Shown: piece by piece, positions 1 through 36,452 of the stretch | Layout: each line of letters opens with the position of its first letter | How positions within the stretch are numbered: position 1 is the first letter of the stretch | From: Flavobacteriales bacterium | GTDB lineage: Bacteria; Bacteroidota; Bacteroidia; NS11-12g; UBA955 | DNA length: 36,452 nucleotides | Direction: 5' to 3' | Assembly (NCBI GenBank): GCA_947463125.1 | Contig: CANHQZ010000020.1 | Location: 1 to 36,452, forward strand | Program-made: the position numbers and the translations under genes | Notes under the pieces: generated by a model | Databases searched by the model: none | Told to the model about the DNA's origin: nothing | Seen by the model: the letters and a program-made list of their open reading frames with translations, nothing else

Positions 1-167
1 ATTTCGTTATGCTTTTTGGCATCCAAAATATGGTCTTTATATGTTGCCAGCCATTTGCCCAGGTGAACGTCGTAGCTGTTGCTACCTAGACAGTGCCTGT
101 CGTAAGGTTCAATCTTGATGGTTTCCTTGTCAATTTCTTCCAGTATGCGCTTGTCGGACAAAATCAT
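1..167 (-). CDS. dcd: dCTP deaminase, N-terminal part (cut by window edge)
   Basis: Fifty-five codons read leftwards from an ATG at 167 and run off the window, so the C-terminal two thirds are missing. The protein begins MILSDKRILEEIDK and contains CLGSNSYDVHLGKWLATYKD, the conserved N-terminal block of Bacteroidota dCTP deaminases. The enzyme deaminates dCTP to dUTP in the cytoplasm and so feeds dTMP synthesis. The frame is open with no defects in the visible part. A -7-like box (172-179) ends four bases before the ATG. The gene diverges from the S1-domain gene at 263. The family call is from recognised sequence; the catalytic glutamate lies outside the window and was not seen. Confidence 0.9.
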   Translation of the reverse strand, partial: MILSDKRILEEIDKETIKIEPYDRHCLGSNSYDVHLGKWLATYKDHILDAKKHNE

Positions 168-171
168 GGAG

Positions 172-179
172 CGAAAATA
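172..179 (-). promoter_or_regulatory. -7 promoter box of dcd
   Basis: Read on the minus strand this is TATTTTCG, one base from the Bacteroidota consensus TAnnTTTG, followed by CTCC and the dcd ATG. The 4-nt gap would put the transcription start at or next to the start codon. No -33 TTG was found at the usual distance. Confidence 0.45.
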
Positions 180-250
180 TACATAGATAACCGAAGGTCA
201 ATCGGGGTGGGTGTTTTGTGGACAAATACCCAAAAGCGGGCAATACTCCG

Positions 251-258
251 TAGCTTTG
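251..258 (+). promoter_or_regulatory. -7 promoter box of the cvfB-like gene
   Basis: TAGCTTTG matches TAnnTTTG exactly and is separated from the ATG at 263 by only TGGC. A leaderless or nearly leaderless transcript is predicted. No TTG lies at the expected -33 position. Confidence 0.5.
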
Positions 259-262
259 TGGC

Positions 263-1099
263 ATGAAAGCCATTCCGGGCAAATACAACCGATTAAAAAT
301 AAACCGCCTGGTAGATTTCGGGGCGTTCCTGGATGATGGCGACGGTGGCGAAATTCTGATGCCCGGCAAATACCTGCCACCCGGCGCTGCCGCGGATGAC
401 ATGGTAGATGCCTTTGTGTACTACGACTCGGATGATCGTATTGTGGCTACAACCGAAAAACCCTATGTACAGCTTGGCGAATTTGCTGCGCTTACCTGCA
501 AATCCACCACCCACTTTGGCGCATTTATGGACTGGGGACTGCTAAAAGACCTGCTGGTGCCGATACGCGAACAAAATGTTCCCATGATGCGCGGCAGAAA
601 ATATGTGGTGTATGTATATTTCGATAAAGTGTCGGAAAGACTTGCCGGCACAGCTAAAATCAGTAAATTTCTGAACAATACCCCACTGCCCTATGAGGAA
701 GGAGATGCTGTTGATTTGCTCATCTGGAACAAGACACCCCTGGGATACAACGCCATTATAGGAAAAGAACACAGTGGCATTATTTATTCCAACGAAGTTT
801 TTCAGCCCTTAACAACCGGCGATAAAATCACCGGCTACATCAAGCACATTCGTCCGGACGGCAAAACCGACCTATCTCTGCAAAAAAGCGGCATGGCGCA
901 TGTGGACGATATGGCAGAACGCATACTGCAGACGCTGCGCGAAAACGATGGCTACATCGGCCTCACCGACAACAGCAGCCCCGAAGACATTTACGAGCGA
1001 TTTGGCATGAGCAAAAAAGCCTGGAAAAAGGCAGTGGGAACGCTGTACAAGGCACGTAAAATCGACATCACACCCAACGGAATTCGTTTGGAAATGTGA
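263..1099 (+). CDS. CvfB/YitL-family S1 RNA-binding protein
   Basis: This 278-residue protein has the layout of the CvfB family: tandem S1-like beta-barrel units over about residues 5-210 and a C-terminal winged helix (about 220-278, containing SPEDIYERFGMSKKAWKKAV). Within the S1 part, FGAFLDDGDGGEILMP, HFGAFMDWGLLKDLLVP and ITGYIKHIRPDGKTDLSLQ are recognisable repeats. Family members bind RNA and affect virulence or stress gene expression post-transcriptionally in Firmicutes; the target in Bacteroidota is unknown. The start at 263 is the first ATG after an exact -7 box. The gene diverges from dcd and converges on the WD40 gene with a 16-bp gap. The family assignment is firm; the biological role is not. 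Confidence 0.85.
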   Translation: MKAIPGKYNRLKINRLVDFGAFLDDGDGGEILMPGKYLPPGAAADDMVDAFVYYDSDDRIVATTEKPYVQLGEFAALTCKSTTHFGAFMDWGLLKDLLVPIREQNVPMMRGRKYVVYVYFDKVSERLAGTAKISKFLNNTPLPYEEGDAVDLLIWNKTPLGYNAIIGKEHSGIIYSNEVFQPLTTGDKITGYIKHIRPDGKTDLSLQKSGMAHVDDMAERILQTLRENDGYIGLTDNSSPEDIYERFGMSKKAWKKAVGTLYKARKIDITPNGIRLEM

Positions 1100-1115
1100 T
1101 ATTTTTTTCGTACAT

Positions 1116-2009
1116 TTAGTCTTTTATTTCCGTCAAAACAATCCGCCTGTCATCGCCGGCGCTGAGGATTCGGGTTTCATCCAGCCAAATCAGGCTATTC
1201 ACGGAAGAGGTGTGAAACGGCAATTTGTCATTGTCAATAACCTTCAGCAATTCAAGGCTGTGTGTATCCCATATTTTCATGGTTTTATCCATGCTGCCTG
1301 TGGCAAACCATTTCCCTTCGGGATTCAGCACAACGGAATGAATATGCAGCAAATGGGCCGGAATGGTTTGTTGTAATTCGCCGTTTGCTGCCCACGTTTT
1401 TAACGTTGCATCGCGTCCGCCGCTCAACATGCGGTTTCCGGGCAAAGCACACATATCGAAAACACTTTGTGTATGCCCGTGAAGGGTTTTCTGCAACTTC
1501 GCGTCCGCATCATATACACGAATGGCAAAATCGCTGCTGCCTGCCCACAGATTACCGGTTTCATCCAAACACAGTGCGCGGGTTGCTGCGCCGGAATTGT
1601 TTATTTCAGCCGTAATTTCGAATTGATGGTTCCAACGCAGAATACGTCCGTCGCCACCGGCAGTTATCAAGCCTTCGGAAGTTTTTAATATGCGATACAA
1701 ACCTTTGTCGTGAGCCAGTAACCTGCGCACAAAGGGGTTTGAACCAAACACATCACCAATCACAAACAAATCACCCTGCCCGGAACCTGCCAACAACAGT
1801 TTTTCTTCAGCATCATATGACAACGAAAAAATATTGCCCGGAACCTTGGCAACCAGCTGCCCGTCATCCTGTCCTGCAGGCCAGTGCACCAGCATTCCGT
1901 CGCCGGAGGCCGAAAAAAAACCTCCTGAACCATCAGCACACATCGCATACACAGCCGATTGGTGTCCGGTGTATGTTTTGAGGTGCTTTGCCTGTAATTT
2001 TGCAGCCAT
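1116..2009 (-). CDS. WD40 repeat protein
   Basis: From the ATG at 2009 the product is 297 residues and begins MAAKLQAKHLKTYTGHQSAV. It is built of about seven WD40 blades, seen as recurring GH...V...C/L...GG.D.....W units, for example GHTQSVFDMCALPGNRMLSG and ATGSMDKTMKIWD. It has no signal peptide, so a cytoplasmic beta-propeller acting as a protein-binding scaffold is likely. An in-frame extension to 2102 exists but would read back through the divergent phosphopantetheinyl transferase gene and lacks family-like sequence. The start codon overlaps that of the gene at 2008 (CATG). Its partner is unknown. Confidence 0.85.
   Translation of the reverse strand: MAAKLQAKHLKTYTGHQSAVYAMCADGSGGFFSASGDGMLVHWPAGQDDGQLVAKVPGNIFSLSYDAEEKLLLAGSGQGDLFVIGDVFGSNPFVRRLLAHDKGLYRILKTSEGLITAGGDGRILRWNHQFEITAEINNSGAATRALCLDETGNLWAGSSDFAIRVYDADAKLQKTLHGHTQSVFDMCALPGNRMLSGGRDATLKTWAANGELQQTIPAHLLHIHSVVLNPEGKWFATGSMDKTMKIWDTHSLELLKVIDNDKLPFHTSSVNSLIWLDETRILSAGDDRRIVLTEIKD
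1995..2002 (+). promoter_or_regulatory. -7 promoter box of the phosphopantetheinyl transferase gene
   Basis: TAATTTTG lies five bases before the ATG at 2008, inside the first codons of the opposing WD40 gene. It fits TAnnTTTG and the short-leader pattern seen elsewhere in the window, but lying within coding sequence it may be chance. Confidence 0.35.
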
Positions 2010-2640
2010 GCCGTTGGATCGTCTGATGTTTCCCCAACCAGGTAAAAAAATTGCCTTCTGGCAAATTACCGAGGATGAAGAAACGCTTTTACAAATGTAC
2101 AACCCAACTGCGGAGGAGATTGTTTTTTTACAAGGTCTTCACGAAAGCAAGCGATTGCATTTTCTGAGCAGCCGTTTGCTGCTGCGCACCCTGGTACCCA
2201 ATGGAAAACTGGCCAAAGACGATGCCGGAAAACCCCATTTTGAAGACAAAACCCCGCACATCAGCATTAGCCACAGCGGGAATTATGCAGCGGCGATTAT
2301 TGACGAGAACAATCCCACCGGCATTGACATTGAAACACAGGGCCCCAAAATCCTGCGGATTGAGGATAAATTTTGCAACGCCGATGATAAAACCAACATT
2401 CGCAAAAGCCACCACAGTCTATGTTTGCTAATTATGTGGGGCGCCAAGGAAAGTCTGTATAAATGGTATGGCAAAAAGGAAGTGGATTTTAAAAAACATA
2501 TGACCGTGGGCCCTTTCGAAACAGGGGATTCAGGCCGGTTCTCTGCAACATTTCACAAACCCGGAATACAGCAGGATTTTGTTATGGAATACGCCGTTTT
2601 TGAAGGTCACGTGGCCGTTTGGATTCACGAAATGCTATAA
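2008..2640 (+). CDS. 4'-phosphopantetheinyl transferase superfamily protein
   Basis: The 210-residue product carries the two signature motifs of the superfamily: GIDIE, supplying the Mg-binding Asp, and WGAKESLYKWYG, equivalent to WxxKEAxxK. Such enzymes move phosphopantetheine from CoA onto a serine of an acyl or peptidyl carrier protein. A single compact domain of this length fits the Bacteroidota form, whose members commonly start MPLxK, which supports the ATG at 2008. The same frame extends back to 1834 but that part is antisense to the WD40 gene. The stop interlocks with that of the convergent flippase gene (6-bp overlap). Whether it serves ACP or a secondary-metabolite carrier cannot be told. 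Confidence 0.85.
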   Translation: MPLDRLMFPQPGKKIAFWQITEDEETLLQMYNPTAEEIVFLQGLHESKRLHFLSSRLLLRTLVPNGKLAKDDAGKPHFEDKTPHISISHSGNYAAAIIDENNPTGIDIETQGPKILRIEDKFCNADDKTNIRKSHHSLCLLIMWGAKESLYKWYGKKEVDFKKHMTVGPFETGDSGRFSATFHKPGIQQDFVMEYAVFEGHVAVWIHEML

Positions 2641-3912
2641 CCGGGCTGAACGCCTTTTTAACATTCGCACCGCAATTTTCAGGATTAATTTGAACCGAAG
2701 CTTCCCCTTCAACCGGGCATTGGGATTCTGGTTTTTGAAAAACACATACACGACTACCAGTGTCAGAATAAAACCGGTATCCGCGGCAACGCAGGCTCCG
2801 TAAATTCCCCATTTGGGAATAAGCCAGAAAGCTACAGCTGTCTGCAATAAAAGACCTGCCAAATTGGCTACAAACAATGCCTTAAAGCGGTTTACCGCAT
2901 GCAGATAATGACTGAACAAACTGGAAGCTGCCACCGCCAGAATAGCCGGAATCAGCAGCAAGGTTGTGTCTTTCAAGGTTTCGAATCCGGCTCCAAAAAC
3001 CCAAACAAAAACCGATGAGGGCAATACTGCCAGCAGCAGAAAGGCTGCTACCGTTCCGAAAACGGCAAATACCGCATAGCGTAGGGTAATATCAGCCTTG
3101 AAATTTTCATTTTTACTGCGCAAAATCCTGACGTGTGCGATGGTACCAAAACTGTTGGCAAAAATCCAGATGGCGTCGGCAATGAGCAGGGCATTGGCAT
3201 AAATGCCTGCCGCTGCATGATTTCCCAAAAGATAAGTGAGCGAATACAAACTGAGGCGATAGGCCAGAAACTGCGCCAGGTGGCCGTTTTGGCTCCAGAA
3301 ACCATCCGTGAATAAGACCCCGGGAGGAGACGCTGCATTCTTAAAGGCAAGCAGAATGGGTTTTCTTAGCATCCATGAACTCAGAACCAGCACAATCAAA
3401 TACGCATAAAAAAGCGAAGCAATGGCTGTTCCTGCGCCCAAATCAATTTTATCCCATGATGACACAAAACCTACTAAAAACAATACTTTTAATAATTCCA
3501 ACACCAGCTGGAGACGATTGCGCTCCTTTACCATGGACAAACCCTGTTGCACATTATATTGTATATTCAGCAATACCATGGGAAGGGAAACAAACCCAAC
3601 CATCCAGGCCATTTTAGAGCCGGAACCAAATATCATTAGGAGAACAAAACCGCTTAGCAGCACAAATACTGACCATGCAACACTGAAAGGAAACAATGCG
3701 GAAAGCGAAAAACGCTGCATTGCATTGGCAAGGTTGCTGCCGCCCACAAAATCGTTGCCCATCATTAAAAAACCCGCCCAAAACAAAACCAACCCCAGCT
3801 CTCCCCTGCCCTCCGGCCCCATCCAGCGCGAGCATAAAATAACAAATACCGCCGCCAGCGCAGTTCTCAACAACTGACTAACAAATGTACTGAGGGCGCT
3901 GCTGTTGCTCAT
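2635..3912 (-). CDS. Polysaccharide flippase-like membrane protein (Wzx/MOP type)
   Basis: From the ATG at 3912 the protein has 425 residues and about twelve to fourteen hydrophobic segments, beginning MSNSSALSTFVSQLLRTALA and continuing SRWMGPEGRGELGLVLF, the N-terminal pattern of polysaccharide biosynthesis exporters. It would flip lipid-linked sugar units across the inner membrane. The C-terminus is a short basic tail. The start shares ATGA with the asparagine synthase stop, so it is translationally coupled as the third gene of a glycosyltransferase-amidotransferase-flippase unit. A longer in-frame start at 3963 lies within the upstream gene and is unlikely. The exported glycan is unknown. 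Confidence 0.85.
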   Translation of the reverse strand: MSNSSALSTFVSQLLRTALAAVFVILCSRWMGPEGRGELGLVLFWAGFLMMGNDFVGGSNLANAMQRFSLSALFPFSVAWSVFVLLSGFVLLMIFGSGSKMAWMVGFVSLPMVLLNIQYNVQQGLSMVKERNRLQLVLELLKVLFLVGFVSSWDKIDLGAGTAIASLFYAYLIVLVLSSWMLRKPILLAFKNAASPPGVLFTDGFWSQNGHLAQFLAYRLSLYSLTYLLGNHAAAGIYANALLIADAIWIFANSFGTIAHVRILRSKNENFKADITLRYAVFAVFGTVAAFLLLAVLPSSVFVWVFGAGFETLKDTTLLLIPAILAVAASSLFSHYLHAVNRFKALFVANLAGLLLQTAVAFWLIPKWGIYGACVAADTGFILTLVVVYVFFKNQNPNARLKGKLRFKLILKIAVRMLKRRSARL

Positions 3913-5756
3913 GGGTGGGATTGTTGGAGGAAAACCGACAATGCGGCCAAACGAAAATACCATTTCAAGCCATTTTCATCCTCTTCCTTCAGGTTTTTCA
4001 GTAAAATTTCTCTTTTCGTCCTTGGTGACCAGGCATCCAGCAAATCCGACATTACATAGCCCGCCCAGGCATTTCGATGCTTCCAGGTGAGTGTGGCATC
4101 CGGCACGGTAAATCCTTTCTTGTCCACCCGCCAGCGAACTAATTCGGGCACCACATCTTTCAGCGCATCGCGCAACACACCTTTGGTATAGCCGTTTTTG
4201 ATTTTATCCTTCAACGGAACATTCAGCCATTTTGCCAGTTGCATATCATCGGCAAAGGGATTGCGGCTTTCCAGTCCGTGGGCCATGCCGTTCAGATCTT
4301 CCCAGGTTAGCATTTGACTCAATTTCTGCCCATAAAAATCAGCATTCATTTTATGGTCGGCACTCAGGTGAGAAAGCCGAGGCAGATACAAATCAAATTG
4401 CCACAAATCGAGGCTGATAAGTCCGCACGCATGTTTCTTTGCCGCCATGGCTGACAGGAATGGCATAAAGGTTTTGGCCTGTAGTTTCAGGTTTTCTTTT
4501 AGGGCAGTTCCGTAGGAAACCGGTAATTGATTTTTGCCCAGAAATGTTCCCTGCAATGCCCAAAAATCGCGGTATAGATAATCGGGATAACCGCCGAAAA
4601 GTTCATCGGCGCCTTGTCCGTTGAAAAACACCGTTACGCCTTGCGATTGGGCCAGCCGGCAAAGTTCATAATGCGCAAGGTTGTTCCATGCGATGGGCGG
4701 CATATCCGAGGCTCGGGCAACCTCTTCCAGCAAATGCGGACCGGCATCTTCAATGGCCAATGTGTGCCATCCGGCGCGGTTGTACTCTGCCACCTGCTGC
4801 TGCCATTGCCGTTCATCTGACTGTGGATCGGAAGAAACCACGGAAAACAGATGCAGCGGCGCATCAGGGCCGAGTGAATGACGGGCAAGGCCAATCACTG
4901 CGGCGCTATCGAGTCCGCCACTTACGGCAAATCCCAGCGGCACATCCGACATCAAACGCTTGCCCACACTGCCTTGCAGTTGCGTGCGCAAGTCAGCGCC
5001 GGGTTTTTCCTCGTTTTCAGGATAGTAAACAATGGCTGTTTCCAGGGTTTTCAGATTCACATCCACACCCTCCTGCACGATTTCTATTTCGTTATAAAAA
5101 CCCTGATCCGGCAGTATAATCCCTTCGCACAGATGGTGAAAGACCGCCTGAGGATTGATGCTGACCGCATTCAGAAAATTGCGCAGTGCCTTGGTTTCCG
5201 ATGAAAACGCAAATGCAGTTTCGGTTTGGGCATACACCAAAGGCTTGACACCGGTGGTATCGCGGCGCAGTTGCAGTGTGCGATTTTCAAGATTTACAAA
5301 GCCCAGGGCAAAAAAACCGTCGAGCTGCTGCACGGCTTCCGCAGTGAGGGTTTTTAACAAATTGAAAACCGTTTCTGTGTCCGTCCGGCTTTGGTTTTGA
5401 AACCCGTATGCATTATCAAGCTCCTTAAAACTGAAGGTTTCGCCGTTGTAAGACAAAATATGATTTTCGTCATAAAATGGCTGATGTCCCTGTGGTCCGG
5501 GCTGTATAATGCTGAGTCTTCGGTGAACAATACCGCCGATGTATTCGCCTTCTGCTGATTGAATGTGTGGCAGCTGCAGTGCAAGTAAACTTCGGTTTCC
5601 TGCAAAAGCGTGTGGCTTCCAGTTTGTGTCAATTAACACAAAACCTTCATCATCAGGTCCGCGGTGTGCCAGGTCTTCCGAAAATTGCAGGCATATCCTT
5701 GACATATCCGCCGCGGGCATGGGTTTGAGGCTGAATATTCCGGCAATTCCGCACAT
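3909..5756 (-). CDS. asnB: Asparagine synthase (glutamine-hydrolysing) family amidotransferase
   Basis: This 615-residue two-domain enzyme starts MCGIAGIFSL, with Cys2 as the class II glutaminase nucleophile after Met removal. It then shows AHRGPDDEG, HRRLSIIQ and SYNGETFSFKEL typical of the amidotransferase half. The synthetase half has the ATP-binding loop VSGGLDSAAVIG (about residue 280) and FFNGQGADELFGGYPDY. It converts Asp to Asn, or in glycan clusters amidates uronic-acid sugars, using glutamine. It sits between a glycosyltransferase (2-bp gap) and a flippase (4-bp overlap), which favours a role in surface polysaccharide over general asparagine supply. All key residues are present. Confidence 0.9.
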   Translation of the reverse strand: MCGIAGIFSLKPMPAADMSRICLQFSEDLAHRGPDDEGFVLIDTNWKPHAFAGNRSLLALQLPHIQSAEGEYIGGIVHRRLSIIQPGPQGHQPFYDENHILSYNGETFSFKELDNAYGFQNQSRTDTETVFNLLKTLTAEAVQQLDGFFALGFVNLENRTLQLRRDTTGVKPLVYAQTETAFAFSSETKALRNFLNAVSINPQAVFHHLCEGIILPDQGFYNEIEIVQEGVDVNLKTLETAIVYYPENEEKPGADLRTQLQGSVGKRLMSDVPLGFAVSGGLDSAAVIGLARHSLGPDAPLHLFSVVSSDPQSDERQWQQQVAEYNRAGWHTLAIEDAGPHLLEEVARASDMPPIAWNNLAHYELCRLAQSQGVTVFFNGQGADELFGGYPDYLYRDFWALQGTFLGKNQLPVSYGTALKENLKLQAKTFMPFLSAMAAKKHACGLISLDLWQFDLYLPRLSHLSADHKMNADFYGQKLSQMLTWEDLNGMAHGLESRNPFADDMQLAKWLNVPLKDKIKNGYTKGVLRDALKDVVPELVRWRVDKKGFTVPDATLTWKHRNAWAGYVMSDLLDAWSPRTKREILLKNLKEEDENGLKWYFRLAALSVFLQQSHP

Positions 5757-5758
5757 GG

Positions 5759-6880
5759 TTAGGGTATCAATTGTTGATATAGTGCCTCGTAGGCATCCAA
5801 CACGGCCTTTGTATTGAATTGTTGACGGGCTTTGGCGGCAATATAACTTCTGTCTGTCGAAAAACCCTCGGTTCTACGCATAGCTTCCAGCAATGAAGCG
5901 TCGTTATCTGCATCGCAGATGATTCCCATTTTTTCATCGATATACAAATCGGCGCCTTTGCAGGGGGTAAAAATAGCGGGTACACCCAGGCACAGTGCCT
6001 CCGCAATAACAAGACCGAAAGTTTCAAAACGGCTGTAGCTAAGCAGGAAATCGGCGTTTTGCATGCGCTTCAGCAGAATTGACTTGTCATCATTTGGTAC
6101 GAGCAGTTCAATTTTATCCCAGCTGTAGTGCGGATTCTCAGATTTGAAGACATTGAACGCATCTTCGGGGACATTTAGCTGCAAACGGGCATGGGGATTT
6201 TCCTGCGCATATTGCGAAAACACGCGAATGATCTTGTGGGTCTGCTTTTGCCTGAAATTGAAATTCGAAACATGCAGAAAGACAGGACCACCTGGTTTCG
6301 GATCAGCAATTTTAGCGTTGGTAAACTCCTGGGCCACCGGATTCGGGATTACCTGTACGGGTTTGCCGGTAGCAGACGAAATATGGTCTGCCAGATTGGC
6401 CGAAACAGCAGAGATGGCGGAAGCCCTGCGCATAGCCCATGCTGTGAGTTGCCGCTTCCAGCCCGGATATTGTCTGTCTTGAGGCAGCCAGTCGGTATTG
6501 TGTTCGGTAACTACCATCGGCAGATTTTTTCTTTTCAAAAATAAAACTGCATCCCAGGCGGCTTTCCAGCCCACCTGCACATGTATCAGATTTACATCAG
6601 CGCACATTTCCAGACATTGATTCAACAGTTTTTTCACATGGTACTGATGGTAGAAAGGAGCAAAAATTCCACTTTTTCGGGGAATGCTGATTTCAAACTC
6701 CTCAAAACCCGGCTGTGTGTGCCTTATAATTACCGGCTTACCACCTTTTGAATGATAACGAACATAGGCAACTGATACCTTACAGCGCGTGGCAAGTAAA
6801 GCCGCCAGTTCGCGGCAGAAAATGCCATTCAGTGGGTTTTCCGGGGTGGGATACCAGCTGCAAAAAAGAAGAATATGTAA
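5759..6880 (-). CDS. GT4-type glycosyltransferase lacking a recognisable start codon
   Basis: The C-terminal half is a GT-B donor-binding domain: VFLHVSNF, then SRFETFGLVIAEALCLGVPA with the EX7E motif of family GT4. The first GTG in frame (6637) would delete most of the acceptor-binding Rossmann fold. Translating further upstream gives clear family sequence, LHILLFCSWYPTPENPLNGI followed by FCRELAALLA, so coding runs to at least 6880. No ATG, GTG or TTG exists in frame between 6638 and about 6967; the position where family members start (MxILLFCSWYP) holds TTA. Either a rare start codon is used, the start was mutated, or there is a base error. It heads the asnB-flippase unit. The boundary given is the family-like start, not a proven one. 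Confidence 0.75.
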   Translation of the reverse strand, partial: LHILLFCSWYPTPENPLNGIFCRELAALLATRCKVSVAYVRYHSKGGKPVIIRHTQPGFEEFEISIPRKSGIFAPFYHQYHVKKLLNQCLEMCADVNLIHVQVGWKAAWDAVLFLKRKNLPMVVTEHNTDWLPQDRQYPGWKRQLTAWAMRRASAISAVSANLADHISSATGKPVQVIPNPVAQEFTNAKIADPKPGGPVFLHVSNFNFRQKQTHKIIRVFSQYAQENPHARLQLNVPEDAFNVFKSENPHYSWDKIELLVPNDDKSILLKRMQNADFLLSYSRFETFGLVIAEALCLGVPAIFTPCKGADLYIDEKMGIICDADNDASLLEAMRRTEGFSTDRSYIAAKARQQFNTKAVLDAYEALYQQLIP

Positions 6881-6975
6881 GGGTCGCTGCGCTTGGATAG
6901 GTGCAAAGATGATAAAACGTATTGAATTCCTGTTGAGAAAATGATGAATGTTCCTTAAATTTGCAGCCCTTTACG

Positions 6976-7049
6976 GCGGATATAGCTCAGTTGGTTAGAG
7001 CACCAGTTTGTGGCACTGGGGGTCGCCGGTTCGAACCCGGTTATTCGCC
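6976..7049 (+). tRNA. tRNA-His (anticodon GTG)
   Basis: The sequence folds as a cloverleaf: acceptor GCGGATA pairs with TATTCGC, D-stem GCTC/GAGC, anticodon stem CCAGT/ACTGG around loop TTGTGGC (anticodon GTG), and T-arm GCCGG-TTCGAAC-CCGGT. A G at 6975 and the discriminator C at 7049 supply the extra G-1:C73 pair that marks histidine tRNAs. A complete 3' CCA is not encoded. G34 of this anticodon is a standard queuosine position, and tgt is also in this window. A terminator follows at 7067. Confidence 0.96.
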
Positions 7050-7066
7050 CAAGGTAATTTCAAAGT

Positions 7067-7096
7067 AAAAAAGCGGCCTCAGTGCCGCTTTTTATT
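7067..7096 (+). terminator. Intrinsic terminator after tRNA-His
   Basis: A stem AAAAAAGCGGC / GCCGCTTTTT with loop CTCAGT is followed by a T-rich tract. It lies 18 bp after the tRNA end and before the promoter of the next gene. Confidence 0.85.
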
Positions 7097-7113
7097 TTCT
7101 CATTTGTCATCGA

Positions 7114-7146
7114 TTGGGGGCAATAAGCTTGAACCTTGTATATTTG
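7114..7146 (+). promoter_or_regulatory. Promoter of the outer-membrane protein gene at 7163
   Basis: A TTG at 7114-7116 and TATATTTG at 7139-7146 are separated by 22 bp, within the range of Bacteroidota sigma-A promoters. The ATG follows 16 bp after the -7 box. Confidence 0.5.
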
Positions 7147-7162
7147 TCAAAACGTTTATCAC

Positions 7163-7831
7163 ATGAAAAAAATTGTTTTTCTGCTGAGTGCCGTGCTTAC
7201 CGGCTCAACTGCTTTCTCGCAACCCCAAGCGGATATGCAGGTTCCGTCAACCATTTTAAAATTTAGCCCGCAGCACCTGATACGCGGGGGTTTGTGGATG
7301 ACCGGTGAGTTCGTTGGTAAAGACCAGAAAAAAGCCCATCAGCTGAGTTTGGAGGTAATGTACAGACAACCCACCGACAATTACAACGGTATTACCAAAG
7401 GGGTGGGCTTTACTGCAGAATATCAGTATAAATATTACCTAAACCGTTTTCATATTGAAAAATCACTTTCCGGCAGGCAATCTGCCAATGGATATTATGT
7501 AGGTATGTTTGGGCAGTTTGGGCAATACGATGAAAAATCAAATTATTCTGAATATATATATAACCCGATAACGCAGCAATCTACATACGTAGAAAAAAAC
7601 AATGAAGTGAAAACCACTGCTGTGTATCCCGGTTTTGTAATTGGTCTACAAAGATCCATAGGCGAATCCTTTTACATAGATTTTTATGCCGGTGCAGGGA
7701 TGCGCGTTTCCAACAGTACCGTTAAAAAAGATGACCCTTCCTTCGATTATAAACAAAGTCCAGGTGCATACTTCATTTACCACAACGGCCTGCTTCCCAA
7801 AATTGGAATGAGCATTGGGGTTGGGTTTTAA
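7163..7831 (+). CDS. Secreted outer-membrane beta-barrel-like protein of unknown function
   Basis: The start at 7163 gives 222 residues beginning with a signal peptide (MKKIVFLLSAVLTGSTAFSQ, cleavage probably after AFS or SQ). The rest is made of alternating amphipathic strands rich in Tyr, Phe and Gly, such as GVGFTAEYQYKYYLNRF, GYYVGMFGQFGQYDE and SFYIDFYAGAGMRVSNS. It ends GMSIGVGF with a terminal aromatic residue, as expected for a small eight- to ten-stranded outer-membrane barrel. An in-frame upstream ATG at 7136 would place the promoter box within the gene, so it is rejected. It stands alone between the tRNA terminator and an A+T-rich stretch. No specific family is recognised. Confidence 0.75.
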   Translation: MKKIVFLLSAVLTGSTAFSQPQADMQVPSTILKFSPQHLIRGGLWMTGEFVGKDQKKAHQLSLEVMYRQPTDNYNGITKGVGFTAEYQYKYYLNRFHIEKSLSGRQSANGYYVGMFGQFGQYDEKSNYSEYIYNPITQQSTYVEKNNEVKTTAVYPGFVIGLQRSIGESFYIDFYAGAGMRVSNSTVKKDDPSFDYKQSPGAYFIYHNGLLPKIGMSIGVGF

Positions 7832-7964
7832 AAATTACCGGTAAAAGGTTTTCATCGAAATCAAATAAATTATTCGGGGAGCATCTACACAATGCGATAG
7901 TTGCATCCTAAATACAATGTTGAACAAGTTTAACAAACTGAAATTTTAGACAATACAATATACT

Positions 7965-8399
7965 ATGGCAGTAAGAATTGAGTTTGTAAATCTTATCATA
8001 CCCATCGAAAAAATCAACAATAGTCAATTAGAGGGCGGATTTAAAAGCGTTATTAATAAATATAAACATGCAATAGGCAGATCCGTTTGGTTTGATGAAC
8101 ATCTATTCAGAATAGGATGGATGGACACCTGGATGATAGACAGTGAAATAGATTTCTGGATCAAGCAAGGTCTTACGCCATTGGAAAACAGAAATGGAAC
8201 TGAATTTTGGTGTGATATGTTCGCCATATCTTGCGGAATTAATCAATTTAATCCCAACTGCGACTGGATTAAAATAAATTCATCACAAACCAAAGCGTGG
8301 TTAAAAGGCACAAACCGATTTAATGTGTATCCAAAAATATTCCGGCTTTCACATGGTTTTACCCATCTTGATTTAAAGGAAAATAATTCAGATACTTAA
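7965..8399 (+). CDS. Hypothetical protein, 144 residues
   Basis: The protein starts MAVRIEFVNLIIPIEKI and has no signal peptide or membrane segment. It contains several Trp and acidic residues (GRSVWFDEHLFRIGWMD, EFWCDMFAISCGI, CDWIKINSSQTKAWLKGT). It resembles, from memory, a family of small uncharacterised Bacteroidota proteins beginning MAVRIEF..L..PI, but no function is known to me. Base composition is more A+T-rich than in the housekeeping genes around it, and it lies in the accessory pocket between tRNA-His and folE. The ATG at 7965 is the only plausible start. No promoter with a clear -7 box was found upstream. It may be horizontally acquired. Confidence 0.7.
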   Translation: MAVRIEFVNLIIPIEKINNSQLEGGFKSVINKYKHAIGRSVWFDEHLFRIGWMDTWMIDSEIDFWIKQGLTPLENRNGTEFWCDMFAISCGINQFNPNCDWIKINSSQTKAWLKGTNRFNVYPKIFRLSHGFTHLDLKENNSDT

Positions 8400-8452
8400 T
8401 TTTTTATAATAATTAAGTTTGGTTAAGATAATAATTTCTTAAAAATCAAAGG

Positions 8453-8477
8453 AAAAAGGCGCCACCGGCGCCTTTTT
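8453..8477. terminator. Bidirectional intrinsic terminator
   Basis: AAAAAGGCGCC-ACC-GGCGCCTTTTT is a perfect GC stem flanked by A and T runs, so it can stop transcription from the gene at 7965 and from the opposite direction. Confidence 0.85.
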
Positions 8478-8509
8478 ATACACAAACAACACTATAGAAA
8501 AAACAACCC

Positions 8510-8560
8510 CTATTCAGAGCCGTTCATCTCAATATATTTCAGCAATTCGGCACGCACCTG
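8510..8560 (-). pseudogene. 3' fragment of a second folE copy
   Basis: Read on the minus strand, 17 codons encode QVRAELLKYIEMNGSE and a stop, exactly the C-terminus of the intact FolE at 9958. Four bases differ from the intact gene and all are silent third-position changes: TAT/TAC, ATT/ATC, GAG/GAA, and TAG for TAA at the stop. The 28 bp of downstream non-coding sequence are identical. No further FolE sequence is recognisable beyond 8560, so this is a truncated relic, not a gene. Silent-only divergence means it descends from a functional folE allele, perhaps from a related strain. Confidence 0.85.
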
Positions 8561-8660
8561 AGACCCTCTGAGAGTAGCTGACGAGTAAGATGATTTGTTA
8601 TTAATGCTTCATACAGGAAATTAAGAACTACTGCAAGGTTTGCATCCGCAAAAAAAACGC

Positions 8661-8691
8661 TTGACCAAAGACATGATGCTAATTATATTTG
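8661..8691 (+). promoter_or_regulatory. Promoter of the secreted esterase gene
   Basis: TTG at 8661-8663 and TATATTTG at 8684-8691 with a 20-bp spacer match the Bacteroidota consensus TTG-N19-21-TAnnTTTG closely. The ATG at 8739 lies 47 bp downstream, giving an unusually long leader for this window. Confidence 0.65.
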
Positions 8692-8738
8692 TGCAATCAT
8701 AGAAACAAAGTCAGAATTAATATAATTACCCCAGCCAA

Positions 8739-9875
8739 ATGAAAAAGACATTACTGTCACTTACAATCTTATTGTTATTAAATACCACTGCTACCTGCCA
8801 AACTAATATTTATGACAGCATTTATTCTGGCGGGCGCTGGAGGACATTTTTAACGCACCTTCCAAAAGGCTATACCTCCTCCACCAAATATCCATTGGTC
8901 CTGGCTTTTCATGGTGGAAGCCCTTTGGGGTATCAATCCATCCAATACCAATCTAAACTTTCAGAAAAGGCAGACAGCTCCGGATTTATTGTTGTATACC
9001 CTGAAGGCGTAAAAGTGGCGGGCAATAGAACCTGGAATGCAGGCGGTTGCTGCGCTCCTTCAACAACCCTGAAAATAGATGATGTGGGGTTTGTAAATTC
9101 ATTACTGAATAACCTGATTGCCAACCGCCCCATAGATACTACACGCGTATATGCCACCGGATTTTCCAATGGTGCATTGCTTTGCTTTAGACTTGCTAAC
9201 CAGTTAACGTATAGATTTGCTGCCATTGCTCCCGTAGCAGGCGATTTAATGTTTTATCCATGGAACCCTTCCAGAGCAATACCCATAATCAGCTTTCATT
9301 CATACCTAGACCAAAATGTTAAGTATTTTGGGGGTGTGACCATTGGTAGCACCGGAACATATTTCCCGCCGCAGGATAGCATGTTTAAGGTAATCAGCAG
9401 CCAATACAAATGCGGCATTTTGAAAGATACATTATATCACAATAGCAGCAAGTATGATCACTTCAAATATGCAAATTGCAGCTGCAATGCCGTGATTGAA
9501 CAATATGTAAGCTATGATGGTGAGCATTCCTGGCCCGGAGGGCTCTCAACGGGCGGTGTGAACGTCAGTAATCAGTTCAGCGCCACCTATCTGATGTGGC
9601 AGTTTTTCAAAAACTACACCACCACCTGTCAAAAAACAGGCACCCAAAATATTATCCGTGCAGTCGGCATTCAGGCTTATCCAAATCCTTTTGAATCCAA
9701 AATTCAGCTAATGAATGCTAAGGGCAAAGAAAACTGTCGGCTGTATGATTGCCGTGGCCGTTTGATCTGGGAAGGCAGACACATAGAAAAAACAGATTTC
9801 TCTAAATTACAGAGCGGTTTGTATTTCTTGAAGATTGACAGCACTGTAGTTTCGCTGATGAAATCTAACCGATAG
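8739..9875 (+). CDS. T9SS-secreted PHB-depolymerase/feruloyl-esterase-like hydrolase
   Basis: The 378-residue protein has a signal peptide (MKKTLLSLTILLLLNTTATC), an alpha/beta-hydrolase domain and a C-terminal sorting domain. Catalytic residues are visible: Ser in GFSNGA (about residue 145), Asp in SYLDQNV (about 190) and His in YDGEHSWPGG (about 265); LVLAFHGGSP is the oxyanion region. This is the LpqC/PHB-depolymerase family, which cleaves polyesters or feruloyl esters. The last 75 residues (AYPNPFES... SGLYFLKIDS) are a type A T9SS sorting domain, so export by T9SS to the cell surface or medium is expected. It has its own promoter and terminator and is bracketed by duplicated folE 3' sequence, which suggests acquisition. 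The substrate is unknown. Confidence 0.9.
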   Translation: MKKTLLSLTILLLLNTTATCQTNIYDSIYSGGRWRTFLTHLPKGYTSSTKYPLVLAFHGGSPLGYQSIQYQSKLSEKADSSGFIVVYPEGVKVAGNRTWNAGGCCAPSTTLKIDDVGFVNSLLNNLIANRPIDTTRVYATGFSNGALLCFRLANQLTYRFAAIAPVAGDLMFYPWNPSRAIPIISFHSYLDQNVKYFGGVTIGSTGTYFPPQDSMFKVISSQYKCGILKDTLYHNSSKYDHFKYANCSCNAVIEQYVSYDGEHSWPGGLSTGGVNVSNQFSATYLMWQFFKNYTTTCQKTGTQNIIRAVGIQAYPNPFESKIQLMNAKGKENCRLYDCRGRLIWEGRHIEKTDFSKLQSGLYFLKIDSTVVSLMKSNR

Positions 9876-9898
9876 TAAAGCAAGGACATATATCCAAC

Positions 9899-9929
9899 AA
9901 AAAAGGCGCCCTGGGCGCCTTTTTTTTTT
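9899..9929. terminator. Bidirectional terminator between esterase and folE
   Basis: GGCGCC-CTG-GGCGCC is flanked by an A run on the left and ten T on the right. It lies between two convergent genes and can serve both. Confidence 0.9.
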
Positions 9930-10008
9930 ACAAACAACACTATAGAAAAAACAACCCTTATTCAGAGCCGTTCATTTCGATGTATTTCAGCAATTCGGCA
10001 CGCACCTG
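9899..10008. repeat. Direct repeat, right copy (terminator plus intact folE 3' end)
   Basis: Counterpart of 8452-8560. In this copy the sequence continues into the complete folE gene. Confidence 0.9.
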
Positions 10009-10632
10009 CGGGTCGTTGAACTTCCCGTGATAGCTGGAAGTTACCGTTGCACTGGTAATGTCTTTAATACCGCGGCTGGCCACGCACAAATGCCGTGCAT
10101 CAATGATTACAGCCACATCAGGGGTTTCCAGCACTTCCATCAGTTCGTTGGCAATCTGCACGGTCATGCGCTCCTGCACCTGCGGACGCTTTGCATAATA
10201 ATCCACGATACGGTTCAGCTTGCTCAAACCAATTACTTTGCCACTGCTCACGTATGCCAGGTGCGCCCTGCCCATGATGGGTACAAAATGGTGTTCGCAG
10301 GTACTAAAAAAGTGAATATCCTTTTCCACCAGCATTTCCTTGTATTTGAAACCGTTTTCAAACAAGGTGGGGTGCGGACGGTTTTCGGGATCCAGGCCTT
10401 TGAACTGTTCATTCACAAACATCTTGGCCACACGCAGGGGCGTGCCTTTCAGGCTCTCATCGCTGAGATCCAGTCCGAGAATGTGCATGATTTCGGTAAA
10501 ATGTTTGGCAATGAGCTCTATTTTCAGCTCATTATCCATTTGAAATGCGTCGGGCCTCAAGGGCGTTTCCATGTTGGTTCCAACATGGTCATCACCGAGC
10601 ATGTCATGATTATGTTTATGATTGTGTTCCAT
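9958..10632 (-). CDS. folE: GTP cyclohydrolase I
   Basis: The 224-residue enzyme converts GTP to 7,8-dihydroneopterin triphosphate, the entry step to folate, biopterin and queuosine-type pterins. The zinc and catalytic block FFSTCEHHFVPIMGRAHLAY (about residues 107-126) and the later ARHLCVASRGIKD (about 178-190) carry the conserved Cys and His residues. LKGTPLRVAKMF is the family's conserved N-terminal region. The start at 10632 (ATG) is preferred to the TTG at 10635; its His-rich opening MEHNHKHNHDM is common in Bacteroidota. It overlaps the upstream PTPS-family gene by 17 bp, so both are probably co-transcribed. Its last 16 codons are duplicated at 8510-8560. Confidence 0.95.
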   Translation of the reverse strand: MEHNHKHNHDMLGDDHVGTNMETPLRPDAFQMDNELKIELIAKHFTEIMHILGLDLSDESLKGTPLRVAKMFVNEQFKGLDPENRPHPTLFENGFKYKEMLVEKDIHFFSTCEHHFVPIMGRAHLAYVSSGKVIGLSKLNRIVDYYAKRPQVQERMTVQIANELMEVLETPDVAVIIDARHLCVASRGIKDITSATVTSSYHGKFNDPQVRAELLKYIEMNGSE

Positions 10633-11038
10633 CAAATTCTACAAAGTTACGGGGGGTTTCAAATAATTTTATTTTCAGTTTCATTTCCGGCTGCAGCCGT
10701 TTTTTTAATTTTTCCCAAATCACCACTGCCATATTTTCAGCCGTAGGGTTTAGGTTTTTAAATTCAGCGGTATCCAGATTCAGGTTTTTGTGATCAAAGG
10801 CATCTTCCACATCCTCCTTGATCCAGTCTTTCAGCGTTTTCATGTCCAGCAGGTATCCTGAAACAGGATCTAGCGGACCGGAAACAGTGACATGCAATTC
10901 GTAATTGTGGCCATGGTAATTGGGATTGTTGCACAACCCGAAGAATGCACGGTTTTTCTCCTCACTCCACTCGGGAACGTGCAACCTGTGTGCTGCATTA
11001 AACTGTGCTGTGCGCGTTACCGATACCCAATTTGACAT
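10616..11038 (-). CDS. 6-pyruvoyl/6-carboxy-tetrahydropterin synthase family protein
   Basis: The 140-residue protein has the fold markers of COG0720: zinc-binding His in FNAAHRLH and HGHNYELHV, the catalytic Cys in LCNNPNYHGHNY, FDHKNLN and the substrate-anchoring Glu in ETPRNF. It acts on dihydroneopterin triphosphate made by FolE, whose gene overlaps it downstream. The motif is C-x5-HGH, which I recall as typical of 6-pyruvoyltetrahydropterin synthases, whereas queuosine-pathway QueD enzymes usually show C-x3-HGH. The product may therefore be 6-pyruvoyl-tetrahydropterin (biopterin route) rather than the preQ0 precursor. Automatic annotation would probably call it queD. The family call is firm, the specificity is not. 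Confidence 0.85.
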   Translation of the reverse strand: MSNWVSVTRTAQFNAAHRLHVPEWSEEKNRAFFGLCNNPNYHGHNYELHVTVSGPLDPVSGYLLDMKTLKDWIKEDVEDAFDHKNLNLDTAEFKNLNPTAENMAVVIWEKLKKRLQPEMKLKIKLFETPRNFVEFDGTQS

Positions 11039-11115
11039 ATTCTGTTTAATCTTTTACTGCAAAAACCGTACAATAAAAACCAAATCACCCTAAAAAAGTT
11101 TTAATTGGCATAAAA

Positions 11116-11559
11116 ATGATTCGAATCACCCTGAAAACTTCTGTGAATTGCCCTTTTGAGATAGTCAGGGATGGCTTTGACCAAAAATTACTTGAAACCC
11201 TAAATCCTCCGGGTATTTCACTAAAAATCGAGCAATTTGACGGCATCTACGCCGGAGCAAAGATGAGAATGCGGGTGGAATCATTATTTACCACAACCCT
11301 TTGGACCGGAAGCATTCTGCAGGTTTGCAGTAAAAACCGATTTTGGTGTTTTGTGGATGAGGGCGCAATTCTGCCTATGGGATTGAAAAGCTGGAAGCAT
11401 ATTCATGCCGTGGTGAGAAAAAATAACCAAACTTTGATATATGACAGGGTGTATTTCTCGGGAAAAAATTGTTTTTTTACGATGTTTTGGTATCCGGCTA
11501 TTTTGCTGATGCTGGGTATAAGAAAACCCCGGTACCGTAAATATTTTGAAAAGACATGA
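11116..11559 (+). CDS. SRPBCC-like (START/cyclase fold) protein
   Basis: The 147-residue product has the features of small ligand-binding SRPBCC proteins: an opening strand MIRITLKTSVNCPFEIV, a helix with GFDQKLLETLNPPG, and later DEGAILPMGLKSWKHIHAVV, resembling the YrhL/cyclase-dehydrase group common in Bacteroidota. The C-terminal hydrophobic stretch FTMFWYPAILLMLGI could pack in the pocket or associate with the membrane. No catalytic residue can be assigned. It is divergent from the PTPS gene across 77 bp and its stop overlaps the next start as ATGA, so the two are coupled. The assignment is from overall pattern, not from a diagnostic motif. Confidence 0.7.
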   Translation: MIRITLKTSVNCPFEIVRDGFDQKLLETLNPPGISLKIEQFDGIYAGAKMRMRVESLFTTTLWTGSILQVCSKNRFWCFVDEGAILPMGLKSWKHIHAVVRKNNQTLIYDRVYFSGKNCFFTMFWYPAILLMLGIRKPRYRKYFEKT

Positions 11560-12194
11560 AAAAATCTGGGCTGATCATATCCTTGCTGTTAACCTTCCAG
11601 GCCAAAGCGCAGATGAATCCCATTCCGGAAAACATCAGCATCGGGGTTTACGGCAGGGCCGAAACCAATTTTTACCGCTACTACGACAATCAGGAACTGG
11701 GCAGCTATTTTTCGGACAGAATCAACAATGCCTATTCCGCAGGATTATCCTTGCACAGCTCGCTCACATACTTGTTCAACACCAATATTTCCGTGGGTTT
11801 TGGAGAGGTGAACTACCGCCCGGACATACGATCAGGAAACAGCACTCTGTATCAAGCCAGCCTTAGATTATGGACAGTGAATGCCATCGGCGAACTAAAA
11901 TTCAACGACAAACCGCGGTTCAATCCTGGCATTTGGTTTGGCTTTCAGGGTATTTTCAAAGAAAGCGGAACCGAAGTATTTAGCGGAGCTGTGGTACAGG
12001 AAAGACAATGGCCCCAAACCCGCTACATGCCGAAGTTTGGTTTATCCTTTCACTACAAACCGCGTAAAATACCCGTTCACTTCAAACTCGAAGGTGGCAT
12101 GCGCCTGAACAGTAGCAACCGCACTGGCTATGACTACGGGCTAAGCCAGGTATTTGGCGGACTGCACATGCTATACCGGGTGAAAAGTTGGTGA
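11556..12194 (+). CDS. Secreted outer-membrane beta-barrel-like protein
   Basis: The 212-residue protein starts with a signal peptide (MKKSGLIISLLLTFQAKAQ, cleavage after AKA). It continues as alternating strands such as NISIGVYGRAETNFYRYYDN, AYSAGLSLHSSLTYLFNTN and FHYKPRKIPVHFKLEGGMRL, ending in LHMLYRVKSW with a terminal Trp. This is the layout of a small outer-membrane barrel. It overlaps the SRPBCC-like gene by ATGA and is presumably its operon partner. It has no recognised family or T9SS domain. Length and architecture resemble the other orphan barrel at 7163 but no sequence match is evident. Confidence 0.75.
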   Translation: MKKSGLIISLLLTFQAKAQMNPIPENISIGVYGRAETNFYRYYDNQELGSYFSDRINNAYSAGLSLHSSLTYLFNTNISVGFGEVNYRPDIRSGNSTLYQASLRLWTVNAIGELKFNDKPRFNPGIWFGFQGIFKESGTEVFSGAVVQERQWPQTRYMPKFGLSFHYKPRKIPVHFKLEGGMRLNSSNRTGYDYGLSQVFGGLHMLYRVKSW

Positions 12195-12236
12195 TAAATT
12201 CCGGTTGTCCACACATGGCAACCCACGGTGAAGCCG

Positions 12237-12244
12237 TATTTTTG
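12237..12244 (+). promoter_or_regulatory. -7 promoter box of the transaldolase-family gene
   Basis: TATTTTTG fits TAnnTTTG and is followed by seven bases and the ATG at 12252, predicting a leader of only a few bases. The nearest TTG is 29 bp upstream, too far for a normal -33 element. Confidence 0.45.
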
Positions 12245-12251
12245 TGCCAAC

Positions 12252-12908
12252 ATGAAATTCTTCATCGACACAGCCAACCTCGATCAGATTCGCGAAGCCA
12301 ATGAACTCGGCATTCTTGACGGTGTAACCACCAACCCTTCCCTCATGGCCAAAGAGGGTATTACCGGACATGACAACGTGCTCAACCATTACAAAGCCAT
12401 TTGCAACATTGTGAACGGCGATGTGAGTGCGGAAGTTATTTCAACCGATTTCAAAGGCATGGTGGAAGAAGGTGAAAGACTGGCCGGTCTGCATCCGAAT
12501 ATCGTGGTAAAAGTTCCTATGATTGTGGATGGTGTTAAAGCCATTTCCCACTTCACCCAAAAAGGCATCCGCACCAACTGCACACTGGTATTCAGTTCCG
12601 GGCAAGCCATTTTGGCTGCCAAAGCGGGTGCTACCTATCTCTCACCATTTATCGGGAGGCTCGATGACAGCAGCTGGGACGGCATAGAGCTGATTCAGCA
12701 AATTGCGGAAATTTATTCCATTCAGGGATATGAAACCCAAATTCTGGCCGCCAGCGTGCGTAATGCGTTGCATATAGTAAAAAGTGCACAAGCCGGTGCC
12801 GATGTGGTAACCTGTCCGTTGAGCGCTATCATGGGCTTGTTCAAACACCCGCTCACCGATATCGGGCTGGCACAGTTCCTGGCAGACCACAAAAAGGCCA
12901 ACGGCTGA
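12252..12908 (+). CDS. fsa: Fructose-6-phosphate aldolase / transaldolase (TalC-FSA family)
   Basis: From ATG 12252 the product is 218 residues, the usual size of the short transaldolase family, and starts MKFFIDTANLDQIREAN. Diagnostic blocks are GVTTNPSLMAKEG, HPNIVVKVPM with the Schiff-base lysine, TNCTLVFSSGQAILAAKAGA and SPFIGRLDD. The enzyme transfers or cleaves a dihydroxyacetone unit of fructose/sedoheptulose phosphates in the non-oxidative pentose phosphate pathway. Whether it works as transaldolase or as aldolase cannot be decided here. A longer frame from 12228 would include the -7 box and is rejected. It converges on panB with a 2-bp gap and no obvious terminator. Confidence 0.9.
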   Translation: MKFFIDTANLDQIREANELGILDGVTTNPSLMAKEGITGHDNVLNHYKAICNIVNGDVSAEVISTDFKGMVEEGERLAGLHPNIVVKVPMIVDGVKAISHFTQKGIRTNCTLVFSSGQAILAAKAGATYLSPFIGRLDDSSWDGIELIQQIAEIYSIQGYETQILAASVRNALHIVKSAQAGADVVTCPLSAIMGLFKHPLTDIGLAQFLADHKKANG

Positions 12909-12910
12909 TT

Positions 12911-13729
12911 TTAATACTGCTCTTTTTCGTTGGGGAAATCCCGGCTTTTCACATCCGATACATAATGCTGCACCGCTGCAGTAATGATGCCGTGCAAATC
13001 TGCATACTTGCGCAGAAATCGCGGTTTAAACTCGGTGTTGATGCCCAGCATATCGTGCAACACCAGTACTTGTCCGTCTACATCAGACCCGGCACCGATA
13101 CCGATTACCGGAATAGTTAGGTTCTCAGCCACACGTTTGGCCAGCTTGCTGGGAATTTTCTCCAGTACCAGCGCAAAACATCCGGCCTCCTGCAACAGTT
13201 TGCTGTCATGAATCAGCTTTTCAGCTTCTTCGTCTTCGGTGGCGCGCACTGTATAGGTGCCGAATTTGTAAATACTTTGCGGAGTAAGCCCCAGGTGCCC
13301 CATCACAGGAACCCCCGCGGTAAGAATGCGCTTGATGCTCTCAATAATCTCCTCGCCGCCTTCCATCTTTACGGCATGAGCACCGCTTTCTTTCATAATG
13401 CGAATGGTGCTGGCCAAGGCTTCTTTGCTGTTTCCCTGATAACTTCCGAAAGGCAAATCCACCACCACCAAAGCACGGTCAATGCCGCGCACCACCGATG
13501 AGGCGTGGTATATCATCTGGTCCAGTGTGATAGGCAATGTGGTTTCATGCCCTGCCATCACGTTGCTGGCACTGTCTCCCACGAGGATGACATCTATGCC
13601 TGCCTGATCCACGAGTTTTGCCATGGAAAAATCGTAGGCAGTAAGCATGGATATCTTCTCCCCTTTTTGCTTCATTTCAAGCAGAACATGGGTGGTGATT
13701 TTTTTAAATTCTTTTTTTTGAATGCTCAT
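12911..13729 (-). CDS. panB: 3-methyl-2-oxobutanoate hydroxymethyltransferase
   Basis: This 272-residue TIM-barrel enzyme makes ketopantoate from 2-oxoisovalerate and methylene-tetrahydrofolate, the first committed step of pantothenate and CoA synthesis. Recognisable blocks are [40 protein letters not shown] with the Mg-binding Asp, [16 protein letters not shown] and the catalytic Glu in [27 protein letters not shown] closes the barrel. The length and all key residues are normal. It starts 3 bp after the stop of the coiled-coil protein gene and is probably co-transcribed with it, an unexpected partner. Confidence 0.96.
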
Positions 13730-13732
13730 GAT

Positions 13733-15034
13733 TTAGTTCTCATCAAAGAGGGCTTCTTTTTTAATTTCTTTTTCCTGTTTTACCGGATTTGCTGTTTTCT
13801 TCTTATCCTTTTCTGCTTCTTTGGCAGCCTTTTCCAGGACCTGTATGCTTTTTTGCTGTTCGCGTATGATGCTGTCTTTTTGAATAATCTGGGAACGCTG
13901 ATACTGTATGGTGTTTTTAGCATCATCAGCAGTGTTTTCAAGCTGATTGATTTTCATAATCCAGTCTGCAACCTGGCTCTGTTGCTTCAACAAACCGGCT
14001 TCCAGTTCCTCAATGGTTTTCTTAGATTTCTGAAGTTCCAGGCGCAACTCTTCATTGATACTGATAAGATTATCCGCCACATTGCCGCCATCTGATCCTG
14101 CTGCAGCATTTTTAAACTGTTGCAGTTTCAGCAGTTCTTTTTCCAGGCTGAGTTTATCGGCATTGGCTTTTTCCAGCTCAGCTTCCAGTTCATCCACCCT
14201 GGCCACCGCTTCCTGTGACTGTTTCAGTAACACACTGTCGGCTTTGTAATTCAGACCTGTTTGATCTTTCAGCTGGTTCTCCAGCTCCGCAATGCGTAAA
14301 TCCTTTTTCTGTATCACTTCCTTGAGTCTTGCAATGGCAAGATTTAGGGATCTGCGATCATCAGGGTAGGCCGTGGCAACACCCGGAACAGAAGATGCTT
14401 CATCATCGATATTTACACTGATTTTTTTGTAAATCACCCTGGACTCGGGACCTATGTACAGACCAATCCAGCCTTTTGAATATTCAATTTCGGTAAATGA
14501 ATGCACATAAACACCATTGATGAAGACATCGTATACCTTGTCATTGGTTTTCACCGTCAGTTCTACGGCGTCTCCCTTAATTTTTTTTGCCGGCTTGCGC
14601 CAACCTGCTGCAGGATCTGTCTGAGGTAAAATCCTGAATGATGCGGCCCTGCGAATACGGAATTGCTTTTTTCGGTTTACCTCAACAATAACAGCACCCG
14701 ATCCATCAGGCTGCGCCTGAAGTACCAGACCCGCGGCATTCTCCATGTTTCCCTTACCATCAAAAACAAATTGCAAAGTGGCTTCAAACACCCGGAATTC
14801 CTGAACTTTCTTAGGAAAAATGAAAAAGCCGCTGCGCTTGCTTTTGCGCCATACTTCAAAACCCTCAGAGGAACCGATGAAAAAATTGTCGGCTGTGGAT
14901 TGCTGCGCCCAGCCACTGTCAATTTTTTGAAAATCATCCAACCAAACTCTTTTGATAAATTCTTTGGTGACCTGCTGTGTTTGTGCAGGGTAAAAAAAGC
15001 AGAACAGGCACAAAAGGCCGATAATTTTCCTCAT
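13733..15034 (-). CDS. Secreted protein with LamG/jelly-roll-like domain and long coiled coil
   Basis: From the ATG at 15034 the product is 433 residues: a signal peptide (MRKIIGLLCLFCFFYPAQTQ), a beta-rich module of about 180 residues resembling concanavalin-like/3-keto-disaccharide hydrolase folds (DNFFIGSSEGFEVWRKSKRS, NAAGLVLQAQPDGSGAVIVE, YVHSFTEIEYSKGWIGLYIG), then a coiled coil from about residue 225 to 410 (LNLAIARLKEVIQKKDLRIA and further heptads), and a Lys-rich tail. No catalytic residues are seen, so a carbohydrate-binding or structural periplasmic role is possible. An exact -7 box lies 17 bp upstream. The in-frame extension to 15301 crosses the divergent lipoprotein gene and is not credible. 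Function unknown. Confidence 0.8.
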   Translation of the reverse strand: MRKIIGLLCLFCFFYPAQTQQVTKEFIKRVWLDDFQKIDSGWAQQSTADNFFIGSSEGFEVWRKSKRSGFFIFPKKVQEFRVFEATLQFVFDGKGNMENAAGLVLQAQPDGSGAVIVEVNRKKQFRIRRAASFRILPQTDPAAGWRKPAKKIKGDAVELTVKTNDKVYDVFINGVYVHSFTEIEYSKGWIGLYIGPESRVIYKKISVNIDDEASSVPGVATAYPDDRRSLNLAIARLKEVIQKKDLRIAELENQLKDQTGLNYKADSVLLKQSQEAVARVDELEAELEKANADKLSLEKELLKLQQFKNAAAGSDGGNVADNLISINEELRLELQKSKKTIEELEAGLLKQQSQVADWIMKINQLENTADDAKNTIQYQRSQIIQKDSIIREQQKSIQVLEKAAKEAEKDKKKTANPVKQEKEIKKEALFDEN

Positions 15035-15051
15035 CTTTGTGGGAGCAAAGG

Positions 15052-15059
15052 CAAAGTTA
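15052..15059 (-). promoter_or_regulatory. -7 promoter box of the coiled-coil protein / panB unit
   Basis: On the minus strand this is TAACTTTG, an exact TAnnTTTG, 17 bp before the ATG at 15034. No -33 TTG was found at the expected spacing. Confidence 0.5.
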
Positions 15060-15086
15060 GACCAAAAAGCTGACTTCATCATCGTT

Positions 15087-16094
15087 GTGAAAAAACTGTC
15101 CTCCACATACCGCATACTCGTTTCCGCTTTTTTTGCGGCAATTACCTTTCTTTTTTCCTGCAAAAACGAACTGGACATCAATGCCAACTGGAAAGAAACA
15201 ATTGTTGTGTATGGCATGCTCAACATCAATGACAGTGTGCAGTATGTTCGGGTTGCCAAGGCTTTTCTGAATGAAAACACCGGCGCACTGCAGGTAGCCA
15301 AAATCAGCGATTCGCTCTATCTCGATTCGGCTGTGGTAACGCTTAGATCTTCAGACAATGCCTTTTCGGACAAACTGACACGGGTTTGGAACATATCCAA
15401 AGATTCAGGACTTTTTGCCAATGACATTAATCCGCTTTACCGCCTCTCCACTGCGGGTGCCAGAGCGCTAAGCAGCGGGAAACGCTATATTTTAGAAGTT
15501 TTTAGCCCTAAATCGGGCAACACGGTACGTGCTGAAACCAACCTGGTGGGATTAGCAAATATTCTGTCACCCTTCCGCGATTCAAACAGCAACTTTGCCA
15601 TAACCCCGGAATTTCTTACCATCAGCCTTAAAGCGGGACAGAATAGTTTTGCCTACGACATCAAACTGGACATTACCTACGACGAATTTCCGGTAAACGA
15701 CACTTTCAATAAAACCACCAAAACAGCTACCTGGAATGTGCTAACCAACGCATCTGCACTGGGAAACAGCAACATGCTGTATAAAATCCCCAGGCTGGCA
15801 TTTCTGCAATTTTTGCGCAACACAATTAAAGCTGACCCGGGTCTTTATCACAGGCTAAAATTTGCGGCCATGCGCGTGTATGGCGGAAACCAGCTATTGT
15901 CGGATTACATCTCTGTAAACGAACCTTCCATAGGCATTGTGCAAAAGCAGGCAGAATTCAGCAATATACAGGGCGGTATCGGTTTGTTTGCCAGCCGCTG
16001 TATTCAGCGCATTGAGAAAGTGAAATTTGATGGCGGATCCATCCTTTTCATGCGCAACAATACGGAAACCAAGCCGCTGAACATTCTGCCATAA
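15087..16094 (+). CDS. Lipoprotein, possibly DUF4249-like
   Basis: A GTG at 15087 gives 335 residues opening with a basic n-region, a hydrophobic core and the lipobox FLFSC (VKKLSSTYRILVSAFFAAIT then FLFSCKN), so it should be a lipid-anchored envelope protein. The body begins WKETIVVYGMLNINDSVQYV and has an all-beta pattern recalling Bacteroidota DUF4249 proteins, which start with a similar VVYG/VEG strand, but the match is from memory and weak. The frame can start earlier at GTG 15039, but that lies in the divergent promoter region and lacks a signal peptide. It stands alone between a divergent gene and dnaK. Function unknown. Confidence 0.7.
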   Translation: MKKLSSTYRILVSAFFAAITFLFSCKNELDINANWKETIVVYGMLNINDSVQYVRVAKAFLNENTGALQVAKISDSLYLDSAVVTLRSSDNAFSDKLTRVWNISKDSGLFANDINPLYRLSTAGARALSSGKRYILEVFSPKSGNTVRAETNLVGLANILSPFRDSNSNFAITPEFLTISLKAGQNSFAYDIKLDITYDEFPVNDTFNKTTKTATWNVLTNASALGNSNMLYKIPRLAFLQFLRNTIKADPGLYHRLKFAAMRVYGGNQLLSDYISVNEPSIGIVQKQAEFSNIQGGIGLFASRCIQRIEKVKFDGGSILFMRNNTETKPLNILP

Positions 16095-16180
16095 AATCAG
16101 CCTTACTGCCATTTCGTCATATTTAAAAGGCCTTTTACGCCTTGGCATTTTTGTTGTTTCATTTTGGCTAAACTGAAATC

Positions 16181-18079
16181 ATGAGTAAAATTATAGGTAT
16201 TGATTTAGGCACCACTAATAGCTGTGTTGCCGTACTGGAAGGAAACGAGCCCGTTGTAATAGCCAACAGCGAAGGCCGTCGCACCACTCCGTCCATTGTT
16301 GCCTTTCTGGATGGCGGCAACGGTGAGAGAAAAGTAGGTGACCCTGCCAAACGTCAGGCCATCACCAATCCCATGCACACCATTTCATCCATCAAGCGTT
16401 TCATGGGAGAAAAATTCTCGAATGTGCAAAACGAAACAGGCCGTGTAAGCTACGAGGTTATCAAAGGCGACAATGATACACCCCGTGTAAAAATTGGCGA
16501 TCGCAACTACACCCCGCAGGAAATAAGCGCCATGGTTCTTCAGAAGATGAAGAAAACCGCAGAAGACTTTCTGGGTCAGGAAGTAACCCGCGCCGTAATC
16601 ACAGTTCCCGCTTATTTTGACGACGCACAAAGACAAGCCACCAAAGAAGCCGGTGAAATTGCAGGCCTTAAAGTGGAACGTATCATCAACGAACCTACCG
16701 CAGCGGCCTTGGCCTACGGTATGGATAAAAAAGGTCAGGATATGAAAATTGCCGTGTATGACCTGGGTGGCGGCACATTCGACATCAGCGTGCTGGAACT
16801 GGGCGATGGCGTTTTTGAAGTAAAAAGCACAAACGGTGATACGCACCTTGGCGGTGATGACTTTGATCAAGTGGTTATCGACTGGCTGGCAGATGAATTC
16901 AAGTCGGAACAAAACATGGATCTTCGCAAGGATCCCATGGCACTGCAGCGTCTGAAAGAGGCGGCTGAAAAAGCCAAAATTGAGCTTTCAAGCAGCACCG
17001 AAACCGATATCAACCTGCCGTACATTACAGCCATTGATGGTGTGCCCGCTCACCTGGTTCGCAAACTTACCCGCAGCAAATTTGAGCAACTGGCTGCAAC
17101 CCTGATTCAGCGCACCCTTGAGCCTTGCAAAAAAGCCCTTTCCGACGCCGGCATGAAGCCGTCTGATATAGATGAGGTAATTCTGGTAGGTGGATCTACC
17201 CGTATTCCCGCTATCCAGAAACTGGTGGAAGATTTCTTCGGAAAATCACCCAGCAAAGGCGTAAATCCGGATGAAGTAGTTGCCATTGGCGCTGCTTTGC
17301 AGGGCGGTGTACTCACCGGAGAAGTGAAAGACATCCTCTTGCTTGATGTAACCCCGCTGAGCCTCGGTATCGAAACCATGGGAAGTGTGTTTACCAAAAT
17401 GATTGAGTCAAACACCACCATTCCTACCAAGAAAACTGAAGTTTTCAGCACCGCTGCCGACAACCAGCCCCAGGTTGAAATTCACGTACTGCAAGGCGAA
17501 AGACCAATGGCGCGCGACAACAAAACCATAGGCAAATTCATCCTGGACGGAATTCCACCTTCACCCCGCGGCGTTCCCCAGATTGAGGTAACTTTTGACA
17601 TTGATGCCAACGGTATACTGAGCGTAAGTGCCAAGGACAAAGCCACCGGCAAGGAGCAAAAGATTCGCATTGAAGCCAGCAGCGGCCTCAGCAAGGAAGA
17701 CATCGAAAAAATGAAGCAGGAAGCACAGGAAAATGCCGAGGCGGATAACAAGCGTCGCGAAGAGGTAGATAAACTAAATGCTGCAGACTCACTCATTTTC
17801 AGCACTGAAAAACAGCTGAAAGAATACGGAGATAAAATTCCTGCGGAAAAGAAAACCGCCATCGAAACCGCACTCGAATCGCTGAAAAAAGCACATGAGG
17901 CCAAGGATTTCGCTGCCATTGAAACTGCCACTGCCGAGCTCAGCAAAGCATGGGAGGCAGCCAGCCAGGATATGTACAATGCCGCCAACCAGGCCGGTGA
18001 AACCACCGGAACCGAGGGCACAGGCAAAAGCGACAACGACGGCAAGGTAGAAGATGTGGATTTCGAAGAGGTCAAATAA
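16181..18079 (+). CDS. dnaK: Molecular chaperone DnaK (Hsp70)
   Basis: This 632-residue Hsp70 has all family landmarks: [15 protein letters not shown] at the N-terminus, [35 protein letters not shown] (phosphate loop), [16 protein letters not shown] and the interdomain linker [20 protein letters not shown]. The C-terminal lid ends EDVDFEEVK, the tail that binds co-chaperones. It folds and refolds cytoplasmic proteins with DnaJ and GrpE, neither of which is in the window, so dnaK is transcribed alone here. Codon use is strongly biased and the reverse strand carries long spurious frames. No CIRCE element or sigma-32-type promoter was seen upstream. A terminator follows at 18105. Confidence 0.98.
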
Positions 18080-18104
18080 GTTTTTCCATATTGTTTGTGT
18101 TAGG

Positions 18105-18131
18105 AAGGTTGGCCACTGCGCCGGCCTTTCT
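18105..18131 (+). terminator. Intrinsic terminator of dnaK
   Basis: AAGGTTGGC pairs with GCCGGCCTT (two G-T wobbles) around loop CACTGC and is followed by TTCTTCTTT. It lies 25 bp after the dnaK stop. Confidence 0.65.
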
Positions 18132-18135
18132 TCTT

Positions 18136-18143
18136 TATATTCG
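18136..18143 (+). promoter_or_regulatory. -7 promoter box of the lipoprotein gene at 18151
   Basis: TATATTCG differs from TAnnTTTG at one base and ends seven bases before the ATG at 18151. It directly follows the dnaK terminator, which supports independent transcription. Confidence 0.4.
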
Positions 18144-18150
18144 CAAGAAA

Positions 18151-18852
18151 ATGAAATTACGCAGCGTTATAATACCCATGGCAAACATGAAACAGATATT
18201 CATGGCAACCCTTTGTGTTGCTGCGGCAGTAGCATGCCAGTCGGGTAAAAAAGACAGTGAAACAGGTAAGACAGATGATGTAGCAACCAAAACTGAAGCC
18301 GAGGCACTTGTACTCCCTGAGATACAAAACAACCCCATTGCACTGAAAAAACTGGATTCTATTCCCTTGCCTTTGCTAAAGGATACGGCCAACATAGATG
18401 AAACCGGCAAAGACAGCCTGAAATTCACACGTCTGTTTCAGCTGGCTGCCAACCGTCTTTGCCGGGCCGAAAAAGATAAAGATTATGAGGAGCTTGCCTC
18501 ATTTACCCCCGCCTCCATTATAAAGTTCTATAAAAGCAGGACCGCCTACATCGAGCGCATGAAAATCAATGATGAAGGAAGACCTGTTTACGAGAAAATA
18601 CTGGCTGGACCCATACAAAAGATTGCTCCGGCAACGGATGATAAAGGCTTTGCCGCTGCGTGGTACTGCCTGATTCCGGTTCGCAGTTACCGCAAAGACG
18701 GACAAGGCAACGAAGTTGTGGACATGTCATGGCTGGGCGGACAATGTGACATTAAAAATAAAACCGTGTATTTCCTGAATGTAACCGGATTGAGCCGTGA
18801 ACAGATTGTGCAGGTAATGCCTGATTTAACCTTTGTGCTGGACAAAAAATAA
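18151..18852 (+). CDS. Putative lipoprotein of unknown function
   Basis: The 233-residue product (from ATG 18151) has a lipobox: MKQIFMATLCVAAAVACQSG, with the lipidated Cys in AVAC. Starts at 18178 and 18187 are also possible; 18151 is preferred because it follows an A-rich leader and a -7-like box. The mature protein begins with a charged, disordered linker (SGKKDSETGKTDD) and then an alpha/beta region with DYEELASFTPASIIKFYKSR, AAWYCLIPVRSY and DMSWLGGQCDIKNKTVYFLN. It has no recognised family. It is flanked by terminators on both sides, so it is a single-gene unit. Confidence 0.75.
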   Translation: MKLRSVIIPMANMKQIFMATLCVAAAVACQSGKKDSETGKTDDVATKTEAEALVLPEIQNNPIALKKLDSIPLPLLKDTANIDETGKDSLKFTRLFQLAANRLCRAEKDKDYEELASFTPASIIKFYKSRTAYIERMKINDEGRPVYEKILAGPIQKIAPATDDKGFAAAWYCLIPVRSYRKDGQGNEVVDMSWLGGQCDIKNKTVYFLNVTGLSREQIVQVMPDLTFVLDKK

Positions 18853-18880
18853 AGCCAACCTTTTCAGGTCGGCTTTTATT
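18851..18880 (+). terminator. Terminator between convergent genes
   Basis: AAAGCCAACC and GGTCGGCTTT form a stem with one mismatch around TTTTCA, followed by TATT; the flanking A tract allows use in both directions. Confidence 0.7.
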
Positions 18881-18906
18881 GTTGGTTTCTGATAATTTTA
18901 TTCTTC

Positions 18907-19707
18907 TTATTCTGCCTTGGCAGTAAGACGAATCTTGCGGCGTGTGGCTTTTTCTTCCTTAACCTCAGCTACAGATTCAAGTCCTGTAATGCTCTGGTCT
19001 ACCAGCAGACGGCCACAATGTTCGCAATCAATGATTCGAATATGTGCACGGATATCGCTGTGACGCTGGGGCGGGATTTTAGAGAAACAACCACCGCAGC
19101 TTCCGCGGAGAATAGGAGCCACAGCAATGCCGTTGCGCATGTTTTCACGTATGCGGTTATAGGCTCTTTTGTAGCGTTCATCCAAAGACGCTTCAGCCTT
19201 CTCACGGTCAGCGTAGTGCTTCTTGATTTCCTCTTCGTTTTCTTTTTCGATTTCAGCCAGTTCGCTCTGCTTAAACTCGAGGTCCTTGCGGCGGTTATCC
19301 AAATCTTCTGTTGTTTTATCCAGAAGCTCTTTCTTTATATCGAGCAGCTTACCCAGTTCACGTATTTTTTTCTCTGCCTGAAGAATTTCAAGACCCGCAA
19401 TTTCTTTTTCTTTTTCGATGGCTTCAAACTCGCGGCTGTTCTTGATGTTGTTCAGCTGCTCGTCGTATTTTTCGATGTTGCGGTTAAAATCCTTGATGCT
19501 GTTTCTTTTGTCAGAGATTTCGCCTTCTACACCGGCTATTTCCTCTTCAATGTGTTTTACACGGGTTTCCAGACCAACGATACTGTCCTCCAGGTCGGCA
19601 ACTTCCATGGGCAGTTCACCAAGCAATGCACGAAGGCCGTTGAGGCGAGAGTCAATCTTCTGCAGGTTCCAGAGATCGGTGAGTTTCTTTTGAATGCTGA
19701 TATCCAT
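18907..19707 (-). CDS. Coiled-coil zinc-ribbon protein (C4-type, DUF164/CdsZ family)
   Basis: The 266-residue protein is a long antiparallel coiled coil over about residues 8-180 (LEDSIVGLETRVKHIEEEIA and following heptads), then a C4 zinc ribbon with CGGC and CEHC pairs in the segment RGSCGGCFSKIPPQ ... IIDCEHCGRLL. A Lys/Arg-rich tail follows. Members are thought to bind nucleic acid or act in RNA metabolism; the role is not settled. It begins 3 bp after the stop of the Nif3-family gene, a pairing that recurs in many bacteria and suggests a shared pathway. It ends in a short intergenic gap facing a bidirectional terminator. Confidence 0.9.
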   Translation of the reverse strand: MDISIQKKLTDLWNLQKIDSRLNGLRALLGELPMEVADLEDSIVGLETRVKHIEEEIAGVEGEISDKRNSIKDFNRNIEKYDEQLNNIKNSREFEAIEKEKEIAGLEILQAEKKIRELGKLLDIKKELLDKTTEDLDNRRKDLEFKQSELAEIEKENEEEIKKHYADREKAEASLDERYKRAYNRIRENMRNGIAVAPILRGSCGGCFSKIPPQRHSDIRAHIRIIDCEHCGRLLVDQSITGLESVAEVKEEKATRRKIRLTAKAE

Positions 19708-19710
19708 CGT

Positions 19711-20808
19711 TTAATAGTGGTATTGTATGGGATTGGTATAAGTATGCGAAAAACGGGTTGCAAAATTAGGGAATTTTTCTGATAAAATATCAGCGAAAAG
19801 TTCGATAGTAAATTGTTCGGTTTCATAATGCCCCGGATCGCAAATCATCATGCGGTTTTCAGCATCAAAAAATTCATGGTATTTCACATCACCTGTTATG
19901 TAAGCATCGGCACCGGATTGCAAAGCATTTTTAATCAAAAAAGCACCGCTGCCGCCGCAAATAGCCACCTTTTTCACCCATGCCACCGGCTGCGTAAATC
20001 TAACTACCTCGGCCTGCAGACATTCCTTAACAAACGCAGGAAAATGCTCTCCCTGAACAGGCTTTTCAAGCATGCCCAGCATGCCGCTGCCTGCATCCTG
20101 CCATGCATTCTCCAGTGGAGAAGCATAGTAGGCAATTTCCTCGTACGGATGCGCTTTTCTCAAGGAATCCATCACCTGTTTAAACCTGCTTTTGGGCAGC
20201 AATACCTCAATTCGCTGCTCATCAAGTGTGGTTCGTTCTCCCCTGGTCCCTATCACCGGATTCGTATTTTCACCTCCCCGGAAAGTGCCTTGTCCTTGAA
20301 TATTAAAGCTGCATTCATCGTAATTGCCCACATTGCCTGCCCCGCCGGTAAAAAGCGATTCACGCACGGCATCCGCATGGGAATGCGGCGTAAAAACCGT
20401 CATTTTTATCAGTTCATTTTGCATGGGCTTCAGAATCTGAACGTCCTTCAGACCCAGTTTTGCAGCAATTCTGCTATTCACCCCCTGCTTCAGCACATTG
20501 TCCAGATTGGTATGACACGCGTATATAGCTATGTTGTTTTTGATGGCCGCCATCACAACCCGTTCCACATAGTTAGAACCGTTTAACCGCTTCAATCCTT
20601 TAAAAACAATAGGATGATGTGAAATAATCAAATCACATCCTTCGGCTATGGCTTCCTCTACCACTGCTTCGGTTGTATCCAGCGTCAGCAAAGCCTTTCG
20701 CACGTCTGCCTGCGGCGAACCCACCAGCAAACCGCTGTTGTCATAATCTTCCTGCAAGGAAGGAGGCGCTACCTTTTCAATCGCCTCAATAATTTCAAAC
20801 AATTTCAT
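19711..20808 (-). CDS. Nif3-like dinuclear metal-centre protein (YqfO type)
   Basis: From the ATG at 20808 the product has 365 residues, the long Nif3 form with an inserted CutA/PII-like domain (about residues 125-230, starting near ELIKMTVFTPHSHADAVRES). Metal-ligand motifs are LIISHHPIVFKG, YACHTNLDNV and, near the C-terminus, ITGDVKYHEFFDAE and DPGHYETEQF. It was long annotated as a GTP cyclohydrolase I homologue, but its real reaction is uncertain. The in-frame extension to 20859 crosses the divergent methyltransferase start. A -7-like box GAACTTTG lies eight bases before the start, inside a palindrome. It is cotranscribed with the Zn-ribbon gene. Confidence 0.92.
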   Translation of the reverse strand: MKLFEIIEAIEKVAPPSLQEDYDNSGLLVGSPQADVRKALLTLDTTEAVVEEAIAEGCDLIISHHPIVFKGLKRLNGSNYVERVVMAAIKNNIAIYACHTNLDNVLKQGVNSRIAAKLGLKDVQILKPMQNELIKMTVFTPHSHADAVRESLFTGGAGNVGNYDECSFNIQGQGTFRGGENTNPVIGTRGERTTLDEQRIEVLLPKSRFKQVMDSLRKAHPYEEIAYYASPLENAWQDAGSGMLGMLEKPVQGEHFPAFVKECLQAEVVRFTQPVAWVKKVAICGGSGAFLIKNALQSGADAYITGDVKYHEFFDAENRMMICDPGHYETEQFTIELFADILSEKFPNFATRFSHTYTNPIQYHY

Positions 20809-20810
20809 GG

Positions 20811-22016
20811 ATGGTTCAAAGTTCTGTGAATTCCCTGAACTTTGCAGCACTGAAAACAAAAAAGGTCATATTAAAACGGGGTAAAGAAACATCCGTATTG
20901 CGCGGACACCCGTGGATTTTTAGCGGCGCTGTGCAACAGGCTGATGACATCAAACCCGGAGATTGGGCTGAAGTGCTCGATTTCAGTGGACAATACCTGG
21001 CATCCGGCCATGTGGGCAATGGCTCCATTCTGTTGAGGGTACTCAGCAGAACGCAGGAAACACCCAACCACGATTTCTGGAAAAACAGACTACAATCATG
21101 TTTTGATATCCGCAAAAAACTGTTCGGGGATTTCTCCCGAACCAATGCCTATCGGCTGGTTCACGGTGAAGGAGACGGCCTGCCCGGCCTGATCATCGAT
21201 ATCTATGCGGATTGCGCCGTGATACAGTCGCACAGCCACGGGATGTATTATTCCCAGAAAGAGATCGCATCGGCTTTGGATGAAGTTTATCAGGGTGCGC
21301 TGAAAACCATCTTCGCCAAAAGCCGCGCCTCCATGCACGATCCCAATGCCGATGATTGTTTTATGAAAGGTGAAACCCCGGAAACGGTGGCCCGGGAAAA
21401 TGGCATTTCATTTAAAGTGAACTGGGTTGCCGGACAAAAAACCGGGTTTTTCCTGGATCAGCGGGAAAACCGAAACCTGCTGGCACATTACAGCCAGGGC
21501 AAAACAGTGCTGAATACGTTTTGCTATACCGGCGGATTTTCGGTTTACGCCCTTAAAGCAGGAGCCACAGAGGTTTGCAGTGTGGATATTTCTGAAAAAG
21601 CGGTTGCGCTGGCCGCTGAAAATGCCCTTCTGAATGGTATTGAGCAACACCACACAACGGTGGCTGCCGATGTACCCCAATACCTGAAAGACAACAAGGA
21701 AGCCTACGATATTGTGATACTGGATCCTCCGGCATTTGCCAAAAACCTTTCAAAAAAACATCAGGCTGTGATGGGCTATAAACGCCTGAACCACCTTGGG
21801 ATTCAAACTGTAAAGCCAGGAGGACTGCTGTTTACTTTCTCCTGTAGTCAGGTAATTGACGATACATTGTTTGCCAATACCGTTACCGCCGCAGGCATTG
21901 AGGCAGGCCGCAACGCAAGGATTATACACCGCCTTGGCCAGGGCCCTGACCATCCGGTGAATTTATTTCACCCCGAAGGCCATTACCTGAAAGGCTTAGT
22001 TTTGCTAATTGATTAA
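20811..22016 (+). CDS. Class I SAM-dependent rRNA methyltransferase (RlmI-like)
   Basis: This 401-residue protein follows the RlmI plan: an N-terminal PUA domain (VILKRGKETSVLRGHPWIFS, about residues 18-95), an EEHEE-type middle domain with VHGEGDGLPGLIIDIYAD, and a Rossmann methyltransferase domain with KTVLNTFCYTGGFSVYALKA (SAM loop), VDISEKA, ILDPPAFAK (motif IV) and FTFSCSQ, whose Cys matches the m5C catalytic position. It probably methylates 23S rRNA cytosine. The ATG at 20811 is 2 bp from the divergent Nif3 start. Family sequence is only clear from about residue 17, so a non-ATG start further in (for example CTG near 20853) is possible. Confidence 0.88.
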   Translation: MVQSSVNSLNFAALKTKKVILKRGKETSVLRGHPWIFSGAVQQADDIKPGDWAEVLDFSGQYLASGHVGNGSILLRVLSRTQETPNHDFWKNRLQSCFDIRKKLFGDFSRTNAYRLVHGEGDGLPGLIIDIYADCAVIQSHSHGMYYSQKEIASALDEVYQGALKTIFAKSRASMHDPNADDCFMKGETPETVARENGISFKVNWVAGQKTGFFLDQRENRNLLAHYSQGKTVLNTFCYTGGFSVYALKAGATEVCSVDISEKAVALAAENALLNGIEQHHTTVAADVPQYLKDNKEAYDIVILDPPAFAKNLSKKHQAVMGYKRLNHLGIQTVKPGGLLFTFSCSQVIDDTLFANTVTAAGIEAGRNARIIHRLGQGPDHPVNLFHPEGHYLKGLVLLID

Positions 22017-22020
22017 TTTT

Positions 22021-22503
22021 TTACGGCGCAAACACCTCAGCCCCTTTTTTCAGGGTTTTGGCGCGCAGATAAAAAGGCTCTTTTTTGCCTTTTCTTTCTA
22101 TGTAATACCGGATTACACAAACCCCTTCGGTTGTCAGTGATGACTTGGGTGAATAGTAAACAATATTCTCCGCATTTTCTGCGGTATTTATAGTTATGTT
22201 GGCTGTGTAAGTCAGCTTGCTGCCCTTTTTGAACAAAACACCTTCGCCGGCATTGCCCTGCAATATCAGCTTTTCGGAGAAGCCATCTACGAAAATAGAA
22301 TCAGGCAAAGATTTCATTTCCTTTTTCAAAACCACAATTACCGTGTAATTCCTCATAATTGGCGCTCCCTGTATACCCGGATAATGCACCGAAACTTCCG
22401 CACTTTCAATGCGCATGTGGCGCGATTTGGAAACAATGTGCTGAGCCATCAGTGTCAGTGGCAGCAGCATGCATATCAGCGCTATTCTTTTTACTTTTTT
22501 CAT
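22021..22503 (-). CDS. Small secreted protein of unknown function
   Basis: The 160-residue protein starts with a signal peptide (MKKVKRIALICMLLPLTLMA, cleavage near MAQ). The mature part is predicted all-beta, with strands such as YTVIVVLKKEMKS, KLILQGNAGEGVLF and SKLTYTANITI, and a Lys-rich C-terminus. No family is recognised. It is the last gene of the eight-gene minus-strand run starting at ubiE and its ATG shares ATGA with the subtilase stop, so it is translated together with that peptidase. A role linked to the peptidase or the upstream lipoproteins is plausible but unproven. Confidence 0.75.
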   Translation of the reverse strand: MKKVKRIALICMLLPLTLMAQHIVSKSRHMRIESAEVSVHYPGIQGAPIMRNYTVIVVLKKEMKSLPDSIFVDGFSEKLILQGNAGEGVLFKKGSKLTYTANITINTAENAENIVYYSPKSSLTTEGVCVIRYYIERKGKKEPFYLRAKTLKKGAEVFAP

Positions 22504-24158
22504 GGTTTTTGATAATAAAAACTCTCCTTAAATACCATTTTTCCGTCGGTTACCTCCAGAAAGTGCAGTCCTGTTGCTACCGGTGCAATGATTGTGCCAT
22601 ACCAATTGGCCGCAACACGATCCAGCGGAGCTTGCTGCCAGACCTTACCGCAATCGCAGCTGAGTTTGTAGGTCCATTGTTTTTCCGGTGAAAATACTGT
22701 TCCAATTACAAAGGGGAAGTTCAATGTATCGGCAGGTACCCAGTGTATAAAGCGCGGATCGGCTGATTCGTGGCTTTTAGGAGCGGGAATAACAGGTTTC
22801 CATTTGGGCTCGGTAAAATCCGGTAATCCATACCCAACAAGTGTGTCCGGTTTGTTTCCCGACAACAGCGTATTTCTCAATTGAGAGGCTGTCATTCCCG
22901 TATATTCCAGTGCCGATGCAAGGGCTCCTGCCAGCAGCGGTGCACTGTAGCTTGTTCCGTTTGATTTTACAATATACCCGCTGGCCGAAGCCACGGCAGT
23001 GCGTTTCCCCATGGCGGCAATATCCGGCTTGATTCGCCCGTCGGCAGTGGGCCCGCGGCTGCTAAAGCCCGCGATTTCGCCATCCTTGTCCACGGCGGCT
23101 ACAGCAATCACATGCGCAGCATCGGAAGGTGCAGCCAGCTTGCCCCAGGTAACATCGCCCTCATTGCCGGCGCTGCTTACCACGAGCATGCCTTTGGACG
23201 CGGCTATTTCTGCTGCCCTGCTTATCAGGGTTGTCTTCCCGTCAAGATCCAACAGTTTATGGTTGAATCTGTCATCATCAAACGTAGTATATCCCAGTGA
23301 AGATGTAATGATATCCGCACCCAGCTTATCGGCCTGCTCGGCTGCCTGAACCCAAAGTGCCTCTTCAAAAGGCATTTCCACGGAGGCATCTTCCGTGCGG
23401 AAAAGCAGAAATTCCGCACCGGGCGCTGAACCCAACATCACACCCGGCTTATTTGCCGCAATACAGCTCAGCACCTGCATGCCGTGGTCATCGTCATCAA
23501 AAACATCGTCTTCATTTTCCACATAATCAAAGGTTTTCAATATTCTGCCCTGCAAAAACAGGCTGTCAAAAAGCTGCATGCGGTTGGCCATGTAAAAACC
23601 CGCATCGAGAATAGCTATTTGAATGCCTTTACCCGTGAATCCTTTACGGTGCAATTCATCGGCTTTAATCTGCATGATCTGGTCTTGGGCAGCGCCATAG
23701 GGACTAACTGACGATGGCTCGGTTTTCACCGGAATGGATTTTTCTTCCATTAAACCTGAGATTACTGGTTCATAACGGCTCATATCCTCACGGACACGGA
23801 ATCCGAGCGAAATTGCCGATGCCACAAAGTTGAGTTTTTTTATTCCGGCCATTGCGCCGGTATCGTGTGTGACCACACAAGCCGCATTCAACCAACGACT
23901 GGCAAACTGAACCGATAATCCCTTCTGACGCAGCCGGCTCAGATAATGCTCCGAAACCGGCAAATCTTCCGTGGTGATTGCAATTCCGGCAGCATACTTT
24001 TTCAAAATGGAGCGATTGCTCAAAAACTGATCTGGGTGCCTGAGATAAACCTCGCTGCCTGCCTTGTCCTTGAATGTTACCCAATAAAAATAATCTGTGG
24101 TATCTGCTGCTGAAAGTAGCGGCATTAACAAAGTAAATATACCGATTTTAATCCGCAT
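22500..24158 (-). CDS. Secreted S8-family (subtilisin-like) serine peptidase
   Basis: From ATG 24158 the protein has 552 residues: a signal peptide (MRIKIGIFTLLMPLLSAADT), a prodomain-like region with YWVTFKDKAGSEVYL and FLSNRSILKK, and the subtilase domain from about residue 150. The catalytic triad is visible: Asp in IAILDAGF, His in DDDHGMQVLS and Ser in NGTSYSAPLLAG, with SSAGNEG supplying the oxyanion Asn. Most Bacteroidota relatives end in a T9SS sorting domain; this one ends in a short beta domain (about the last 80 residues, IIAPVATGLHFLEVTDG) with no sorting motif, so it may stay periplasmic or be anchored otherwise. Overlaps of 11 bp upstream and 4 bp downstream tie it to the lipoproteins and the small secreted protein. 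Confidence 0.9.
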   Translation of the reverse strand: MRIKIGIFTLLMPLLSAADTTDYFYWVTFKDKAGSEVYLRHPDQFLSNRSILKKYAAGIAITTEDLPVSEHYLSRLRQKGLSVQFASRWLNAACVVTHDTGAMAGIKKLNFVASAISLGFRVREDMSRYEPVISGLMEEKSIPVKTEPSSVSPYGAAQDQIMQIKADELHRKGFTGKGIQIAILDAGFYMANRMQLFDSLFLQGRILKTFDYVENEDDVFDDDDHGMQVLSCIAANKPGVMLGSAPGAEFLLFRTEDASVEMPFEEALWVQAAEQADKLGADIITSSLGYTTFDDDRFNHKLLDLDGKTTLISRAAEIAASKGMLVVSSAGNEGDVTWGKLAAPSDAAHVIAVAAVDKDGEIAGFSSRGPTADGRIKPDIAAMGKRTAVASASGYIVKSNGTSYSAPLLAGALASALEYTGMTASQLRNTLLSGNKPDTLVGYGLPDFTEPKWKPVIPAPKSHESADPRFIHWVPADTLNFPFVIGTVFSPEKQWTYKLSCDCGKVWQQAPLDRVAANWYGTIIAPVATGLHFLEVTDGKMVFKESFYYQKP

Positions 24159-24807
24159 AAACAAGTTTTTGTATGCGTTTATAACCATCCCAGTTGCCAC
24201 CCTGGTTGAGCATTTCGGTATTTTCCCGATACATCAACCCGATTCCTTTCCCATAAACTTCCAGGTATTTGTATTTCTCCAGGGCATTGCTGATTTCCTT
24301 GCCCACTACCGAAAGTGTAGTATCTGATTTTATATAGGTTCCGTGATAGGGTTCGAACAGATTGCTGTAGGAAAGCATGGCGGGTGGCAGGTTATTGCGG
24401 CTGTTCAAATTCCACAAAAAATCCTCTGCCGGCGGAAAACTGATTTTCAGGTACCGAAGATTTTCTTCCACGCGTTCATAATAATCGTGGGTGGTTTTTG
24501 CGTAATACATTTTCCTGAAATGCCAGAAATCAAGGCTGTCTTTGCGGGTAACAATCTTAATGCGGGCAACCTGTTCATCGATATTATCGGCATAAACCGT
24601 ATCTACCATTTCCAGAAGTTCAAATGAAAAGGTATCCGGGATGGATGTATTCCGGTTGTAGGCGATGGAATCTACTTTATATAACCAACGATTGCCCTCC
24701 TGCATGGGAATCCAGCCGGAAAGCTCCTCCGACCTGTCATTGTTTAGGCTGTCTTTCTTACAGGCGAAAGCAATTACCAGCAAAAAGGCAATCAGCAGGG
24801 TTCTCAT
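24148..24807 (-). CDS. Lipoprotein B, paralogue of the gene at 24804
   Basis: The 219-residue protein has a lipobox (MRTLLIAFLLVIAFACKKDS, Cys16). The body matches its upstream neighbour along its length: WIPMQEGNRWLYKVDSIAYN versus YFPLRIGAERLYQYDSVHYS near the start, ERVEENLRYLKISFP versus QRIEDNRRNMVLSFP in the middle, and LEVYGKGIGLMYRE versus REVYGKAQGLLYRK near the end. The two are therefore a tandem duplication that has diverged strongly. Function is unknown; the fold looks all-beta. It overlaps its paralogue by ATGA and the peptidase gene by 11 bp, so all three are translated as a block. Confidence 0.8.
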   Translation of the reverse strand: MRTLLIAFLLVIAFACKKDSLNNDRSEELSGWIPMQEGNRWLYKVDSIAYNRNTSIPDTFSFELLEMVDTVYADNIDEQVARIKIVTRKDSLDFWHFRKMYYAKTTHDYYERVEENLRYLKISFPPAEDFLWNLNSRNNLPPAMLSYSNLFEPYHGTYIKSDTTLSVVGKEISNALEKYKYLEVYGKGIGLMYRENTEMLNQGGNWDGYKRIQKLVYAD

Positions 24808-25481
24808 GGAAAATACTGTATTAATTGCCAGGTAAGATCATACCCATCGGGTTTCTGTAAGTCCTGCAGATCGATGTCTCGTTTTTTGCGATACAGCAGG
24901 CCCTGGGCTTTGCCATAGACCTCGCGGGCTTCTCTCACAAAAATAAACGTACTGTCATACTGTTGTTTTACATAAACAGCCTCAGCATTACTGATATAGC
25001 CGTTGTCAAAAGGTTTGTCGACAGCAGAATACTGGTATTTGATGAACGTATTGAAACTGTCATTCCAGTAGCTGAAAGGATACCAGACCTTAAGGTTGCG
25101 GATGGGAAAACTGAGCACCATATTGCGGCGGTTATCCTCTATCCGCTGCACACCAAATGCATTCACATTAACCGCTATCAGATCGTAAAACTGATAAGAA
25201 CGACCGGTGTCTTTGCTCACGAATTGTTCCAGCCGATAGGCAAGATTTCCTGACTGATCCGTAAATGTATCCTTTACAAATTCTTTAATCAGATAGCGAT
25301 AAACTCTTGTATTGTTCAACAATCTGGAGTAATGCACAGAATCGTATTGGTAAAGGCGCTCTGCACCGATTCTCAGCGGAAAATATTCTGCCCCTTTGGA
25401 TTTGTAGTTTTCTGTTTCCTTTTTGCAAGACATGAGCAAACTCATACCCAGCCAGAGCGATATGAGCAGCAACCGCATCAT
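24804..25481 (-). CDS. Lipoprotein A, paralogue of the gene at 24148
   Basis: The 225-residue protein begins MMRLLLISLWLGMSLLMSCK with a lipobox Cys, so it should be lipidated in the envelope. The start may be either of two adjacent ATG codons (25481 or 25478). The first lies within the ATGA overlap with the permease stop. The mature region has many Tyr and Arg and the shared features of the pair: EGxRxLYxxDS near the start, ERIEDN-type central strand and EVYGKxxGLxYR near the end. Co-expression with an LptF-type permease suggests an outer-membrane or periplasmic job in the lipid-transport or secretion context, which is inference only. Confidence 0.8.
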   Translation of the reverse strand: MMRLLLISLWLGMSLLMSCKKETENYKSKGAEYFPLRIGAERLYQYDSVHYSRLLNNTRVYRYLIKEFVKDTFTDQSGNLAYRLEQFVSKDTGRSYQFYDLIAVNVNAFGVQRIEDNRRNMVLSFPIRNLKVWYPFSYWNDSFNTFIKYQYSAVDKPFDNGYISNAEAVYVKQQYDSTFIFVREAREVYGKAQGLLYRKKRDIDLQDLQKPDGYDLTWQLIQYFP

Positions 25482-26560
25482 TTTTGTGCAAACCGGTAAA
25501 ACAGCCAGGCCACGGGTATAAATAAAATATTCAGGGCCCAGACCGATACCCAGGAAGGCAAAACGCCGGTTTGCCCCATGCTGATAAAATACTTACTGAA
25601 AAACAAAAAGAATATTATAACGAATATACCGATTGCGAGCGAATATCCCAAACCGCCGCGGGTTTTACGGCCTGCCACAAAGACTCCTATGGCCACCAGA
25701 ATAAAGGTGCTGAATGGCGATGCATAGCGGCGGTGCAGCTCTGTTTCCAGCAACTTTATATTTTCTGAACCTCTGACCGTTTCCTTGGCAATAAATGACC
25801 TGAGTTCATTCTGATTCAGGCTTTGCACATCATCAATCCGAAAAAAGAAATCCCTTGCGTCAAATTGCAGGGTTGTATCCAGAAAAGGCTTGTAGGCAAT
25901 TTTCTGATTGCCGTTTGGCAGAAATTCACGCTGCCATACCATTTCCATACGCCACTTGCCTGATTTGCGGTTCCAGCGCATAAACCGCGCAAATAAATTA
26001 CTCTTTAGTTCTTTTCCCTGGTAGGTTTCAATATTTACCCCCACAGCAGTACTGTCGTTGTTGTTGAAGTACTCCATGTACAGTATCTCACCGGGTCTGA
26101 TTTGCCTGTAAATGGTAGCTTTTGCCTGACTCCAGTAATCGCGGAGATACATATTTTCAAAGCGTACCCGCGCCTTGTCGGTGATAGGAATAACCCAGGC
26201 ATTCAACAGATAACTGCCAAAAGTCAGCAAAGCGGCCACTCCCATATAGGGAAGTAAAATTCTTTTCAAAGACATACCACCTGCCAGCATGCTGATAAAT
26301 TCAGAACGTGAAGCCAGCCGGCTGGTGAAATACAATACAGAAATGAAGATAAAAATAGGACTGAATGTATTGATCAGGTGGGGAATAAATGCCACATAAT
26401 AGGTAAAGATGATGCTGTGTATGGGCGCTTTATGTTCCAGAAAATCATCCAGCTTCTCAGCAATATCAAACACAATGATGATGATGGTAAAAAGCAGTAT
26501 GGTCACCACGAACGTGGTGATAAACTTTTTAGCGATATACTTATCAAGCTCCTTCAGCAT
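25478..26560 (-). CDS. LptF/LptG-family permease
   Basis: The 360-residue protein (ATG 26560) begins MLKELDKYIAKKFITTFVVT and has the six-helix layout of LptF/G: three helices N-terminally (one in IPHLINTFSPIFIFISVLYF), a large periplasmic beta-jellyroll domain (about residues 125-250) and three helices C-terminally (STFILVAIGVFVAGRKTRGG onwards). In the Lpt system two such subunits and LptB extract lipopolysaccharide from the inner membrane. The -ELRSFI- region before the last helices is conserved. It lies 2 bp after the tgt stop and overlaps the lipoprotein start. Which of LptF or LptG it replaces cannot be told; many Bacteroidota carry two such genes apart. Confidence 0.88.
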   Translation of the reverse strand: MLKELDKYIAKKFITTFVVTILLFTIIIIVFDIAEKLDDFLEHKAPIHSIIFTYYVAFIPHLINTFSPIFIFISVLYFTSRLASRSEFISMLAGGMSLKRILLPYMGVAALLTFGSYLLNAWVIPITDKARVRFENMYLRDYWSQAKATIYRQIRPGEILYMEYFNNNDSTAVGVNIETYQGKELKSNLFARFMRWNRKSGKWRMEMVWQREFLPNGNQKIAYKPFLDTTLQFDARDFFFRIDDVQSLNQNELRSFIAKETVRGSENIKLLETELHRRYASPFSTFILVAIGVFVAGRKTRGGLGYSLAIGIFVIIFFLFFSKYFISMGQTGVLPSWVSVWALNILFIPVAWLFYRFAQK

Positions 26561-26562
26561 TA

Positions 26563-27678
26563 TTACCTTTTTTGGGCAATTATTGGCAATATTGCCGTTT
26601 TCCAATCAATAAAATCTCCATCAAGGATGTGTTTTCGTGCATTTCGCACCAACCACAGATAAAAGCGCAGGTTTTGCAGGCTGGCCACCACGGATCCTAG
26701 CATTTCATCGGCCACAAACAGATGGCGAATGTATGCCTTGGAATACTCCGGTGTCAGGCTGTCAAGCGGTTCAAAATCCTGAGACCATCTTTTGTTGCGG
26801 ATATTGATGATTCCGTTTGTGGTGAAAATGGTACCGTTTCTGCCGTTTCGTGTTGGCATTACACAATCAAACATATCGATACCGCGCTCAATGCATTCCA
26901 ATAGATTTTCAGGCGTGCCCACACCCATAAGATAACGCGCCTTATTGGCGGGCAGAATATCGGTTACCAGGTTGGTAATCCGGTACATGTCCTCGTGGGG
27001 TTCTCCCACGCTCAGTCCGCCGATGGCGTATCCGGGCGCTTCGTGATTCAAAACGTACTCGGCACTTTGCCTGCGCAAATCATCATAGACACTTCCCTGC
27101 ACAATGGGCAACAGCGATTGCTCATATCCATATAGCGGGAGGGTCCCGTTAAACTGTGCCATGCAGCGATCCAGCCAGCGGTGGGTCATGTGCATGCTTT
27201 TTTTCGCGTACTCGTAATCACAGGGATAAGGTGTGCATTCATCAAACGCCATGATGATATCGGCGCCAATGCTGCGCTGAATATCCATAACGTTTTCCGG
27301 TGTGAACAAATGTCTGCTGCCATCAATGTGGCTTTGGAAGGTAACCCCCTCCTCTTTCATTTTTCGTGTACCACTGAGGCTGTAAACCTGATATCCGCCG
27401 GAATCTGTCAGTATGGCGCGGGGCCAGTTGCTGAAAGCATGCAAACCGCCTGCCTGCTGCAAAACATCCGTTCCCGGACGCAGGTAAAGGTGATAGGTAT
27501 TTCCGAGTATGATATGGGCATTGATATCATCAAGTAAAAAATCCCGGTGCAGAGACTTCACCGTACCGGCGGTTCCCACCGGCATAAACACCGGTGTCTC
27601 AAAACTGCCGTGATCGGTTTCTACCAGACCTGCTCTGGCCTTACTGGCTGAATCGGTATGTTGCAGTGTGAATTTCAA
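26563..27678 (-). CDS. tgt: tRNA-guanine(34) transglycosylase
   Basis: This 371-residue TIM-barrel enzyme swaps guanine-34 of GUN-anticodon tRNAs (Asp, Asn, His, Tyr) for preQ1 on the way to queuosine. Visible motifs are ETPVFMPVGTAGTVKSL, AILTDSGGYQVYSL (substrate Asp), IVQGSVYDDLR, YAIGGLSVGEP and DCVMPTRNGRNGT with the nucleophilic Asp. The start appears to be TTG at 27678, 2 bp after the porT stop; no ATG is available nearby. The C-terminal region where other TGTs have the zinc ligands C-x-C-x2-C reads EPLDSLTPEYSKAYIRHLF, without cysteines. From memory this absence is shared by other Bacteroidota TGTs. A substrate tRNA, tRNA-His, lies at 6976. Confidence 0.95.
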   Translation of the reverse strand: MKFTLQHTDSASKARAGLVETDHGSFETPVFMPVGTAGTVKSLHRDFLLDDINAHIILGNTYHLYLRPGTDVLQQAGGLHAFSNWPRAILTDSGGYQVYSLSGTRKMKEEGVTFQSHIDGSRHLFTPENVMDIQRSIGADIIMAFDECTPYPCDYEYAKKSMHMTHRWLDRCMAQFNGTLPLYGYEQSLLPIVQGSVYDDLRRQSAEYVLNHEAPGYAIGGLSVGEPHEDMYRITNLVTDILPANKARYLMGVGTPENLLECIERGIDMFDCVMPTRNGRNGTIFTTNGIINIRNKRWSQDFEPLDSLTPEYSKAYIRHLFVADEMLGSVVASLQNLRFYLWLVRNARKHILDGDFIDWKTAILPIIAQKR

Positions 27679-27680
27679 AC

Positions 27681-28370
27681 TCAGTTTTGCGCCATCAATG
27701 ACAGGCTGAAAAGCCTGGGGAATATACTTTGGATGGATCCGCTGTAATAGCTGTTGGGAACGCGGTTTGCCAGACCATTGTTCAGGCCGTTGCTCATTTT
27801 CAGCTCAATGCTTAGGTCAACAAAATCGAGCTGAAACTCCCATCCTGCTCCGTATTCATAGTAAAATGTGTTTTTCTTCAATGCTACCAGCGGCTTATTT
27901 ACCCCGATAACAACATCTTCATTGCTTTGAAAATCGTGGCTCCAGCGCATCCCGCCCAGCACATAGAAACGCTTGTTGCCGTGCATTTTACTTCTGTATT
28001 TGAGTGTTAGCGGCAAATCGAATGAAATGGTTTCCATTTTGATATCCGGGCCCGGTGTATTTCTCCAGCGGTACTGCAAATCTCTTTGATGCAGCTGCAG
28101 CATGGTAAGCCCCTTCAGCTCCCAGTGTTTCCCGAAACGATATGCTATAGTGCCACCAAAGCCACCACCGGCTTGACCTCCCGGAAAAATCCCGGCTATG
28201 GAATCCTGGCGCTGCCAGAAAACCGGGTCCAGATTCACTTTCATTTTAGCGTAGGTACCTGTGAAGGCGATACCCCAGAAAAAATGTTTCCTGTAAATGC
28301 GGTTGGGATCTGTTTGCGCCTGTGCCTGAAGGCTGATCCAGAAAAGCGCTATGACAATTACTTTTCGCAT
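27681..28370 (-). CDS. porT: PorT-type outer-membrane protein of the type IX secretion system
   Basis: The 229-residue protein has a signal peptide (MRKVIVIALFWISLQAQAQ) and a small beta-barrel of about eight strands, e.g. FFWGIAFTGTYAKMKVNLD, GGTIAYRFGKHWELKGLTML, FYVLGGMRWSHDF and TFYYEYGAGWEFQLDFVDLS. It overlaps ubiE by 13 bp; ubiE-porT is the arrangement known for the T9SS gene porT in Porphyromonas and flavobacteria, so context strengthens the call. PorT is needed for T9SS function but its exact role is unsettled. T9SS cargo genes at 8739 and 31252 show that this genome uses the system. Sequence alone would only say outer-membrane barrel. Confidence 0.82.
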   Translation of the reverse strand: MRKVIVIALFWISLQAQAQTDPNRIYRKHFFWGIAFTGTYAKMKVNLDPVFWQRQDSIAGIFPGGQAGGGFGGTIAYRFGKHWELKGLTMLQLHQRDLQYRWRNTPGPDIKMETISFDLPLTLKYRSKMHGNKRFYVLGGMRWSHDFQSNEDVVIGVNKPLVALKKNTFYYEYGAGWEFQLDFVDLSIELKMSNGLNNGLANRVPNSYYSGSIQSIFPRLFSLSLMAQN

Positions 28371-29080
28371 ATATACAGCGAACTCACACCAAAGGTAAGG
28401 GGTTTTATTAAAACGGATTTAGCGCCGCAATCTTTCACTATACCGGCAAATTCTTGGCCTTCCGGAAATGCTTCCACGCTGCGGGGCAGGTAACTGTAGG
28501 CATTCACACTCGAGCTAACAAGTTTACCCACACCCGGCAATACTTTCTTAAAATAGAACCAGTATAACCCGCTAAACAGCCTGTTTTTGGGCTTGCTAAA
28601 TTCCAGAATATAGAGATGCCCGCCGGGCTTTATCACACGCAGCATTTCTTTAATTCCGGCCTGTAAATTCTCGAAATTACGCACCCCGAAGGCCACGGTA
28701 ACCGCATCAAATTCAGCATCACCGAAAGGCAGATTTTCCGAATCAGCCAGCTGCAGCCGAATTTGGCCGTTCAGGCCAGCCCTGAGAATTTTCTCATCTC
28801 CCTTTTTCAACATTCCGGCACTGATATCAATCCCGGTGATATTGGAACCTTTGATTTTTGCGATTTCAATAGCCAAATCTGCGGTACCCGTTGCAACATC
28901 AAGAATACGGCTGTGATGATTGGCAGACAGTGCTTTGCGCACCTTTTTGCGCCAGCCGCGGTCAATGCCCAGAGACAACAATCTGTTTAAAAAATCGTAT
29001 TTACCCGAAATGTCGTCGAACATTTGGGCAACTTGTTGTTTTTTTGAAAGCGCGGATTCCTGATTGGGTTTAACTTGCAC
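28358..29080 (-). CDS. ubiE: Demethylmenaquinone methyltransferase
   Basis: This 240-residue class I methyltransferase performs the last methylation of menaquinone (MenG/UbiE). It opens with QVAQMFDDISGKYDFLNRLL and LGIDRGWR, then shows the SAM loop ILDVATGTADLAIE, the family block ADSENLPFGDAEFDAV and AFGVRNFENL, and GGHLYILEFSKP. The likely start is GTG at 29080; no ATG is in frame between there and the conserved region. A TATATTTG box lies 19 bp upstream. It is the first gene of the minus-strand run that continues through porT, tgt and the permease to 22021. Confidence 0.95.
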   Translation of the reverse strand: MQVKPNQESALSKKQQVAQMFDDISGKYDFLNRLLSLGIDRGWRKKVRKALSANHHSRILDVATGTADLAIEIAKIKGSNITGIDISAGMLKKGDEKILRAGLNGQIRLQLADSENLPFGDAEFDAVTVAFGVRNFENLQAGIKEMLRVIKPGGHLYILEFSKPKNRLFSGLYWFYFKKVLPGVGKLVSSSVNAYSYLPRSVEAFPEGQEFAGIVKDCGAKSVLIKPLTFGVSSLYICEK

Positions 29081-29099
29081 AAGTGTTAAAATGAAGGTG

Positions 29100-29107
29100 C
29101 AAATATA
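29100..29107 (-). promoter_or_regulatory. -7 promoter box of the ubiE operon
   Basis: TATATTTG on the minus strand matches TAnnTTTG exactly and is followed 19 bp later by the GTG start. No -33 TTG was found. It would drive all eight genes down to 22021. Confidence 0.5.
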
Positions 29108-29142
29108 AGCATTCCCCCTCGGGCCTTCGCGGATGAATCGAT

Positions 29143-29754
29143 ATGACAGAAATTAAACAAGCCGATTTTCTCGGCAGCTGGGAAAGACAGGACGGAATGC
29201 CACACTTGGGACTTCCCGAATTTGCATTTATTGGCCGAAGCAATGTAGGAAAAAGCAGCCTCATCAACATGCTTTGCAACCGCAAAAACATGGCCCGGAT
29301 TTCTTCTAATCCCGGAAAAACCCAAACCCTGAATCTGTTTCTCATTGATAAAAAACTGCAGCTGTGCGACCTGCCGGGTTACGGCTACGCCAAAGTAAGT
29401 AAAACCCACCGCGAAAAATTTGCCCGGATGATCAGGCATTACCTGCTGAAAAGGCCTAACCTGATGTGCCTTTTTGTTTTGCTCGATTTGCGCATTCCAC
29501 CCCAGGCTATTGACATGGATTTCATCAACGACATCGGCGAACAGGGTATACCCTTGGCAATTATCGGCACCAAAGCCGACAAGCTTGGCAAAGAGGCTCT
29601 GAATCAAAGTGTTCATGCCATACAGGAAGAAATGCTGAAAAGCTGGGAAAACCTGCCGCCTTTCATGATAAGCAGCAGTGAAGACAAGACAGGCAAAGAC
29701 GACATCTGGAACTTTATTTTCGAAGCCTGCAAGGCGTTTAAACCGCTTCCCTGA
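29143..29754 (+). CDS. engB: Ribosome biogenesis GTPase YihA/YsxC (EngB)
   Basis: The 203-residue GTPase assists late assembly of the large ribosomal subunit. The G motifs are in order: G1 GRSNVGKSSLIN (about residues 32-43), G2 Thr in PGKTQTLN, G3 DLPGYGYAKVS, G4 GTKADKLGK and G5 ISSSEDKTG. The N-terminal strand EFAFIGRSNVGKS and the short overall length are those of EngB rather than Era or Der. It diverges from ubiE across 62 bp and is followed 14 bp later by meaB. No clear -7 box was found upstream of its ATG. Confidence 0.96.
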   Translation: MTEIKQADFLGSWERQDGMPHLGLPEFAFIGRSNVGKSSLINMLCNRKNMARISSNPGKTQTLNLFLIDKKLQLCDLPGYGYAKVSKTHREKFARMIRHYLLKRPNLMCLFVLLDLRIPPQAIDMDFINDIGEQGIPLAIIGTKADKLGKEALNQSVHAIQEEMLKSWENLPPFMISSSEDKTGKDDIWNFIFEACKAFKPLP

Positions 29755-29756
29755 AC

Positions 29757-29764
29757 TATCTTCG
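29757..29764 (+). promoter_or_regulatory. -7-like box upstream of meaB
   Basis: TATCTTCG (one base off TAnnTTTG) lies between the engB stop and the meaB ATG with a 4-nt gap to the ATG. It is the same spacing as at cvfB and dcd. Confidence 0.4.
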
Positions 29765-29768
29765 CCGT

Positions 29769-30662
29769 ATGGACTGGAAGTTGTTATCCCAAAGGGTTAA
29801 ATCGGGCGAAACAGCCGCTATTGCGCGCGCCATCAGCCTGGTGGAAAACAACCTTCCCGGCTGCCAAGCTCTGCTTGAAAGCCTTGAAACACATCCGATT
29901 CCGGTGGTTGGCATTACCGGCCCTCCCGGTGCGGGAAAAAGCAGCATTGTCAATGAACTTGCTGCCTACTGGCTCAATCAAAACCTGAAAGTGGCCGTCA
30001 TTGCCGTGGATCCTTCTTCTCCATTCAATTTTGGAGCACTGTTGGGCGACAGACTCCGTATGGCAGGGTTATTTACCCATCCCAACCTATTTATCCGAAG
30101 CCTGAGCAGCCGGGGAAGCCTGGGCGGTTTATCCTCGGGCATTTTAGAAACGATTGATATTTTTAAGCATGCCGGCTTCGACAGAATCATTGTGGAAACC
30201 GTGGGTGTGGGACAGAGTGAAGTTGAAATTGCCGGGGTGGCCGACACCACCGTCGTTGTAACCGTTCCGGAAAGCGGCGACGAAGTACAAACCCTGAAGA
30301 GCGGCGTGATGGAAATTGCCGATGTCTTTGTGGTGAATAAGGCCGACCGTGAAGGGGCAAGCCGCTTTGCGAGCCATTTAAAAGAAAGAGCCAGGGAAAA
30401 TGAAGCACATGAAACTAAGGTTATTGAGACCATTGCCATCAAAGGCAAGGGAATAGACCTGCTCAGCCAGGCCATATCCGATCATCACCAACAGCTGGAA
30501 AACAACCCCAGACGCTACATATTGCTGGCGGAGAAGCTTGGCAGAATCATTGCCAAGCGCCGTATGGCTGATTTCCATGCTGAAAAACAAGCGGAGATTC
30601 TGCGTCAAATTGCAAACAAACCCGGTTTCAATTTGTATGTATATGCGAATCAATTCAGCTGA
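29769..30662 (+). CDS. meaB: Methylmalonyl-CoA mutase-associated GTPase MeaB (ArgK family)
   Basis: This 297-residue G3E-family GTPase protects and reloads adenosylcobalamin in methylmalonyl-CoA mutase. Motifs are the P-loop GITGPPGAGKSS, the family block VDPSSPFNFGALLGDRLRM, SRGSLGGLS, ETVGVGQSEVEIA and the base-specificity motif NKADR. Length is at the short end for the family; the C-terminal dimerisation helix (IIAKRRMADFHAEKQAEI) is present. The mutase genes are not in this window. A -7-like box four bases upstream suggests its own promoter, though the 14-bp gap after engB also allows read-through. The next gene starts 6 bp downstream. Confidence 0.94.
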   Translation: MDWKLLSQRVKSGETAAIARAISLVENNLPGCQALLESLETHPIPVVGITGPPGAGKSSIVNELAAYWLNQNLKVAVIAVDPSSPFNFGALLGDRLRMAGLFTHPNLFIRSLSSRGSLGGLSSGILETIDIFKHAGFDRIIVETVGVGQSEVEIAGVADTTVVVTVPESGDEVQTLKSGVMEIADVFVVNKADREGASRFASHLKERARENEAHETKVIETIAIKGKGIDLLSQAISDHHQQLENNPRRYILLAEKLGRIIAKRRMADFHAEKQAEILRQIANKPGFNLYVYANQFS

Positions 30663-30668
30663 TTAAAC

Positions 30669-31277
30669 ATGATAGGAATTCTTTGTGGCTCATCCAGAGC
30701 CAACAGCAATACAGCAAGGGTAGGCAAAGCCATCAGGCGTATCCTTGTATCCAAAGGCATAGATGCCACCCTGATAGCCATACCCGATTTTGAAAACTAC
30801 GACATTCCGTTCAGCAACGGCGGATCCCTGAAGCCGGGCGCATTGAGTACTTTCAGCCAGGCTGTGTATGAAAGCATGGCCGGAAGTAAGCTCATTTTTA
30901 TATTGTCTCCGGAATACAACTGGTTTCCTACACCGGAAATCATCAACCTGATTAATCAGTTCGGCAAAAAGGACTTTTCAGACTGCTGGGAGGGAAAAAT
31001 CTTTGCCACCTGCGGCATCAGCAGTGGCAGAGGAGGAAGGATTCCCGCCATTCAAATGGGATATATGCTGAACAAGCTCATCAATTTCATGAATTGTAAC
31101 AGTATTGTTTCTGCCAAAAGCTTTGAAAGTCAGTTTACACCCAAGGCACTGGATAATGAAGGGTACAGTCTTGGAAATGCAGAATACGACGCCGGTCTGG
31201 AGGATTTTGTTCAATACAATCTCAACCTGATGCGGAAAGCGGATATTTTACTCAGCGAACCACTTGAAATCCGCTGA
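30669..31277 (+). CDS. NADPH-dependent FMN reductase family flavoprotein
   Basis: The 202-residue flavodoxin-like protein starts MIGILCGSSRANSNTARVGK, the FMN phosphate-binding loop GSSRxxSNT of this family, and has SPEYNWFPTPEIINLIN, the second flavin-contact loop, at about residues 80-96. A later CGISSGRGGRIP shapes the isoalloxazine site. Such enzymes reduce FMN, quinones or azo compounds with NAD(P)H. The substrate here is unknown. It follows meaB with a 6-bp gap and its last 26 bp overlap the 3' end of the convergent surface-protein gene, leaving no room for a separate terminator. Confidence 0.88.
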   Translation: MIGILCGSSRANSNTARVGKAIRRILVSKGIDATLIAIPDFENYDIPFSNGGSLKPGALSTFSQAVYESMAGSKLIFILSPEYNWFPTPEIINLINQFGKKDFSDCWEGKIFATCGISSGRGGRIPAIQMGYMLNKLINFMNCNSIVSAKSFESQFTPKALDNEGYSLGNAEYDAGLEDFVQYNLNLMRKADILLSEPLEIR

Positions 31278-33720
31278 TACCGGAAGCGGTTTTCAAAAAA
31301 TACATTCCTGGTTTCAGGACGGATACATCCCACTGCATTTGAGAATCCGTAATGGTTTTGCACAGCAGCGTTTTTCCGGCATTATCCGTTATTTCGGCTT
31401 TGCCTTTAGTACCTGCCGGGAACCTCAGGCTCAACTGATCTGAAACCGGATTAGGCCACAGTTTTACTGTATTGGCATGTAGATTTCTGATACCTGCAGA
31501 CGGGTTTTTGGCAAGGACCATTACCATATTGCTGCTGGCTTTCCAGCGGCTGTCAAAATCACCATTGGCCCTGTTATAGAAATACTGACCTATTTTGAGG
31601 TCTGAGGTCAGTTCAATTTTATAGGAAATAAATCCGCTGGCCAGTGCAGGATTGGATTCCAGGGCAGCCAGGTTGGCATTGGGAAATTCCACCACCAGAA
31701 TATTCCCTTTCTCTGTTCTTACAAGGGCATCCGTCGGATACAGATTGGTAATAACCACACGGCTCATGGGCAAATTTGCATCCACTGTATCCAGCATCAC
31801 CAAGCGTTTTACAAAGCTTTTGCTGGTGTTGGTGAATTTTACATGATACGAGAGTTCTCTTACCCTGAAATCCACATCATCACCCTTCAAACTGCTTTTT
31901 GTTACGGCTCCGGTGCCATTTTCCATCAGTTTCAGCTGTAGGGTATCGGTATTATCTTCCTTGAAAGCATCCGCCGAAGTGAATGCCGAACCGGTTTTAA
32001 TACTCACGGAATAGCGATCTGCCGGTTGCGCGTCAGCAGGTACTTTAAACCAGAATGGAATGCTCCGAATCTCTCCGGGTTCAAGGCGGGAAATACTCCA
32101 TACAGCTTCGTTTCCTGCATAATTATCTGGAATACTGTCGGATGAAAAATCCGCTAAACGGACATCATGAATCAAGTGTAGGGTAGAACCGTCTATCACT
32201 GTATTCCCAATGTTTCTGAGAGTTATTGCGGATTTAACCCGATCTCCGGGCTTGACTGAGCCGGCCGTGACAATACCCGTTTTAATTTCAATATCACGCA
32301 CATTGGGTGCCATGAACTGAGAAAGGTTAACCATGCTGTATTCGCCTTTCTTAACAGAACTGGCAAAGTTTCCTGGACAGGAGTTTACCCAGTGTCTGCC
32401 GGCAAAAACCTGGATATTATAATCGTCTTCGGGCAGTGCTGCAGCAAACTTTCCTTTGTTATCGGTAACGGAAAACCACATTTTTCCCGACTTTATGTTG
32501 GTGAAACGAACAGTAACCATACCTATTGGCAGGTCATTGCCATCATTGACGCAGTTCTGGTTTTTATCATAAAACACGATTCCAGCAATATCTCCCGCAT
32601 TGTTTTCAATCTTACAGATACGGCGCAAGCCGGTGTTCTGCTCGGTAAATTCGCCCCAGATAAATGCTTCTGAACCGCGTTGTCCCAGATAGAAAAGCCC
32701 ATTGATGCGGTTTCCGGTAAGGCTAAACTCTCCGTTTTCATAGCGAAGCACAGAACTACCATTTCCATTATACAGAAAATCCCCCCCGATGAGCAGCGTA
32801 TTGCCTGCACCCGCTATGGTGTTAAAGCTTGCCCGAGTGAAGGTATCAAAACGAAGAGCCTGGCTCCAGTTTCCGTTAAACTCCCTGATTTCTACCTGTC
32901 CGGAATGCTGCCCCAGTCCGGCAAGTTTATCGGCAAATACTGCCAATTGCTCCACAGCGCCGTTAAACGGACTTCCGATACCGCCCCAGGTTTGGTTTGA
33001 AGCTGTGTAGTAGGCAATATTTCCGGTATAGGTTCCCGCAAAATTCTGAAAATCGCCCGCGATGTAAAGCCTGTTGCCCAGCACCTGCAACGCTTTGATA
33101 GCGCCATCTGAACCCTGGGTCGTATTTGAACTGCCCAGAAAACCCCATTGTCCGGTAGTACCGTCGTATATGGCAATGTTATTAACCAGTTTGCCATTAA
33201 TTACATCGAGAAACTTTCCGGCAACGACCAGTTTGTCATCAAAAACGGTCATGGACATAATACCGTCATTCTTGCTTTTCACAACGGAATTATCTGTTAT
33301 CCAACGGCTGCCGTCCCACTTGAATAGATGCCTGACGGCTATGTCGGCATCCCGGGAAGCTCCTGATATAAAACCACCCACATAAAAAGTATCGCGGTAC
33401 AGAACAACACAGTTGAACTTGTAATCAGCATTTATGGATTTTACAGCATCCGGCTTTGCCAGCCCGGGATAATATGACCAATAAACACCGTTCCAGTGTG
33501 CAAGCACACAATCGGAAGTATCCTGGGTGGACTCATCACTGAAAAGGGCAAGATAATCCTGTCCGGAAGCATAAGCCGTAAGCACCTTGCTGGGCAATCC
33601 ATTTCCCAGGGGCTCAAGCACCTGAGAATGAACCTTCACGCAGCAAAGCATTGCAACACATAGCAGCCACCCTCTCATAACCGGCAATTTAATAAAACAG
33701 AAGGAATTTTTCGTCATCAT
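31252..33720 (-). CDS. Large T9SS-sorted cell-surface protein
   Basis: The 822-residue protein has a signal peptide (MRGWLLCVAMLCCVKVHSQ; an ATG at 33678 is also possible as start), then a propeller-like region of repeated strands (about 30-350; e.g. KLVVAGKFLDVINGKLVNNI, RLYIAGDFQNFAGTYTGNIA). An SdrD B-like/carboxypeptidase-regulatory fold follows (AGIVFYDKNQNCVNDGNDLP, about 365-430), then DUF11-like strands (YHVKFTNTSKSFVKRLVMLD). A T9SS type A sorting domain ends it (KLWPNPVSDQLSLRF ... MYFLKTAS). It probably serves as adhesin or surface layer component. It starts at the base after the anti-sigma stop, so it belongs to the sigma-factor operon. Its ligand is unknown. Confidence 0.88.
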   Translation of the reverse strand: MMTKNSFCFIKLPVMRGWLLCVAMLCCVKVHSQVLEPLGNGLPSKVLTAYASGQDYLALFSDESTQDTSDCVLAHWNGVYWSYYPGLAKPDAVKSINADYKFNCVVLYRDTFYVGGFISGASRDADIAVRHLFKWDGSRWITDNSVVKSKNDGIMSMTVFDDKLVVAGKFLDVINGKLVNNIAIYDGTTGQWGFLGSSNTTQGSDGAIKALQVLGNRLYIAGDFQNFAGTYTGNIAYYTASNQTWGGIGSPFNGAVEQLAVFADKLAGLGQHSGQVEIREFNGNWSQALRFDTFTRASFNTIAGAGNTLLIGGDFLYNGNGSSVLRYENGEFSLTGNRINGLFYLGQRGSEAFIWGEFTEQNTGLRRICKIENNAGDIAGIVFYDKNQNCVNDGNDLPIGMVTVRFTNIKSGKMWFSVTDNKGKFAAALPEDDYNIQVFAGRHWVNSCPGNFASSVKKGEYSMVNLSQFMAPNVRDIEIKTGIVTAGSVKPGDRVKSAITLRNIGNTVIDGSTLHLIHDVRLADFSSDSIPDNYAGNEAVWSISRLEPGEIRSIPFWFKVPADAQPADRYSVSIKTGSAFTSADAFKEDNTDTLQLKLMENGTGAVTKSSLKGDDVDFRVRELSYHVKFTNTSKSFVKRLVMLDTVDANLPMSRVVITNLYPTDALVRTEKGNILVVEFPNANLAALESNPALASGFISYKIELTSDLKIGQYFYNRANGDFDSRWKASSNMVMVLAKNPSAGIRNLHANTVKLWPNPVSDQLSLRFPAGTKGKAEITDNAGKTLLCKTITDSQMQWDVSVLKPGMYFLKTASGISGFQVVR

Positions 33721-34998
33721 TTAGTCAATCCTCCATATTATTTGGGTGCCTACACTGAGTGCATGATTCCGAGGCCGGACACTTGCATCAGGGACATATG
33801 CCGGCGTTATCATTCTGGTGCCGCTGAGGGTAGCGCCCCATTCAACATTTCGGCTGATGTGACGAAATGCCCCCATGGAAAAAGCGGCTGACATCTGAAC
33901 TTTCCTGTACCAATCCAAACGCTGGGATGTAAGCAGTAACTGCTGGTAATCCAGCGTGAATCCGCTGACACCACTCACAAAGCCGGTATTGATAAATACA
34001 GCGGGCTTAACCGACCAATGCGGTGTTACCGGGAAATCGGCCATTATGCCCAGTGGCACTTCAATCAGTGAGTTTCGCTGAAAGCCGCTGTAAGAAACAT
34101 TTCCAGTACTACCAAAGTACCCGATTATCGGATAATTGCCGAATTTATCCGGTGTATTTCCGGGCATCAGGGTAACCGGCACTTCATCGGAAAAATTGAA
34201 CTGCTGCTTTGTATTCATCTGCCGGTAATTCAAACCGCCCATAAGCGCGTATCGCTTGTTGAGCCGATAACCCAGCTGCACCGATAAACCGATACTTCCC
34301 ATGGCCTGCTCCCCTTCCTTCATTCGGTTCAGGTAGTTTTTGTGTACATAACGGCTGAAATTCGGATTAACCGCATATTCATTGCCGCTTTGCTGTTGTA
34401 TTATCCCTGCGCTGATCATCCATCTTCCGTCTGGCATATTAAACGCTGCAGGCCTTGGCAGACTCAGCCATACCGGTGCTTTTGCTACCTCAACAGGTGC
34501 AGTTAGCTTGCGCAAGCCAAACGGCTCCGGCAGTAAAAACGAAGATTCGGTGGCTTCTGCTGAGGGTGGCGGTGGTGGTTCAACACATTTTACTGTCGGT
34601 TCGCCCGAGATAGCTTCTGCAGGCATATCTGCCGAATTTCCTTCAGCATACCGGGCATGTAATTTACCGCCATTGTTATTATTCAAAGCCTGCTGTTCAC
34701 CATGCTCAGCAGATGATTTGGAAGTCTCTTTTTGATTATGTTTTAGAGAATCTGTCTTCTCAATATTGTGCTTGGCAACAGATTTTATTTTTTGCGAATC
34801 AGACAATCCTAAACATACAGCAATAATACCAACTGCAATAAAAACGGCAGCTACTGAATACCACAAAACAAGGCGACGCCTGCGGTTTTGGTCCAGCTTA
34901 TCTGCAATTCCATCCCATACCCCTTTAGGCAAAGGCGGCTCAAAGGACTGAAACAATCCCTGAAGCTGTTTGTCGGTATGGTTGTTTTCGTTTTTCAA
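33721..34998 (-). CDS. Anti-sigma-like protein with inner-membrane helix and C-terminal outer-membrane barrel
   Basis: The 425-residue protein has an unusual envelope-spanning plan. Residues 1-42 are a charged cytoplasmic segment (QLQGLFQSFEPPLPKGVWDG) typical of anti-sigma heads. Residues about 43-65 form one transmembrane helix (VLWYSVAAVFIAVGIIAVCL) after an RRRR positive-inside stretch. About 66-185 is a low-complexity linker rich in Lys, Asn, Ser and PPPPP. About 190-425 is a beta-barrel (RWMISAGIIQQQ, MGSIGLSVQLGYRLNKRY, LIEVPLGIMADFPVTPHWSV, NHALSVGTQIIWRI). This matches the dual membrane-spanning anti-sigma (Dma) idea described in Bacteroides. The start is TTG at 34998, overlapping the sigma-factor stop by 4 bp. 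Sigma binding is inferred from operon position and layout. Confidence 0.82.
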   Translation of the reverse strand: MKNENNHTDKQLQGLFQSFEPPLPKGVWDGIADKLDQNRRRRLVLWYSVAAVFIAVGIIAVCLGLSDSQKIKSVAKHNIEKTDSLKHNQKETSKSSAEHGEQQALNNNNGGKLHARYAEGNSADMPAEAISGEPTVKCVEPPPPPSAEATESSFLLPEPFGLRKLTAPVEVAKAPVWLSLPRPAAFNMPDGRWMISAGIIQQQSGNEYAVNPNFSRYVHKNYLNRMKEGEQAMGSIGLSVQLGYRLNKRYALMGGLNYRQMNTKQQFNFSDEVPVTLMPGNTPDKFGNYPIIGYFGSTGNVSYSGFQRNSLIEVPLGIMADFPVTPHWSVKPAVFINTGFVSGVSGFTLDYQQLLLTSQRLDWYRKVQMSAAFSMGAFRHISRNVEWGATLSGTRMITPAYVPDASVRPRNHALSVGTQIIWRID

Positions 34999-35543
34999 CG
35001 TATCTTTTTGTTTTTCATAAGTTCTTTAAGCATCACGCGCCCCCTGCTGAGCAGACTTTTGCTGCCGCCCTCGGAAATGCTCAGCTGCTCGGCAATTTCC
35101 CTGTGGCTCATATTATCAATGGCGTACAGGTTGATTACCAGCCGATACTTTTCCGGCAGGGCTGCAAGGGCAGACAGAACCTCATCCACGGATTCGCTGA
35201 GCGATTCCTGCGCCGACTCGTTTTCTTCCACCTGTTCGGCAAGCGGAATGGTATCCACTTCCACAAACTGAGGTCCGGTACTCCGTTTGCGAAAGCGCGA
35301 GATGGCCAGATTGATGAACAGCCGCGTCATCCAGGCTTCTATGGCACTGTCTCCCTTGTAGGTGCCGATAAACTCAAAGACCTTTACAAAACCATCCTGA
35401 AGCAGATCGTTGGCATCAGCCGGATTGCCGGAGTAACGCAGGCAGTAGCCATACATTTTTTTACCGTAGCGCAGAAACAATGCTTCCTGTGCGCGGCGGT
35501 CTCCTTTTTTGCAACCTTGTATGATGTCTTCATCCGTTAACAA
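34995..35543 (-). CDS. ECF-type RNA polymerase sigma factor
   Basis: The 182-residue protein has region 2 (NPADANDLLQDGFVKVFEFI and YKGDSAIEAWMTRLFINLAI, binding the -10 element and core polymerase), an acidic linker rich in Glu (about 100-122), and region 4 (LPEKYRLVINLYAIDNMSHR then EIAEQLSISEGGSKSLLSRG, a helix-turn-helix for the -35 element). This is the Bacteroidota group that pairs with barrel-bearing anti-sigmas. The frame opens at TTG 35543, just after an in-frame TGA; no ATG is available, so weak initiation is likely. It is first in the three-gene operon with anti-sigma and surface protein. A possible ECF-type promoter lies at 35561-35587. Confidence 0.92.
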   Translation of the reverse strand: MLTDEDIIQGCKKGDRRAQEALFLRYGKKMYGYCLRYSGNPADANDLLQDGFVKVFEFIGTYKGDSAIEAWMTRLFINLAISRFRKRSTGPQFVEVDTIPLAEQVEENESAQESLSESVDEVLSALAALPEKYRLVINLYAIDNMSHREIAEQLSISEGGSKSLLSRGRVMLKELMKNKKIR

Positions 35544-35560
35544 GTAGTTTCAATATTAAT

Positions 35561-35587
35561 GACGCGACTTTAGGTGAATGGTTGCAA
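35561..35587 (-). promoter_or_regulatory. Putative ECF-sigma promoter (autoregulation)
   Basis: On the minus strand TTGCAACC (35587-35580) and CGTC (35564-35561) are 15 bp apart, resembling the AAC / CGTC pattern of ECF promoters. The TTG start of the sigma gene lies 17 bp further on. The assignment rests on pattern memory, so it is tentative. Confidence 0.4.
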
Positions 35588-35859
35588 AAAAAAGCATTTT
35601 TTCTGCAATTAAGCCGTGAATTTACAGCAAACAGCGGGGCTTACGAATCAAAAATCACAATATGCTAATTATCAGTATCTAAAGGCTGTTGCCGCTAACA
35701 CTTTTTTACCTGAAAGGAACCAATTGCAGATGCTACAAACATCCAAAAACAAAAGTCTGATAAACATAGATTAAACTACCCAGCGCGTGCGTCCAATCCG
35801 GTGGCAGCACCGAGTTTAAAAAGCCGTTGCTACACCTTCCCAATCCATTGATTGTGCCT

Positions 35860-35867
35860 TACCTTTG
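35860..35867 (+). promoter_or_regulatory. -7 promoter box of the E1 gene
   Basis: TACCTTTG fits TAnnTTTG exactly and ends seven bases before the ATG at 35875. No -33 TTG was found at normal spacing. Confidence 0.5.
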
Positions 35868-35874
35868 CCGCTCC

Positions 35875-36452
35875 ATGCAATTTGACCGCCAAAATCTCAG
35901 TAACGAAGAGCTGATTAACATTTACCGGTATCTGGTAAAACCCCGTGTCATTGAAGAAAAAATGCTGATTCTCCTTCGGCAGGGAAAGGTGGGAAAATGG
36001 TTTAGCGGTATGGGGCAGGAAGCCATTTCCGTGGGAACCACACTCGCACTGCATGAGGATGAATATATTTTGCCCCTGCACCGCAATCTGGGGGTATTTA
36101 CCACCCGGAACATCCCTTTCCGTAAGCTTTTCGCCCAGTGGCAAGGCAAAAAATCCGGGTTCACCAAAGGACGCGACCGCAGTTTTCACTTTGGCACAAA
36201 CGAATACCACATTGTGGGAATGATCAGTCACCTGGGCGCCATGCTGGGTGTGGCAAACGGTATATCTCTTGCGCACAAATTGAACAAAGAAGGTAAAGTT
36301 TCTGTGGTTTTCAGTGGCGACGGTGGCACCAGCGAGGGTGATTTCCATGAAGCCCTGAATGTGGCTGCCGTGTGGCAATTGCCCGTCATTTTTCTCATTG
36401 AGAATAATGGTTATGGCCTTAGCACACCCAGCAACGAGCAGTTTCGCTGCAA
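35875..36452 (+). CDS. Thiamine-dependent 2-oxoacid dehydrogenase E1, N-terminal part (cut by window edge)
   Basis: From ATG 35875 the frame is open to the window end, giving 192 codons. The sequence MQFDRQNLSNEELINIYRYL, PRVIEEKMLILLRQGKVGKW and SGMGQEAISVG is the start of an E1 alpha domain. The thiamine-diphosphate motif is complete: GDGGTSEGDFHEALN, later ending in FLIENNGYGLST. These enzymes decarboxylate branched-chain 2-oxoacids or pyruvate within the dehydrogenase complex. In Bacteroidota such genes often encode a fused alpha-beta E1 of about 650-700 residues; whether this one is fused lies outside the window. It diverges from the sigma-factor gene. Confidence 0.9.
   Translation, partial: MQFDRQNLSNEELINIYRYLVKPRVIEEKMLILLRQGKVGKWFSGMGQEAISVGTTLALHEDEYILPLHRNLGVFTTRNIPFRKLFAQWQGKKSGFTKGRDRSFHFGTNEYHIVGMISHLGAMLGVANGISLAHKLNKEGKVSVVFSGDGGTSEGDFHEALNVAAVWQLPVIFLIENNGYGLSTPSNEQFRC

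Follow-up and report, generated by a model that had tools for sequence, protein, structure and literature searches.

A predicted glycosyltransferase gene beside tRNA-His in a genus of Flavobacteriales lacks a canonical start codon and may be translated from a leaderless AUC

The window analyzed here, a stretch of 36,452 nucleotides from a Flavobacteriales bacterium, carries a predicted GT4 glycosyltransferase gene (GT) that very likely starts at a codon other than ATG, GTG or TTG. As judged from its sequence, the gene is intact and under purifying selection, neither the outcome of a base error nor dead. The reading that we favor, with modest confidence, is that GT would be translated from a leaderless mRNA beginning at ATC 6898-6896, immediately downstream of a putative -7 promoter box that is invariant across the genus.

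The GT frame lies on the minus strand, where it follows the stop TAA 6973-6971 and has its 3' end at 5759. Read codon by codon, it contains no in-frame ATG, GTG or TTG from 6970 down to 6638, a start-less run of 111 codons, and its first canonical codon is GTG 6637-6635. The family sequence HILLFCSWYPTPENPLNG sits upstream of that codon; both points had been made by an earlier, sequence-only reading of this DNA and both hold. The translated frame matches the Pfam Glyco_transf_4 N-domain and Glycos_transf_1 C-domain, both above gathering scores, and it is by both of these domains that the gene is a predicted GT4 glycosyltransferase. The protein also contains an E-x7-E stretch within SRFETFGLVIAEA, which we take to be the E-x7-E motif of GT4 enzymes. 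Its best matches in solved structures and among NCBIfam models are BshA enzymes, and the NCBIfam profile scan of GT returned no equivalog model at or above cut-off. In the predicted GT model (mean pLDDT 83.6), strand 1 comprises residues 8-13, beginning at a His, and residues 1-3 fall below 50.

Downstream of GT lie an asnB-type asparagine synthase gene and a third gene of the apparent operon (Table 1). The distance from the GT stop to the asnB start is 2 nt in six and 3 nt in one of seven genus genomes, and such a conserved spacing is as expected of a coupled pair. The third gene had previously been called a flippase; it has no Pfam or NCBIfam match, and the name is therefore unproven. At one locus outside the genus (L009, genome G013), GT and the next gene overlap, the start of the latter (ATGTGCGGAATAG) sharing bases with the GT stop, as against the gap of 2-3 nt within the genus.

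The genus set comprises seven genomes, the window's own included, and in all seven GT is found beside the divergent tRNA-His gene. The GT proteins of the six relatives are 47% to 75% identical to that of the window. None of the seven genomes has ATG, GTG or TTG ahead of the enzyme's first strand, and the first 200 aligned codons hold no canonical-codon column common to all seven. Strand 1 itself includes a TTG in two relatives (L007 and L008), which is absent there in the other genus members. In three of the seven (L005, L007 and L008), in-frame stops stand just upstream of the -7 box, so that in those species the start has to lie at the box or below it.

The seven-species alignment also brings out the organization of the start region. 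The segment CATCTTTGCA is identical in all species; two bases further on, all share TAT and then a pyrimidine (C or T); six variable codons come after it, and then CAT-ATY is kept. The degenerate box CATCTTTG is present at 6911-6904, where the sequence-only reading had placed it, and a functional role is supported by the identity of CATCTTTGCA in all seven species, its flanks varying in the two more distant ones. The first base of CATCTTTG is C rather than the T of TAnnTTTG, and no TTG -33 element was seen at the usual distance ahead of it. The same reading had pointed to the TTA at 6880-6878, one base from TTG, as the usual position of the initiator. This codon is indeed there, but it varies across the seven species, and a damaged TTG at 6880 is ruled out by that lack of conservation.

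Near-cognate columns common to all seven species number two in the first 20 aligned codons, namely ATC/ATT at 6898 and ATT/ATC at 6874. The former is the only near-cognate codon that all seven share between the box and the His codon; it lies 7 codons ahead of His and 13 ahead of the W-P motif in the genus, and 5 nt downstream of CATCTTTG. The TAT at 6899-6897 is kept in all seven as well, and this conserved TAT could be a transcription initiator alone. Codons 2-7 after 6898 gave a pN/pS of 1.2 among five close species, over 18 nt that are too short to decide, and show no third-position excess. Codons without constraint are what a leader would look like, and a free tail too.

Table 1. Features of the GT locus and its surroundings in the window
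Feature	Position	Strand	Basis and remarks
tRNA-His, GTG anticodon, divergent	6976..7050	+	ARAGORN; beside GT in 7/7 genus genomes
TAAATTTG, likely -7 box of the tRNA-His gene, pointing away from GT	6956..6963	+	Read from sequence; putative promoter
TTG 20 nt upstream of TAAATTTG	6933-6935	+	Read from sequence
Degenerate -7 promoter box CATCTTTG (consensus TAnnTTTG)	6904..6911	-	Invariant in 7/7; putative promoter
5-nt spacer CACCT, box to proposed start	6899..6903	-	5 nt in 7/7; 4-5 nt in 24 other-genus cases
Proposed leaderless start ATC (AUC)	6896..6898	-	ATC in 5/7, ATT in 2/7
GT4 glycosyltransferase CDS from proposed start	5759..6898	-	379 codons + stop; Pfam domains, pN/pS, predicted model
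TTA, earlier proposed lost initiator	6878..6880	-	TTA, AAA, AGA, AAA, AAA, GAT, CTT across seven species
Rival leadered start ATT	6872..6874	-	ATT in 6/7, ATC in 1/7; inside strand 1, after conserved His
GTG, first canonical codon, not likely start	6635..6637	-	GTG in 5/7, TAC and TAT in other two; coding selection also upstream
asnB-type asparagine synthase	3909..5756	-	TIGR01536 above cut-off; ATG 2 nt after GT stop
Third gene of apparent operon ("flippase" in earlier reading)	2635..3963	-	Overlaps asnB end

The spacing between box and candidate start is that of leaderless genes in Bacteroidota, whose start codons likewise follow the -7 box by 4-5 nt (PMC9723704). In F. psychrophilum, promoters with mapped transcription starts have the TAnnTTTG box at -12 to -5 (PMC9723704). 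Four bases thus separate the box from +1, and the expected 5' end of the GT mRNA falls on the A of ATC 6898 or on the base before it. The same study gives the leaderless share of mapped F. psychrophilum mRNAs as 5.5%.

Leaderless-type starts, to judge from this spacing, are frequent in the window's genome, though they are not the sole arrangement. In the 69% of the genome that was surveyed, canonical codons stand in frame after TAnnTTTG at 93 of 318 boxes for distances of 4-5 nt (67 ATG, 22 GTG and 4 TTG), as compared to 12 of 475 at 0-3 nt. A second peak occurs at 7 nt (39/167, with ATG in 36/167), and a reversed-box control, with a smaller sample, gave 5/71 at 4-5 nt. The arrangement is kept between species in the case of rpe, where ATG follows the box by 4-5 nt in all seven, and of an enoyl-CoA-hydratase-like gene, where GTG follows by 4 nt in the five readable species out of five (one of the six hits is truncated and one genome has no hit). 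GTG makes up 22 of the 93 canonical codons at 4-5 nt from the -7 box but 10 of 136 at 6-12 nt, which hints at a better tolerance of GUG in leaderless messages of this genome. Leaderless translation in E. coli is reported to prefer AUG strongly, GUG faring better in some other bacteria (PMC9031893).

For ATT and ATC, in contrast to the canonical codons, there is no excess at 4-5 nt after TAnnTTTG in the same 69% of the genome (10/318 versus 30/475 at 0-3 nt). Looser VAnnTTTG boxes, in a smaller sample, are followed by ATT at 4 nt in 8/80 and by ATC at 5 nt in 9/179. GT is one of 21 listed ATT/ATC cases at 4-5 nt; in each of the other 20, a canonical codon stands in frame upstream or no more than 20 codons downstream, and none of these 20 is a clear further candidate for a leaderless AUC/AUU start. 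The infC gene of the seven genus genomes (L055-L061) has an in-frame TTG, and no ATG, around its expected start in all seven. A general habit of AUH starts is ruled out by the TTG at infC together with the missing ATT/ATC excess at 4-5 nt. Elsewhere, AUC, AUU and AUA starts have been termed rare in bacteria, and the ribosome profiling of M. tuberculosis presented in the same source did not show ATT or ATC to be enriched among starts (PMC9094748). In E. coli, IF3 acts against leaderless messages as well as against non-canonical codons (PMC2268962, PMC5472188); the proposed leaderless AUC/AUU start would thus be weak twice over.

The tRNA-His locus is also informative outside the genus. A search of 69 family genomes with the tRNA-His sequence gave 60 hits, and the DNA was read beside 59 of them; 22 of the 59 loci were left out as having no W-P type frame (L076 and L089 for want of flanking sequence), which leaves 37 glycosyltransferase-type frames. 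In 24 of these 37, from four other genera, ATG (12) or GTG (12) follows TACTTTTG or TACATTTG by 4-5 nt, with the W-P motif 11-12 codons further on. These 24 tRNA-His-linked GT4 genes share with the window's GT the divergent slot and the box-to-start spacing, but differ from it in their ATG or GTG start and in being, without exception, GW-type enzymes with distant similarity to the window's protein; the shared slot is therefore better established than strict orthology. A further hit, in G091, is outside the count of 37 and reads TACTTTTG, 5 nt, ATG. The divergent pairing of tRNA-His with a glycosyltransferase gene is kept in many family genera (L065-L112) despite a change of enzyme type, SWYP-type or GW-type. 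In two other genera (L009 and L010), TAAATTGC ahead of GT matches the TAnnTTGY box, a box that has been tied to genes of LPS biosynthesis, amino-acid scavenging and gliding (PMC9723704).

The 37 frames take in six that fit neither group (L070, L074, L094, L101, L102 and L112). The first five are SWYP/SWFP-type genes with canonical codons, the nearest by sequence included, and have no matching box 4-5 nt before the candidate start. L101 and L102 (G019 and G027) have closely similar starts, with ATG in one and ATA in the other at one codon, and an in-frame TTG two codons on. L112 (G016:C1:1138600-1140300; also L018), from another genus, is a GT gene without a canonical start. Its start region reads TAA and then TTT ATC AAG CAG CAT ATC, with the first ATC in the expected place of the methionine, 9 nt after CATATTTG. 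This second genus may have reached an AUC start at the tRNA-His-linked locus independently.

Taken as a mechanism, the leaderless reading would run as follows. The box CATCTTTG would set the transcription start at or within one base of A6898 and so give an mRNA without a leader, on which the ribosome and initiator tRNA would start at the 5'-terminal AUC (AUU in two species) of 6898-6896. The product would carry a seven-residue tail ahead of strand 1 (HILLFC), and ribosomes leaving GT would probably pass to the asnB AUG, which is 2-3 nt beyond the GT stop. The weak box and the weak codon might together keep output low or make it IF3-dependent, as for infC and sigR, although this last step is speculative.

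The main alternative to a start at 6898, unlikely in our view yet deserving serious attention, is that a leader of about 24 nt precedes an infC-like leadered start at ATT 6874-6872, in which case the TAT at 6899-6897 would be a transcription initiator only. The codon at 6874 is ATT in six species and ATC in the seventh, the coding signature is seen from the His codon on and not in the preceding 18 nt, and leadered mRNAs, with a median leader of 24 bp, are the majority in F. psychrophilum (PMC9723704). Such a start would, however, leave the conserved His untranslated, despite the fact that His-Ile heads strand 1 in all 13 tRNA-His-linked SWYP/SWFP-type genes. Five of these 13 genes have in-frame canonical codons upstream, and all five have one exactly 5 codons before His; a start is thus expected a few codons before His, which favors 6898 over 6874. 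Translation from 6874 would also begin inside strand 1 of the predicted model, and only 5 codons before the W-P motif as compared to 11-12 in the 24 box-linked starts of other genera. Finally, position -3 relative to 6874 is C in all seven species, and not the A favored in F. johnsoniae (PMC6847099).

It is less probable still that the gene uses some other non-canonical codon between the box and strand 1, or within the box itself (ATC 6910-6908), possibly differing from species to species. ATC 6910 is likewise invariant and in frame, and further non-canonical starts, such as GUC, are known (PMC5472188). But 6910 is part of the -7 box, and a transcript started from that box would lack it; and, 6898 aside, no near-cognate column from the box to His is common to all seven species. 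Initiation at a canonical codon outside this frame, with a programmed frameshift afterwards, seems very improbable: strand 1 of the window does contain a T-run, and the TTTG of the box an out-of-frame TTG, but the T-run is not kept in relatives and the TTG lies within the promoter box.

The remaining alternatives are addressed by the pattern of selection. Pairwise comparisons among the five close species, ten in all and summed, give a pN/pS of 0.25 across the 80 codons that begin with His (6877) and end just before GTG 6637; from 6637 to the end of GT the value is 0.27. The equality of these values on either side of 6637 indicates that the upstream part is protein of the same standing as the remainder. 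A true start at GTG 6637 or at another downstream canonical codon, with the upstream frame left untranslated, is accordingly scarcely credible, even though this GTG is the first canonical codon of the window's frame and is shared by five of the seven species. Besides running against the equal selection, which rules GTG 6637 out, it would cost the enzyme most of its N-terminal domain, and no canonical column within the first 200 aligned codons is shared by all seven genomes. Orthologues starting near 6637 had been named in the sequence-only reading as what would speak against a missing start; the comparison of start regions gave this equal selection instead, with GTG in five of seven only.

With its frame complete in the window and a pN/pS of about 0.26 from His onward among the five close species, GT does not have the marks of a pseudogene. 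The chance of a sequencing or assembly error, or of a pseudogene with a lost start, is negligible: the earlier reading rested on a single genome, a draft assembly of 85 contigs, but seven assemblies now agree, purifying selection is strong, the 379-codon frame is intact and the asnB spacing is kept. That reading had left three options, a rare start codon, a start loss that silences the gene, and a base error. The first of them stands, and the other two fall because the absence of a canonical start is common to all seven genomes and the gene is under purifying selection.

The start-less GT frame is rare in its own genome, beyond chance. Our survey covered 1,611,592 bp (69% of the genome), in which 1,204 open frames reached 150 codons or more; these were ordered by how far each runs without a canonical start codon. 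Genes were called as the longest open frame, false frames included, and since the survey ranks long start-less runs only, it would overlook any start-less gene that happens to have a canonical codon close to where it really starts. GT, with its 111 codons, is sixth of the 1,204 frames. The five ranked above it have no Pfam match, and each is overlain by another long open frame (116 to 321 codons), in two cases longer than itself. The Pfam scan took in all 22 top-listed frames, stopping for two of them where the retrieved sequence ends, and among these 22 only GT and prfB have a Pfam match that begins before the first canonical codon. For prfB, which is read through a programmed frameshift, the match begins at residue 11 and the first canonical codon is codon 62.

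Non-canonical starts on intact genes are known from other systems. The infC gene is translated from a leader with a Shine-Dalgarno context. It starts with ATT in E. coli and with ATC in Streptomyces, while sigR starts with GTC, and both genes are described as limited by IF3 (PMC5472188). GT resembles infC in having a non-canonical AUH start on an intact gene (PMC5472188), but infC is leadered and IF3-autoregulated, whereas the start of GT is seemingly leaderless and its predicted product a glycosyltransferase. Streptomyces sigR is like GT in that the gene with the non-canonical start comes first in a translationally coupled pair (probable coupling in the case of GT), and in sigR this start is reported to lower the share of the first gene relative to the second (PMC5472188). 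sigR differs from GT in codon, phylum and function and in having a ribosome-binding site, and IF3 control has been demonstrated for sigR according to the same source.

Leaderless genes described in other work use AUG and GUG as working starts (PMC9031893), as against the AUC/AUU proposed at GT. AUC and AUU are absent from the main texts of PMC9031893 and PMC6847099, and AUC is absent from those of PMC3160421 and PMC12340547. Our literature search found no report of a leaderless AUC or AUU start in bacteria. Work on Deinococcus deserti, an organism rich in leaderless mRNAs, is said to have reported AUC and CUG starts, so that a precedent for a leaderless AUC start may exist there.

A broader proposal, which we offer tentatively and regard as possible rather than probable, is that a leaderless AUC/AUU start of a surface-sugar operon is genus-wide and kept for regulation; near-cognate codons would be accepted at a free 5' end and output would follow the IF3 balance. 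At the level of annotation, gene finders limited to ATG, GTG and TTG would trim GT at 6637 or omit it altogether, and a comparison of box-to-start spacing across the syntenic slot could reveal further such genes. If the leaderless start is true, a conserved AUC/AUU codon at this position would provide a natural test of how starts are chosen without Shine-Dalgarno help in Bacteroidota, and also of whether weak starts set the balance of genes within an operon.

What the first reader, a model, noticed from the sequence alone, without database searches (positions are those of the whole stretch)
31252..35543. Three-gene operon: ECF sigma, anti-sigma that appears to span both membranes, and a T9SS surface protein
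The middle gene joins a cytoplasmic anti-sigma-like head, one inner-membrane helix, a roughly 120-residue linker rich in Pro, Asn, Lys and Ser, and an eight-to-ten-strand outer-membrane barrel in one chain. That layout could pass outer-membrane signals directly to the sigma factor without a protease cascade between separate proteins. Dual membrane-spanning anti-sigmas have been described in Bacteroides; here the pair is translationally coupled and directly followed by a large T9SS-exported surface protein. That protein could be the sensor partner, the output, or an adhesin under this control. The three-part arrangement is the best candidate in the window for an under-described system.
Basis: partly seen in the sequence, partly recalled or inferred. 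Interest (0 to 1): 0.75.

Follow-up and report, generated by a model that had tools for sequence, protein, structure and literature searches.

The report
T9SS-linked dual-membrane anti-sigma operon
A freshwater Bacteroidota bacterium carries a conserved three-gene switch in which one protein appears to reach from the cytoplasm through both membranes to the cell surface, and it probably controls a gene-regulating sigma factor whose predicted targets are its own operon and a giant secreted surface protein; the switch type is known, but its link to proteins secreted by the type IX system appears undescribed.

Summary
The window has an ECF sigma gene (34995-35543, minus), a 425-aa protein (33721-34998) and an 822-aa T9SS type A cargo (31252-33720) with no gaps between them. 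AlphaFold2 models the middle protein as an N-terminal helix, a long helix with the inner-membrane span, a disordered tether (66-190) and a confident 8-stranded barrel. This layout is already published as the Das/Dma family of Bacteroides, so the middle gene is not a new kind.

What goes further: (1) The trio is kept in 33 of 34 readable loci across two families, and related trios occur outside the order. (2) The sigma gene has a conserved ECF-type promoter, TGCAACC-N14/15-CGTC. (3) In this genome that motif precedes only one other gene, for a 1360-aa GEVED/Ig-like T9SS surface protein. The same site sits before orthologues in seven genera of the family. In the sister family that gene usually lies directly upstream of the sigma operon. 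(4) The barrel's extracellular loops are more conserved than its strands and co-vary with the third protein's head.

Best reading: a T9SS-coupled variant of Das/Dma. The surface protein is the predicted output. The co-encoded propeller protein is the candidate extracellular partner of the barrel (inferred).

The parts
35561..35586 (-). Predicted sigma-dependent promoter: -35 TGCAACC (35580-35586), -10 CGTC (35561-35564)
   Evidence: Aligned upstream regions of relatives; 16 of 17 family-level sigma genes have TGCAACC-N14/15-CGTC and the other has one mismatch, always 16-17 nt before the start codon
34995..35543 (-). ECF sigma factor, 182 aa, TTG start
   Evidence: PF04542, PF08281, TIGR02937; present next to every readable relative of the anti-sigma within the order
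33721..34998 (-). Dual-membrane anti-sigma-like protein, 425 aa, TTG start overlapping the sigma stop codon
   Evidence: AlphaFold2 model, Foldseek and VIA-align against PDB, 33-sequence alignment A1
34870..34998 (-). N-terminal cytoplasmic head (residues 1-43), conserved motif HIDxxLxxxFxxFE...W..I...LD.K.RR
   Evidence: alignment A1 consensus; anti-sigma function inferred from position and the Dma precedent, not shown
34807..34869 (-). Inner-membrane helix (about residues 44-64)
   Evidence: hydrophobic stretch within predicted helix 27-65
34435..34803 (-). Disordered periplasmic tether (about residues 66-188), least conserved part of the protein
   Evidence: pLDDT below 50 over most of it; mean pair identity 0.14 in the family
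33724..34422 (-). 8-stranded outer-membrane barrel (residues 193-425)
   Evidence: NspA/OmpA/OprF-type fold; extracellular loops more conserved than strands and turns (0.45 vs 0.32, p=0.001)
31252..33720 (-). T9SS type A cargo, 822 aa: signal peptide, predicted beta-propeller head, beta-sandwich stalk, DUF7619, C-terminal sorting domain
   Evidence: (mean pLDDT 84.5); orthologue alignment A2
32596..33621 (-). Predicted beta-propeller head of the T9SS cargo (residues 34-375)
   Evidence: AlphaFold2 all-strand fold; weak DUF5122, Rax2 and Kelch propeller hits; designed propeller 8pjt TMt 0.53
31255..31461 (-). Por_Secre_tail / TIGR04183 T9SS sorting domain (residues 754-822)

Best explanation
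The locus is an autoregulated Das/Dma-type signalling operon wired to type IX secretion. The 425-aa protein sits in both membranes: its cytoplasmic head holds the ECF sigma factor, one helix crosses the inner membrane, a disordered tether of about 120 residues crosses the periplasm, and an 8-stranded barrel sits in the outer membrane with its loops outside. A change at the surface side of the barrel is passed down the same chain and frees the sigma. The freed sigma reads TGCAACC-N14/15-CGTC promoters. Its predicted targets are its own operon and an unlinked gene for a 1360-aa GEVED/PKD/Ig-like T9SS surface protein, which is the output. The third gene's product, a T9SS-delivered propeller protein, is most likely the extracellular partner of the barrel loops, so that the switch reads the state of the T9SS-built cell surface. 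Supported by prediction here: layout, operon, conserved promoter, conserved target site. Inferred: anti-sigma activity, signal direction, binding of the propeller protein to the barrel, and the trigger.
For: Layout: helix, tether, confident 8-strand barrel; NspA/OmpA fold. Published precedent with the same four parts: PMC13088901. Trio kept: sigma before the anti-sigma in all readable loci and the third-gene homologue after it in 33 of 34, with 4-nt or 0-nt junctions common, while flanking genes change between families; homologous trios outside the order in L100, L102, L103, L104. Regulon: strict motif has 4 hits in the own genome, two in front of genes (sigma; 1360-aa T9SS protein) and two inside coding sequence. 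The target site is found before orthologues in all 7 genomes of the genus at 46-47 nt, and in G013, G030, G023, G011, G021, G009, G010 at 29-32 nt, G007 at 94 nt, and G017. The spacer varies between genera, with column identity down to 0.19. Independent linkage: in the sister family the homologous gene of about 1360-1400 aa lies directly upstream of the sigma gene on the same strand (L058, L059, L060; partial copies in L063, L065, L066, L070). Surface partner: loops more conserved than strands; loop divergence tracks the propeller head after controlling for sigma and barrel strands (partial r 0.68, jackknife 0.63-0.76, 0 of 2000 permutations). Precedent for a T9SS cargo acting upstream of an ECF sigma: PorA (PMC7712824).
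Against: No expression, binding or mutant data exist. Sigma/anti-sigma contact and barrel/propeller contact could not be modelled as complexes. The loop-propeller co-variation is weaker within each family (0.55 and 0.47), and in the second group strands do as well as loops. Outside the order the next gene is often a different T9SS cargo (subtilase, CBM, PKD) or no T9SS cargo, which fits an output as well as a partner. G035 has a sigma/anti-sigma pair without the third gene (L068). The motif was defined on sigma promoters and then searched as a fixed pattern, so invariance of the boxes at the target sites is by construction. Several family members show no strict site before their best target homologue (G031, G015, G022).
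Confidence: 0.6

Rival explanations
1. The T9SS propeller protein is only a second output: the sigma makes its own operon and the large surface protein, and the barrel senses something else by itself (lipid, LPS or outer-membrane state), as proposed for vesiculation control by Dma1/Dma2.
For: Dma1/Dma2 act on outer-membrane vesicles without T9SS (PMC13088901). Outside the order the cargo type after the pair varies or is absent. A cargo under an ECF promoter is a normal output.
Against: The same third-gene family stays in place in 33 of 34 loci over two families, and the barrel loops are unusually conserved and co-vary with the propeller head.
Confidence: 0.35
2. The protein is a two-membrane tether or OmpA-like envelope protein that happens to be co-transcribed with the sigma factor and does not regulate it.
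For: No family model above cut-off names it as an anti-sigma.
Against: A conserved cytoplasmic head joined to the barrel is adjacent to an ECF sigma in every readable relative, the layout matches Dma proteins shown genetically to act on their sigma (PMC13088901), and the promoter is conserved as for an autoregulated ECF operon.
Confidence: 0.05
3. The second site is read by another of the genome's ECF sigma factors, so the 1360-aa surface protein is not this system's output.
For: Nine ECF-type genes pass the curated cut-off in the own genome, at least three others with Dma-like or similar partners; ECF promoters overlap in specificity.
Against: The upstream regions of the other ECF genes that were read out do not show the TGCAACC/CGTC pair, the strict pattern finds none of them, and in the sister family the target homologue lies next to this sigma operon.
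Confidence: 0.15

Closest known systems
Das/Dma systems of Bacteroides thetaiotaomicron (Dma1/Das1, Dma2/Das2; Pardue et al. 2024, 2026)
   Same: ECF sigma followed by one chain with cytoplasmic head, one transmembrane helix, long disordered tether and C-terminal outer-membrane barrel; Dma2 is also in a three-gene operon (PMC13088901)
   Different: Here the third gene is a T9SS type A cargo conserved with the pair across two families, and the predicted output is another T9SS surface protein; the reported Dma roles are vesiculation and PUL control, and the passages read do not mention T9SS
PorA-PorXY-SigP pathway of Porphyromonas gingivalis
   Same: A T9SS C-terminal-domain protein acts upstream of an ECF sigma factor (PMC7712824)
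   Different: There a two-component system (PorY/PorX) links the surface to SigP and the targets are T9SS machine genes; here a single anti-sigma-like chain is encoded in the operon and the predicted target is a T9SS cargo
SM6 ECF regulon of Flavobacterium psychrophilum
   Same: ECF-type promoters with a CGT -10 box, including an ECF/anti-sigma pair and T9SS-related genes (PMC9723704)
   Different: SM6 targets include T9SS components (GldN, PorU); no such target was found here, and whether that anti-sigma is of the Dma type was not checked
FecI/FecR/FecA cell-surface signalling
   Same: Outer-membrane event controls an ECF sigma
   Different: No FecR domain and no TonB-dependent transducer in the operon; outer- and inner-membrane parts are one chain

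Membership tests
Dma (dual membrane-spanning anti-sigma) | N-terminal cytoplasmic anti-sigma domain | tested here: inconclusive
   Conserved N-terminal head before the membrane helix; sigma binding not testable with these tools
Dma (dual membrane-spanning anti-sigma) | Single transmembrane helix | tested here: met
   Helix 27-65 with a hydrophobic stretch at about 44-64
Dma (dual membrane-spanning anti-sigma) | Long intrinsically disordered tether | tested here: met
   Residues 66-190 mostly pLDDT below 50
Dma (dual membrane-spanning anti-sigma) | C-terminal beta-barrel | tested here: met
   8 strands, pLDDT above 90; NspA Z 18.3, OmpA Z 17.4
Dma (dual membrane-spanning anti-sigma) | Encoded next to a cognate ECF sigma (Das) | tested here: met
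   4-nt overlap; conserved in all readable relatives
Dma (dual membrane-spanning anti-sigma) | Cognate sigma belongs to group ECF21 | not testable with these tools
   No ECF-group models held; only superfamily TIGR02937 and Pfam sigma region models hit above cut-off
Dma (dual membrane-spanning anti-sigma) | Sequence homology to B. thetaiotaomicron Dma1/Dma2 | not tested
   Those sequences were not at hand; the profile finds Dma-like proteins in 188 of 247 genomes of the class
FecI/FecR/FecA cell-surface signalling | FecR-type anti-sigma plus TonB-dependent transducer | tested here: not met
   No such domain in the three proteins at E<=1
T9SS type A cargo (third gene) | C-terminal sorting domain and N-terminal signal peptide | tested here: met
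   TIGR04183 33.5 bits above cut-off 23; hydrophobic N-terminus ending near Q33, modelled as a helix; no signal-peptide predictor was available

The most novel reading that the evidence does not exclude
The system is a secretion-coupled surface switch: the T9SS-delivered propeller protein is a ligand or cap on the outer-membrane barrel of a single-chain anti-sigma factor, so the cell reads successful T9SS delivery or outside contact directly in the cytoplasm and orders a giant T9SS surface protein. T9SS cargo genes directly after Dma-like pairs in other families (11 co-directional cases among about 30 sampled loci outside the order) would make this a general branch of Dma signalling in Bacteroidota.
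Probability: 0.4. Interest if true: 0.75.

Novelty: new variant of a known kind. Interest (0 to 1): 0.6.

Why it matters
Das/Dma systems are recent and their signals are unknown. Here one comes with a conserved surface candidate partner, a predicted promoter motif and a predicted output, which makes the question 'what does a dual-membrane anti-sigma sense?' directly testable. If the propeller protein is the signal, it would be a single-chain route from T9SS surface delivery to transcription, distinct from the PorXY-SigP cascade.

Tried and rejected
FecI/FecR-type signalling: rejected, no FecR or TonB-receptor domain. Barrel of ten strands: eight are modelled. Large regulon including T9SS machine genes: not supported; the strict motif has only 4 hits in the own genome, fewer than the reversed control pattern (12), and among the extra sites from relaxing to TGCAAC-N15/16-CGTC I saw no sequence shared across the genus, though their neighbourhoods were not read one by one. 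Naming by curated anti-sigma families: no model reaches its cut-off. The genome-contig scan with the single protein gave only four loci, all close relatives in MAGs. The 2024 Dma paper and the ECF re-classification paper were not held. PDB fold matches of the third protein (integrin alpha and others) have low TM-scores and show only a generic propeller-plus-Ig layout. Co-variation inside single families is too weak to settle binding.

Full report
Observation. Three ORFs lie head to tail on the minus strand at the stated coordinates: sigma 34995-35543, 425-aa protein 33721-34998, 822-aa protein 31252-33720. The sigma stop and the next TTG start overlap by 4 nt, and the third ATG follows the anti-sigma stop with no gap. 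The sigma is an ECF type (TIGR02937, PF04542, PF08281). The third protein ends in a T9SS type A sorting domain and carries DUF7619. The window is contig C20 of a 2.3 Mb draft genome. Its closest named relatives are MAGs labelled Bacteroidetes or Flavobacteriales; one is labelled Sphingomonadales, which looks like a misnomer. The freshwater origin is inferred from the isolate names of those MAGs.

Anatomy of the middle protein. AlphaFold2 with 33 homologues gives helix 7-17, helix 27-65, an unstructured stretch to about 190 and an 8-stranded barrel with pLDDT above 90. VIA-align places it with NspA, OprF and OmpA. With the tether on the periplasmic side, the long loops (208-233, 268-300, 346-366, 397-409) face outwards. 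This is inferred topology. A disordered tether of about 120 residues is long enough to cross a periplasm (inference from chain length).

The trio is real and old. In 36 relatives fetched from the family and a sister family, the sigma precedes the anti-sigma wherever readable, and a homologue of the third gene follows in 33 of 34 readable cases. The exception is L068. Neighbours such as MeaB, an FMN reductase and a dehydrogenase are shared only inside the first family, so the trio outlives its surroundings. In the second family the three genes mostly overlap by 4 nt at both junctions. Across the class, the anti-sigma profile finds matches in 188 of 247 genomes. Homologous trios appear in L100, L102, L103 and L104. 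In about 30 sampled loci outside the order, 11 have a T9SS cargo of some kind as the next co-directional gene, against 75 above-cut-off T9SS domains in the whole own genome. These loci were picked from the better-scoring matches and are not a random sample.

Promoter and regulon. Upstream of the sigma gene, relatives keep TGCAACC-N14/15-CGTC, 16-17 nt before a TTG start, in 16 of 17 family members examined; the other has one mismatch. Similar sites (TGCAACC..GTC) stand in the sister family. This has the form of an ECF promoter and suggests autoregulation. In the own genome the strict pattern hits four places: two inside coding sequence, one before the sigma gene and one 46 nt before the gene of a 1360-aa protein. 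That protein has GEVED, PKD and four Ig-like surface domains and a T9SS tail. The same site is present before its orthologue in all seven genomes of the genus and in six further genera (G013; G030/G023/G011; G021/G009; G010; G007; G017), at near-constant distance within groups, while the spacer varies. If hits were random, about 2e-5 per 100-nt window would be expected. Genomes in one genus are not independent, so the number of genera is the better measure. In the sister family the homologous gene lies directly upstream of the sigma operon on the same strand. Two independent lines, motif and gene linkage, therefore tie this surface protein to the sigma factor.

The third gene. Its AlphaFold2 model (mean pLDDT 84.5) is all-strand with a propeller-like head, sandwich domains and the sorting domain. 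In the first family the barrel loops are more conserved than strands and turns (0.45 against 0.32, p=0.001), which is unusual for outer-membrane loops and suggests a conserved outside partner. Loop distances follow propeller distances after removing sigma and strand distances (partial r 0.68; N-terminus -0.09; sorting domain -0.20). Within each family the signal is weaker. This is suggestive only. PorA of P. gingivalis is a precedent for a T9SS-domain protein acting upstream of an ECF sigma (PMC7712824).

Comparison. Dma proteins are defined by an anti-sigma head, a transmembrane helix, a disordered tether and a barrel, with an adjacent ECF21 sigma (PMC13088901). Helix, tether, barrel and an adjacent ECF sigma are met here. 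Sigma binding, ECF21 grouping and homology to the Bacteroides proteins could not be tested. The locus works like Das/Dma and is very probably a member. The T9SS cargo as a fixed third gene and a T9SS surface protein as predicted output were not found in the literature searched. That library is open-access only, and the founding 2024 paper was not held.

Verdict. A good, confirmed observation of a known signalling architecture in a new, T9SS-linked variant, with a testable promoter, target and candidate partner.

Noticed in passing
G000 contig C6, locus L120:5362-6966: A second ECF sigma in the same genome is followed by a 351-aa protein with a similar anti-sigma-like head, but with a PKD domain and a CHU_C T9SS type B sorting domain (PF13585, E=2.9e-13) in place of the barrel, and then by an 1823-aa PKD-rich protein. 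An anti-sigma-like protein that itself carries a T9SS signal domain is unusual.
   Followed up: partly
window 34998, 35543; L036-L071: Sigma and anti-sigma genes both start with TTG in nearly all relatives, and the sigma start lies only 16-17 nt after the predicted -10 box in the first family, so leaders are very short and initiation probably weak.
   Followed up: partly
window 27681-28370: PorT/SprT-like T9SS outer-membrane protein (NF052311, 97.8 bits, below its cut-off of 125), not part of the operon.
   Followed up: no
window 31252-31277: The 3' ends of the FMN-reductase gene (30669-31277, plus) and the T9SS gene (31252-33720, minus) overlap convergently by 26 bp.
   Followed up: no
L127:4206-5550: In G040 the anti-sigma is split into two overlapping ORFs (142 aa with head and linker, 309 aa with barrel); this could be a frameshift, a sequencing error or a real two-piece form.
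   Followed up: no
G000 contigs C13 and C72, loci L196 and L202: Further ECF sigma genes followed by 427-aa and 510-aa proteins that look Dma-like, so this small genome may hold several such switches.
   Followed up: partly
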